This document shows positions 1 through 35,025 of a stretch of 35,025 nt of DNA, piece by piece. Both the position numbers and the translations under genes were made by a program. Source of the DNA: Treponema sp. Its GTDB lineage: Bacteria > Spirochaetota > Spirochaetia > Treponematales > Treponemataceae. How positions within the stretch are numbered: position 1 is the stretch's first letter; every line of letters begins with the position of its first letter. The notes beneath the pieces were generated by a model that did no database searches, had not been told where the DNA came from, and saw nothing but the letters and a program-made list of their open reading frames with translations. Where the stretch lies: contig JAGCTZ010000084.1 in the NCBI GenBank assembly GCA_017963165.1, forward strand, positions 1 to 35,025, given 5' to 3'.

Positions 1-11
1 AAATTTTAAAT

Positions 12-195
12 TAAATTTTTAAGATTTAAGCACTCCCGTGGACGGTATTCCGTGTCTGCGGCTGAACTGGGTTGTGATGAAATCCTGCGGTTTACTTCGT
101 AAATCCTCGGATTTCTTCTATGACCGGTCCCCACTCAGATGCATCCACGAGCTACCTTTCACTCCGTGCTTAAATAAGTTAAATTTTAATTGTAA
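12..195. repeat. Fold-back (imperfect long inverted repeat) intergenic element
   Basis: Positions 1-268 hold no convincing gene. The two ends resemble each other in inverted orientation: both carry an AATTAAA-like AT-rich stretch followed by TTTAAGCAC (left, about 12-32; right, read backwards from about 195). Further in, CGTGGA near 38-42 faces TCCACG near 145-150. The centre is a hairpin at 79-115, GAAATCC..GGTTTAC / GTAAATCC..GGATTTC, around a TTC loop. Overall size and plan resemble the palindrome at 3810-3995, although the sequences differ. It lies just downstream of the rdgB stop, so it could act as an operon-end structure or be a small non-autonomous mobile element. Both are inference. 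Confidence 0.5.
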
Positions 196-268
196 TATTT
201 TTTCATTTCTGATTATTAATGAGACAATCAATAAAAACCGCTATGGGTGTACCGCTCGTTATCAGAGG

Positions 269-922
269 TTATAATGATTCTATTATTCTTTGAATAGCGC
301 GAACGGCTTTGCCACGGTGAGAGATAGCATTTTTTTCGTCGGCGGTGAGTTGGGCGACTGTTTTATTGTATTCTGGGAGGAATACTATTGGATCGTAACC
401 AAAGCCGCCTGTTCCGGCCTGGTTATTAATGTCATCAATAAGTGCGCCTTCAAAAGTTTCCTGGGCTACAAAAAGTCTGTCTGGTCCGGCATAAAGAACC
501 ATGGCACATGTGTAATGGCAGGAGCGTGGGCCGTGAAGATATGGCATTTTGAGTAAATTGCCATCTTTTATTGCTTTATTTGTTTGTTCAATAAGAAAAA
601 TATTTTGTTCTTCCTGTGTAATTTTATGACCATCCGGGGTTCCTTTTGGAAAATCTGGGCCTGCATAACGCGATGAATAAATACCAGGTGCCCCTCCCAA
701 TGCGTCAACACAGATACCTGAATCGTCCGCAATCACCGGAAAATGTACCATATCATATAAAGTTTTTGCTTTTATAAGACTGTTTTCGTAAAAGGTTGTT
801 CCTGTTTCATCAGGATCAAAATCAATACCTTCATCCGAAGGAATAATAATTTCATGTCCAGAAAGAATCTGAACCATTTCCTTTTTTTTGTTTTTATTAC
901 CTGTAGCTAAATAAATCTTCAT
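269..922 (-). CDS. rdgB: XTP/dITP diphosphatase (RdgB/HAM1 family)
   Basis: House-cleaning nucleotide pyrophosphatase that hydrolyses non-canonical purine triphosphates (dITP, XTP) to monophosphates, keeping them out of nucleic acids; cytosolic. The family landmarks are all present: the N-terminal TGNKNKKKE phosphate-binding segment, FYENSLIKAK, the DDSGICVDALGGAPGIYSSRYAG core (nucleotide and metal binding) and the C-terminal SHRGKA motif. I chose the ATG at 922, giving MKIYLATGN, because family members begin immediately before this strand. An in-frame ATG at 937 would add five residues, and neither start has an obvious Shine-Dalgarno. The gene follows the sigma-like gene by about 31 bp and is probably co-transcribed with it. 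About 217 residues, slightly longer than the usual ~200, with an insert (TQEEQNIFLIEQTNKAIKDG) in the middle. Confidence 0.93.
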   Translation of the reverse strand: MKIYLATGNKNKKKEMVQILSGHEIIIPSDEGIDFDPDETGTTFYENSLIKAKTLYDMVHFPVIADDSGICVDALGGAPGIYSSRYAGPDFPKGTPDGHKITQEEQNIFLIEQTNKAIKDGNLLKMPYLHGPRSCHYTCAMVLYAGPDRLFVAQETFEGALIDDINNQAGTGGFGYDPIVFLPEYNKTVAQLTADEKNAISHRGKAVRAIQRIIESL

Positions 923-953
923 AGTGACATAATACATTTATGCACAATAAAAA

Positions 954-1946
954 TCAAACTTTGCAGATATCAATATCAAGTTTTCTTGCAAGAGATTGAT
1001 AATAAGTTACCTGTCTTAAGCTTAAACCAAGTATTTCTGAAATAAGTTTTGAAGTAGGACGTATAAGAATTTTTCCCTGCAGCAGCTGTTGATTTAGTGT
1101 ATTTACAGTCTTTTCATTTTTCTGATACTTTTTTATCAATACTCTGTTGGGATATTCGGCGTTTATATTATGTGACTCATTCCATTCAATAAGATTTTTA
1201 ATCTTGGAAATCTGAAAATAGGCATTATTCCTCCGTTCTTCAAGAATAATTCTGTTTTTTTTGCGGGGTTCTATCTTTTCCTTTATTTCCTGAATTATCT
1301 GATGAAGTTTTATTGAGTCAATATTGAAATAATAAGAAATTCTTTCAATCTGTTCTTCTGTGATGTAATAAGCAGATTTTAACGCCAACACCATTATCAT
1401 ATTTTGAATCATATTAGGAGAATAATGCTTGAGTTTGTCTTTAATTATTCTGGCAAAGTTACTGTTGTCTGTACTTATTATTCTTTTGATGTGATATGAA
1501 TCGGTTTTACAGGCAATCTGAAAATCCTTATACGATATGGGAGTATATTTATAAGGAATTTTCGGATATTCCAACTCTTCATATTTGATATTTTGATAAG
1601 CATCAGTTACAAAGTTATAATTAGCAATACTTTCTTTAATAGTATGATTTTCTATCATATTATTGTTTGCTCTGTTTTTTTTAACTGTGTTACAGATATT
1701 CGTCACAAAACAAAATAGGAAAGGGAAAAACTGGCCTTTTTCTTTATCATAAAGTTTTAAGGACGCTTCCCCCCTGTCTAGAAAGTTGATAACAACATCG
1801 CTTATAAAATCTTCATCAAATTTTGTAAGCCCGAACATAGGTTTGTTTCGGATAATGAAAACAACAAGGTCATTTACAGCCTGTTTCCAGCTAATCCTTC
1901 CAGACATAACATTGTCAGGAATCAAATCAAGTTCCTCTCTAGTCAT
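954..1946 (-). CDS. Sigma-factor-like helical protein of unknown function
   Basis: Not a gene I can name. Near the N-terminus the segment FDEDFISDVVINFL...YDKEKGQFFPFLFCFVTNICNTVKKNR resembles sigma-70 region 2 (a helix with acidic residues, then a Y-D-x-x-K-G-x-F linker and a basic helix). The last ~35 residues, SKLISEILGLSLRQVTYYQSLARKL, look like the helix-turn-helix of sigma region 4. The intervening ~200 residues are Lys/Ile/Asn-rich, predicted helical and unfamiliar. The start at 1946 is set by an excellent Shine-Dalgarno, AAGGAGGAATTTT before ATG; an upstream in-frame ATG at 1985 is less likely. About 330 residues, ahead of rdgB in the same direction. It could be a divergent sigma factor, a DNA-binding regulator with a sigma fold, or a spirochaete-specific protein. 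Function is inferred only from local similarity. Confidence 0.7.
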   Translation of the reverse strand: MTREELDLIPDNVMSGRISWKQAVNDLVVFIIRNKPMFGLTKFDEDFISDVVINFLDRGEASLKLYDKEKGQFFPFLFCFVTNICNTVKKNRANNNMIENHTIKESIANYNFVTDAYQNIKYEELEYPKIPYKYTPISYKDFQIACKTDSYHIKRIISTDNSNFARIIKDKLKHYSPNMIQNMIMVLALKSAYYITEEQIERISYYFNIDSIKLHQIIQEIKEKIEPRKKNRIILEERRNNAYFQISKIKNLIEWNESHNINAEYPNRVLIKKYQKNEKTVNTLNQQLLQGKILIRPTSKLISEILGLSLRQVTYYQSLARKLDIDICKV

Positions 1947-2125
1947 AAAATTCCTCCTTTTTGATATGAGAGTTTTTAAATTCACGGATTTTTAATAAAT
2001 TTTTGGTTTTTAGAATTTCCGCAAATTAATGCTTGAATTTTATGACAAGAAGAAAATATAGTAAATTTTTTTATGGTAGTATGAGGAATAAATAGGGGAT
2101 TTATACTATGAAAATTTTGGAAAAT

Positions 2126-3118
2126 TTACATAATTCGTGCGAATTCTTTAATTATTGAAGGAATAAGAGTATCAATTCTGCCTTCTGTGCTCATTCCTGA
2201 TGCATTTTTATGACCACCGCCACCAAACTTTGCAGCAATAACAGAAACATCTACGTCATCAAGCGAACGGAAACCACCTGTACAGGTTGTAGGTGAGTCC
2301 TGTCTTAAAAATACAGCAGCTTTTACGTCCTTAGAAGAAAGAAGCAGCTGGTATAGGGCATCGGAATCTCTGCCTTCGGAACCAAGTTTATGTGTATCAT
2401 CAAGTGTTTCCCAGGTTATTACAAGCTTTCCGTTCAGATAACGTTCAGCTCTTGAAAGAAGCTGTCCAAGAAGTTTTCTTGTTGACCATGGTTTTCCATC
2501 GTTTATTTCGTTGTATATTTTTCTTGGGTCTGCGCCATACGATGTAAGTCTTGCGGCTGCATTAAAAACATCGCAGGCTTCTTCTGATGTATTAAGAAAA
2601 CGGAAAAATCCTGTGTCGGTACAGATTCCAAAAAATATTATTTCGGCAAGTTCCTTTGGAAGTGGACCTATAAGGTTTTCATAAAATAGTTGAATAAGAT
2701 AAGCGGCAGCTGGTGCTTCTCCATTTATATAACCAAGACTGTTTTCTGAAAGTCCAGAAGTTTTATGATGATCAATTATAAATGTATCCAGGCCTTTGAA
2801 ATCAAAATCAATTTCACCAAGTCTTGATATTTCGGAACAGTCTGTGACGATAAGTCCTGTATGTTTACGTTCCGAACTATCCATAAAATCGATGCTTGAA
2901 GAAAATTTTGATTGGAACTTTACGATTTCGTGGCGTTTAAATGGACCTGCAGAAATGAGTTGATATGGTTTGTTGAAGTAATCAAGAATACCTGCGATTC
3001 CGAGGCATGAAGCTATACAATCGCCATCTGGTTCTTTGTGACCTATTATAATAAAACTTTTATGATTTTCGATAAAATCTTTTAAAGAGTCGGAATCGTG
3101 CTGTGTTAAAATGCTCAT
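2126..3118 (-). CDS. nrnA: DHH-family phosphoesterase (NrnA-type nanoRNase/pAp phosphatase)
   Basis: DHH/DHHA1 phosphodiesterase. NrnA-type enzymes degrade 2-5 nt RNA oligomers and dephosphorylate 3'-phosphoadenosine 5'-phosphate. Visible motifs in order are GHKEPDGDC (Asp31 and Asp33, metal binding), DCSEISRLG, IDHHKTS (Asp116-His117-His118, the signature), ICTDTGFFRF, and a C-terminal DHHA1 domain with FGGGGHKNASGM for substrate binding. The length of 330 residues fits the family. It starts about three bases after the stop of the upstream exported-protein gene, so translation is probably coupled and both are read from the promoter at 3587-3615. RecJ at 28337-30481 is a second, larger DHH protein in the window. 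The family is firm; the exact substrate (oligoRNA, pAp or c-di-nucleotide product) cannot be told from sequence alone. Confidence 0.92.
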   Translation of the reverse strand: MSILTQHDSDSLKDFIENHKSFIIIGHKEPDGDCIASCLGIAGILDYFNKPYQLISAGPFKRHEIVKFQSKFSSSIDFMDSSERKHTGLIVTDCSEISRLGEIDFDFKGLDTFIIDHHKTSGLSENSLGYINGEAPAAAYLIQLFYENLIGPLPKELAEIIFFGICTDTGFFRFLNTSEEACDVFNAAARLTSYGADPRKIYNEINDGKPWSTRKLLGQLLSRAERYLNGKLVITWETLDDTHKLGSEGRDSDALYQLLLSSKDVKAAVFLRQDSPTTCTGGFRSLDDVDVSVIAAKFGGGGHKNASGMSTEGRIDTLIPSIIKEFARIM

Positions 3119-3121
3119 TTT

Positions 3122-3559
3122 TTAGACGTCTAATTCTTCCAGGGTATCTTTGTCGGCACCTTCATAGTGCTTATCACTTGATACAATACCCCACAGATTG
3201 TTATTCTTTTTCATAGGAATAGAAAGAATTACATTCTGGAATTCTCCATTTTTCTTTACAACAGTAATATATGAGTCATTCGGATTCTTAATATTACGGA
3301 ATTTAAGCTTTCTTGGTGTATCTTTTTTATAGCTGTTCCATTCTTTTGGAATAACTACTGTAGCGCTTCCTGCATATTTTTTCTGGTAGATTACAACATA
3401 ATATTCTTTTGCTTCAAGAACTTTAAGTACCGGAGCAGTATAATAAGTCATGTCGCTCCATTTTGATTCATCTCTTGGATGAGAAAGATCCTGGTTTTCT
3501 GCAAATAAAGCACAAGTAAAGAGGCTTGCAAGGACAACTATAAGAAATATTTTTTTCAT
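3122..3559 (-). CDS. Small exported protein of unknown function
   Basis: A 145-residue protein with a clear N-terminal signal peptide: MKK, a hydrophobic core FLIVVLASLFTCAL, then FAEN, suggesting cleavage after about residue 20. A Cys in the core (SLFTCALFAEN) could be read as a weak lipobox, but the Ala-x-Ala-type site fits better. The mature part is beta-rich and lysine-rich (YYVVIYQKKYAGSATVVIP, YITVVKKNGEFQNVILSI) and probably forms one small periplasmic domain. I do not recognise the family. The Shine-Dalgarno AGGAGATTAATTTT precedes the ATG, and a good promoter lies just upstream at 3587-3615, placing this as the first gene of a two-gene unit with nrnA. Confidence 0.82.
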   Translation of the reverse strand: MKKIFLIVVLASLFTCALFAENQDLSHPRDESKWSDMTYYTAPVLKVLEAKEYYVVIYQKKYAGSATVVIPKEWNSYKKDTPRKLKFRNIKNPNDSYITVVKKNGEFQNVILSIPMKKNNNLWGIVSSDKHYEGADKDTLEELDV

Positions 3560-3586
3560 AAAATTAATCTCCTGTTAACAGAAAAT

Positions 3587-3615
3587 ATTATAAACCGTTT
3601 TTTGTATTTTAACAA
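3587..3615 (-). promoter_or_regulatory. Sigma-70 type promoter of the exported protein/nrnA unit
   Basis: On the minus strand TTGTTA (-35) and TATAAT (-10, a perfect match) are separated by exactly 17 bp. The -10 lies about 28 bp before the ATG at 3559 and just after the terminator of the tRNA gene. Confidence 0.75.
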
Positions 3616-3636
3616 CTATATTTTTTTATAAAAGAA

Positions 3637-3666
3637 AAAGCCTGTTCCATTAAAGAAACAGGCTTT
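3637..3666 (-). terminator. Intrinsic terminator of the tRNA gene
   Basis: A 10-bp stem (AAAGCCTGTT pairing with AACAGGCTTT), 10-nt loop, followed on the minus strand by TTCTTTT. It begins one base after the tRNA discriminator base, so it ends the tRNA transcript and separates it from the downstream protein operon. Confidence 0.8.
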
Positions 3667-3667
3667 A

Positions 3668-3740
3668 TAGGGACAATAGGACTCGGACCTATGACCGCAC
3701 GGATATGAGCCGTGTGCTCTACCAACTGAGCTATATCCCC
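3668..3740 (-). tRNA. tRNA with CAT anticodon (elongator tRNA-Met, or tRNA-Ile2)
   Basis: A 73-nt cloverleaf read from the minus strand: acceptor GGGGATA paired with TGTCCCT (ends in a G1-U72 wobble), D arm GCTC...GAGC, anticodon stem CACGG/CCGTG with loop CTCATAT (anticodon CAT), 5-nt variable loop, T stem ATAGG/CCTAT, discriminator A. CCA is not encoded. It lacks the initiator hallmarks (no mismatch at 1-72, no three GC pairs in the anticodon stem). Elongator Met and lysidine-modified Ile2 cannot be separated with certainty by eye. The T loop reads TCCGAGT, so position 55 is C instead of the almost universal T. It has its own promoter and terminator. Confidence 0.93.
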
Positions 3741-4055
3741 AAAACAATGTTAGTACTTTATATAAAAATAAGGGAAATGTCAAGAGGGATGTTGATATGC
3801 AATCAATTAGTAATAAACACTTTGTGGTGACTGCAGGCAAAAAACAGACATACTTCCGCTTCGACGTGCCAATCAAACTGCTGCTAGGCTTGCAAGGAAA
3901 GATTTTCCTTGCAAGCCTAGCAGCAGTTTGTTGTCCCGTCTACGCTCACGTATGTCTGTTTTTAACGTGATTTTATGATACAAAGTGTTTATTACAAATA
4001 AATTAAAAGATTTTATATCATCTTGGCTTCATTATTTTTATATAAACATTGTTTT
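3741..4055. repeat. Long composite inverted repeat next to the tRNA gene
   Basis: This gene-free stretch (3741-4079) is symmetrical about position ~3902. A perfect 27-bp arm pair (3874-3900 with 3904-3930) surrounds the 3-base loop GAT. Moving outward come a diverged pair (about 3854-3873 with 3931-3949, roughly 12 of 15 matching), a perfect 14-bp pair (3840-3853 with 3950-3963), a perfect 16-bp pair (3810-3825 with 3980-3995), and an outermost copy of the tRNA promoter region (3757-3771 with 4032-4046, 15 of 15; 3741-3749 with 4047-4055, 9 of 9, interrupted by 7 bases on the tRNA side). It lies between the nrdG stop and the tRNA. Confidence 0.85.
3755..3783 (-). promoter_or_regulatory. Promoter of the CAT tRNA
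   Basis: Perfect -35 TTGACA (3778-3783 on the opposite strand), 17-bp spacer, -10 TAAAGT; an overlapping TATAAA gives a second possible -10. The -10 lies about 14 bp before the first tRNA base. Confidence 0.7.
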
Positions 4056-4079
4056 AGGAATATATTATTTAACGTGGGG

Positions 4080-4832
4080 TTATCTAAGATTTGCACCTTT
4101 GATTAAAGTTTGTGCATATTCAATAATTTCTGCTGCTTCTGCGTCTGTGTAGGGGAGCATGCCGTTATAGGATGGATCCAGGCAGTTGTTACTTTGGAAT
4201 TGGGCAAACTGCCAGGAGGCATCTGTAGGAAGTATTTCTGCCATTGCCATAATATCTTCTTTTTTTACTAGAGGAGGAACAAGGACTGTACGCCATTCGC
4301 GGCAATCTGCAGGATAAGTTGCAACAAGAGCAGCGGTTCTTGAAACAACGTTTATAAAATGATCACTGTTATTGTAATATTTTGAAAATGCGGGACATAC
4401 AGTTTCTGCATAGCGTGCTGGTGTTGTTTTTAAGTCCATTGCAATAAAATCAGGCTTAAGTTCGGGGGCATTTATAAAAGTTTCCAGCTCATCCGGGAGT
4501 GTGCCGTTTGTATCGAGTTTTACAAGATATCCAAGGTCTTTTGCTTTTTTGATTATGAGTGGGGTATAAGGATTTATGAGTGGTTCTCCGCCGCTTACAA
4601 CAATTCCTTTTAGGATTCCCTGGCGTTTTTCCATATGGTCAAAAAGCTCCTGTACAGAATTGAGCGGTTGAGTCCCATCATTTTTGCCAAGAACTAAGCC
4701 TGTGTTGTAGCAATACGGACAGCGGAGATTACAGCCTTTAAGAAAAAAAGAACCTGCCAGTATTCCCGGGTAATCGACACAAGTTGTCTTTACCAGTACT
4801 CCGGCAGGTTCGTTCAGGGATAGTCCGTTCAT
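4080..4832 (-). CDS. nrdG: Anaerobic ribonucleotide reductase activating protein (radical SAM)
   Basis: Radical S-adenosylmethionine enzyme that installs the glycyl radical on class III ribonucleotide reductase. It carries the canonical CxxxCxxC cluster motif in GCNLRCPYCYN (Cys34, Cys38, Cys41), the GGEPL SAM-binding motif, and MDLKT further on. At 250 residues it is longer than E. coli NrdG (~154) and matches the longer family found beside NrdR-linked reductases. The ATG sits directly after the stop of the upstream radical/redoxin gene with no clear Shine-Dalgarno, so translation is likely coupled and expression follows the NrdR-box promoter at 5445-5473. The substrate glycine is expected to be Gly36 of the upstream protein, since NrdD here lacks one. 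A pyruvate formate-lyase activase role is possible by fold, but context argues for NrdD. Confidence 0.93.
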   Translation of the reverse strand: MNGLSLNEPAGVLVKTTCVDYPGILAGSFFLKGCNLRCPYCYNTGLVLGKNDGTQPLNSVQELFDHMEKRQGILKGIVVSGGEPLINPYTPLIIKKAKDLGYLVKLDTNGTLPDELETFINAPELKPDFIAMDLKTTPARYAETVCPAFSKYYNNSDHFINVVSRTAALVATYPADCREWRTVLVPPLVKKEDIMAMAEILPTDASWQFAQFQSNNCLDPSYNGMLPYTDAEAAEIIEYAQTLIKGANLR

Positions 4833-4834
4833 AA

Positions 4835-5368
4835 TTAAGCGGTAACGGCTACCTTATTAAGAACAGCTTCAAGTTCTTCTACATTGTGGCAGCGTGCTGT
4901 TTCAACACCTGCTTTGTTGTAGAAAATTACTGTTGGTGCAGCAAATACACCTTTATTTGCTGCTTTGGAAAGTCCTTCGTCTGTATCAACATCAATATTG
5001 CGACCAGGCATTTCAAGATCTGCCATAAATGCTTTTACTGGAGGGCAGTTAGGACAAGTTTTGCGTGTATACATTTCGTATGTAACGCTTTCGAGATCTG
5101 TTGTTGTTTCTGCCTTTGTTATCTTTGCAGGAGCAGAGCATTCGCATGGCTCGTCTGCTGCAGTAATATCATATTCTTTACTTGCCTCAAGTGTGAACAT
5201 TTTGCGCTGGTCAAATTCATCACGCTTGCCTTTGTTCCAATGGTTTACAGATCTGTAGTAACCTACGATTCTTGCGTAAACTTCTGTTTCGCTTCCATGA
5301 ACATCTTTTAAAGCAGCTTTTGTTTCGGCAATTTCTTTTTCTACCTGTTCAATCGTTCTTAATTCCAT
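4835..5368 (-). CDS. Detached NrdD glycyl-radical domain fused to a redoxin
   Basis: A 177-residue protein with three parts. Residues 1-25 form a charged amphipathic helix (IEQVEKEIAETKAALKDV). Residues 27-58 match the extreme C-terminus of NrdD-type reductases, ETEVYARIVGYYRSVNHW then NKGKRDEF; Gly36 would be the radical glycine. After a linker containing CEC (Cys75, Cys77), residues ~95-177 form a glutaredoxin/NrdH-like domain with YTRKTCPNC (Cys105 and Cys108) and the cis-proline segment AAPTVIFYN. A strong Shine-Dalgarno (GGGAGGAG) and its own promoter show it is an independent gene rather than a frameshift remnant; 163 bp and a fresh promoter separate it from nrdD. Likely role: it supplies the radical loop in trans to the truncated NrdD and reduces the active-site disulfide. 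The role is inference; the motifs are directly seen. Confidence 0.88.
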   Translation of the reverse strand: MELRTIEQVEKEIAETKAALKDVHGSETEVYARIVGYYRSVNHWNKGKRDEFDQRKMFTLEASKEYDITAADEPCECSAPAKITKAETTTDLESVTYEMYTRKTCPNCPPVKAFMADLEMPGRNIDVDTDEGLSKAANKGVFAAPTVIFYNKAGVETARCHNVEELEAVLNKVAVTA

Positions 5369-5389
5369 CTTTTTCTCCTCCCATTTTTC

Positions 5390-5427
5390 ATATAAAGTTT
5401 AGTTTTGTAATAATTACAACTTTATAT
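5390..5427 (-). other. Leader hairpin in the 5' UTR of the radical/redoxin-nrdG unit
   Basis: ATATAAAGTT and AACTTTATAT form a 10-bp inverted repeat in the untranslated leader, between the promoter and the Shine-Dalgarno. It may stabilise the mRNA or tune translation; no known riboswitch fold is recognised. Confidence 0.4.
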
Positions 5428-5438
5428 TTATTCCACCT

Positions 5439-5454
5439 ACACTAAATATAGTGT
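5439..5454. promoter_or_regulatory. NrdR box over the -10 element
   Basis: The palindrome ACACTAAATATAGTGT (extended to CTACACTAAATATAGTGTAG, 5437-5456) fits the NrdR box consensus acaCwAtATaTwGtgt. It covers the -10 hexamer, so bound NrdR would block transcription. A further ACACTAAAAT half-box-like sequence starts at 5482, about four helical turns away. Confidence 0.8.
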
Positions 5455-5473
5455 AGTTTAACTGTGTTGTCAA
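5445..5473 (-). promoter_or_regulatory. Promoter of the radical/redoxin-nrdG unit
   Basis: Perfect TTGACA (-35), 17-bp spacer, TATATT (-10), on the minus strand between nrdD and the small gene. It explains how the small gene and nrdG are expressed separately from nrdR-nrdD. Confidence 0.8.
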
Positions 5474-5531
5474 CCTGTTTGACACTAAAATTCTCGGAAA
5501 GCACCTTAAATTTCTTTAATGTTTTTAGAAA

Positions 5532-7646
5532 TTATTTTGCTGCTGCCGAAAGTATTTTCTCTTTTTCGAGCTCCAGAGCCTTAAGCTTTTCTTTAAGAGC
5601 CTTTTCTTTTTCTGCCTTACATTTAGGACATTCAAACTGCTGTCCGGAAAGATATCCATGAATCTTACAGATTGAATATGTAGGCGAGATTGTAAAGAAA
5701 GGAATTCTGTACTTGTGAGAAATTGTACGTACAAGGTCTGCACAAGATTTCCAGTCCTTAAGAGCTTCTCCCATGAATACGTGGAACATTGTTCCGCCTG
5801 TATACTTGGTCTGGAGAGCTTCCTGATGGTCAAGTGCTTCAAATACATCTGCTGTATAATCAACAGGGAGCTGTGAAGAGTTTGTATAGAACGGTTCTGT
5901 TGTGCCACTTGTGATGATGTCAGGGAACTGTTCTTTGTCGTGTCTTGCAAGACGGTATGATGTAGATTCTGCAGGTGTTGCTTCCAGGTTGAAAAGATCT
6001 CCTGTCTGCTCCTGATAATCCTGCATCTTTTCGCGCATGTGCTGAAGTACTTTTTCTGCAAATGCCTTTCCTTTTGGATTAGCAATGTCTACTCCAAGGA
6101 AGTTGAGACAACATTCGTTCATACCGCACAAACCGATTGTATTAAAGTGATTTACGAGTGTCTTTAAGTAGCGGCGTGTATATGGGAAAAGTCCGCCATC
6201 ATAAAGTTTCTGGATTACCTTACGTTTTGTACAAAGGCTTTCTTTTGCAAGATCCATAAGATAATCAAGTCTCTTAAAGAATTCAGTTTCGTTTTTAGCA
6301 AGGTATGCAATCTGTGGCATATTGATTGTTACTACGCCGATTGAACCTGTAAATTCATCTGCACCAAAAAGACCACCACCACGACGGCGGAGTTCACGCT
6401 TGTCCAGCTGGAGACGGCAACACATAGAACGTACATCGCTTGGGTTAAGGTCAGAATTAACAAAGTTCTGGAAGTTTGGTGTTCCGTACTGTGCAGTCAT
6501 TGTAAACAGGAGCTTGGCATTTTCGGAATTCCAGTCAAAGTCGCGTGTAATGTTATATGTAGGGATAGGATAAGCAAAACCACGTCCTTCGGCATCTCCT
6601 TCAATCATAAGCTCAATGAATACTTTGTTTATCATATCCATTTCTTTTTGACAGTCACCGTAAGTATAATCCTGTTCCTTTCCACCAACGATTGCTTTTT
6701 TATCTTTAAGGTCATCAGGACATACCCAGTCAAGGGTAATATTTGTAAATGGAGCCTGTGAACCCCAGCGGCTTGGTGTATTTACACCGTAGATGTAGCT
6801 CTGAATACACTGACGAACTTGTTTTTCTGTAAGATGATCTGCCCTGATAAATGGAGCAAGATAAGTATCAAAAGAAGAGAAGGCTTGAGCGCCTGCCCAT
6901 TCGTTCTGCATAATTCCAAGGAAGTTTACAATCTGATTTACAAGTGTAGAAAGGTGAGTAGCTGGTGTTGATGTAATTTTATCAGGTACACCACCAAGTC
7001 CTTCTACAATCAGCTGGCGAAGCGACCATCCTGCACAGTAACCACTGAACATTGAAAGGTCATGAATGTGGAATGCTGCTGTTTTGTGTGCTTCTGCAAT
7101 TTCCTTTGAATAAATATTGTTGAGCCAGTAGTTGGCTGTAATTGTTCCTGAATTGTGGAGGATAAGGCCTCCAAGAGAAAAGTTTACGTTTGCGTTTTCA
7201 TTTACACGCCAATCGCTCTGTCCAAGGTAGCCATCCATTGTTTTGTTGATGTCTACCATGAGGCTCTTTGCATCGCGTACAGCCTCGTGTCGTGCACGAT
7301 AAAGAATGTATGCTTTTGCAACTTCAACTTCGTTTGCTTCGATGAGGACGCTTTCTACAATATCCTGAATTTCTTCGATGGCAGGAATAGAATGTGCACG
7401 TGCACCTGCAAGCTGAAGTCTGAGCTTTTCTTCAACTCTGTCTGTAAGGTCTGAAGCTCTGTTAGGGTCTTTGTGTTTTTCGACCGCTTCTATTGCTTTA
7501 CCAATAGCGATTTCGATTTTTGACCTGTCGTAATCTGCTATCTCACCCGATCGCTTTACTACCGATTTAATAAAGCCCTTTGTTTCTGAGTCGGAACTTG
7601 AACCCAGAAAGTTTCTCCATTCTGGAAAGATTGACTGTTCACTCAT
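5532..7646 (-). CDS. nrdD: Class III anaerobic ribonucleotide reductase, lacking its glycyl-radical C-terminus
   Basis: Large catalytic subunit that reduces ribonucleoside triphosphates to dNTPs without oxygen. An N-terminal ATP-cone (about residues 26-120, VKRSGEIADYDRSKIEIAI) provides allosteric control. The catalytic ten-stranded barrel follows, with CCRLQLDKRELRRRGGGLFG (Cys409, Cys410) and GLCGMNECCLNFLG (Cys507, Cys512, Cys513; one should be the thiyl-radical cysteine). The C-terminus has ICKIHGYLSG...FECPKC (Cys660, Cys673, Cys676), the remains of the zinc site, then a lysine/glutamate helix and a stop. The expected RVxGYxxPxxxxNKGK glycyl-radical segment, which normally follows within a few residues, is absent. 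It is encoded separately at 4835-5368. The ATG directly abuts the nrdR stop (TAAATG) and has a GAGGGG Shine-Dalgarno, so nrdR-nrdD is one operon. Confidence 0.95.
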   Translation of the reverse strand: MSEQSIFPEWRNFLGSSSDSETKGFIKSVVKRSGEIADYDRSKIEIAIGKAIEAVEKHKDPNRASDLTDRVEEKLRLQLAGARAHSIPAIEEIQDIVESVLIEANEVEVAKAYILYRARHEAVRDAKSLMVDINKTMDGYLGQSDWRVNENANVNFSLGGLILHNSGTITANYWLNNIYSKEIAEAHKTAAFHIHDLSMFSGYCAGWSLRQLIVEGLGGVPDKITSTPATHLSTLVNQIVNFLGIMQNEWAGAQAFSSFDTYLAPFIRADHLTEKQVRQCIQSYIYGVNTPSRWGSQAPFTNITLDWVCPDDLKDKKAIVGGKEQDYTYGDCQKEMDMINKVFIELMIEGDAEGRGFAYPIPTYNITRDFDWNSENAKLLFTMTAQYGTPNFQNFVNSDLNPSDVRSMCCRLQLDKRELRRRGGGLFGADEFTGSIGVVTINMPQIAYLAKNETEFFKRLDYLMDLAKESLCTKRKVIQKLYDGGLFPYTRRYLKTLVNHFNTIGLCGMNECCLNFLGVDIANPKGKAFAEKVLQHMREKMQDYQEQTGDLFNLEATPAESTSYRLARHDKEQFPDIITSGTTEPFYTNSSQLPVDYTADVFEALDHQEALQTKYTGGTMFHVFMGEALKDWKSCADLVRTISHKYRIPFFTISPTYSICKIHGYLSGQQFECPKCKAEKEKALKEKLKALELEKEKILSAAAK

Positions 7647-8135
7647 TTACTTTTCCCCTCTTGTGTCTGTTTCGACACCCCGTTTGTCAATATTTTTTAC
7701 TTCGGTAATGAATTCATCAAGGTTCTCAAAATGACGGTAAACCGACGCGAACCTTATATATGCAACCTTATCAATGCTGCATAATTTTTCCAACACGAGT
7801 TCTCCTAATTCTGAAGTTGATATTTCGCGGGCTTCTTTTCCTATTTTGATAGCCTGGTCTTCGATATCATTGGAAATCTGTTCGACCATAGCGGTTGGAA
7901 TAGGACGTTTTTCGAGGGCTCTGTCGATTCCTTTTTCAAGCTTTGCTCTGTCAAAAGGCTGACGTCGGCCGTCTCGCTTAACAACCATAAAAGGTTTTTC
8001 ATCAATGCGTTCATAGCTGGTGAACCGGTACCCGCAGTCAAGACATTCTCTTCTTCGACGAATGCTTTCTCCGTGCATCATTGTTCTTGATTCAAGAACT
8101 TTGTCATCTAAACTCCCACAGTAAGGACAACGCAT
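7647..8135 (-). CDS. nrdR: Transcriptional repressor NrdR
   Basis: Zinc-ribbon/ATP-cone repressor that senses ATP/dATP and shuts down ribonucleotide reductase genes. Residues 1-40 form the DNA-binding zinc ribbon, with Cys3, Cys6, Cys31 and Cys34 and the basic SIRRRREC segment. Residues ~49-139 form the ATP-cone (VVKRDGRRQPFDRAKLEKGI). The length of 162 is normal. The Shine-Dalgarno AAGGAAAG precedes the ATG. The gene is the first of the nrdR-nrdD operon, and its own promoter carries two NrdR-box-like sites, implying autoregulation; a third, near-perfect box controls the downstream radical/redoxin-nrdG unit. Confidence 0.97.
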   Translation of the reverse strand: MRCPYCGSLDDKVLESRTMMHGESIRRRRECLDCGYRFTSYERIDEKPFMVVKRDGRRQPFDRAKLEKGIDRALEKRPIPTAMVEQISNDIEDQAIKIGKEAREISTSELGELVLEKLCSIDKVAYIRFASVYRHFENLDEFITEVKNIDKRGVETDTRGEK

Positions 8136-8159
8136 TTAATCTTTCCTTTTTTGAATTAG

Positions 8160-8175
8160 TTTTTATATCTAGTGT
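8160..8175. promoter_or_regulatory. NrdR-box-like site downstream of the nrdR -10
   Basis: TTTTTATATCTAGTGT carries one good half (CTAGTGT) and a diverged other half compared with the NrdR consensus. It is the inverted partner of the site at 8193-8208, with centres 33 bp (about three turns) apart, as expected for paired NrdR boxes. Confidence 0.6.
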
Positions 8176-8184
8176 AGTTATTAC

Positions 8185-8213
8185 ATAATATAACACTAGA
8201 TATGATAAAACAA
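8185..8213 (-). promoter_or_regulatory. Promoter of the nrdR-nrdD operon
   Basis: TTGTTT (-35), 17-bp spacer, TATTAT (-10) on the minus strand, flanked and interrupted by the two NrdR-box-like sites. A possible second promoter further upstream (TTGTCA with TTTATA, 17 bp apart) is less convincing. Confidence 0.65.
8193..8208. promoter_or_regulatory. NrdR-box-like site between -35 and -10 of the nrdR promoter
   Basis: ACACTAGATATGATAA shares the ACACTA half of the NrdR box and lies inside the promoter spacer. Its orientation is inverted relative to the site at 8160-8175. Confidence 0.6.
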
Positions 8214-8333
8214 GAGAATTCGTCTAAATTTTGATGAAATTTTTTAAACTTTTTTTCTTGACAAAAAAAAATTTTGTGCTTAGGTATAAAACAAGACGTG
8301 AAGCTATTGACAAAAAATAAAAAGGTTGTCTGT

Positions 8334-10175
8334 TTATTTTTTATGCTTCTTGTTTTTTGATTTTTTGCTGCCTTTTTTTGATTTTCTGAGTTTGATTTTG
8401 TGTTTTCGTTCTGATGGAATGCTGTCATCTGTTACAAATGTACAGAACATCATTACTGAAACAATGAAAAAGATTACAATACAGCTGTAAGGAAGCCAGT
8501 TTCCGAACCTTGCATATGGTGTAAGTTCTCTTTTGTAAATTGGAACATCTACTGCAACCGAAGATTCCTGGAAAAGCGGCTGGTCTGCAATAACGGCTCC
8601 AGAAGGTGACACTACAACAGAATAGCCGGCATTTGTAGAACGTACGAGTGTTGTTCTGTATTCAATGGCTCTGTATGAAGCAATGCAGAAGTGCTGATAT
8701 TCACTTGATTTCTTAAGCGACCAGGAATCATCTGTAAGGTTTACAAAAAGCTCTGCGCCGTTTAAGAAAAGCGGACGGATTACATCTGTAAAGGCATCAT
8801 CAAAGCAGATTGGAGTGCAAATACGTACAAGCGGCTGTTCAACAGCATTTTTGCCCTTGTAAGGTACTGTAATATTTATATTATTTACGCGCGGAGTTGT
8901 TTTTTCCGCATAATAATCACAAGGAATTTCAAAATATGTAAGCTGTTCACCGGCAGTCCAGCCTGCAGAAATACCAACAATCTTTTTGAAAAGCTTTTTT
9001 ACAACAGGATTATCAATCCCAGGAATTGATTCTGCAAAAGGAACAAGATGAAGCTTGCCGTAATATCCGCGGTAATTTCCAGAACCATCAAACATAAGCG
9101 AAACATTGTAATATTTTACGATGGAAGGCGAATCTTCATCTTCTGGATCTGTTTTTATGATTTTACGAACAATTCCGCCTGTAAGGAAGGGAATTTTATT
9201 ATCCTGTATAAAATCTATAAGAGGCATTTCCTGTGGCGACCAGGTATAATAATCATAAGCATTAGGGAAATGTCCCTGAAGTGAACCTTCGCTCCATACA
9301 ATAAGCTGCGGCTTTTTTCCAAGTTTTACCTGTTCATCAATTTTCTTTTGAGAAAGCTGCTCTGAAAGAAGGACAGTTTCGTCATTATCACCAGAAACCC
9401 ACGGATCGGCATTCTGCTGTACCATTACTGTAGAAAGCACTTTATCTGGAGTTCTAGGCTTATTGTATTCATAGCTTCCCCAGAAAAGTGTAATTGCAAA
9501 AAGAATACCAAAAACCTTTGCGACATTTAGCGGAGCCGCATAAAAATCAATCCTATGAATCTTCTGTAGCCTGAGTGATTTGATAAAACAGTCAGAACCT
9601 TCGGCAATAAGTCCATCAAACATTACTGTAAGGAAGGTTATTCCGTATGTTCCTGTTATTGCGGCCAGCTGGGTAAACGAATGCCATCTGTACATTGCAG
9701 AAGAAATTGTTCCCCATGGATATCCTATAAAGCCTGTTGATTTTACCCATTCATAAAGTGTGTAGATTGACGCAAAATAAACAATTCTGAATGCCGGATC
9801 TTCATAAAATGGACGGAGAGCCGAATACTCAGATAATTCTGAACGTTCTTTGCGCGAAAATGGCAGATAAAGGAATAGAGCCATTATTCCGCCTATACAG
9901 GCTGTTGCAAGTGCAGAAGCTCCCAATGTAAAAATTGCAAAATCCTTAAAATATGCAAGCCAGAAGCTTGAAAAGAGATGTGTTGTGAGCGTTTGAACAA
10001 AGCCCATAAGAAAGGCCTGTTTATAGCTGCGGACATATTTTATTGCAAAATAATATGGAATTATTGAAATAAACGCATAAAAAGGATTTCCAAGAAGAAA
10101 AAGCTCGTTTGGAATACCAAGAGTTAGAAGGAGACCAGAAAAAACTGAATAAAAAACTTGTAAAATCAAGGTCAT
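8334..10175 (-). CDS. lnt: Apolipoprotein N-acyltransferase
   Basis: Inner-membrane enzyme that adds the third acyl chain to the N-terminal cysteine of lipoproteins. The N-terminal ~240 residues contain about seven hydrophobic helices. A nitrilase-like periplasmic domain follows with the catalytic triad Glu296 (VWSEGS), Lys374 (YGKLHLVPF) and Cys457 (ICFDDAF), then one C-terminal membrane helix (WLPYSCIVIFFIVSVMMF). At 613 residues it is about 100 longer than E. coli Lnt. Part of the excess is an extremely basic cytoplasmic tail (the last ~25 residues are almost all Lys/Ser/Arg/His). No clear Shine-Dalgarno precedes the ATG at 10175, so the start is the least certain part. It is divergent from the GHMP kinase operon and consistent with the lipoprotein-rich envelope of treponemes. 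Confidence 0.93.
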   Translation of the reverse strand: MTLILQVFYSVFSGLLLTLGIPNELFLLGNPFYAFISIIPYYFAIKYVRSYKQAFLMGFVQTLTTHLFSSFWLAYFKDFAIFTLGASALATACIGGIMALFLYLPFSRKERSELSEYSALRPFYEDPAFRIVYFASIYTLYEWVKSTGFIGYPWGTISSAMYRWHSFTQLAAITGTYGITFLTVMFDGLIAEGSDCFIKSLRLQKIHRIDFYAAPLNVAKVFGILFAITLFWGSYEYNKPRTPDKVLSTVMVQQNADPWVSGDNDETVLLSEQLSQKKIDEQVKLGKKPQLIVWSEGSLQGHFPNAYDYYTWSPQEMPLIDFIQDNKIPFLTGGIVRKIIKTDPEDEDSPSIVKYYNVSLMFDGSGNYRGYYGKLHLVPFAESIPGIDNPVVKKLFKKIVGISAGWTAGEQLTYFEIPCDYYAEKTTPRVNNINITVPYKGKNAVEQPLVRICTPICFDDAFTDVIRPLFLNGAELFVNLTDDSWSLKKSSEYQHFCIASYRAIEYRTTLVRSTNAGYSVVVSPSGAVIADQPLFQESSVAVDVPIYKRELTPYARFGNWLPYSCIVIFFIVSVMMFCTFVTDDSIPSERKHKIKLRKSKKGSKKSKNKKHKK

Positions 10176-10275
10176 TATTTTATAATTGTAACAATATAAT
10201 ATTGTATTATTTGAAATATAACGCTCTTATATAAAAAAAGCAATAAAAGAAGTTAAGGTGTGGGGGAATTAAAAA

Positions 10276-11457
10276 TTGAAAGTATTAAATGATGCACATA
10301 ATAATGAATATGAGAAGAAGCCCGAAGTTGTAGTCAAGGCTCCGGGAAGGTTTCATCTTATTGGTGAACACTCATGGTTCTTCAAAGATAAAACTCTCTC
10401 AATGGCCGTAAATCTGCCTGTATATATTGCTGTTTCTAAAAGAAGTGATTCCTCCTTAAAGTTTTATTTTCATCAGCTTAACGAACGCAAAAAATCAAGT
10501 ATTTCTACACTCAAATTTAAAAGAGAAGACAGATGGGCTAATGCTCTTAAGGCTGTACTTTATGGCTTTGTTTCTGGTGGTTATGAAATCTGCGGAATGG
10601 ATATAACTGTATATAGTGATATTCTTCCTTCTGCCGGCTTTGGAATAACTACAGCAATAAAATGTGGAACAGCGCTTGCCGTAAAGGAACTTATGGGGTT
10701 TGACTGTTCAGAAGCACAGATTCTTCAGGTTATTGAAAGAGGAAATAAACGCTTTTTACAGGTAAATAATTATATTGCAGATAATTACACTGCATTATTT
10801 GCCAAAAAAGATACACTTCTTATAACTGATCATAATAAAACTACCTGGGATTATGTTCCGTTCAGCTTTGAAGATAAAAAGATTTTCCTTATTGATACAA
10901 AGGTTCCTAGAGTTTCTGTATGGAATGAAGAATCTCTGTTTGAGCCTCAGAATGTTCTTTTGCTGGGAGACCTTCGAGAGCGACGAAACAGTCTTTATGG
11001 CGGTTGGCAGTATATAAATAATATTACAGATATAAACGAAGAGCTTTCTGTAGTAAGTGAAGATATTCGAAGAAAGCTTTTATGTATTATGCGCGAACAT
11101 AATGATCTGCTTGATGCCCGTGATGGTCTTGAAAAGGTTGATTTCTTTAAGTTTGCAAGAGCTGTAAATCATAGCCACGAAAGTATGCGTGATATGTATA
11201 ATATTTCTTGTCCTGAAATTGACTGGATCTTAAAACGTGTAGGAGAGCTTGAGCCTAACCTTGAAATGATAACAAATCCCGTTTCCTGTGGAAGAATTAC
11301 CGGAAAAGGCTTTGGACGTTGTCTTTATGCAATAATCCGTGAAAGCGATATAGAAAAATTCAAAGCAAAGCTTACAGAATTTGAAAAGATTTTCCAGTAT
11401 CATCCTGAATGCTACGAGGTTGTGCCGTCAGAAGGTGCTTGTCTTGTAAGGGACTAA
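10276..11457 (+). CDS. GHMP kinase, galactokinase-like
   Basis: A 393-residue small-molecule kinase of the GHMP superfamily. The N-terminus has APGRFHLIGEHSWF, close to the galactokinase signature GRxNLIGEHTDY. The ATP-binding loop reads PSAGFGITTAIKCGTALA, where LPxGxGLSSSAA is usual. IADNYTALFAKKD occupies the place of the catalytic MDQ..LFGK segment, and the C-terminal glycine-rich loop is VSCGRITGKGFGRCLYAII. The start is TTG: it is the first start codon of the frame and lies 9 bases after a GTGTGGGGG Shine-Dalgarno, while the next in-frame Met (residue 41) would cut off motif 1. It leads a plus-strand operon with surE (10-bp gap). Galactose is the likely substrate by signature, but the altered ATP loop leaves other sugars open. 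Confidence 0.82.
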   Translation: MKVLNDAHNNEYEKKPEVVVKAPGRFHLIGEHSWFFKDKTLSMAVNLPVYIAVSKRSDSSLKFYFHQLNERKKSSISTLKFKREDRWANALKAVLYGFVSGGYEICGMDITVYSDILPSAGFGITTAIKCGTALAVKELMGFDCSEAQILQVIERGNKRFLQVNNYIADNYTALFAKKDTLLITDHNKTTWDYVPFSFEDKKIFLIDTKVPRVSVWNEESLFEPQNVLLLGDLRERRNSLYGGWQYINNITDINEELSVVSEDIRRKLLCIMREHNDLLDARDGLEKVDFFKFARAVNHSHESMRDMYNISCPEIDWILKRVGELEPNLEMITNPVSCGRITGKGFGRCLYAIIRESDIEKFKAKLTEFEKIFQYHPECYEVVPSEGACLVRD

Positions 11458-11466
11458 GGGGAAAAT

Positions 11467-12240
11467 ATGAACCTGCTGCTTTCTAACGACGATGGATTTG
11501 ACTCAGAAGGAATAAATATTCTGGCAAAAAAGCTTTCGCAAAATCATAATGTTTATCTGATTGCTCCAGATTCTAATCGTTCTGCTGTTTCTAATCATAT
11601 TTCAATGACAACCTCAAATACGCTTGTAAAGATTGATGAAAATATATGGTCTTGTTCCGGTTATCCTGTTGATTGTGTTTTTGTTGGATTGGAAAGTAAT
11701 CTGCTTGGCGTAAAAATAGATGGTGTAGTTTCGGGGATAAATAAAGGTGCCAACATGGGAACAGATATTATTTATTCAGGAACATGTGCAATAGCACGTC
11801 AGGCAGTTTTATCTGGAATTCCTGCTGTAGCATTAAGCCTTGACCCTGTAAGCTGGGATACTATAAAACAGGATGGTTTTAAGTTCGAAGCTCTTGCTGA
11901 TTTTGCTTCTAAAAATATTGAAAAGCTTTTGAGTCTTTCAAAAATGGAACCTCCAAGAGCATTTGTTAATATAAATGCTCTTTCTGTAGAAAATTATAAG
12001 GGTGTAAAGTTTGCTGAAAAGCCTTGTACAAGGGTATATGGCGATAAGACAATAGTGATTCATGACAAGGATGATAAATATCATACAGAATTTGTTATGG
12101 GTAGAAATCAGACACCTTTATTAAGCAATACAGATTTTGGAATTTGTCGCGAAGGATATATCGAAATATCACTTGTATATGCAGATCCTATTTTTGCAGA
12201 AATGCCTAAAATAGTAGACTATAAGGACTTTTCGTTGTAA
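11467..12240 (+). CDS. surE: 5'/3'-nucleotidase SurE
   Basis: Metal-dependent survival protein that removes phosphate from nucleoside monophosphates. It starts with the family hallmark LLSNDDGFDSEGI (Asp8, Asp9 bind metal), followed by APDSNRSAVSNHIS and GINKGANMGTDIIYSGTCAIARQA, all typical of SurE. The length of 257 residues is normal. The Shine-Dalgarno AAGGGGAAAAT immediately precedes the ATG, and the gene begins 10 bp after the kinase stop, so it is in the same operon. Cytosolic. Confidence 0.96.
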   Translation: MNLLLSNDDGFDSEGINILAKKLSQNHNVYLIAPDSNRSAVSNHISMTTSNTLVKIDENIWSCSGYPVDCVFVGLESNLLGVKIDGVVSGINKGANMGTDIIYSGTCAIARQAVLSGIPAVALSLDPVSWDTIKQDGFKFEALADFASKNIEKLLSLSKMEPPRAFVNINALSVENYKGVKFAEKPCTRVYGDKTIVIHDKDDKYHTEFVMGRNQTPLLSNTDFGICREGYIEISLVYADPIFAEMPKIVDYKDFSL

Positions 12241-12269
12241 AATATAAAAAAAGTTAATAGGGTGGGTAA

Positions 12270-12947
12270 ATGGCAGATAACATTTTAGCACAGGGTATAT
12301 CTCTTTATAAGCAGAAATCATATACGGGCGCTCTGTCTTTCTTCCTGTCCCTTCCTGTAGATTGCGGGGCAGACAAAAACGAAATAGCATATTATCTTGG
12401 TTTATGTTATACAAAGCTTCAGCGTTATGATGATGCATTGCTTTATCTTGAGCAGGTTGTAACATCTGGAACACATCTTGAAAGAACCCTTCAATGCAGA
12501 TTTTTACTTGCCGTTATTTATGCACTCTCTGGCCGTCGTCGTCTTGCAGATTTTGAATTAAATAAGCTTCTTGAAACTGGTTATATGACTCCCGCTGTAT
12601 ATGCAGCAATTGCGTTTGTTGCATGGGAGCAGAATGATACAGAAAAATGTCTTGCATACTATGAAAAATCACTCAAGGAAAATCCTACAAATCTGACATC
12701 ACTTAATGGACTTGGTTATGTACTGGCCTGTGAAGAAAAAGATCTTACCCGTGCACTTTCCTTGTGTAAACAGGCTGTTAATTCTGCACCGGATTCAGCG
12801 GCTTGTCTTGATTCTCTTGGCTGGGTTTACTATAAGCTGGGACTTTATGAAGATTCAAGAAAATATCTTGAGCAGGCTGAACTGCTTGATCGTGATAATG
12901 CCATAATAAACGAGCATATACAAATGCTTAATAAGGCGGGCCGCTGA
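12270..12947 (+). CDS. TPR-repeat protein
   Basis: A 225-residue protein built almost entirely of tetratricopeptide repeats: NEIAYYLGLCYTKLQRYDDALLYLE, PAVYAAIAFVAWEQNDTEKCLAYYEKSL, TSLNGLGYVLA..., AACLDSLGWVYYKLGLYEDSRKYLE. No signal peptide or membrane helix is visible, so it is likely a cytosolic scaffold. The Shine-Dalgarno AGGGTGGGTAA precedes the ATG. Its stop overlaps the start of the next gene by one base (TGATG), which strongly couples it to the exported TPR/propeller/VWA protein. The specific partner is unknown. Confidence 0.88.
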   Translation: MADNILAQGISLYKQKSYTGALSFFLSLPVDCGADKNEIAYYLGLCYTKLQRYDDALLYLEQVVTSGTHLERTLQCRFLLAVIYALSGRRRLADFELNKLLETGYMTPAVYAAIAFVAWEQNDTEKCLAYYEKSLKENPTNLTSLNGLGYVLACEEKDLTRALSLCKQAVNSAPDSAACLDSLGWVYYKLGLYEDSRKYLEQAELLDRDNAIINEHIQMLNKAGR

Positions 12948-15031
12948 TGAAAAAAAGTATAGCCTTTTTATTTGTATTTTCAGTTTTTGCCTTATGTCTT
13001 AAGAACACTTCAATTCTTAATGCACAGGAAACTACTGCAAATGCAGGTCTTGCTGTTCCTGAGCAGGGAATAAGAACCGGAGAAGAAGGTTTTGCTGCTG
13101 AAGAATTCCGTAGAGGTGTTCAGGCTTTCTACAAGGGTTCGTTTAATGATGCAATAGTTCAATTTGAAAAGGCATTGTCTTATATGCCTAATGATAATCT
13201 TATTCTTGAATGGCTCGGTAAAGCTTATTACAAGGCTGGTATGGAAGGAACTGCTCTTTCTTACTGGCAGGTTGCTTCTGATAATGGTTATGGCGGACTT
13301 TTACTTGATAATAAAATTAAAGTTGTAAAGGAGCGTCGTGTTACAGGAGATTCTTCTGACAAGCTTATGAGACTTTCGGAATCCGGAAGCTTTTCCGGAA
13401 CTGTAAACGATACTCTTGTTTTTTCGGGGCCTGTTTCTGTGCTTCCTGATTATGATGGAAGTTTCTGGATAACTGCATACGGTTCTAATGAGCTTTTAAA
13501 AATCACCTTAAACGGAAAAGTTGTAGAAAGAATTACAGGGCCGCTTACAGGTTTTGACAGACCTCTTGATATTATAAGACTTCAGGATGGAAATCTTTTG
13601 GTGAGCGAAAGCGCTGGTGACAGGCTTGCCCTTCTTTCTGAAAAAGGTAAGTTCATAAAATATATCGGTTCAAAAGGAAGGGGTATAGGAAATGTTGTTG
13701 GACCTCAATTTCTTGCACAGGATTCTCTTGGACGAATATATGTAACTGATTACGGAAATCGTCGAGTTGATGTTTTTGATTCAGAAGGAAACGGATTGTT
13801 TTTCTTTGGTGGAAAGAGCGGCGATTTTAATGGCCTTAAATGTCCTACAGGGATTGCAGTTGTAGAAGACAGTATTTTTGTTGCAGATGAAGATACTGGC
13901 TGTATTTATGAATTTGACCGCTCAGGAAATTATCTTCGCAATCTTGTAGAAAAAGATACCTTTGATAAACCCGAAGCAATTAAGCTTTGGCAGGGAAGTC
14001 TTATTGTTACCGACAAAAATAAAATTGTTTCTGTAGATTATTCTACAGGTTCTATATTTGAGTATGCACGAACAGGAAATGCTCCAAGTCGTGTAACAGC
14101 TGCTGTTCCTGATGTAAATAATAATGTAATTGTTACGGATATTACTGCTAACGAAATATATATTATGTCAAAGGTTCAGGAGCTTGTTGGTGGACTTTTT
14201 GTTCAGATAGAACAGGTTGATGCTTCCAGATTCCCTGAAGTTACTGTAGAAGTTAAGGTCGAAAACAGACATAGACAACCGGTTGTTGGTCTTGAACTTG
14301 AAAACTTTTATTTTACAGAAAACAAAAGAACTGTTTCTAATTTACAGTTTATTGGTAGTGCCGCAAATAATACTTATGCCGACATAACAATAATTATTGA
14401 CCGCTCAACTTCTATGAATAATTATTCTGCCGAAATTGAAACAGCCGTAAAAGAAATTGCAGCTTCTATGAACGGACGAGGAACTTTAAGGGTAATTTCT
14501 GCTGGTGCAATACCTGTTACAGAATATACCGGCAGTCCTGATTATGTTTCTGATTTTACAATGGAAGCTCTTAAAAATCCGTCATCAAAAAATGTACCTG
14601 CTGATTTAGCAATTCGTCTTGCTGCAAACGATCTTATTAATGCAGCAAAGAAACGTGCCATAATAATGATTTCTGATGGTTCTGTAAGCGAAAGTTCTTT
14701 TGCAAAATATACACTTTCTGAATTGTCTGCTTATCTTGGAAATAATGCAATTGATTTTTCATTCATTCAGGTTTCGCAAGGTGCCGTAAGCAGAGAATAT
14801 GATTATCTTGTAAATAATTCTTCTGGTGAACTTTATTATGTTTTCAGACCGGAAGGACTTGGTTCAATTGTAAAAGATATTATCAATCTGCCGCAGGGAA
14901 CTTACCAGCTTAAATATGTTTCTGCACTTCAGAAAAACTTTGGTGAAGCATATCTTCCTGTAGAAGCAGAAGTTTATCTTATGAACCGAAGTGGTCGTGA
15001 CGAAAGCGGATATTTTGCACCGTTAGAATAA
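12947..15031 (+). CDS. Exported TPR / beta-propeller / von Willebrand A protein
   Basis: A 694-residue exported protein. A signal peptide (MKKSIAFLFVFSVFALCL... up to LNAQE, about residue 26) is followed by a TPR pair (about 50-110: FRRGVQAFYKGSFNDAIVQFEKAL). Next is an NHL-type beta-propeller (about 140-415, repeated GRIYVTDYGNRRVDVFDSEG-like blades). The C-terminal VWA domain (about 480-665) has the metal-site motif DRSTSMNN (Asp485-x-Ser-x-Ser) and MISDGS. It is coupled to the upstream TPR gene by a one-base overlap. The combination points to an extracytoplasmic adhesion or assembly scaffold that binds protein ligands through the VWA metal site; the ligand is unknown. It ends the plus-strand operon, and the next gene converges on it. 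Confidence 0.85.
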   Translation: MKKSIAFLFVFSVFALCLKNTSILNAQETTANAGLAVPEQGIRTGEEGFAAEEFRRGVQAFYKGSFNDAIVQFEKALSYMPNDNLILEWLGKAYYKAGMEGTALSYWQVASDNGYGGLLLDNKIKVVKERRVTGDSSDKLMRLSESGSFSGTVNDTLVFSGPVSVLPDYDGSFWITAYGSNELLKITLNGKVVERITGPLTGFDRPLDIIRLQDGNLLVSESAGDRLALLSEKGKFIKYIGSKGRGIGNVVGPQFLAQDSLGRIYVTDYGNRRVDVFDSEGNGLFFFGGKSGDFNGLKCPTGIAVVEDSIFVADEDTGCIYEFDRSGNYLRNLVEKDTFDKPEAIKLWQGSLIVTDKNKIVSVDYSTGSIFEYARTGNAPSRVTAAVPDVNNNVIVTDITANEIYIMSKVQELVGGLFVQIEQVDASRFPEVTVEVKVENRHRQPVVGLELENFYFTENKRTVSNLQFIGSAANNTYADITIIIDRSTSMNNYSAEIETAVKEIAASMNGRGTLRVISAGAIPVTEYTGSPDYVSDFTMEALKNPSSKNVPADLAIRLAANDLINAAKKRAIIMISDGSVSESSFAKYTLSELSAYLGNNAIDFSFIQVSQGAVSREYDYLVNNSSGELYYVFRPEGLGSIVKDIINLPQGTYQLKYVSALQKNFGEAYLPVEAEVYLMNRSGRDESGYFAPLE

Positions 15032-15064
15032 ACTAACAATAAACGATGCCTATCGAGCTGTAAA

Positions 15065-18000
15065 TTAATAAGTTATTTTTATTCCCAGGTTATATGAAAT
15101 TGAAAGTCTGAAGGTTTTGTTCTGTTCAAAGCCGAATAATATTCCTGCGCCCGAAGTCATAAAAACATTATCACGAAAACTTAATTCTGCGGTACGTTTG
15201 TATTCATAAGTTTGTTTATTTATTTTATTTTGTCTTGAAAGTGAAATATTTGCGCTATCTCTTACAGAAGATTTAAAATCCATTTCCCTTGATTTTTCCC
15301 ACAAAGCATTTGTTGTTATAAGCAGAAGGCTGTTTTTGGAATTTCTGTTCCAGGATGAGGAAACCTTAAAGCTCCAGTTTATTTTCTGGTCGATGGAAAA
15401 GTCAGTGTTTATAGTAATAGTATTTGAATTGTCTATATAAAAAAGCATTAATTCGCTTGATGAAATTACAAAAGAAGAAGCGGCTTTTTCTATTGGGGAA
15501 AACTTATAAATTGCTGTTACAGAACTAATATATTCTTCCTGTTTATACCAGTCAAAAAGTTCAAGTGTGCTGTCTGTTCCAAAAAGATTTATAAAGGTTG
15601 AAGCGGCAGAAAGTCTAAGCTGGTAAAGATCGTTCGTTGTTGTTCCTGTTGTGATAATATTTCTGGAAGCACCGGCGCTTGCTGAATATGGGATGTATAA
15701 ATCTTTTATGTCATTAAAAAGTTTTCGTCGCCAGCTTATGTCGTATTCTAGATTTTCTGTGGCATAAGTTTCATTGCCATTGATAATTGTTTGTTTAAGC
15801 TTTGTGCTTAAAGATTTTTGGAAAAGCGAATATAATGGAATTGATTTATAAAATAGTTCATAGTTGGTCTGGTTCTGGAAAAGATTTTTCAGGTCATCAG
15901 AATAATTTTTATTTTCGCTTGATTTTTGTTCAAAGCCTGCTTTATGAATAATATTGATTGTAAATGCATTATTCTGAGTTGAAAAAGGCAAAGAGAATTT
16001 TATGATATCTGATGTAGAAAGTTTTTTGTTTTCCGGTTTATGTGTGTTTGAAAAATCAATTGAAAAAACTGGACTAAGCTTTGCTAATGGTATAGATGCT
16101 TTAAGTGTCGTAGAAAAACTTGTTGTTCTTGAAGCGGCATCTTTTCCGTCAGAGAATTGAAATACAGATGAATTATACCATTGTGAAAAATAATTATATC
16201 TGGAAGTTAAATTTTTTTCTGCTTTCTGACTGGCATTTATTTTTGAATTAAAAGAAAAACTTGTTTGATCTGTTTTTATATCTGAGTCAAGTTGTGCTTC
16301 ATAATTTTGTGTTTGAATAAGACCTGTGTTTTTTGCATATATTTGTGTCGCTGTAGAAACTGGAAAATTCAATTTAGAAAAATCAAACTTGATCCAGTCT
16401 TTTTTTTCGTATGCACTTGTGCTGCCGGAATATCTGTAAGCTTCGCCTAACTCTAGAAACGAAAAAGCCGGCTGTTGCGTTTGCAGGGAATGACCGGCAG
16501 TTTTAAGGAAATTGGAATTTCTGCTAAAAGAAGAAAAAGCTGTATCTGCATCTGCCGAAAGATTAAATCCTAAAAATGAAGTGCCACCTTTTACAGAAGT
16601 GTTTACATAATCAGTGATTCTTTTTCCATTGTCGGTTCGAATTGAAACTCCTTGTGTTGATTCTGCTTCTGCAGACCAGAAATTATTTTTATATTTTAAA
16701 ATAGTTTTATTTTTTGAAGTAAAAAATGGTGAATTGGTTTTATAATATACACCTGAAACATAAAGATGTCCTTGTGGTTGTTCAGCGTTTTCGAGGATTT
16801 GTGGAATTACAATAATTTTTTGAAGCTGAGGAACAGAATCCTTGTTCAATATTATTTCGTATTCAGTTTCCTCTGGTTTTGTTCCATCAAGTAAAACTGA
16901 ATTATTTTTAAGTAGAATTGTAAGAGTGTGAAAGGTTTTGTTATAAGAAACTAACTTGTTTATAAGCTGTTCTTTTAATTTTATCTCAAGAACTTTTTCT
17001 TCAAGCGAAGATTCAAGAAGTAAAGTTATTTCTGCATTTTCAGTAATTGCAAAATCAAAATTAATGCTTTCATATTGGGAAAAATCGCTGGCTGTAAAAT
17101 ACGAGGTTGTAGTAATCTTTCGTTCCTGGTCTGTCGCAGTTGTGTCATCTATAGTCCAGAAAATATCGATTATGTCGGAGCTTTTTTCTGGAAGCGAATG
17201 TGCAGCAGTTACTCCTTTACCAGTATTCATCATGACAGACGAAAACTCTGTTTTCATTTTCTCTGTGATATTTGAGTCTTCTATTGCAGCTGCAAGAATA
17301 TCATTTAAAGTAAGGTTGTCATTTGAAAAACTTAATCCTGTCGTAAAGGCAGAAAAAGTTCCATATGATTTGTCTGTAGTAGCTGCGCCTTTTTCTGGCG
17401 TGTATGGATATTTTCCTGTAAAACTAAGATTAAGTTTTAGCTGCTTCGTGAAATTATAAATATATCCTATCGCCGTTGTAAAAGCACCGTTTGAAATATT
17501 ATTGCTTTCTTCGTTGTAAGTTATATAAACTTTATCAAGTTCTCCAACTTCGTAGGGAAGTGTAACAAAACCTGTGTCGCTGTTATAAAAGGCGCCTGGT
17601 TCTAATATACCGTTTATAAAAACTTGTACAGTGCCAGCTGAAGCACGTTTACCAATATCATATTCTTTAACTGGAGAATAACTTCGTTCTGTTATGATGA
17701 GCGGAAAATCGGTTGTGTTATTTAAATATAACAAAGGATATCTGTCTGCAAAAGGAAATCTGTATTCAGGTAAAAGAGGAGTAACTTCTGTGTTTTTTGA
17801 ATTACTTATTATTGCAAAATTTGTTTCACCAAATGAATACGGAAAACCAGTCACCTTATAAAAAGGATTTTGTGTACCAGAATATCTGTCAGTTACAAGA
17901 TAATCGGAATTGTCTTTATAATCAGAAAGCTTGTAAAGATTTGAACAAAGATATGGCGAAAAAGTTTCTGGTGTCTGAATTATAAATGCTTTTGTGCCAT

Positions 18001-18970
18001 CGATATTACATGTAATGTCTGTAGCATTCAACGAAGAATACTGAGAAAGATTTATTGTGTAATCAGAACTGCTGTTAAAAAATTGCTGTATTTTTCCTGC
18101 AAATGTAGAAGCGTTATCGTAGGATCCGGTGTCAGACAGAAGTTTATCGCAATCAACTGGTGTAATAAAAGTTATAAGAATATAAGGAACTGTTTTTTTC
18201 GGACCAAGCAAAACTGCTTCTTCAGAAAGAATAAGAAGCTTCTGACTTTCTAAAATAATAAAATCTGCTGGTGTTAATTTTTCATAACTTATACCATGAT
18301 TGTCTTTATAATTTCCGCCTTCACTTTGAATATATACATTTTTTATCTCGGAAATTACATCAGAAGGAATAACAAATGCCTGTGAACGGGCATAATTTTC
18401 TGCTTTGATTAAAGAATCAGAAACTTTATTTTTTCCGTGAAATGTGGCCGTCTTAGTTTCTGTCATGTCATAACGAAGCAAAAAATCGCCGGACCAATTA
18501 TTGTTTTCATAATCGGTAAAATGGAGCATAACGCCGGGAGCTTGATTCTGTCCACCAGTGGCACCATAACCTATGCTTTGTGATGAATATTCGGAGGGAA
18601 AAGTGATCCCTCTGTTAGAAAAAGTTAACAGGTTTAGATACTTTCTACCGTTATAACCAAATGTATATGTATTATTTTTAAATTCATCAAGAAATTCCAT
18701 TGAAAAAAATAAGTCAGGTGTAATGTGGATAAGCGCAGATAAATCAACTTCCTGTTTGAATACAGGCGGCTGAGCACTTAATCCAAAAGGGTTTCCAAAC
18801 CCAAAAGTAGAATCAATTGTTCCTTCAAGATCGCCTTTCCAGTAGCCGTTTATTTCCCAGTTTTTTTCCTGTGCGGTTAAAAGCGACTCAAATGGAAGCC
18901 ATAAATTAAATAATGAAAGAAGTGCCGCAACAATTAAAACTTTTGTTCCTTTACCAAGATTTTCAAGCAT
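15065..18970 (-). other. Exported, probably outer-membrane beta-barrel part of the dinB fusion frame (possible separate gene)
   Basis: From Met389 of the fused frame: MLENLGKGTK, then a hydrophobic stretch ending LLTAQ|EKNWE, which is what a stand-alone signal peptide would look like, followed by ~1,270 residues. The body is rich in Ser, Thr, Asn and aromatics with alternating polarity. It contains a segment VQVFINGILEPGAFYNSDTG and ends LSISYNLGIKITY; a terminal aromatic after an amphipathic strand is typical of outer-membrane proteins. There is no well-placed Shine-Dalgarno before Met389 (AAGG abuts the ATG), which weakens the separate-gene reading. I do not recognise a named family; surface or secretion roles are guesses. 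Confidence 0.6.
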
Positions 18971-20134
18971 CCTTGCTTTATGAATTTTTATTTCCGGATG
19001 CTTTTTTTCTAATCCCAAAATTGCCTTTTCAACCTTTTGTTTTTTTTCAGAACCGTCATCAAAAAGACTCGGCTGATATGGCCTTTCAGAGCTTTCGATA
19101 TTTTCAAGGGCAATTCCTATAAGCCTTACTCCACGACCACGTTCATACTTTCGTTCAAAAAGTTCTTTTGCAGCAGAATATAAAGTATCAAGTGTAAGTA
19201 CTGAATATGAAAAAGTCTGTTGAATTGAAACTGTAGAAAAATCTTCATAACGGATTTTGACCATTACAGTTCGCGAAAAACCGTTTTCTTTAAGAAGCCT
19301 GAAAATGACGGAATGACATAATTCCAGAATTGTTGTTTCAATCGTATAAATATTGCTTATATCAACAGGAAAAGTCGTTTCATTGCTTATAGAATGGCTT
19401 TTTGCTTTTCTATCAAAATTGACAACATCAATTCCTCTGACAACATTATATAAAAAGTTTCCTGTATTTTGACCAAACATAAAGGTCAGGGCTTCGGGTG
19501 TCTTTTCAAAAATATCACGTGTAGTCTTAAGACCGTTAGCTTTAAGTGCTTCATAAGTTTTATCACCAATTCCCCAGACTTTTCGTAATGGAAGATTAAG
19601 CATGAATTCCTGTTCTGTGCCTTCATCAATATAATAAAATCCGTCAGGTTTTTTCATGTCAGAAGCAAGCTTTGCAAGATATTTTGTAGGTGCAAGTCCA
19701 ATTGAAACTGTAAGCCCAGTTTCTTCTTTTACACGCTGTTTTATTTTCATTGCTGTTTCTTTTGGAGGACCAAAAAGCTTTTCTGTCCCGGTAATATCAA
19801 TGAAGGCTTCATCAATAGACATCTGCTGAACATCCGGAGAAAAATCTTTAAAAATATTCATAATCTGATAAGAAAGCTCTGAATATCTTTTCATTCTTCC
19901 ATGAACATAAATACCTTGAGGACATAACTGATAAGCTTTTGCAACAGGCATTGCAGAATGAACACCAAAAACTCTTGCTTCATAAGATGCTGTAGAAACA
20001 ACGCTTCGTTTATCTTCTGGTTTTCCGCCGACAATAACAGGTTTTCCGCGATATTCAGGATGGTCAAGTTGTTCAACAGAAGCAAAAAAAGCGTCAAGAT
20101 CTGCATGTAAAAAATAATGCTTTATTCCGCTCAT
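15065..20134 (-). CDS. dinB: DNA polymerase IV joined in frame to an exported barrel-like protein
   Basis: One uninterrupted frame of 1,689 codons. Residues 1 to ~390 are a complete Y-family translesion polymerase: HADLDAFFASVEQ (Asp12 metal ligand), SIDEAFIDITG (Asp108, Glu109), helix-hairpin-helix, little finger, and a C-terminal SLFDDGSEKKQKVEKAI...KARMLE tail like that where family members normally end. The frame continues without a stop into KVLIVAALLSLFNLWLPF, a textbook signal-peptide core, and ~1,280 residues of Ser/Asn/Tyr-rich beta sequence. The upstream membrane-protein gene overlaps its ATG by 4 bases (ATGA). A cytosolic polymerase fused to an exported barrel is biologically odd. 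Either the second protein starts internally near Met389, a stop codon has been lost, or the two are cut apart after translation. Confidence 0.85.
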   Translation of the reverse strand: MSGIKHYFLHADLDAFFASVEQLDHPEYRGKPVIVGGKPEDKRSVVSTASYEARVFGVHSAMPVAKAYQLCPQGIYVHGRMKRYSELSYQIMNIFKDFSPDVQQMSIDEAFIDITGTEKLFGPPKETAMKIKQRVKEETGLTVSIGLAPTKYLAKLASDMKKPDGFYYIDEGTEQEFMLNLPLRKVWGIGDKTYEALKANGLKTTRDIFEKTPEALTFMFGQNTGNFLYNVVRGIDVVNFDRKAKSHSISNETTFPVDISNIYTIETTILELCHSVIFRLLKENGFSRTVMVKIRYEDFSTVSIQQTFSYSVLTLDTLYSAAKELFERKYERGRGVRLIGIALENIESSERPYQPSLFDDGSEKKQKVEKAILGLEKKHPEIKIHKARMLENLGKGTKVLIVAALLSLFNLWLPFESLLTAQEKNWEINGYWKGDLEGTIDSTFGFGNPFGLSAQPPVFKQEVDLSALIHITPDLFFSMEFLDEFKNNTYTFGYNGRKYLNLLTFSNRGITFPSEYSSQSIGYGATGGQNQAPGVMLHFTDYENNNWSGDFLLRYDMTETKTATFHGKNKVSDSLIKAENYARSQAFVIPSDVISEIKNVYIQSEGGNYKDNHGISYEKLTPADFIILESQKLLILSEEAVLLGPKKTVPYILITFITPVDCDKLLSDTGSYDNASTFAGKIQQFFNSSSDYTINLSQYSSLNATDITCNIDGTKAFIIQTPETFSPYLCSNLYKLSDYKDNSDYLVTDRYSGTQNPFYKVTGFPYSFGETNFAIISNSKNTEVTPLLPEYRFPFADRYPLLYLNNTTDFPLIITERSYSPVKEYDIGKRASAGTVQVFINGILEPGAFYNSDTGFVTLPYEVGELDKVYITYNEESNNISNGAFTTAIGYIYNFTKQLKLNLSFTGKYPYTPEKGAATTDKSYGTFSAFTTGLSFSNDNLTLNDILAAAIEDSNITEKMKTEFSSVMMNTGKGVTAAHSLPEKSSDIIDIFWTIDDTTATDQERKITTTSYFTASDFSQYESINFDFAITENAEITLLLESSLEEKVLEIKLKEQLINKLVSYNKTFHTLTILLKNNSVLLDGTKPEETEYEIILNKDSVPQLQKIIVIPQILENAEQPQGHLYVSGVYYKTNSPFFTSKNKTILKYKNNFWSAEAESTQGVSIRTDNGKRITDYVNTSVKGGTSFLGFNLSADADTAFSSFSRNSNFLKTAGHSLQTQQPAFSFLELGEAYRYSGSTSAYEKKDWIKFDFSKLNFPVSTATQIYAKNTGLIQTQNYEAQLDSDIKTDQTSFSFNSKINASQKAEKNLTSRYNYFSQWYNSSVFQFSDGKDAASRTTSFSTTLKASIPLAKLSPVFSIDFSNTHKPENKKLSTSDIIKFSLPFSTQNNAFTINIIHKAGFEQKSSENKNYSDDLKNLFQNQTNYELFYKSIPLYSLFQKSLSTKLKQTIINGNETYATENLEYDISWRRKLFNDIKDLYIPYSASAGASRNIITTGTTTNDLYQLRLSAASTFINLFGTDSTLELFDWYKQEEYISSVTAIYKFSPIEKAASSFVISSSELMLFYIDNSNTITINTDFSIDQKINWSFKVSSSWNRNSKNSLLLITTNALWEKSREMDFKSSVRDSANISLSRQNKINKQTYEYKRTAELSFRDNVFMTSGAGILFGFEQNKTFRLSISYNLGIKITY

Positions 20135-22068
20135 TGCTCAACCTCTGAATTTTCTTTCATTTCAAGAGTTTTTATAACCGAATAATATCCGCCATTTATC
20201 TGAGAATAAAAAATCTGTTCGGCTGTTACAATCTGTGCGCAATTAGAAGAACCGTAACTAAATTCAAGCTTTTGAGATGGGTATACAGGCATTGAAAAAA
20301 GTGCCGTTTCTGTCGAAGCAGAGATAAAATCATTTTCGGAATATAAAACTGGCTGAACACCTTCCTGCAAAGATGTAACTGTTATCGAAGAATAAACAGG
20401 ATTTTCATTTGAAACAATTGTAATGTGTCTGATTATATCAGAGAAAACTGTTTTTTCATCATAAGAAAGCTCAAAATCATAAGCCGTAGAATCATCTTGC
20501 GGAACAACTCTAACAACACCAGCAGGCGCTTTTCTGTTTGAATAAATAGTTCTGTTCAAAATAGTGATTATTATGAAGATTAAAATATAAGCAAGGCTTA
20601 TAACAAGAGCATAAATACGTTTTTTTGCATAACGCTTCTTCATAGCATTTAAAATACGCAGCCACATAAGATATACCGGCAGAAGAATTAAAGACAGCAG
20701 CAAAGGAAGATAATTACTCTGTACAAGCATATTATGAAGCTTTTCGGAATCCGAAATTGTAAAAAGCGTATTTATATATGGAATAAAAGGAAAAACCATA
20801 AAAACAAAAAGTATTATGTGTACCCAGTTTCTGCGGAAAATCAATGAAAGCACAGAGAAAAAGTAAATCATCAGGAAAATTGGAAAAAGAGAAATATCAA
20901 GCAGCGTAAAAATTACCATGTTCATTTGGGTATCTATGACAAGAATAAAATCAAGCGAACGGGTAGTGTATTTTTTCAAAAGCGACAGATTAAGCATATT
21001 AAACAGCGACACAAAAAGCATCGACAAGGAAATCTGCAAAATCTGACAGCCATAAACAGTATAATTTGTGCTTGATTCAGGAACTGCAAGTAAATAAAGT
21101 CCTTTTCCCGTAAAAAAGCCTATAACCGAAAGAATATAAATACTTGGAATTACATACCAGTTTGAACGGATTTCCTGCCAGAATTCCTTTCGTGCTGTTT
21201 TATTAACAAAGCCTACGCAGAAAACCAGCAGAAATCCCATTATGATAACTACTAAAAGTGTCCTTACAATAACATATTCCGAAAACCAGATTCTTTTACC
21301 AAAGAACATAAACATAAATGTATGTGAATCATCCTGGCTGAATCTTGATTTTTCAAAGGAGTTTATACAGTATTTTATAACCTGTTCTGCTTTTTCCGGA
21401 GATTTTATATCTGCATTGACGCAGGGAATATCTGCTTCAAGAAAAGAAAGAAATTGTCTGTCTGTAGAAAAAGTATAATCAAGTACCTGGCTGATGAACG
21501 AAAGGGGCAGTCCGTCATTAAGTTTTGCCACAGAATATGCATCAAACATGTCTTTAGTCATCCAGGTAGGCGAATGATGACCGTTACTTCCCGAAATGAT
21601 TGAATTTTTCTTTGCCGAAAGATTAAAAATATAAACAGAATTATGAATATTTGAATTAAGTGACTGAACAAAAACTTCGGAGCCATAAATGATATTAGAA
21701 CGTGGAATATTCAAAGTACTTCCATAACATAAAACAAGGGTCGAATTAAATTTCTGGGTGCTCAACTGTTCAATAACCGGAAGTAAAAGATTTTTATTGT
21801 TACAGGCATCTTCCATGTCAAAAAGAATTACTAAATTGTGCTCACTTTTTATGTCTTCGGGGGAAAAACTGACGATAATATTATAGGGAAGATTATTTAT
21901 TCCGCTTGCAGCTAACGGCTGAATTTGTGGATGAACCTCATTTTTTGTTAAAAAAGTGAAAACATCATCGCATAAAACTGTTCCTTTGTTATTTGTCTGT
22001 GCAAAAGCGAAGTTAAGCAGTATAGAGAAAAGAAAAATCATATAAAAGGATTTTTTTAGCGACTTCAT
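20131..22068 (-). CDS. Polytopic membrane protein with an exported M28-like N-terminal domain
   Basis: A 645-residue protein. A signal peptide (KSFYMIFLFSILLNFAFAQ) leads into a ~240-residue exported domain. In it, NLVILFDMEDACNN, SGSNGHHSPTWMTKDMF and FLEADIPCVNADI echo the metallo-aminopeptidase/M28 arrangement (HHSP, IPxVN) without a complete set of metal ligands. From about residue 270 there are about seven or eight membrane helices, starting IVRTLLVVIIMGFLLVFCVGFV, and a C-terminal exported beta domain with YSSITVTSLQEG. A catalytically dead M28 relative anchored by membrane helices is the best guess. The stop codon overlaps the dinB ATG by 4 bases, so the two are co-translated. It is divergent from the gene at 22182. 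I do not recognise a characterised homologue. Confidence 0.72.
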   Translation of the reverse strand: MKSLKKSFYMIFLFSILLNFAFAQTNNKGTVLCDDVFTFLTKNEVHPQIQPLAASGINNLPYNIIVSFSPEDIKSEHNLVILFDMEDACNNKNLLLPVIEQLSTQKFNSTLVLCYGSTLNIPRSNIIYGSEVFVQSLNSNIHNSVYIFNLSAKKNSIISGSNGHHSPTWMTKDMFDAYSVAKLNDGLPLSFISQVLDYTFSTDRQFLSFLEADIPCVNADIKSPEKAEQVIKYCINSFEKSRFSQDDSHTFMFMFFGKRIWFSEYVIVRTLLVVIIMGFLLVFCVGFVNKTARKEFWQEIRSNWYVIPSIYILSVIGFFTGKGLYLLAVPESSTNYTVYGCQILQISLSMLFVSLFNMLNLSLLKKYTTRSLDFILVIDTQMNMVIFTLLDISLFPIFLMIYFFSVLSLIFRRNWVHIILFVFMVFPFIPYINTLFTISDSEKLHNMLVQSNYLPLLLSLILLPVYLMWLRILNAMKKRYAKKRIYALVISLAYILIFIIITILNRTIYSNRKAPAGVVRVVPQDDSTAYDFELSYDEKTVFSDIIRHITIVSNENPVYSSITVTSLQEGVQPVLYSENDFISASTETALFSMPVYPSQKLEFSYGSSNCAQIVTAEQIFYSQINGGYYSVIKTLEMKENSEVEQ

Positions 22069-22093
22069 TCACGTTTAGTTTATTATTTAAGTG

Positions 22094-22122
22094 TTTACAA
22101 TGCAAGACCCTTATAGTATAAT
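22094..22122 (+). promoter_or_regulatory. Promoter of the 22182-27366 operon
   Basis: TTTACA (-35), 17-bp spacer, TATAAT (-10) on the plus strand, about 60 bp before the ATG at 22182. Confidence 0.75.
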
Positions 22123-22181
22123 GAAATGAAGTACAGATATATCTGTCATATAACAAAAAGTAATTAAGATGAGAAGGGAAA

Positions 22182-23348
22182 ATGAGCGCATCCGATAAGA
22201 AGTTTATTATTGAATTACCTCTTAAAGTAATACTTACAGAAGATGGAGCATCGAATTTTATTAGCCACAATAAAAAGCTTATGAGATTCAGGCTCGCTGA
22301 TAATGTAGATGAATATGGTATTTCTTTGAATAAATTTTCTCCTCAATCAATCCAAAGTATGATTCTTTTGGATTACATTTCTAAAATTGAAATTTCCATG
22401 TCAGAGTTTGTTTCTTCACGCCAGGAAGTAATGGATCTTTCAAAGGTTGTTGTTTATTCACTTTTGTACAAACAGTTTGACCGCGATGTTTATTCTGCTT
22501 TAATTCAATGTGAATGTGTACGAAAACATAACAGAGCAAATCCTTCGCATCTTATTGATGAAAAAACTCAGATGAGTGAACGTCAGCTCCGTTCAATTCT
22601 TCAGAATAAAGAAAATATTATCCAGCAGACAAGAAGAAACATTCTTGATCCAATCTGGAAATCAATTATGACAAATAATGATTATTCTGCAGAAGAAAAA
22701 AATATTTACCTTCTTATGTCTGAAAAATTCATGAACAGACTTGGACTTATGAACTGGTATATTATTACTTTGTTCCATAAAGCAGACGGTGCAAACGAAA
22801 TGTTTATTGCAATCCGTAATCTGTTGAGTTCTTATATGGAAAAATCAAAGGTTGCAGAATATATTTCGGTAATGGTAATGGAGCTTGCCTTAAACAATGA
22901 AAATACCAATATCCGAAAAGAAGCACGAAATATGTATCAGGATATTGATGATATAGATTCCCTGATTTTTGATCCCGAAGTACGAGCAAAGATTGTTGCA
23001 GAGCTCCAGCGTAACCACGAACTCGTATTTATCTCCTGGAAGCTTGGAGGAGGTTCTTCTTCAATCGGTAAACAGGGTAAGCTTTCTATTACACTTTACA
23101 ACAAAGACGACGAATTCCAGGAAGTTAAAGAAAATATTGATAACGCTAAATCTTCAAATACTGCAAAGAAAACGCTTATCGACTTTTACCGTGAGCTGCC
23201 GGATGGACAGGAAGGAACAGACCTTGGTTTGTATTATCTTTCTTATCTTGATGATGCGTGCAAGAAAGTTAACGTAAAATTCGAATCTCTTGTAAACCAG
23301 TTCTCTGCAAGTGAGCTTACCGTTATTACGTTGAATTTCAATTTCTGA
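22182..23348 (+). CDS. Conserved-looking cytosolic protein of unknown function
   Basis: A 388-residue protein with no signal peptide or membrane helix and an AGAAGGGAAA Shine-Dalgarno. The N-terminal two thirds are helical and charged. The C-terminal ~120 residues (FISWKLGGGSSSIGKQGKLSITLYN ... GTDLGLYYLSYLDDACKKVNVKF ... LTVITLNFNF) vaguely resemble the end of GHKL/histidine-kinase ATPase domains, where a G-x-G-L-x-x-x G2-box helix is followed by a final beta strand. The N-box and G1 residues needed for ATP binding are not evident. That resemblance is weak, and I would not assign function. It starts the operon with the lipoprotein, trmB and ligA under a good promoter. Confidence 0.75.
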   Translation: MSASDKKFIIELPLKVILTEDGASNFISHNKKLMRFRLADNVDEYGISLNKFSPQSIQSMILLDYISKIEISMSEFVSSRQEVMDLSKVVVYSLLYKQFDRDVYSALIQCECVRKHNRANPSHLIDEKTQMSERQLRSILQNKENIIQQTRRNILDPIWKSIMTNNDYSAEEKNIYLLMSEKFMNRLGLMNWYIITLFHKADGANEMFIAIRNLLSSYMEKSKVAEYISVMVMELALNNENTNIRKEARNMYQDIDDIDSLIFDPEVRAKIVAELQRNHELVFISWKLGGGSSSIGKQGKLSITLYNKDDEFQEVKENIDNAKSSNTAKKTLIDFYRELPDGQEGTDLGLYYLSYLDDACKKVNVKFESLVNQFSASELTVITLNFNF

Positions 23349-23351
23349 TTT

Positions 23352-24017
23352 ATGTATAAAAAGCTTTCGTTCAAAAAAAGTATTATTCTCTTGACAATTT
23401 TTATTATTACTTTTGTTTCCTTTTCTGCCTGTACAAATAATGCTCCTGTTTTGAATAATGCAAAGCTTTCAATTGTTTTTGATTATAATGATTATGAATC
23501 GCTTCCAAAAGCAAGATTAAGTATTTTTGTAGAAGCTTCGTCTAATCCACGTAGATTTGAATCTATAACAGTAACGTCCAGCAAAAATGAACTTGTATGG
23601 GAATCAAAAGATCTTATTCTTGCAGAAACAAATGAAATCAGTTATTTAGGATTAACAAATCTTGTAATGCCTGAAAAAGAAACAATTCCTACTGGTGAAT
23701 ATAAAATCACCTTTACACAATCTGATGATGAAGAAAAAGAAATTACAAGAACTCTTAATTATGACAGGCAATTGTATAATACAAAAGGTTCTGATGTTGC
23801 AACCCTGATGGGACGCACCGCTGCAACCAAAATGATTACAATTTATGATAAAGAAAAAAAAGTTTTATATTACGGTCCAAGAAAAAGAGAATTATCAGAT
23901 GCACGTAGGATCTGGAATGAATATAGTACTGCTGCAGAATTTCAGGAATCGTGGGTTAGTTCAAATGGAACTGTAATCTGCAATATGCCGATAGAAAAAG
24001 TTGAACCGGGAAATTAA
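23352..24017 (+). CDS. Lipoprotein of unknown function
   Basis: A 221-residue protein with a basic N-terminus (YKKLSFKK), a hydrophobic core (SIILLTIFIITFVSFS) and a lipobox FSAC with Cys27 as the lipidation site. The mature part is a likely beta-sandwich (LSIVFDYNDYESLPKARLSIFVEA, RRFESITVTSSKNELVWES) followed by a helical tail. It begins three bases after the previous stop with no strong Shine-Dalgarno of its own, so it is translationally coupled. It would be a substrate of the Lnt encoded at 8334-10175. Family not recognised. Confidence 0.83.
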   Translation: MYKKLSFKKSIILLTIFIITFVSFSACTNNAPVLNNAKLSIVFDYNDYESLPKARLSIFVEASSNPRRFESITVTSSKNELVWESKDLILAETNEISYLGLTNLVMPEKETIPTGEYKITFTQSDDEEKEITRTLNYDRQLYNTKGSDVATLMGRTAATKMITIYDKEKKVLYYGPRKRELSDARRIWNEYSTAAEFQESWVSSNGTVICNMPIEKVEPGN

Positions 24018-24058
24018 AAGAAATTAAAAGAATTTGGTAATAAGCCAAAAGAGAGAAT

Positions 24059-24808
24059 ATGGAAAATACTGAAAATACAGAAAAAACAACGAATCAGAAA
24101 AACGACACAGACCCTTTACCCAAGCCTTCGAATGATTATAGACGTACAGTAAAGACTTATGTAATGAGGGCTGGACGAATGACTGCTGCACAGGAACGTT
24201 CTTATAAGGAATTGTCTCCTGCGTGGTGCATCCCCTTTGAAAATAAAAAGCTTAATTTTATTGATGTTTTTGGAAATACAAATCCTATTATTGTCGAAAT
24301 CGGTTTTGGAATGGGTGATGCAACTGTAAAAATTGCACAGGCTCATCCTGATATTAATTATCTTGGAATAGAAGTTCATCGCCCTGGAGTTGGCAAAATC
24401 TTAAGCGAAATAAAAAAGCGTGAACTTAAAAATCTTTTTGTAATTGAATATGATGCGCTTGATGTTCTTGAATACATGATAGGTGACAATTCTGTAAACG
24501 GCTTTCACATTTTCTTTCCAGATCCGTGGCCAAAGAAACGTCACCATAAGCGAAGACTTGTTCAAAGACCTAAAACAGATTTGCTTGCACAAAAGCTTGC
24601 ACCAGACGGCTACATTTATTTTGTTACAGATATAATTGATTATGCAGAATTTGCGCTTGAACAGCTTACAGACACTCCGCATCTTAAAAACAAATATGAA
24701 GGTTTTGCAGAGCCACAGGATTGGCGTGTAAGTACAAAGTTTGAACGCAAAGGAATTGCGGCTGACAGACAGATTACCGAATTGTTTTTTGAAAAGAAAG
24801 AAGAATAG
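24059..24808 (+). CDS. trmB: tRNA (guanine-N7)-methyltransferase
   Basis: S-adenosylmethionine-dependent enzyme forming m7G46 in the variable loop of tRNAs. It has the class I methyltransferase glycine loop VEIGFGMGDATVKIA, the acidic IEVHRPG motif and the TrmB signature FHIFFPDPWPKKRHHKRRLVQ, which holds the catalytic Asp and the tRNA-binding basic patch. It has 249 residues with a ~60-residue charged N-terminal extension. AAGAGAGAAT precedes the ATG. Ten bases separate its stop from ligA; both are in the plus-strand operon. Confidence 0.96.
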   Translation: MENTENTEKTTNQKNDTDPLPKPSNDYRRTVKTYVMRAGRMTAAQERSYKELSPAWCIPFENKKLNFIDVFGNTNPIIVEIGFGMGDATVKIAQAHPDINYLGIEVHRPGVGKILSEIKKRELKNLFVIEYDALDVLEYMIGDNSVNGFHIFFPDPWPKKRHHKRRLVQRPKTDLLAQKLAPDGYIYFVTDIIDYAEFALEQLTDTPHLKNKYEGFAEPQDWRVSTKFERKGIAADRQITELFFEKKEE

Positions 24809-24817
24809 GGAAGGCTG

Positions 24818-26728
24818 ATGAACCAGAGAATTTCTGAACTTGAAAAATTAATTGTCAAATATCAGACTTCGTATTATAACGGAGAAGGCGAAATAAGCGA
24901 TGCAGAATTTGATGCACTTTGGGATGAGCTTAAAAGCCTTGACCCGAATAATCCTGTACTTCAAAAGGTTGGAGCAGATTCAGGTAATTTTGAAAAAGTT
25001 CGTCATGTCATGCCGATGGGTAGCCAGGAAAAAGCTGCAAATCCTGAACAGTTTATGGCTTGGGCAGAAAAGCATAAATATAATGAATATCTTGTGGAAT
25101 ATAAACTTGATGGTGCTTCGCTGGAGCTTCAATATGAAAATGGATATCTTGTCCGCGCAGTAACAAGAGGCGATGGTTCAATTGGCGACGACATAACTGC
25201 AAACGCCCGCAAAATGGGTGGAGTAAATGCCGCCATTTACAAAGACGGCGAGCTTGTTCCTTTTACAGGTGGAATCCGTGGCGAAGTAATAATGACTCAT
25301 CAGGTGCACAAGCAGTATTTTTCTGAAAAAGCAAACTGCCGTAATGCCGCAAACGGTCTTATGAAGCGTAAGGACGGCAATGGCAGCGAATATCTTACAC
25401 TTATAACTTACGATGCTCTTTCAACAGACGGAAAATCTTTCTTTACAAATGAACAGGAAAAAATCCGCTGGTTAATGGATTGCGGTTTTAATGTTGTCCG
25501 CCTTGTAATATGCAGAAATGCAGAACGTGTAATTGCATATCGTGCAAAAGTTATGGAAGAACGCCGTTCCCTTGAATATGATATTGACGGTCTTGTTGTA
25601 AAGGAAAGTGCAATAAATTATGAAGATGCTTCTCGTGCACGACCAGACAGACAGATTGCATTTAAGTTTTCTCTTGAAGAAGCAACAACAGTTTTACGCG
25701 AGGTTGAATGGAGCAAAAGCGGTGCAACTTATACTCCAGTTGCAATTTTTGACGAAGTTGAATTAAATGGAACAAAAGTTCAGCGTGCAAGCCTTGCTAA
25801 TCCGGATACAATGAGAAAGCTGGGCGTAAAAATTGGAAGCCATGTAGTTGTTGTAAAACGCGGCGAAATTATTCCTAAAATAGAAAGTGTTGTAGAAGAA
25901 AAAGATATAGAAACAAAACCAATAGAGTTTCCTTGTACCTGTGAAGTGTGCGGAACTGCTCTTGTTGATGAAGGTTCAAGACTTTATTGTCCTAATAAAA
26001 ACTGTTCAAAACGAATACTTCATCAGCTTTTAAAATTCCAACAGGTTGCAGATATAAGGGATCTTGGCGAAACTCTTATTACAGATTTATTTAATGACGG
26101 AAGACTAAAATCCATTTCAGATATATATTCTTTACAGGTAGAAGACCTTATTCCTTATTTCTTAAATGAAGAAAGCATGGAAGCCGAAAAACGTTCTTTA
26201 GGAGCCGAAAAAGTATACAAAAGTATACAAGCTCATAGAAATTTGAGCCTATCTGTTTTCCTCGCAGGTTTTGATATAGAAGGTTTTGGTGAAACTCTTG
26301 CCGAAAAATTAATTCAGGCTGGTTATAATACTCTTGATAAGCTTTTACTTGCCACTCAGGATCAGATTGCAGATGTTTATGGCTTTGCAGAAATAATGGC
26401 AAAAACAATTGTAGAAGGTCTTGCCGAAAATGCTGCAGAAATGCGCTCTCTTGTAAATGATGGAATAATCACTATTGAAAGTACTTCAAATGGAAAGCTT
26501 TCTGGAATGTCCTTCTGTTTTACAGGTGAACTTGTTACAATGAAGCGTCTTGATGCAGAACAATTGGTAAAACAAAATGGAGGCACCTGTAAATCTTCTG
26601 TTACAAAAGATTTAACATATCTTGTTACAAATGATACAACAAGTGGTTCTTCAAAAAATGTAAAAGCCGCTTCACTCGGAATACCTGTTATTACAGAAGA
26701 ACAATTTTTAAAACTTTTAAATAGCTAA
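24818..26728 (+). CDS. ligA: NAD-dependent DNA ligase
   Basis: Seals nicks in duplex DNA during replication and repair using NAD+. Domains in order are a short Ia domain; the adenylation domain with the active lysine in YKLDGASLEL (Lys96); an OB fold (GSHVVVVKRGEIIPKI); a four-cysteine zinc finger (CEVCGTALVDEGSRLYCPNKNC); a helix-hairpin-helix repeat region (about 430-540); and a C-terminal BRCT domain (about 560-636, SGMSFCFTGEL). At 636 residues it is a little shorter than the usual ~670, the difference lying at the N-terminus and in the HhH region, but all catalytic parts are present. GGGAAGGCTG precedes the ATG. Confidence 0.97.
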   Translation: MNQRISELEKLIVKYQTSYYNGEGEISDAEFDALWDELKSLDPNNPVLQKVGADSGNFEKVRHVMPMGSQEKAANPEQFMAWAEKHKYNEYLVEYKLDGASLELQYENGYLVRAVTRGDGSIGDDITANARKMGGVNAAIYKDGELVPFTGGIRGEVIMTHQVHKQYFSEKANCRNAANGLMKRKDGNGSEYLTLITYDALSTDGKSFFTNEQEKIRWLMDCGFNVVRLVICRNAERVIAYRAKVMEERRSLEYDIDGLVVKESAINYEDASRARPDRQIAFKFSLEEATTVLREVEWSKSGATYTPVAIFDEVELNGTKVQRASLANPDTMRKLGVKIGSHVVVVKRGEIIPKIESVVEEKDIETKPIEFPCTCEVCGTALVDEGSRLYCPNKNCSKRILHQLLKFQQVADIRDLGETLITDLFNDGRLKSISDIYSLQVEDLIPYFLNEESMEAEKRSLGAEKVYKSIQAHRNLSLSVFLAGFDIEGFGETLAEKLIQAGYNTLDKLLLATQDQIADVYGFAEIMAKTIVEGLAENAAEMRSLVNDGIITIESTSNGKLSGMSFCFTGELVTMKRLDAEQLVKQNGGTCKSSVTKDLTYLVTNDTTSGSSKNVKAASLGIPVITEEQFLKLLNS

Positions 26729-26736
26729 GGAACTAT

Positions 26737-27366
26737 ATGCAAAAACAGGAAAAAAAATGGAATATAATTGCTGATTTTCTTAGTTCTCTTGCAGCTGTTT
26801 TTATAATTGCCTGGATTTTATACGGATGTCTTACATTCTTTTCTGTATGGAAAGCATGCAACGAACTTTCTCAACCAACACAGGAAGAATTTCTTAGGAT
26901 AAGAATATATGGTTCTTCCGCTTCACCTGATGGAAATACAATAAGTGCGGCTTTTTCTATTGTTGACACAAACGGTAATGAAATTGCAGCAATTGAACGT
27001 TCCTGGGCAGGTAATTATCTTGCTGTAGAATTTGCAGAAGTAAATTTTAATGACAGCTTTTATTTGTTTCCTTCAAAGATTTATGGAAAAGAACGAATAA
27101 TGGAAACAAAACCCTTGCGTAATAAAAGTACAAGTCTAGAAAAATATTATGATGAAAACAGGCAATGTATGCTTTTTGGCTTTGGTTCAACCTTTTCGGC
27201 AAGAAACAAGCTTTATAAAATTGCACGATTTGCTACCGGGAAAAATCTTGTTCCCGGTTTTGGACATATACGAAATTATTCTGTTGATTTATCGTCCTGT
27301 AAAATGAATACCTGGTATTCAATTCAGCGTACAAATGACGGAAATCTTATTATATTAGAGCTTTAG
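26737..27366 (+). CDS. Single-pass membrane-anchored protein of unknown function
   Basis: A 209-residue protein with one N-terminal membrane segment (about 17-40: FLSSLAAVFIIAWILYGCLTFF). The mature region is beta-rich and probably extracytoplasmic (FLRIRIYGSSASPDGNTISAAFSIVDTNG ... GNYLAVEFAEVNF). The internal YGC could be mistaken for a lipobox, but the segment is longer than a lipoprotein signal and has no preceding basic n-region pattern, so a signal anchor is more likely. AAGGAACTAT precedes the ATG; the gene follows ligA by 8 bp. Its last four bases overlap the convergent M23 peptidase gene. Family not recognised. Confidence 0.78.
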   Translation: MQKQEKKWNIIADFLSSLAAVFIIAWILYGCLTFFSVWKACNELSQPTQEEFLRIRIYGSSASPDGNTISAAFSIVDTNGNEIAAIERSWAGNYLAVEFAEVNFNDSFYLFPSKIYGKERIMETKPLRNKSTSLEKYYDENRQCMLFGFGSTFSARNKLYKIARFATGKNLVPGFGHIRNYSVDLSSCKMNTWYSIQRTNDGNLIILEL

Positions 27367-28340
27367 TTTTCTGGTTCAAAAGTAAAATTATCAAGGAAAA
27401 ATTCCGGTCTTACAGCGCTGCCATTAAGCCGCATTTCCCAATGAAGATGAGGACCTGTTGCAAGTCCTGTGGAACCGGATTTAGCAATAAGGTCACCTTG
27501 TTTTACAATATCACCTTCTTTAACATCCATTTCTGAAAGATGATAATAAAGGCTGTAAAGTCCCGGAAGATGCTCAATTACAATGCTCCAGCCTGTAGAA
27601 ATTCTGTTTTCGGCCATTACGACTTTTCCGTCTGCACAGGCACGAACTTCAGAACCTTCGGGAACACCGTAATCATTTCCATAATGAAGGCTTGTAGAAG
27701 ATTTGCCATTTGAATATGCGTATGTTCTTCTGTCGCCATAATATGCAGTGTAGCGTGTCGAAGTTGTAGGACTGGTAAATTTTTTAAGATGATATATATC
27801 AGTCGGAATAGTTGTGAAAAGAATATCATTTAATTTATTGATTTGTGCTGTGCGTTCCGGGCTAGTATCTGTTTTGATTGCAGTATTAGAAGCATCAAGC
27901 TCAACAACTTCTTCTATAAAACTACGGCTTTTAAATGTTACAGGAAGTGTAAATTCGCCTGTATCTTCATCATTAAATGAAAAAACAACCTTTAATGAAT
28001 AATTTCCCTGTGTAAGCCAAGGAGAAATTGGAATACCGCATAAGAGGTCCGAAAAAGCCTGATTATTTTTCTTTTTTCCTAAAGAATAAAAATTTGCTTT
28101 TTCAATAACTTTTTTATCCTGATAAAGCTGAAGAGCACCTCGTTTTTCCTGCTCAACCTTTGATTTTTTATGAGTTTTTGGAGTTGTAATTGACATCCTT
28201 ACAAAAACTGCATCTCCCGGAACAATAGTATCATTATAAGTCACAGTAAGATTGTAATTTTCAGAATGAAAAACTGCTGTTTTTGCAAAGCATAATGTAA
28301 TCTGTAAAAGAACCAGAATTGCTGTTATAAGCTTTTTCAT
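27363..28340 (-). CDS. M23-family metallopeptidase (LytM type)
   Basis: Exported zinc peptidase acting on peptidoglycan cross-links, or regulating such enzymes. A signal peptide (MKKLITAILVLLQITLCFA) precedes a ~150-residue beta-rich domain (NYNLTVTYNDTIVPGDAVFVRMSI). The C-terminal LytM domain carries the zinc ligands His219 and Asp223 (LHYGNDYGVP) and the HxH motif His298-Leu-His300 (GPHLHWEMRL), with the intervening GWSIVIEHLPGLYSLYYHL. All four key residues are present, so it is likely active. The ATG overlaps the recJ stop by 4 bases (ATGA), making it the last gene of the recO-recJ unit; its own stop overlaps the convergent gene by 4 bases. Confidence 0.94.
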   Translation of the reverse strand: MKKLITAILVLLQITLCFAKTAVFHSENYNLTVTYNDTIVPGDAVFVRMSITTPKTHKKSKVEQEKRGALQLYQDKKVIEKANFYSLGKKKNNQAFSDLLCGIPISPWLTQGNYSLKVVFSFNDEDTGEFTLPVTFKSRSFIEEVVELDASNTAIKTDTSPERTAQINKLNDILFTTIPTDIYHLKKFTSPTTSTRYTAYYGDRRTYAYSNGKSSTSLHYGNDYGVPEGSEVRACADGKVVMAENRISTGWSIVIEHLPGLYSLYYHLSEMDVKEGDIVKQGDLIAKSGSTGLATGPHLHWEMRLNGSAVRPEFFLDNFTFEPEN

Positions 28341-30481
28341 GATTTTCTAACTTCCTTTATTCTAAATTGCGGCGTCCTTGTGCCGTTAAAATAATTCCAT
28401 ACCATTGTGTACAGAATGTCGTAAGATTGACCTACGGCAATATCCTGCTTTAATCGTTCTGCCTGACCAAAGAACATTCCGGGAAATTTATATTTTCCGC
28501 AGTCAAACATAAGCTTGAGCGAAAAAGGCTCTTTTTTCCCCTGAACAATCGCATCGCAGATTTTTATGTTTTTAGTTACGATTGCAAGTTCCTTGTTTTC
28601 TGCACCAAAGGGTTCCATTTTTTCGATTATGCCAAAAGTTTCTGGTGTAAGATATTCAGGCGGGATTTCAGCATCTATTTTAATATCGAGATTTTCTTCT
28701 TCTAAGTTTATACCGGGAAGGATTTGTTTTATATTATTATAAAACTGATTAAGCTTTTCCGGTGTTAAATCAAAGCTAAAGCCGGCAGCCGCATTGTGAC
28801 CACCGTAATTAATGAAAAAATCACCAAAGCTTGCTAGAAAATCTGTTGTAACAACACCGCGGCAGCTTCTCATGGAGCCTTTGTATTGCCCGTCAGATTC
28901 TGTAACGATAATTGTCGGAACATTTGTATCCTGCATAATTTTGGCAGCAATATTTCCTGTAATTCCCGAATGAATCTGGCTGTCGACAATTACACAAAGT
29001 TTACCATCATTTTGGGCAATACTTTCGTTGACTTTTTCTTTGATTTGATACATTGCCTGAGAAACCCGATTCTTGCGTTCTTCATTTAAGTCAAAAATCT
29101 TTACTGCTTTCTGGTTGCGTTCTTTTGGATTTTCAGAAAGAAGAAGCTCCAGCGCAACATTTGCCTGACCTAAACGTCCTGCAGCATTAAGAGCCGGAGT
29201 AACTGTCCATGAAAGATCTGTAGAAGTAAGGCCTTCCGGATATATTTTAAGCTGTGTAAAAAGTTCAGCAAGTCCTGTACGAGGTCCGTCCCGTTTGATT
29301 GAATCGATACCGGCACGAATAAATATTCTGTTTTCATTTTTTAGCGGCATTATATCTGCAATTGCGGCAAGTGCTACAAGTTGAAGATCGCGTCTTTCAT
29401 TTGCAGAATAATTTTTGTTTGTCATTGTAATTCTTTTTCTGCAGTAGGTGACGTAAAGATTAAAAAGCGTATCTATAACTTGTGGTTCACAATCGTTATA
29501 TTTTGCAATAGTTGAACTTTTTGTTATCTGTTCTGCAGTTTTCTGGGCAAGGGCAGGTAAAAGTTGTGTAACTTCGTTTCTTAAATCATAAATATTGAAT
29601 TCTACACCAGAACCAAAAATCTGTGAAAGCTGTTTTTTAGTTCTTACAGAATCCCAGGCGTAAATAACTTGTCCCTGCAGAAAATAAGGGAGTTTAAGGT
29701 CATAAATTGACTTAGTTTCATCAATCGTTTCGTGAAGCTCCTTTATTTTTACAAGGTTTTTGATTTTTACACAGTTGATTTTTACGGCCGGAACTTCGGT
29801 GTTCTCATTCATTTCAAGATCAATAATGCAAATTTCTGAATTATAAAAATCGGTGTTAGAAAATCTAAGGGCAGAAACAAGCTTGTAGGCAACAGCTGCA
29901 CCCGAAATATCTGCAAACGGATAACCAGAATCCTGTTCCTTTGGATCAAGAATTACAATTGCTTTTGGAAGGATTTCCGGTGGATTATGATGATCTGTTA
30001 CAATAACATCCATTCCAAGCGAAACGGCATAATCAATTTCTTCGATATTAGAGATTCCGCAGTCTACAGTAATTATAAGCGTTCCTTCTTCTGCTGCAAA
30101 ATCATCAATTGCTTTTATTGAAAGTCCATAGCTGTCATTTTCCAAAGGAACTCTAACTCTTACATCAATGCCACGGGCTTTAAGGTAATCGTAAAGAATT
30201 GTGCAGCTTGTAATACCATCAACATCTCTATCACCAAAAATAAGGATTTTTTCACCTTCTTCTTCCGCCTGATTAATTCGTTCTACTGCATCTTCCATGC
30301 TGGTAAAAAGATAAGGATTATGCTGAAAACGAAGATCGTCTTCAAGATAATACAGAATGTCTTTTCCGTCTGTTATTCCGCGTCTTACCAGAATTGAGGC
30401 AAGGATTTTATCAATGCCATATTTGGTGCATAATGGTTCAATCTGCTGTCGTGTGACAGCACTTTTAATCCAGTTATTCAA
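28337..30481 (-). CDS. recJ: Single-strand DNA exonuclease RecJ with a large insertion
   Basis: 5'-3' single-strand exonuclease of recombination and mismatch repair. DHH motifs are intact: GDRDVDGITSC, VDCGISN, TDHHNPPEILP, then GGHNAAAGFSF in DHHA1, with a C-terminal OB-like domain. The start is TTG, the only sensible one, behind a GGGTGGG Shine-Dalgarno. Between GAAVAYKLVSALRF (about 205) and DLQLVALAAIADIMPL (from 365) lies a ~150-residue insertion not usual for RecJ. It includes EICIIDLEM (Asp221, Glu223), IYAWDSVRTKKQL, YDLRNEVTQLLP and PQVIDTLFNLY (Asp337), a pattern reminiscent of a DnaQ/ERI-1-like exonuclease. The gene follows recO by 25 bp. Confidence 0.94.
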   Translation of the reverse strand: MNNWIKSAVTRQQIEPLCTKYGIDKILASILVRRGITDGKDILYYLEDDLRFQHNPYLFTSMEDAVERINQAEEEGEKILIFGDRDVDGITSCTILYDYLKARGIDVRVRVPLENDSYGLSIKAIDDFAAEEGTLIITVDCGISNIEEIDYAVSLGMDVIVTDHHNPPEILPKAIVILDPKEQDSGYPFADISGAAVAYKLVSALRFSNTDFYNSEICIIDLEMNENTEVPAVKINCVKIKNLVKIKELHETIDETKSIYDLKLPYFLQGQVIYAWDSVRTKKQLSQIFGSGVEFNIYDLRNEVTQLLPALAQKTAEQITKSSTIAKYNDCEPQVIDTLFNLYVTYCRKRITMTNKNYSANERRDLQLVALAAIADIMPLKNENRIFIRAGIDSIKRDGPRTGLAELFTQLKIYPEGLTSTDLSWTVTPALNAAGRLGQANVALELLLSENPKERNQKAVKIFDLNEERKNRVSQAMYQIKEKVNESIAQNDGKLCVIVDSQIHSGITGNIAAKIMQDTNVPTIIVTESDGQYKGSMRSCRGVVTTDFLASFGDFFINYGGHNAAAGFSFDLTPEKLNQFYNNIKQILPGINLEEENLDIKIDAEIPPEYLTPETFGIIEKMEPFGAENKELAIVTKNIKICDAIVQGKKEPFSLKLMFDCGKYKFPGMFFGQAERLKQDIAVGQSYDILYTMVWNYFNGTRTPQFRIKEVRKS

Positions 30482-30506
30482 AATATATTCCCACCCAGTT
30501 AATTAT

Positions 30507-31250
30507 TTACAAAATTCCGGTTCCTGTTTTAATACTGTTCAGCTCAGTTTCAAGGTTTGATTCCAGAAGAAAAAACACAAAACCTTTAAGCTCTTCGTAA
30601 ACCAAACGGTCAATTTTTATACGGCGAACCTCCGAAGGCTCAAGAACAGAAACTGCGGCAAGATACCTTACTGCCTCAAGCCTAACAGGAAAATAGTATG
30701 GGGCAGGTGTTTCTGAAACATCGGTTGTCATAAAACAGTTTTCAATTCTATTATAATATGAAATCGCATCTGGTGCAAATGCTGTTGAAGGAGTTGCATC
30801 GGGTTGTACGCCCATAAGCTCAAGATAACGCCACAAAAATCTTATGAGTCCAAGTCGTGACTGTTCTTCGTCACAAAGCTCCATTCCGTCAAAAAAGCCC
30901 TGCAAAAGTGTGTGACATTGTTCGCTGCTGCCTGCACAACGTGTTTTAATTGCCAGTTCTGCGGCTAAAGATGCTGCGTACATCTTAAAAAGATTCTGGC
31001 CGAAGGTTGTATGATAGTTTGCAACTTCAAAATCGCATATTTTTGTTTGTTTTTTTTCGGGATTATCATACAGCCAAACTGTTCCCGAATGCCATTGCGC
31101 AACAAGAGAGCGAAGTTTTGATTTAGGTCCCCCGTAAAGTGTAGCATAAATGATTCCTTTATCGGGGGTGAGCAAAGTTACAGAGTTATTATTTTCTCCA
31201 GTTTGCTTAAGATTGAGGACAATAGCTTTTGTGTAGTAAGAACGCTGCAT
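30507..31250 (-). CDS. recO: DNA repair protein RecO
   Basis: Recombination mediator that helps RecA load on SSB-coated DNA together with RecR. The N-terminal OB fold is evident (SYYTKAIVLNLKQTGENNNSVTLLTPDKGIIYATLYGGPKSK), followed by a helical domain (FKMYAASLAAELAIKTRC...). The length of 247 residues is typical. The zinc cysteines found in some RecO proteins are not arranged clearly. TCAGGAACCGCG before the ATG supports the start at 31250. It precedes recJ in the same direction, a sensible recombinational repair unit. Confidence 0.93.
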   Translation of the reverse strand: MQRSYYTKAIVLNLKQTGENNNSVTLLTPDKGIIYATLYGGPKSKLRSLVAQWHSGTVWLYDNPEKKQTKICDFEVANYHTTFGQNLFKMYAASLAAELAIKTRCAGSSEQCHTLLQGFFDGMELCDEEQSRLGLIRFLWRYLELMGVQPDATPSTAFAPDAISYYNRIENCFMTTDVSETPAPYYFPVRLEAVRYLAAVSVLEPSEVRRIKIDRLVYEELKGFVFFLLESNLETELNSIKTGTGIL

Positions 31251-31284
31251 CGCGGTTCCTGAATTGATTGGGGCATAAGTTCGA

Positions 31285-31314
31285 TGGGGTCCCTGAGCCT
31301 GTCGAAGGGCCCCA
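31285..31314. repeat. REP-like palindromic repeat
   Basis: A TGGGGTCCCTGAGCCTG half followed by TCGAAGGGCCCCA, able to form a hairpin, between araD and recO. The same unit occurs twice more at 32060-32118. Such units (GGTCCCTGAGCYTGTCGAAGGG) recur in unrelated bacterial genomes; I infer a REP/BIME-type dispersed repeat. Confidence 0.8.
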
Positions 31315-31323
31315 TTTTAGCTT

Positions 31324-32040
31324 TTATTTACCCTGTCCGTAATAAGCATTAGGACCATGTTTACGCATGTAATGCTTATTTACAATATAATCTGGAAGTG
31401 GTGTAGCCTCTGGATTAAGTGCAAGGGTGTTCAAAGCCATCTTACAGATTTCTTCAAGTACTGTTCCGTTATAAACAGCTTTTTCGGCATTTTTACCCCA
31501 GGCAAAAGGACCATGTCCACCGCACAAAACCATATTTACTTCGCTCGGATTAAGTCCAAGGTCAGCAAAATGCTTTACGATTAAAAGACCGGTTTCTTTT
31601 TCGTAATCGCTTTCAACAGCTTCGCGGCTCAAGTATGGAGTGCATGGAATTGCCTTTTGAATATGATCTGCATGAGTAGTTCCAAAAAGAGGTACGCTTC
31701 GAACTGCCTGTGCCCAGCTTACAGCAAAAGTTGAGTGGGTATGAATGATTCCGCCAACTTCTGCACCCTTATTTACTGCAAATTCTTTATATAAAACTGC
31801 GTGGGTTGGAGTGTCGCTCGAAGGATTCATGCTACCGTCGATTTTTTTGCCATCCAGGTCAATGATTACCATAGATTCCGGTGTAAGCTCTGGATATGGA
31901 ACTCCGGAAGGTTTTATTGCAAAAACGCCCTTGTCTTTATCAAAGGCAGAAACGTTTCCCCAGGTGTAGAGAGCCAGATGGTTCTCAGGTATTTTCATGT
32001 TAGCTTCGTAAGCCTGTTGTCGTATTGTTTCGTAAGTCAT
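31324..32040 (-). CDS. araD: L-ribulose-5-phosphate 4-epimerase
   Basis: Zinc-dependent class II aldolase-fold epimerase converting L-ribulose 5-phosphate to D-xylulose 5-phosphate, linking arabinose breakdown to the pentose phosphate pathway. Recognisable segments are GNVSAFDKDKGVFAIKPSG (phosphate site), SSDTPTHAVLYKEF, the zinc ligands in IHTHSTFAVSWAQA, TTHADHIQKAIPCT and CGGHGPFAWGK. The length of 238 residues is normal. AAAAAGGAATTATT before the ATG supports the start. It lies downstream of a ribulokinase-like gene, separated by a REP-like pair, and together they catalyse successive steps. An isomerase (araA) is not in the window. Confidence 0.95.
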   Translation of the reverse strand: MTYETIRQQAYEANMKIPENHLALYTWGNVSAFDKDKGVFAIKPSGVPYPELTPESMVIIDLDGKKIDGSMNPSSDTPTHAVLYKEFAVNKGAEVGGIIHTHSTFAVSWAQAVRSVPLFGTTHADHIQKAIPCTPYLSREAVESDYEKETGLLIVKHFADLGLNPSEVNMVLCGGHGPFAWGKNAEKAVYNGTVLEEICKMALNTLALNPEATPLPDYIVNKHYMRKHGPNAYYGQGK

Positions 32041-32059
32041 AATAATTCCTTTTTATGCG

Positions 32060-32118
32060 CCCTTCGACAAGCTCAGGGACCACAAAAAGCAAATGGGGTC
32101 CCTGAGCCTGTCGAAGGG
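32060..32118. repeat. Inverted pair of REP-like repeats
   Basis: Two copies of the same ~22-bp unit face each other (32060-32081 and 32097-32118), differing by one base, with a 15-bp spacer, in the kinase-araD gap. They could form a cruciform or an mRNA hairpin that sets relative expression or stability of the two genes. Confidence 0.85.
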
Positions 32119-32125
32119 TTATTAG

Positions 32126-33727
32126 TTATAGGCACTCTACTGCTGCCTTCTCAATGTTCAGTCCTTTCATATATCTTTCAAAGAAGATATTGAATGATTC
32201 AACAAGCTCTGCTTCAGGTGCAGAAGTTGTCTTTTTGCAGCTTCCGAATACTTCGCTGTTCAGGAAATCAGGCAGCACCTTGCCTTTACTGTCAGCAGAG
32301 TAGGCGGCCAGAAGTGCCATACCCCATGGACCACCTTCACCTGCAGTTTCCATAGCGCTAACACTAGTTTTCATAGCAGCAGCCATATATTTAAGACCGG
32401 CTTCAGTCTTAAAATATCCTCCGGCTCCAGTCATGCTTTCTACAGGAACCTTTTCCTTATCATAAAGAATGTCCATACCAGCACGGAGCGCACCAAGCGA
32501 AGCAAACATCTGAACACGCATAAAATTTGCAATGTTAAATTTTGCGTTTTCAGCTCGTGCAAAAAGAGGACGACCCGAAGTAAAGCCGGTAATTGTTTCA
32601 CCGGAAAGATAGTTATAGGCAAGAAGTCCACCGCAATCCTTGTCAGCTTCAAGAGATTTATTAATCAAATCATCAAAGAATTTGCCAACTTTTGGAGTGT
32701 TTTCTTCGCCGCACATTGTAACTGCAACCTCGCGGAACAAATCCATCCAGTAGTTATGTTCGCCTGTACAGTTGTTACAGTGAACCATAGCAACAGGATA
32801 ACCGTCTGGAGTAGTAACAATATCAATAATGCCTGGATAAACATTAGAAAGGTCTTTTTCCAGAACAACCATGCTGAATACAGAAGTTCCGGCACTAATG
32901 TTACCAGTCTTAGCCTTTACACTGTTTGTAGCAGCCATACCGGTGCCTGCATCTCCTTCAGGAGGACAGAAAGGAATACCAGCTTCCAGGTCTCCGCTAG
33001 GATCAAGAAATTTAGCACCAGCTTCGGTAAGAGTACCAGCAGCTTCACCGGCCATCAAAACCTTAGGGAAAACATCATTAATCTTAAAGCCGTATTTAGA
33101 AACTTCAGGAAGGGCTTCAAATTTTGCAATGTAATCAGCATTGTAATCAGCCTTAGAACCGGCAAGTTTTACAGGGAACATACCAGATGCATCGCCAACA
33201 CCAATTACCTTCTTACCGGTAAGCATATAGTGAATATAAGCAGCAAGAGTATAAACATTCTTAATCTGTGGAACATGAGCTTCATTTTTAAGAATAGCCT
33301 GATAAAAATGAGAAATAGACCATCGCTCAGGTACAGGAAAATTAAAAAGCTCCGAAAGCTTAAGAGAAGCTTCACCGGTAATAGTATTTCTCCAGGTTCT
33401 AAACGGAACAAGAAGCTTTTCATCTTTGTCAAAAGCAAGATAACCGTGCATCATTGCACTAATTCCACCAGCCTTGAATTTTGAAAGCTTAATACCGTAT
33501 TTTTCCTGAACATCTTTTTTAAGGGCTGCATAGCAATCCTTAAGCCCCTGATGAATCTGCTCCAGTGGATAAGTCCAGATGCCGTTTTCAAGGGAGTTTT
33601 CCCAAGTGTAAGAACCACCAGCAATTGGTTCATATTTTTCGTTAATCAACACAGCCTTAATACGTGTTGAACCAAATTCAATACCTAAAACAGCCTGTCC
33701 GGCAGCAATCAAATCTTTATTTTCCAT
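32126..33727 (-). CDS. FGGY-family carbohydrate kinase, probably L-ribulokinase
   Basis: A 533-residue sugar kinase. Its N-terminal phosphate loop is VLGIEFGSTRIKAVLI, with GISAMMHGYLAFD following (substrate side). The second domain contains CPPEGDAGTGMAATNS and GNISAGTSVFSMVV, and GAGGYFKTEAGLKYMAA forms the adenosine site, the usual FGGY order. Association with araD makes L-ribulose the likely substrate, giving L-ribulose 5-phosphate. It resembles the non-classical ribulokinases of gut Bacteroidetes rather than the E. coli AraB type, as far as I can judge by eye; a xylulokinase assignment is the main alternative. AAAGGATTAATAAA precedes the ATG, with a TATAAT -10 shortly upstream. Confidence 0.88.
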   Translation of the reverse strand: MENKDLIAAGQAVLGIEFGSTRIKAVLINEKYEPIAGGSYTWENSLENGIWTYPLEQIHQGLKDCYAALKKDVQEKYGIKLSKFKAGGISAMMHGYLAFDKDEKLLVPFRTWRNTITGEASLKLSELFNFPVPERWSISHFYQAILKNEAHVPQIKNVYTLAAYIHYMLTGKKVIGVGDASGMFPVKLAGSKADYNADYIAKFEALPEVSKYGFKINDVFPKVLMAGEAAGTLTEAGAKFLDPSGDLEAGIPFCPPEGDAGTGMAATNSVKAKTGNISAGTSVFSMVVLEKDLSNVYPGIIDIVTTPDGYPVAMVHCNNCTGEHNYWMDLFREVAVTMCGEENTPKVGKFFDDLINKSLEADKDCGGLLAYNYLSGETITGFTSGRPLFARAENAKFNIANFMRVQMFASLGALRAGMDILYDKEKVPVESMTGAGGYFKTEAGLKYMAAAMKTSVSAMETAGEGGPWGMALLAAYSADSKGKVLPDFLNSEVFGSCKKTTSAPEAELVESFNIFFERYMKGLNIEKAAVECL

Positions 33728-33746
33728 TTTATTAATCCTTTTACCA

Positions 33747-33752
33747 TATTAT
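33747..33752 (-). promoter_or_regulatory. Probable -10 element of the kinase-araD operon
   Basis: A perfect TATAAT on the minus strand about 20 bp before the kinase ATG; the -35 region (TTTATT, 16-17 bp away) is poor, which would fit an activator-dependent sugar operon. Confidence 0.45.
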
Positions 33753-33814
33753 AACGCAAAACCGTGGAAAATAAATAGAAAATATTATTTAAAAAGTAGG
33801 AATTTTTTAAGCAA

Positions 33815-34025
33815 TTAGCTCTTAGCTTTTAGCTGTTAGCAGGAGGGGAAAGCCTTCCCCTGGCTCCAACCCGCTGCGCGGTTTTCCGCAACCCCTTCGC
33901 CTAGGGGCGCTGCGCCCCCTAAAACCCCCGCAAGTAAGTAAACCTAAAAATTGCGGTCGCAATTTTCTTAACGGTTTGCTATTTATCACCGCCCGCCAGC
34001 GGGCTTACTCACCCCTAAAACCCCT
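33815..34025. repeat. GC-rich island of hairpins and short repeats
   Basis: This forms the first part of the 33728-34479 gene-free stretch. It opens with four copies of the heptamer TTAGCTN (33815-33842). Hairpins follow: AGGGGAA/TTCCCCT (33844-33861), GGGGCGC/GCGCCCC (33904-33918), AAAATTGCG/CGCAATTTT (33947-33966) and GCCCGC/GCGGGC (33991-34004). The direct repeat CCCCTAAAACCCC brackets the last part (near 33916 and 34012). The GC content is far above that of the surrounding genome. No coding potential is seen. It probably represents a dispersed intergenic repeat family. Confidence 0.7.
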
Positions 34026-34048
34026 TAAATAAACATTTTTAATATAAT

Positions 34049-34399
34049 ACACGCGAAATGACAGACTCTTTTGTTTTCGCGTGTCTTTTTTCTTTCACAG
34101 GCTGCTTTGTTACACGCGAAATGGCTTTTCCCTTTATCATCGCGTGTCTTTTTACTTTCACAGGTTGCTTTGTTACACGCGAAACAAGTTTCCTCTTTGC
34201 TATCGCGTGTAATTTTACTTTCGCAGGCCGCTATGTTACACGCGAAATGGCTTTTCCCTTTATCATCGCGTGTCTTTTTACTTTCACAGGTTGCTTTGTT
34301 ACACGCGAAACAAACTTCCACTTTGATATCGCGTGTAATTTTACTTTCGCAGGCTGCTACGTTACACGCGAATCCTCAACAGAAGTCAAATCCGCGTGT
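34049..34399. repeat. 63-bp tandem repeat array with inverted ACACGCGA/TCGCGTGT boxes
   Basis: Five full 63-bp units (34058-34120, 34121-34183, 34184-34246, 34247-34309, 34310-34372) plus partial ends. ACACGCGAA occurs at 34049, 34112, 34175, 34238, 34301 and 34364, and the mirror TCGCGTGT at 34077, 34140, 34203, 34266 and 34329, with a degenerate sixth copy 63 bp on. Units 2 and 4 are identical and units 3 and 5 differ at six bases, giving a 126-bp higher-order period. Because 63 is divisible by three, several frames on both strands stay open as 21-residue repeats, but no start with a Shine-Dalgarno is evident. It is not a CRISPR: the variable segments themselves repeat. Confidence 0.9.
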
Positions 34400-34418
34400 C
34401 AAATGGATCTTTCTGTTT

Positions 34419-34464
34419 GTTTTCACATAGAAATTGAAAAATCTCAATTCTATGTGAAAAAACT
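34419..34464. terminator. Strong hairpin downstream of the partial gene
   Basis: TTTTCACATAGAAATTGA pairs with TCAATTCTATGTGAAAA across a short AT-rich loop, about 16 bases after the stop of the minus-strand gene. There is no clear U-run on the distal side, so it may be an mRNA-end stabiliser or a bidirectional terminator rather than a classical one. Confidence 0.45.
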
Positions 34465-34479
34465 GTAAACTCGTCCTTA

Positions 34480-35025
34480 TTATTCCTGCGTTATAGTTAT
34501 TGATGAAGGCATATCAGAAAAGTCTGTTTTATGAACAAAATTCTGGTATGTTATACCGGTTGTATCAAATGGATCATCTGATTTATATGGATATTTAATA
34601 TATACTTCATAAGAATTGTTTGTAAACCAACTTCCTTTAGGCTCTTGTTTAAACCATTCGCTTATATCACCAGTCACTTCTGCAGCCCCCGGGGTGTAAT
34701 CAATTTCAAAAGTCTTACTTGTGGAAGAATTTTCACCAGTTGAAATTTTATACATAAATTTGATACTAGCTTTAAAACCTTCTGGGAAAGGACTTATTCC
34801 AAGTACCGGAGGAATTGAAAAATCGACTGTCTGACCATTTTGAACAGCTGCAGGAGAATTTGTAATTACTGCTTCTCCCAAACCTCCTGTTGCTTTAACT
34901 GTACACTTGTTTGAGTGAGGGTAATAGGTATATTGTTCAGCTAAATAATAAAAACGGCTTTCCAGAGAATAGGTGTATTCTGTTCCGGCTTTTACAAAAT
35001 AATCAATAACAGGCTCACCCTTCAA
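34480..35025 (-). CDS. C-terminal part of a probable surface or exported protein (runs off the window)
   Basis: At least 181 codons with the stop at the left; the frame is open to the window edge, so the true N-terminus is probably outside. The sequence is Thr/Ser/Tyr/Asn-rich and beta-like (TEYTYSLESRFYYLAEQYTYYP, ASIKFMYKISTGENSSTSKTFEIDYTPG, SYEVYIKYPYKSDD) and reads like immunoglobulin-type or repeat domains of an extracytoplasmic protein. It ends SSITITQE, with no sorting signal or barrel-type terminal aromatic. I do not recognise the family. It lies next to the tandem-repeat array and GC-rich island, which separate it from the sugar operon. Confidence 0.7.
   Translation of the reverse strand: MKGEPVIDYFVKAGTEYTYSLESRFYYLAEQYTYYPHSNKCTVKATGGLGEAVITNSPAAVQNGQTVDFSIPPVLGISPFPEGFKASIKFMYKISTGENSSTSKTFEIDYTPGAAEVTGDISEWFKQEPKGSWFTNNSYEVYIKYPYKSDDPFDTTGITYQNFVHKTDFSDMPSSITITQE

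Follow-up and report, generated by a model that had tools for sequence, protein, structure and literature searches.

A class III ribonucleotide reductase of Treponema encoded in two pieces, with a redoxin-fused small subunit that probably supplies the glycyl radical in trans

The window analysed here, a 35,025-nucleotide stretch of a Treponema sp. genome, encodes a class III ribonucleotide reductase (RNR) split over two genes, one for a catalytic subunit (NrdD) without a glycyl-radical loop and one for a small protein in which that loop is joined to a redoxin. In the textbook class III reductase the radical glycine lies on the catalytic chain. The split arrangement is real and conserved, and we consider it very probable that the enzyme works as two modules, the small subunit supplying the radical in trans to the loopless NrdD. 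This reading, proposed in a first-pass annotation of the same DNA, is strongly supported by sequence comparisons: the split enzyme is the only reductase found in 15 of 30 genomes, its halves can be unlinked, the radical glycine is invariant, and a pseudo-fusion model sets the loop at the position expected of it.

The locus comprises four genes on the minus strand, as are all features given below. The first, nrdR (7647..8135, 162 aa), encodes the NrdR repressor of ribonucleotide reductase genes (TIGR00244, 176.7 bits, above cut-off) and is found at 43 of 47 related loci. It is followed by nrdD (5532..7646, 704 aa), whose product has an ATP cone, a barrel and a zinc ribbon, by the small gene (4835..5368, 177 aa), and by nrdG (4080..4832, 250 aa; PF04055 match), which starts 2 nt past the end of the small gene and encodes a radical-SAM activase scoring 123.8 bits against the NrdG2 model, slightly below the cut-off of 131.15. 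An adjacent NrdG activase, as expected for a class III RNR, is thus present, and with hits of E up to 1 admitted NrdD shows no PF02867, the catalytic domain that would mark class II. The first-pass annotation had NrdD ending 28 residues past Cys676 without a radical motif, which the reading of the gene and the Pfam match bear out, and had Gly36 and a CPNC motif (residues 105-108) in a separate 177-residue product, as the translation confirms.

The position of the cut follows from the Pfam profile NRDD (PF13597, 562 positions), which matches NrdD over profile positions 1-531 (582.8 bits, E 9.8e-175) and residues 26-58 of the small protein over positions 531-562 (E 5.6e-8). The two pieces are complementary, which at the level of sequence places the cut where the zinc ribbon meets the radical loop, with one predicted helical stretch added on each side. 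On NrdD this is a charged C-terminal tail (residues 677-704, 5535..5618), a helix spanning 674-702 in the predicted model of a homologue (L037), which may possibly serve as a dock for the small subunit. On the small protein it is the N-terminal stretch (residues 1-25, 5294..5368; helix 6-21 in the predicted model). The glycyl-radical loop (residues 26-58, 5195..5293, with the Gly36 codon at 5261-5263) comes next and, after a linker that is long and variable among the aligned small proteins, a thioredoxin-fold domain (residues 95-177, 4838..5086), with CPNC encoded at 5045-5056 and Pro145 at the cis-proline position. This domain has the fold, CxxC and cis-proline of thioredoxins and glutaredoxins (PF00462 matches residues 98-138), and scores 13.9 bits against the NrdH redoxin model TIGR02194, below its cut-off of 85.75. 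Gly36, Cys105, Cys108 and Pro145 are invariant in all 53 aligned small proteins.

NrdD matches PRK08270 with 1081.6 bits, and its ATP cone spans residues 28-121 (PF03477 match). The finger-loop motif MCCR (residues 408-411, 6414..6425), of a class described in section 9 of PMC9669993, is invariant in 31 of 31 alignment rows, and its Cys409 and Cys410 are likely the thiyl/disulfide cysteines. The first-pass annotation had instead named Cys507, Cys512 and Cys513 as thiyl candidates; these are conserved in only 24, 28 and 23 of the 31 rows, and as none is invariant we dropped that site in favour of the MCCR pair. The beta-A cysteine, Cys204, is also invariant (31/31) and, with the MCCR pair, provides the third active-site cysteine of NrdD2, the thioredoxin-type class III enzymes. 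In the zinc ribbon (residues 658-676, 5619..5675), Cys660, His663, Cys673 and Cys676 are each found in 31 of 31 rows; the sequence has what a C-terminal zinc site calls for, and metal binding is predicted.

The split recurs well beyond this locus. We found 1094 homologous small proteins (120 among the matches listed), and the search for other genomes with a motif-less NrdD beside a small radical-redoxin gene gave 42 of 47 related spirochaete loci with nrdR, nrdD, the small gene and nrdG, the remaining five ending at contig edges; at one of the 47 (L045) the small gene is broken by unknown bases (X in the translation). The radical-loop match is absent from all 46 NrdDs of these loci. A sequencing error that joins the two frames, which the first-pass annotation had named as a possible undoing of its reading, is excluded by so many homologous loci, and chance is rejected on the same grounds. 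These 47 loci, and 30 genomes discussed below, were reached via the small protein, so that its presence there is by construction. The one survey free of this bias covered 70 Spirochaetota genomes and was made without the small protein as query: 38 were NRDD-positive, the NrdD body ended at profile 525-539 in 28 of these, and all 28 genomes with a loopless NrdD had a separate loop match (G042 counted without a check for the parting stop).

These counts bear on whether the small protein could be a spare part that repairs oxygen-damaged NrdD rather than an obligate subunit. The precedent is GrcA/YfiD, likewise a small free-standing glycyl-radical loop protein acting in trans, which is reported to rescue damaged pyruvate formate-lyase (PMC8683613), and extra stand-alone loops do occur in four genomes (G058, G205, G211, G036). 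GrcA belongs to the pyruvate formate-lyase family and serves an enzyme with its own loop, whereas the partner NrdDs here are loopless and there is thus nothing to repair; the 28 of 28 genomes with a separate loop also speak against a dispensable spare, and we regard this alternative as very improbable. At E up to 1 the small protein matches only PF13597, PF00462 and PF13192, with no sign of the pyruvate formate-lyase radical domain (PF01228).

Another explanation sees in the split NrdD a remnant, decayed or regulatory, with some other reductase doing the work. The first-pass annotation had seen a second, full-length NrdD, with this one inactive, as a threat to its proposal. An NrdD match outside the split pair occurs in 14 of the 30 genomes reached from the small-protein loci, and a further genome (G311) has a partial split body plus another NrdD match. 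In 15 of the 30, a group that includes three named T. bryantii strains, no NrdD match besides the split enzyme was found, and class I/II reductase (PF02867) matches were found in none of the 30; many of these genomes are MAGs, and the presence and absence counts come with no completeness value for any of them. Separate loops without a redoxin match were seen in 54 of 132 classed genomes (48 type-B, 6 D-like), and a class I/II enzyme is present in all 18 type-B/D genomes tested, as a remnant would allow. The catalytic cysteines of the split NrdD are nonetheless invariant, and together with the genomes that have no other reductase match this makes a remnant highly unlikely.

It could also be argued that readthrough, frameshift or splicing joins both frames into an ordinary single-chain enzyme. 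The two genes share a frame in 21 of the 54 loci that contain both, which is about chance level, and at L037 a single stop lies between them; the frames differ in the window and in the other 33 loci. In five genomes (G189, G035, G047, G181, G142), nrdD and the radical gene lie 95-527 kb apart on one contig, which rules out such joining there and leaves it scarcely credible as a general account. Where these regions were read, the radical gene was beside nrdG (L106, L107, L108) and nrdR beside nrdD (L157, L158).

The small gene also has putative expression signals of its own. The interval after nrdD contains a -35-like TTGACA (5468..5473), a 17-nt spacer and a -10-like TATATT (5445-5450), and the pattern TTGAC-N12-20-TAnnWT is present in 28 of 38 intergenic regions; a ribosome-binding-site-like GGGAGG (5377..5382) precedes the start. 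An NrdR-box-like palindrome, ACACTATATTTAGTGT (5439..5454), overlaps the -10-like element and is the sole such place in the window. Its pattern was derived from the window itself, the two hits are the two strands of one place, and 11 of 100 shuffles reach two, so that the count in the window is unremarkable and the case for an operator rests on conservation: the palindrome scores 12/16 or better in 31 of the 38 intergenic regions that reach 60 nt, and lies upstream of the small gene with at most three mismatches at 34 of 47 loci. In the genomes with unlinked halves it stands upstream of each half in the regions read, which take in both places in G189 and G047.

A pseudo-fusion model of the two chains, joined by a short read-through linker, sets the loop at the radical-glycine site of solved NrdDs. 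Alignment A3 was used for folding, as the mixed alignments A1 and A2 placed the radical loops wrongly. Quality is moderate (pLDDT 72, pTM 0.60, finger loop 410-434 below 50, 31 rows), and the short linker favours contact. In the VIA rows, which give first and last aligned residues only, model residue 758 falls on 634 of 4coi_A and 752 on 587 of 1h7b; Gly745 would then fall on Gly621 and Gly580 respectively, if the alignment is ungapped to its end. We relied on these rows rather than on the Foldseek rmsd of the whole model to NrdD hits, which is about 5-16 Å.

We propose that nrdR-nrdD forms a catalytic module (ATP cone, barrel, MCCR finger loop, zinc ribbon), and that the small gene and nrdG form a radical module transcribed from its own promoter. 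NrdG would generate the glycyl radical on Gly36, the N-terminal helix of the small protein would dock against the C-terminal helix of NrdD, and the loop would insert into the barrel, from where the radical would pass to an MCCR cysteine and start NTP reduction. With less confidence, we suggest that the CPNC redoxin re-reduces the active-site disulfide that Cys204 would form with one of the MCCR cysteines, one partner thus giving radical and electrons. Such electron delivery is plausible from the invariant CxxC and Pro145 and the MCCR-type NrdD. The redoxin may instead do other work, with the radical still supplied in trans: it could help the subunit to dock, shield the loop against oxidants or act on a different enzyme, for example. 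The many split relatives without a redoxin match, from which it follows that the redoxin is not required for the split as such, and the variable linker fit this possibility. A redoxin after the loop occurs also in single-chain enzymes, and MCCR-type NrdDs are thought capable of thioredoxin use (PMC9669993, in its section 9); we consider other work for the redoxin somewhat unlikely.

The closest described enzymes are those of the NrdD MCCR lineage (PRK08270; T. maritima, N. bacilliformis), which share with the window enzyme the ATP cone, barrel, MCCR, beta-A cysteine, zinc ribbon, NrdG neighbour and a radical loop of the same profile. They carry the radical glycine in their own C-terminus, whereas here it is on a separate redoxin-fused subunit with its own promoter. 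In the split class II NrdJa/NrdJb of Pseudomonas aeruginosa, a functional C-terminal domain is likewise on a separate gene (PMC5704485, PMC9669993), but the enzyme is B12-dependent and NrdJb holds a cysteine-rich domain for reduction and no radical carrier. A redoxin is likewise fused to a radical-generating subunit in the Facklamia ignava NrdB-glutaredoxin (PMC6187632), though this is class I with a ferritin-like subunit. The nrdD/nrdG operon on pHG1 of Cupriavidus necator H16 shows the same split, a loopless NrdD, a separate 66-aa radical-loop gene, E6A55_RS33455, and nrdG, but its radical subunit has no redoxin; such subunits are 60-66 aa in C. necator and Paracoccus. NrdDG of C. necator H16 is essential for complete denitrification, according to PMC2864759. 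The first-pass annotation knew of no described example. A partial literature search found no split class III RNR in print, although papers of 1999 on C. necator and 2014 on N. bacilliformis may mention it, and an operon of this type has been studied genetically in C. necator H16.

With a natural two-chain RNR one could generate and quantify the radical, label it, mutate it and exchange it on a small protein kept apart from the large chain. Such an enzyme also opens to experiment both the access of NrdG to a normally buried loop and the electron route into the active site of MCCR enzymes. The split suggests a way for anaerobes to repair their reductase after oxygen exposure. As the radical subunit has its own promoter, a fresh copy could take the place of one whose loop oxygen has cleaved, with no need to make the large subunit again. 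More tentatively, and at somewhat less than even chance, class III RNRs may be widely modular, with a dissociable, separately regulated radical carrier that NrdG charges off the large subunit and that docks and is swapped after oxygen damage; the Treponema redoxin would alternate with the loop at the active-site mouth, one small protein giving radical and electrons, and splitting and re-fusion would have occurred repeatedly.

At least four changes between split and whole NrdD are needed on the tree, and NrdD, loop and redoxin matches lie in one chain at 10 Spirochaetota loci. Open-frame lengths from the genome search can span a stop (L037 was given 895, yet has a TAA at 7980-7982), and whole enzymes were therefore checked by direct frame reading; of the 20 genomes put in the whole class this covered 19, all but G250. 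The one phage match, MT835493, was rejected as a split enzyme and is a whole NrdD-loop-redoxin enzyme. The split also corrects annotation, as radical subunits are named hypothetical protein in Paracoccus ferrooxidans and NrdD in C. necator.

The cut falls between two adjoining genes of a cluster on the minus strand of the window, in which nrdR (8135-7647) is followed by nrdD (7646-5532, 704 aa), the small gene (5368-4835, 177 aa) and nrdG (4832-4080). By Pfam profile matches, the NrdD covers positions 1-531 of the 562 in the NRDD model and residues 26-58 of the small protein cover positions 531-562, while the glutaredoxin model aligns to its residues 98-138. These complementary matches confirm the split described in the first-pass annotation, an NrdD without its radical loop and a loop carried by a separate small redoxin gene. 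The large protein retains the ATP cone and zinc ribbon, the radical loop being the sole part moved out. A tRNA-Met gene (CAT anticodon) lies downstream of the cluster at 3667-3741.

Other genomes with a loopless NrdD beside a small redoxin gene, which the first-pass annotation had suggested looking for, were found. A protein search returned 1094 homologues of the small protein, 120 of them listed, and a single genome scan located 47 loci in records titled Treponema, Spirochaetales, Spirochaetaceae or Spirochaetia. All four genes are present in 42 of the 47, and the other five (L001, L002, L004, L009, L018) are cut off by contig ends; at L045 the small gene is broken up by unknown bases. None of the 46 NrdDs from these loci has a radical-loop match. 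Gly36, Cys105, Cys108 and Pro145 are invariant in 53 of 53 aligned small proteins, a chosen subset of those fetched, as are NrdD Cys204, Cys409, Cys410, Cys660, His663, Cys673 and Cys676 in 31 of 31 aligned rows. Cys507, Cys512 and Cys513, proposed earlier as thiyl candidates, are kept in only 24, 28 and 23 of the 31 rows, whereas Cys409 and Cys410 are kept in all, and that assignment is rejected. An MCCR finger loop marks the double-cysteine NrdD lineage; the 83% of its members that retain the Met seem able to use formate or thioredoxin (PMC9669993). The T. maritima NrdD, whose SCCR motif corresponds to MCCR, is inactivated by mutating either cysteine (PMC4493059).

The PF13597 profile, run on 70 Spirochaetota genomes, matched in 38. 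The NrdD body stops at profile position 525-539 in 28 of these, and in all 28 the last 30-40 positions are matched elsewhere, on their own (the stop between the two is unconfirmed for G042). Because this search did not use the small protein, loopless body and separate loop co-occur independently of selection by it. The enzyme is whole in a single match in four genomes (G021, G024, G037, G041) and whole with a long linker, reading frames checked, in three (G034, G046, G057); G030 has a stop codon within one match, and matches in G067 and G068 are partial and divergent. In this 70-genome sample the split form is thus the commoner. Extra stand-alone loops, one or more besides that adjoining nrdD, were seen in G205, G211, G036 and G058, possibly as spare parts; G039, G080 and G082 also hold more than one.

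With the small protein as query, a search that favours the window's lineage, 142 of 296 Spirochaetota genomes matched. The 132 among the matches listed were classed by frame length and covered profile range, with 40 regions from 38 genomes and 20 more read directly; the remaining 10 are unclassed. Of the 132, 58 have a separate radical-redoxin gene (type A), 48 a short radical loop encoded by itself (type B; counted from the first start codon, most of the genes read give 53-73 aa), 6 a helix and loop without redoxin match (D-like) and 20 a whole enzyme. A class I/II enzyme was also present in each of the 18 type-B and D-like genomes checked for one, so the split enzyme is not the sole reductase there. 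Plasmid pHG1 of Cupriavidus necator H16 carries NrdD, a 66-aa radical gene and nrdG, an order shared by Paracoccus ferrooxidans, P. denitrificans and P. versutus (radical gene about 60 aa). A published passage on eutrophus H16, which cites Siedow 1999, numbers the C. metallidurans genes Rmet_5137 and Rmet_5139, with 5138 falling between the two. The C. necator subunit is matched by 6190 short proteins, a comparison of small proteins alone in which some short-contig entries may be fragments; the 120 matches listed include Hydrogenophaga, Roseateles, Ottowia and Pseudoxanthomonas. Plasmid-borne relatives in Acidiphilium and Geoalkalibacter are whole. L163 (2460-2645), on Allochromatium tepidum pAt1, is a radical-loop gene of 61 aa that bears the annotation nrdD; it lies beside a zinc-finger-containing protein, and the 6.6-kb stretch around it matched neither an nrdD body nor nrdG.

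The small gene has its own predicted promoter. Upstream of it, on the minus strand, a -35-like TTGACA (5473-5468) and, after a 17-nt spacer, a -10-like TATATT (5450-5445) were found, the latter inside the palindrome ACACTATATTTAGTGT (5454-5439), which, by the NrdR consensus, is a putative NrdR box. Counting the window's own, 38 intergenic regions measure 60 nt or more; the pattern TTGAC-N12-20-TAnnWT occurs in 28 of them and an NrdR-box-like palindrome (at least 12 of 16 matches) in 31, each of these 31 beyond all 100 mononucleotide shuffles. With at most three mismatches the palindrome precedes the small gene in 34 of the 47 loci and nrdR in 14, and it is absent at the small gene where the gap is 93 nt or less; its count inside the window alone is not striking.

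Five genomes (G189, G035, G047, G181, G142) carry nrdD and the radical gene on one contig at a distance of 95-527 kb from each other. The radical gene adjoins nrdG in G189, G035 and G047 (L106, L107, L108), and nrdR adjoins nrdD in G189 and G047 (L157, L158). Just upstream of all five units stands a palindrome that differs from the window's at one or two positions, so that catalytic and radical units both carry it in G189 and G047; shuffled L106 gives about one match per strand at up to four mismatches. These neighbourhoods and palindromes point to two units, nrdR-nrdD as the catalytic module and the radical subunit with nrdG as the radical module, and support a separate subunit that would serve NrdD in trans. 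The earlier core reading, a radical supplied in trans by the small protein, is supported by comparative evidence, and the fused redoxin is a plausible electron donor in this putative chemistry.

A second NrdD elsewhere could mean that the split one is inactive. Among 30 genomes reached from small-protein loci (16 and 14, all of unstated completeness; apart from the three T. bryantii genomes named below, many are MAGs), 14 do have another NrdD match beside the split one, and G311 has another beside a split body assembled only in part. In 15, profile search found the split NrdD as the sole NRDD body: G001-G003 (T. bryantii NK4A124, B25 and XBD1002), G006, G007 and G016 of the first set, and G308, G309, G310, G313, G314, G317, G097, G295 and G319 of the second. 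Because none of the 30 has a class I/II large subunit match (PF02867) either, the split NrdD would have to be the working enzyme in these split-only genomes. In nine of the first 16 genomes a further NrdD locus turned up, whole and of a different type (L048-L056), with a tail like CGYIGTQYWNQGRTQEI.

GrcA/YfiD is a precedent for the arrangement. Another is the split class II reductase NrdJa/NrdJb (PMC5704485, PMC9669993). In phages, introns, inteins or unexplained breaks are known to interrupt nrdD, as far as described a different phenomenon from a separate radical subunit. A partial literature search found no published description of a separate class III radical subunit, in line with the first-pass remark that no described ribonucleotide reductase example was known.

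A maximum-likelihood tree built quickly from 68 NrdD cores, trimmed of all columns past Cys676 (SH-aLRT support only; L124 and L161 are long branches), requires at least four changes between split and whole. The whole Acidiphilium enzyme clusters with the split Cupriavidus/Paracoccus pair (support 100; the pair itself 94). Three whole NrdDs with a long linker from zinc ribbon to loop (L143, 1539-3932; L144, 1644-3929; L147, 1815-4238) cluster with split L093 (support 100), a grouping that suggests that a gene once split has been re-fused. At ten loci a single chain holds NrdD, loop and redoxin match; L120 and L121 resemble these in length and C-terminus but lack the redoxin match. A human gut phage record (MT835493; L137, 3012-5444) also encodes NrdD, radical loop and redoxin as one whole enzyme, in an 810-aa frame.
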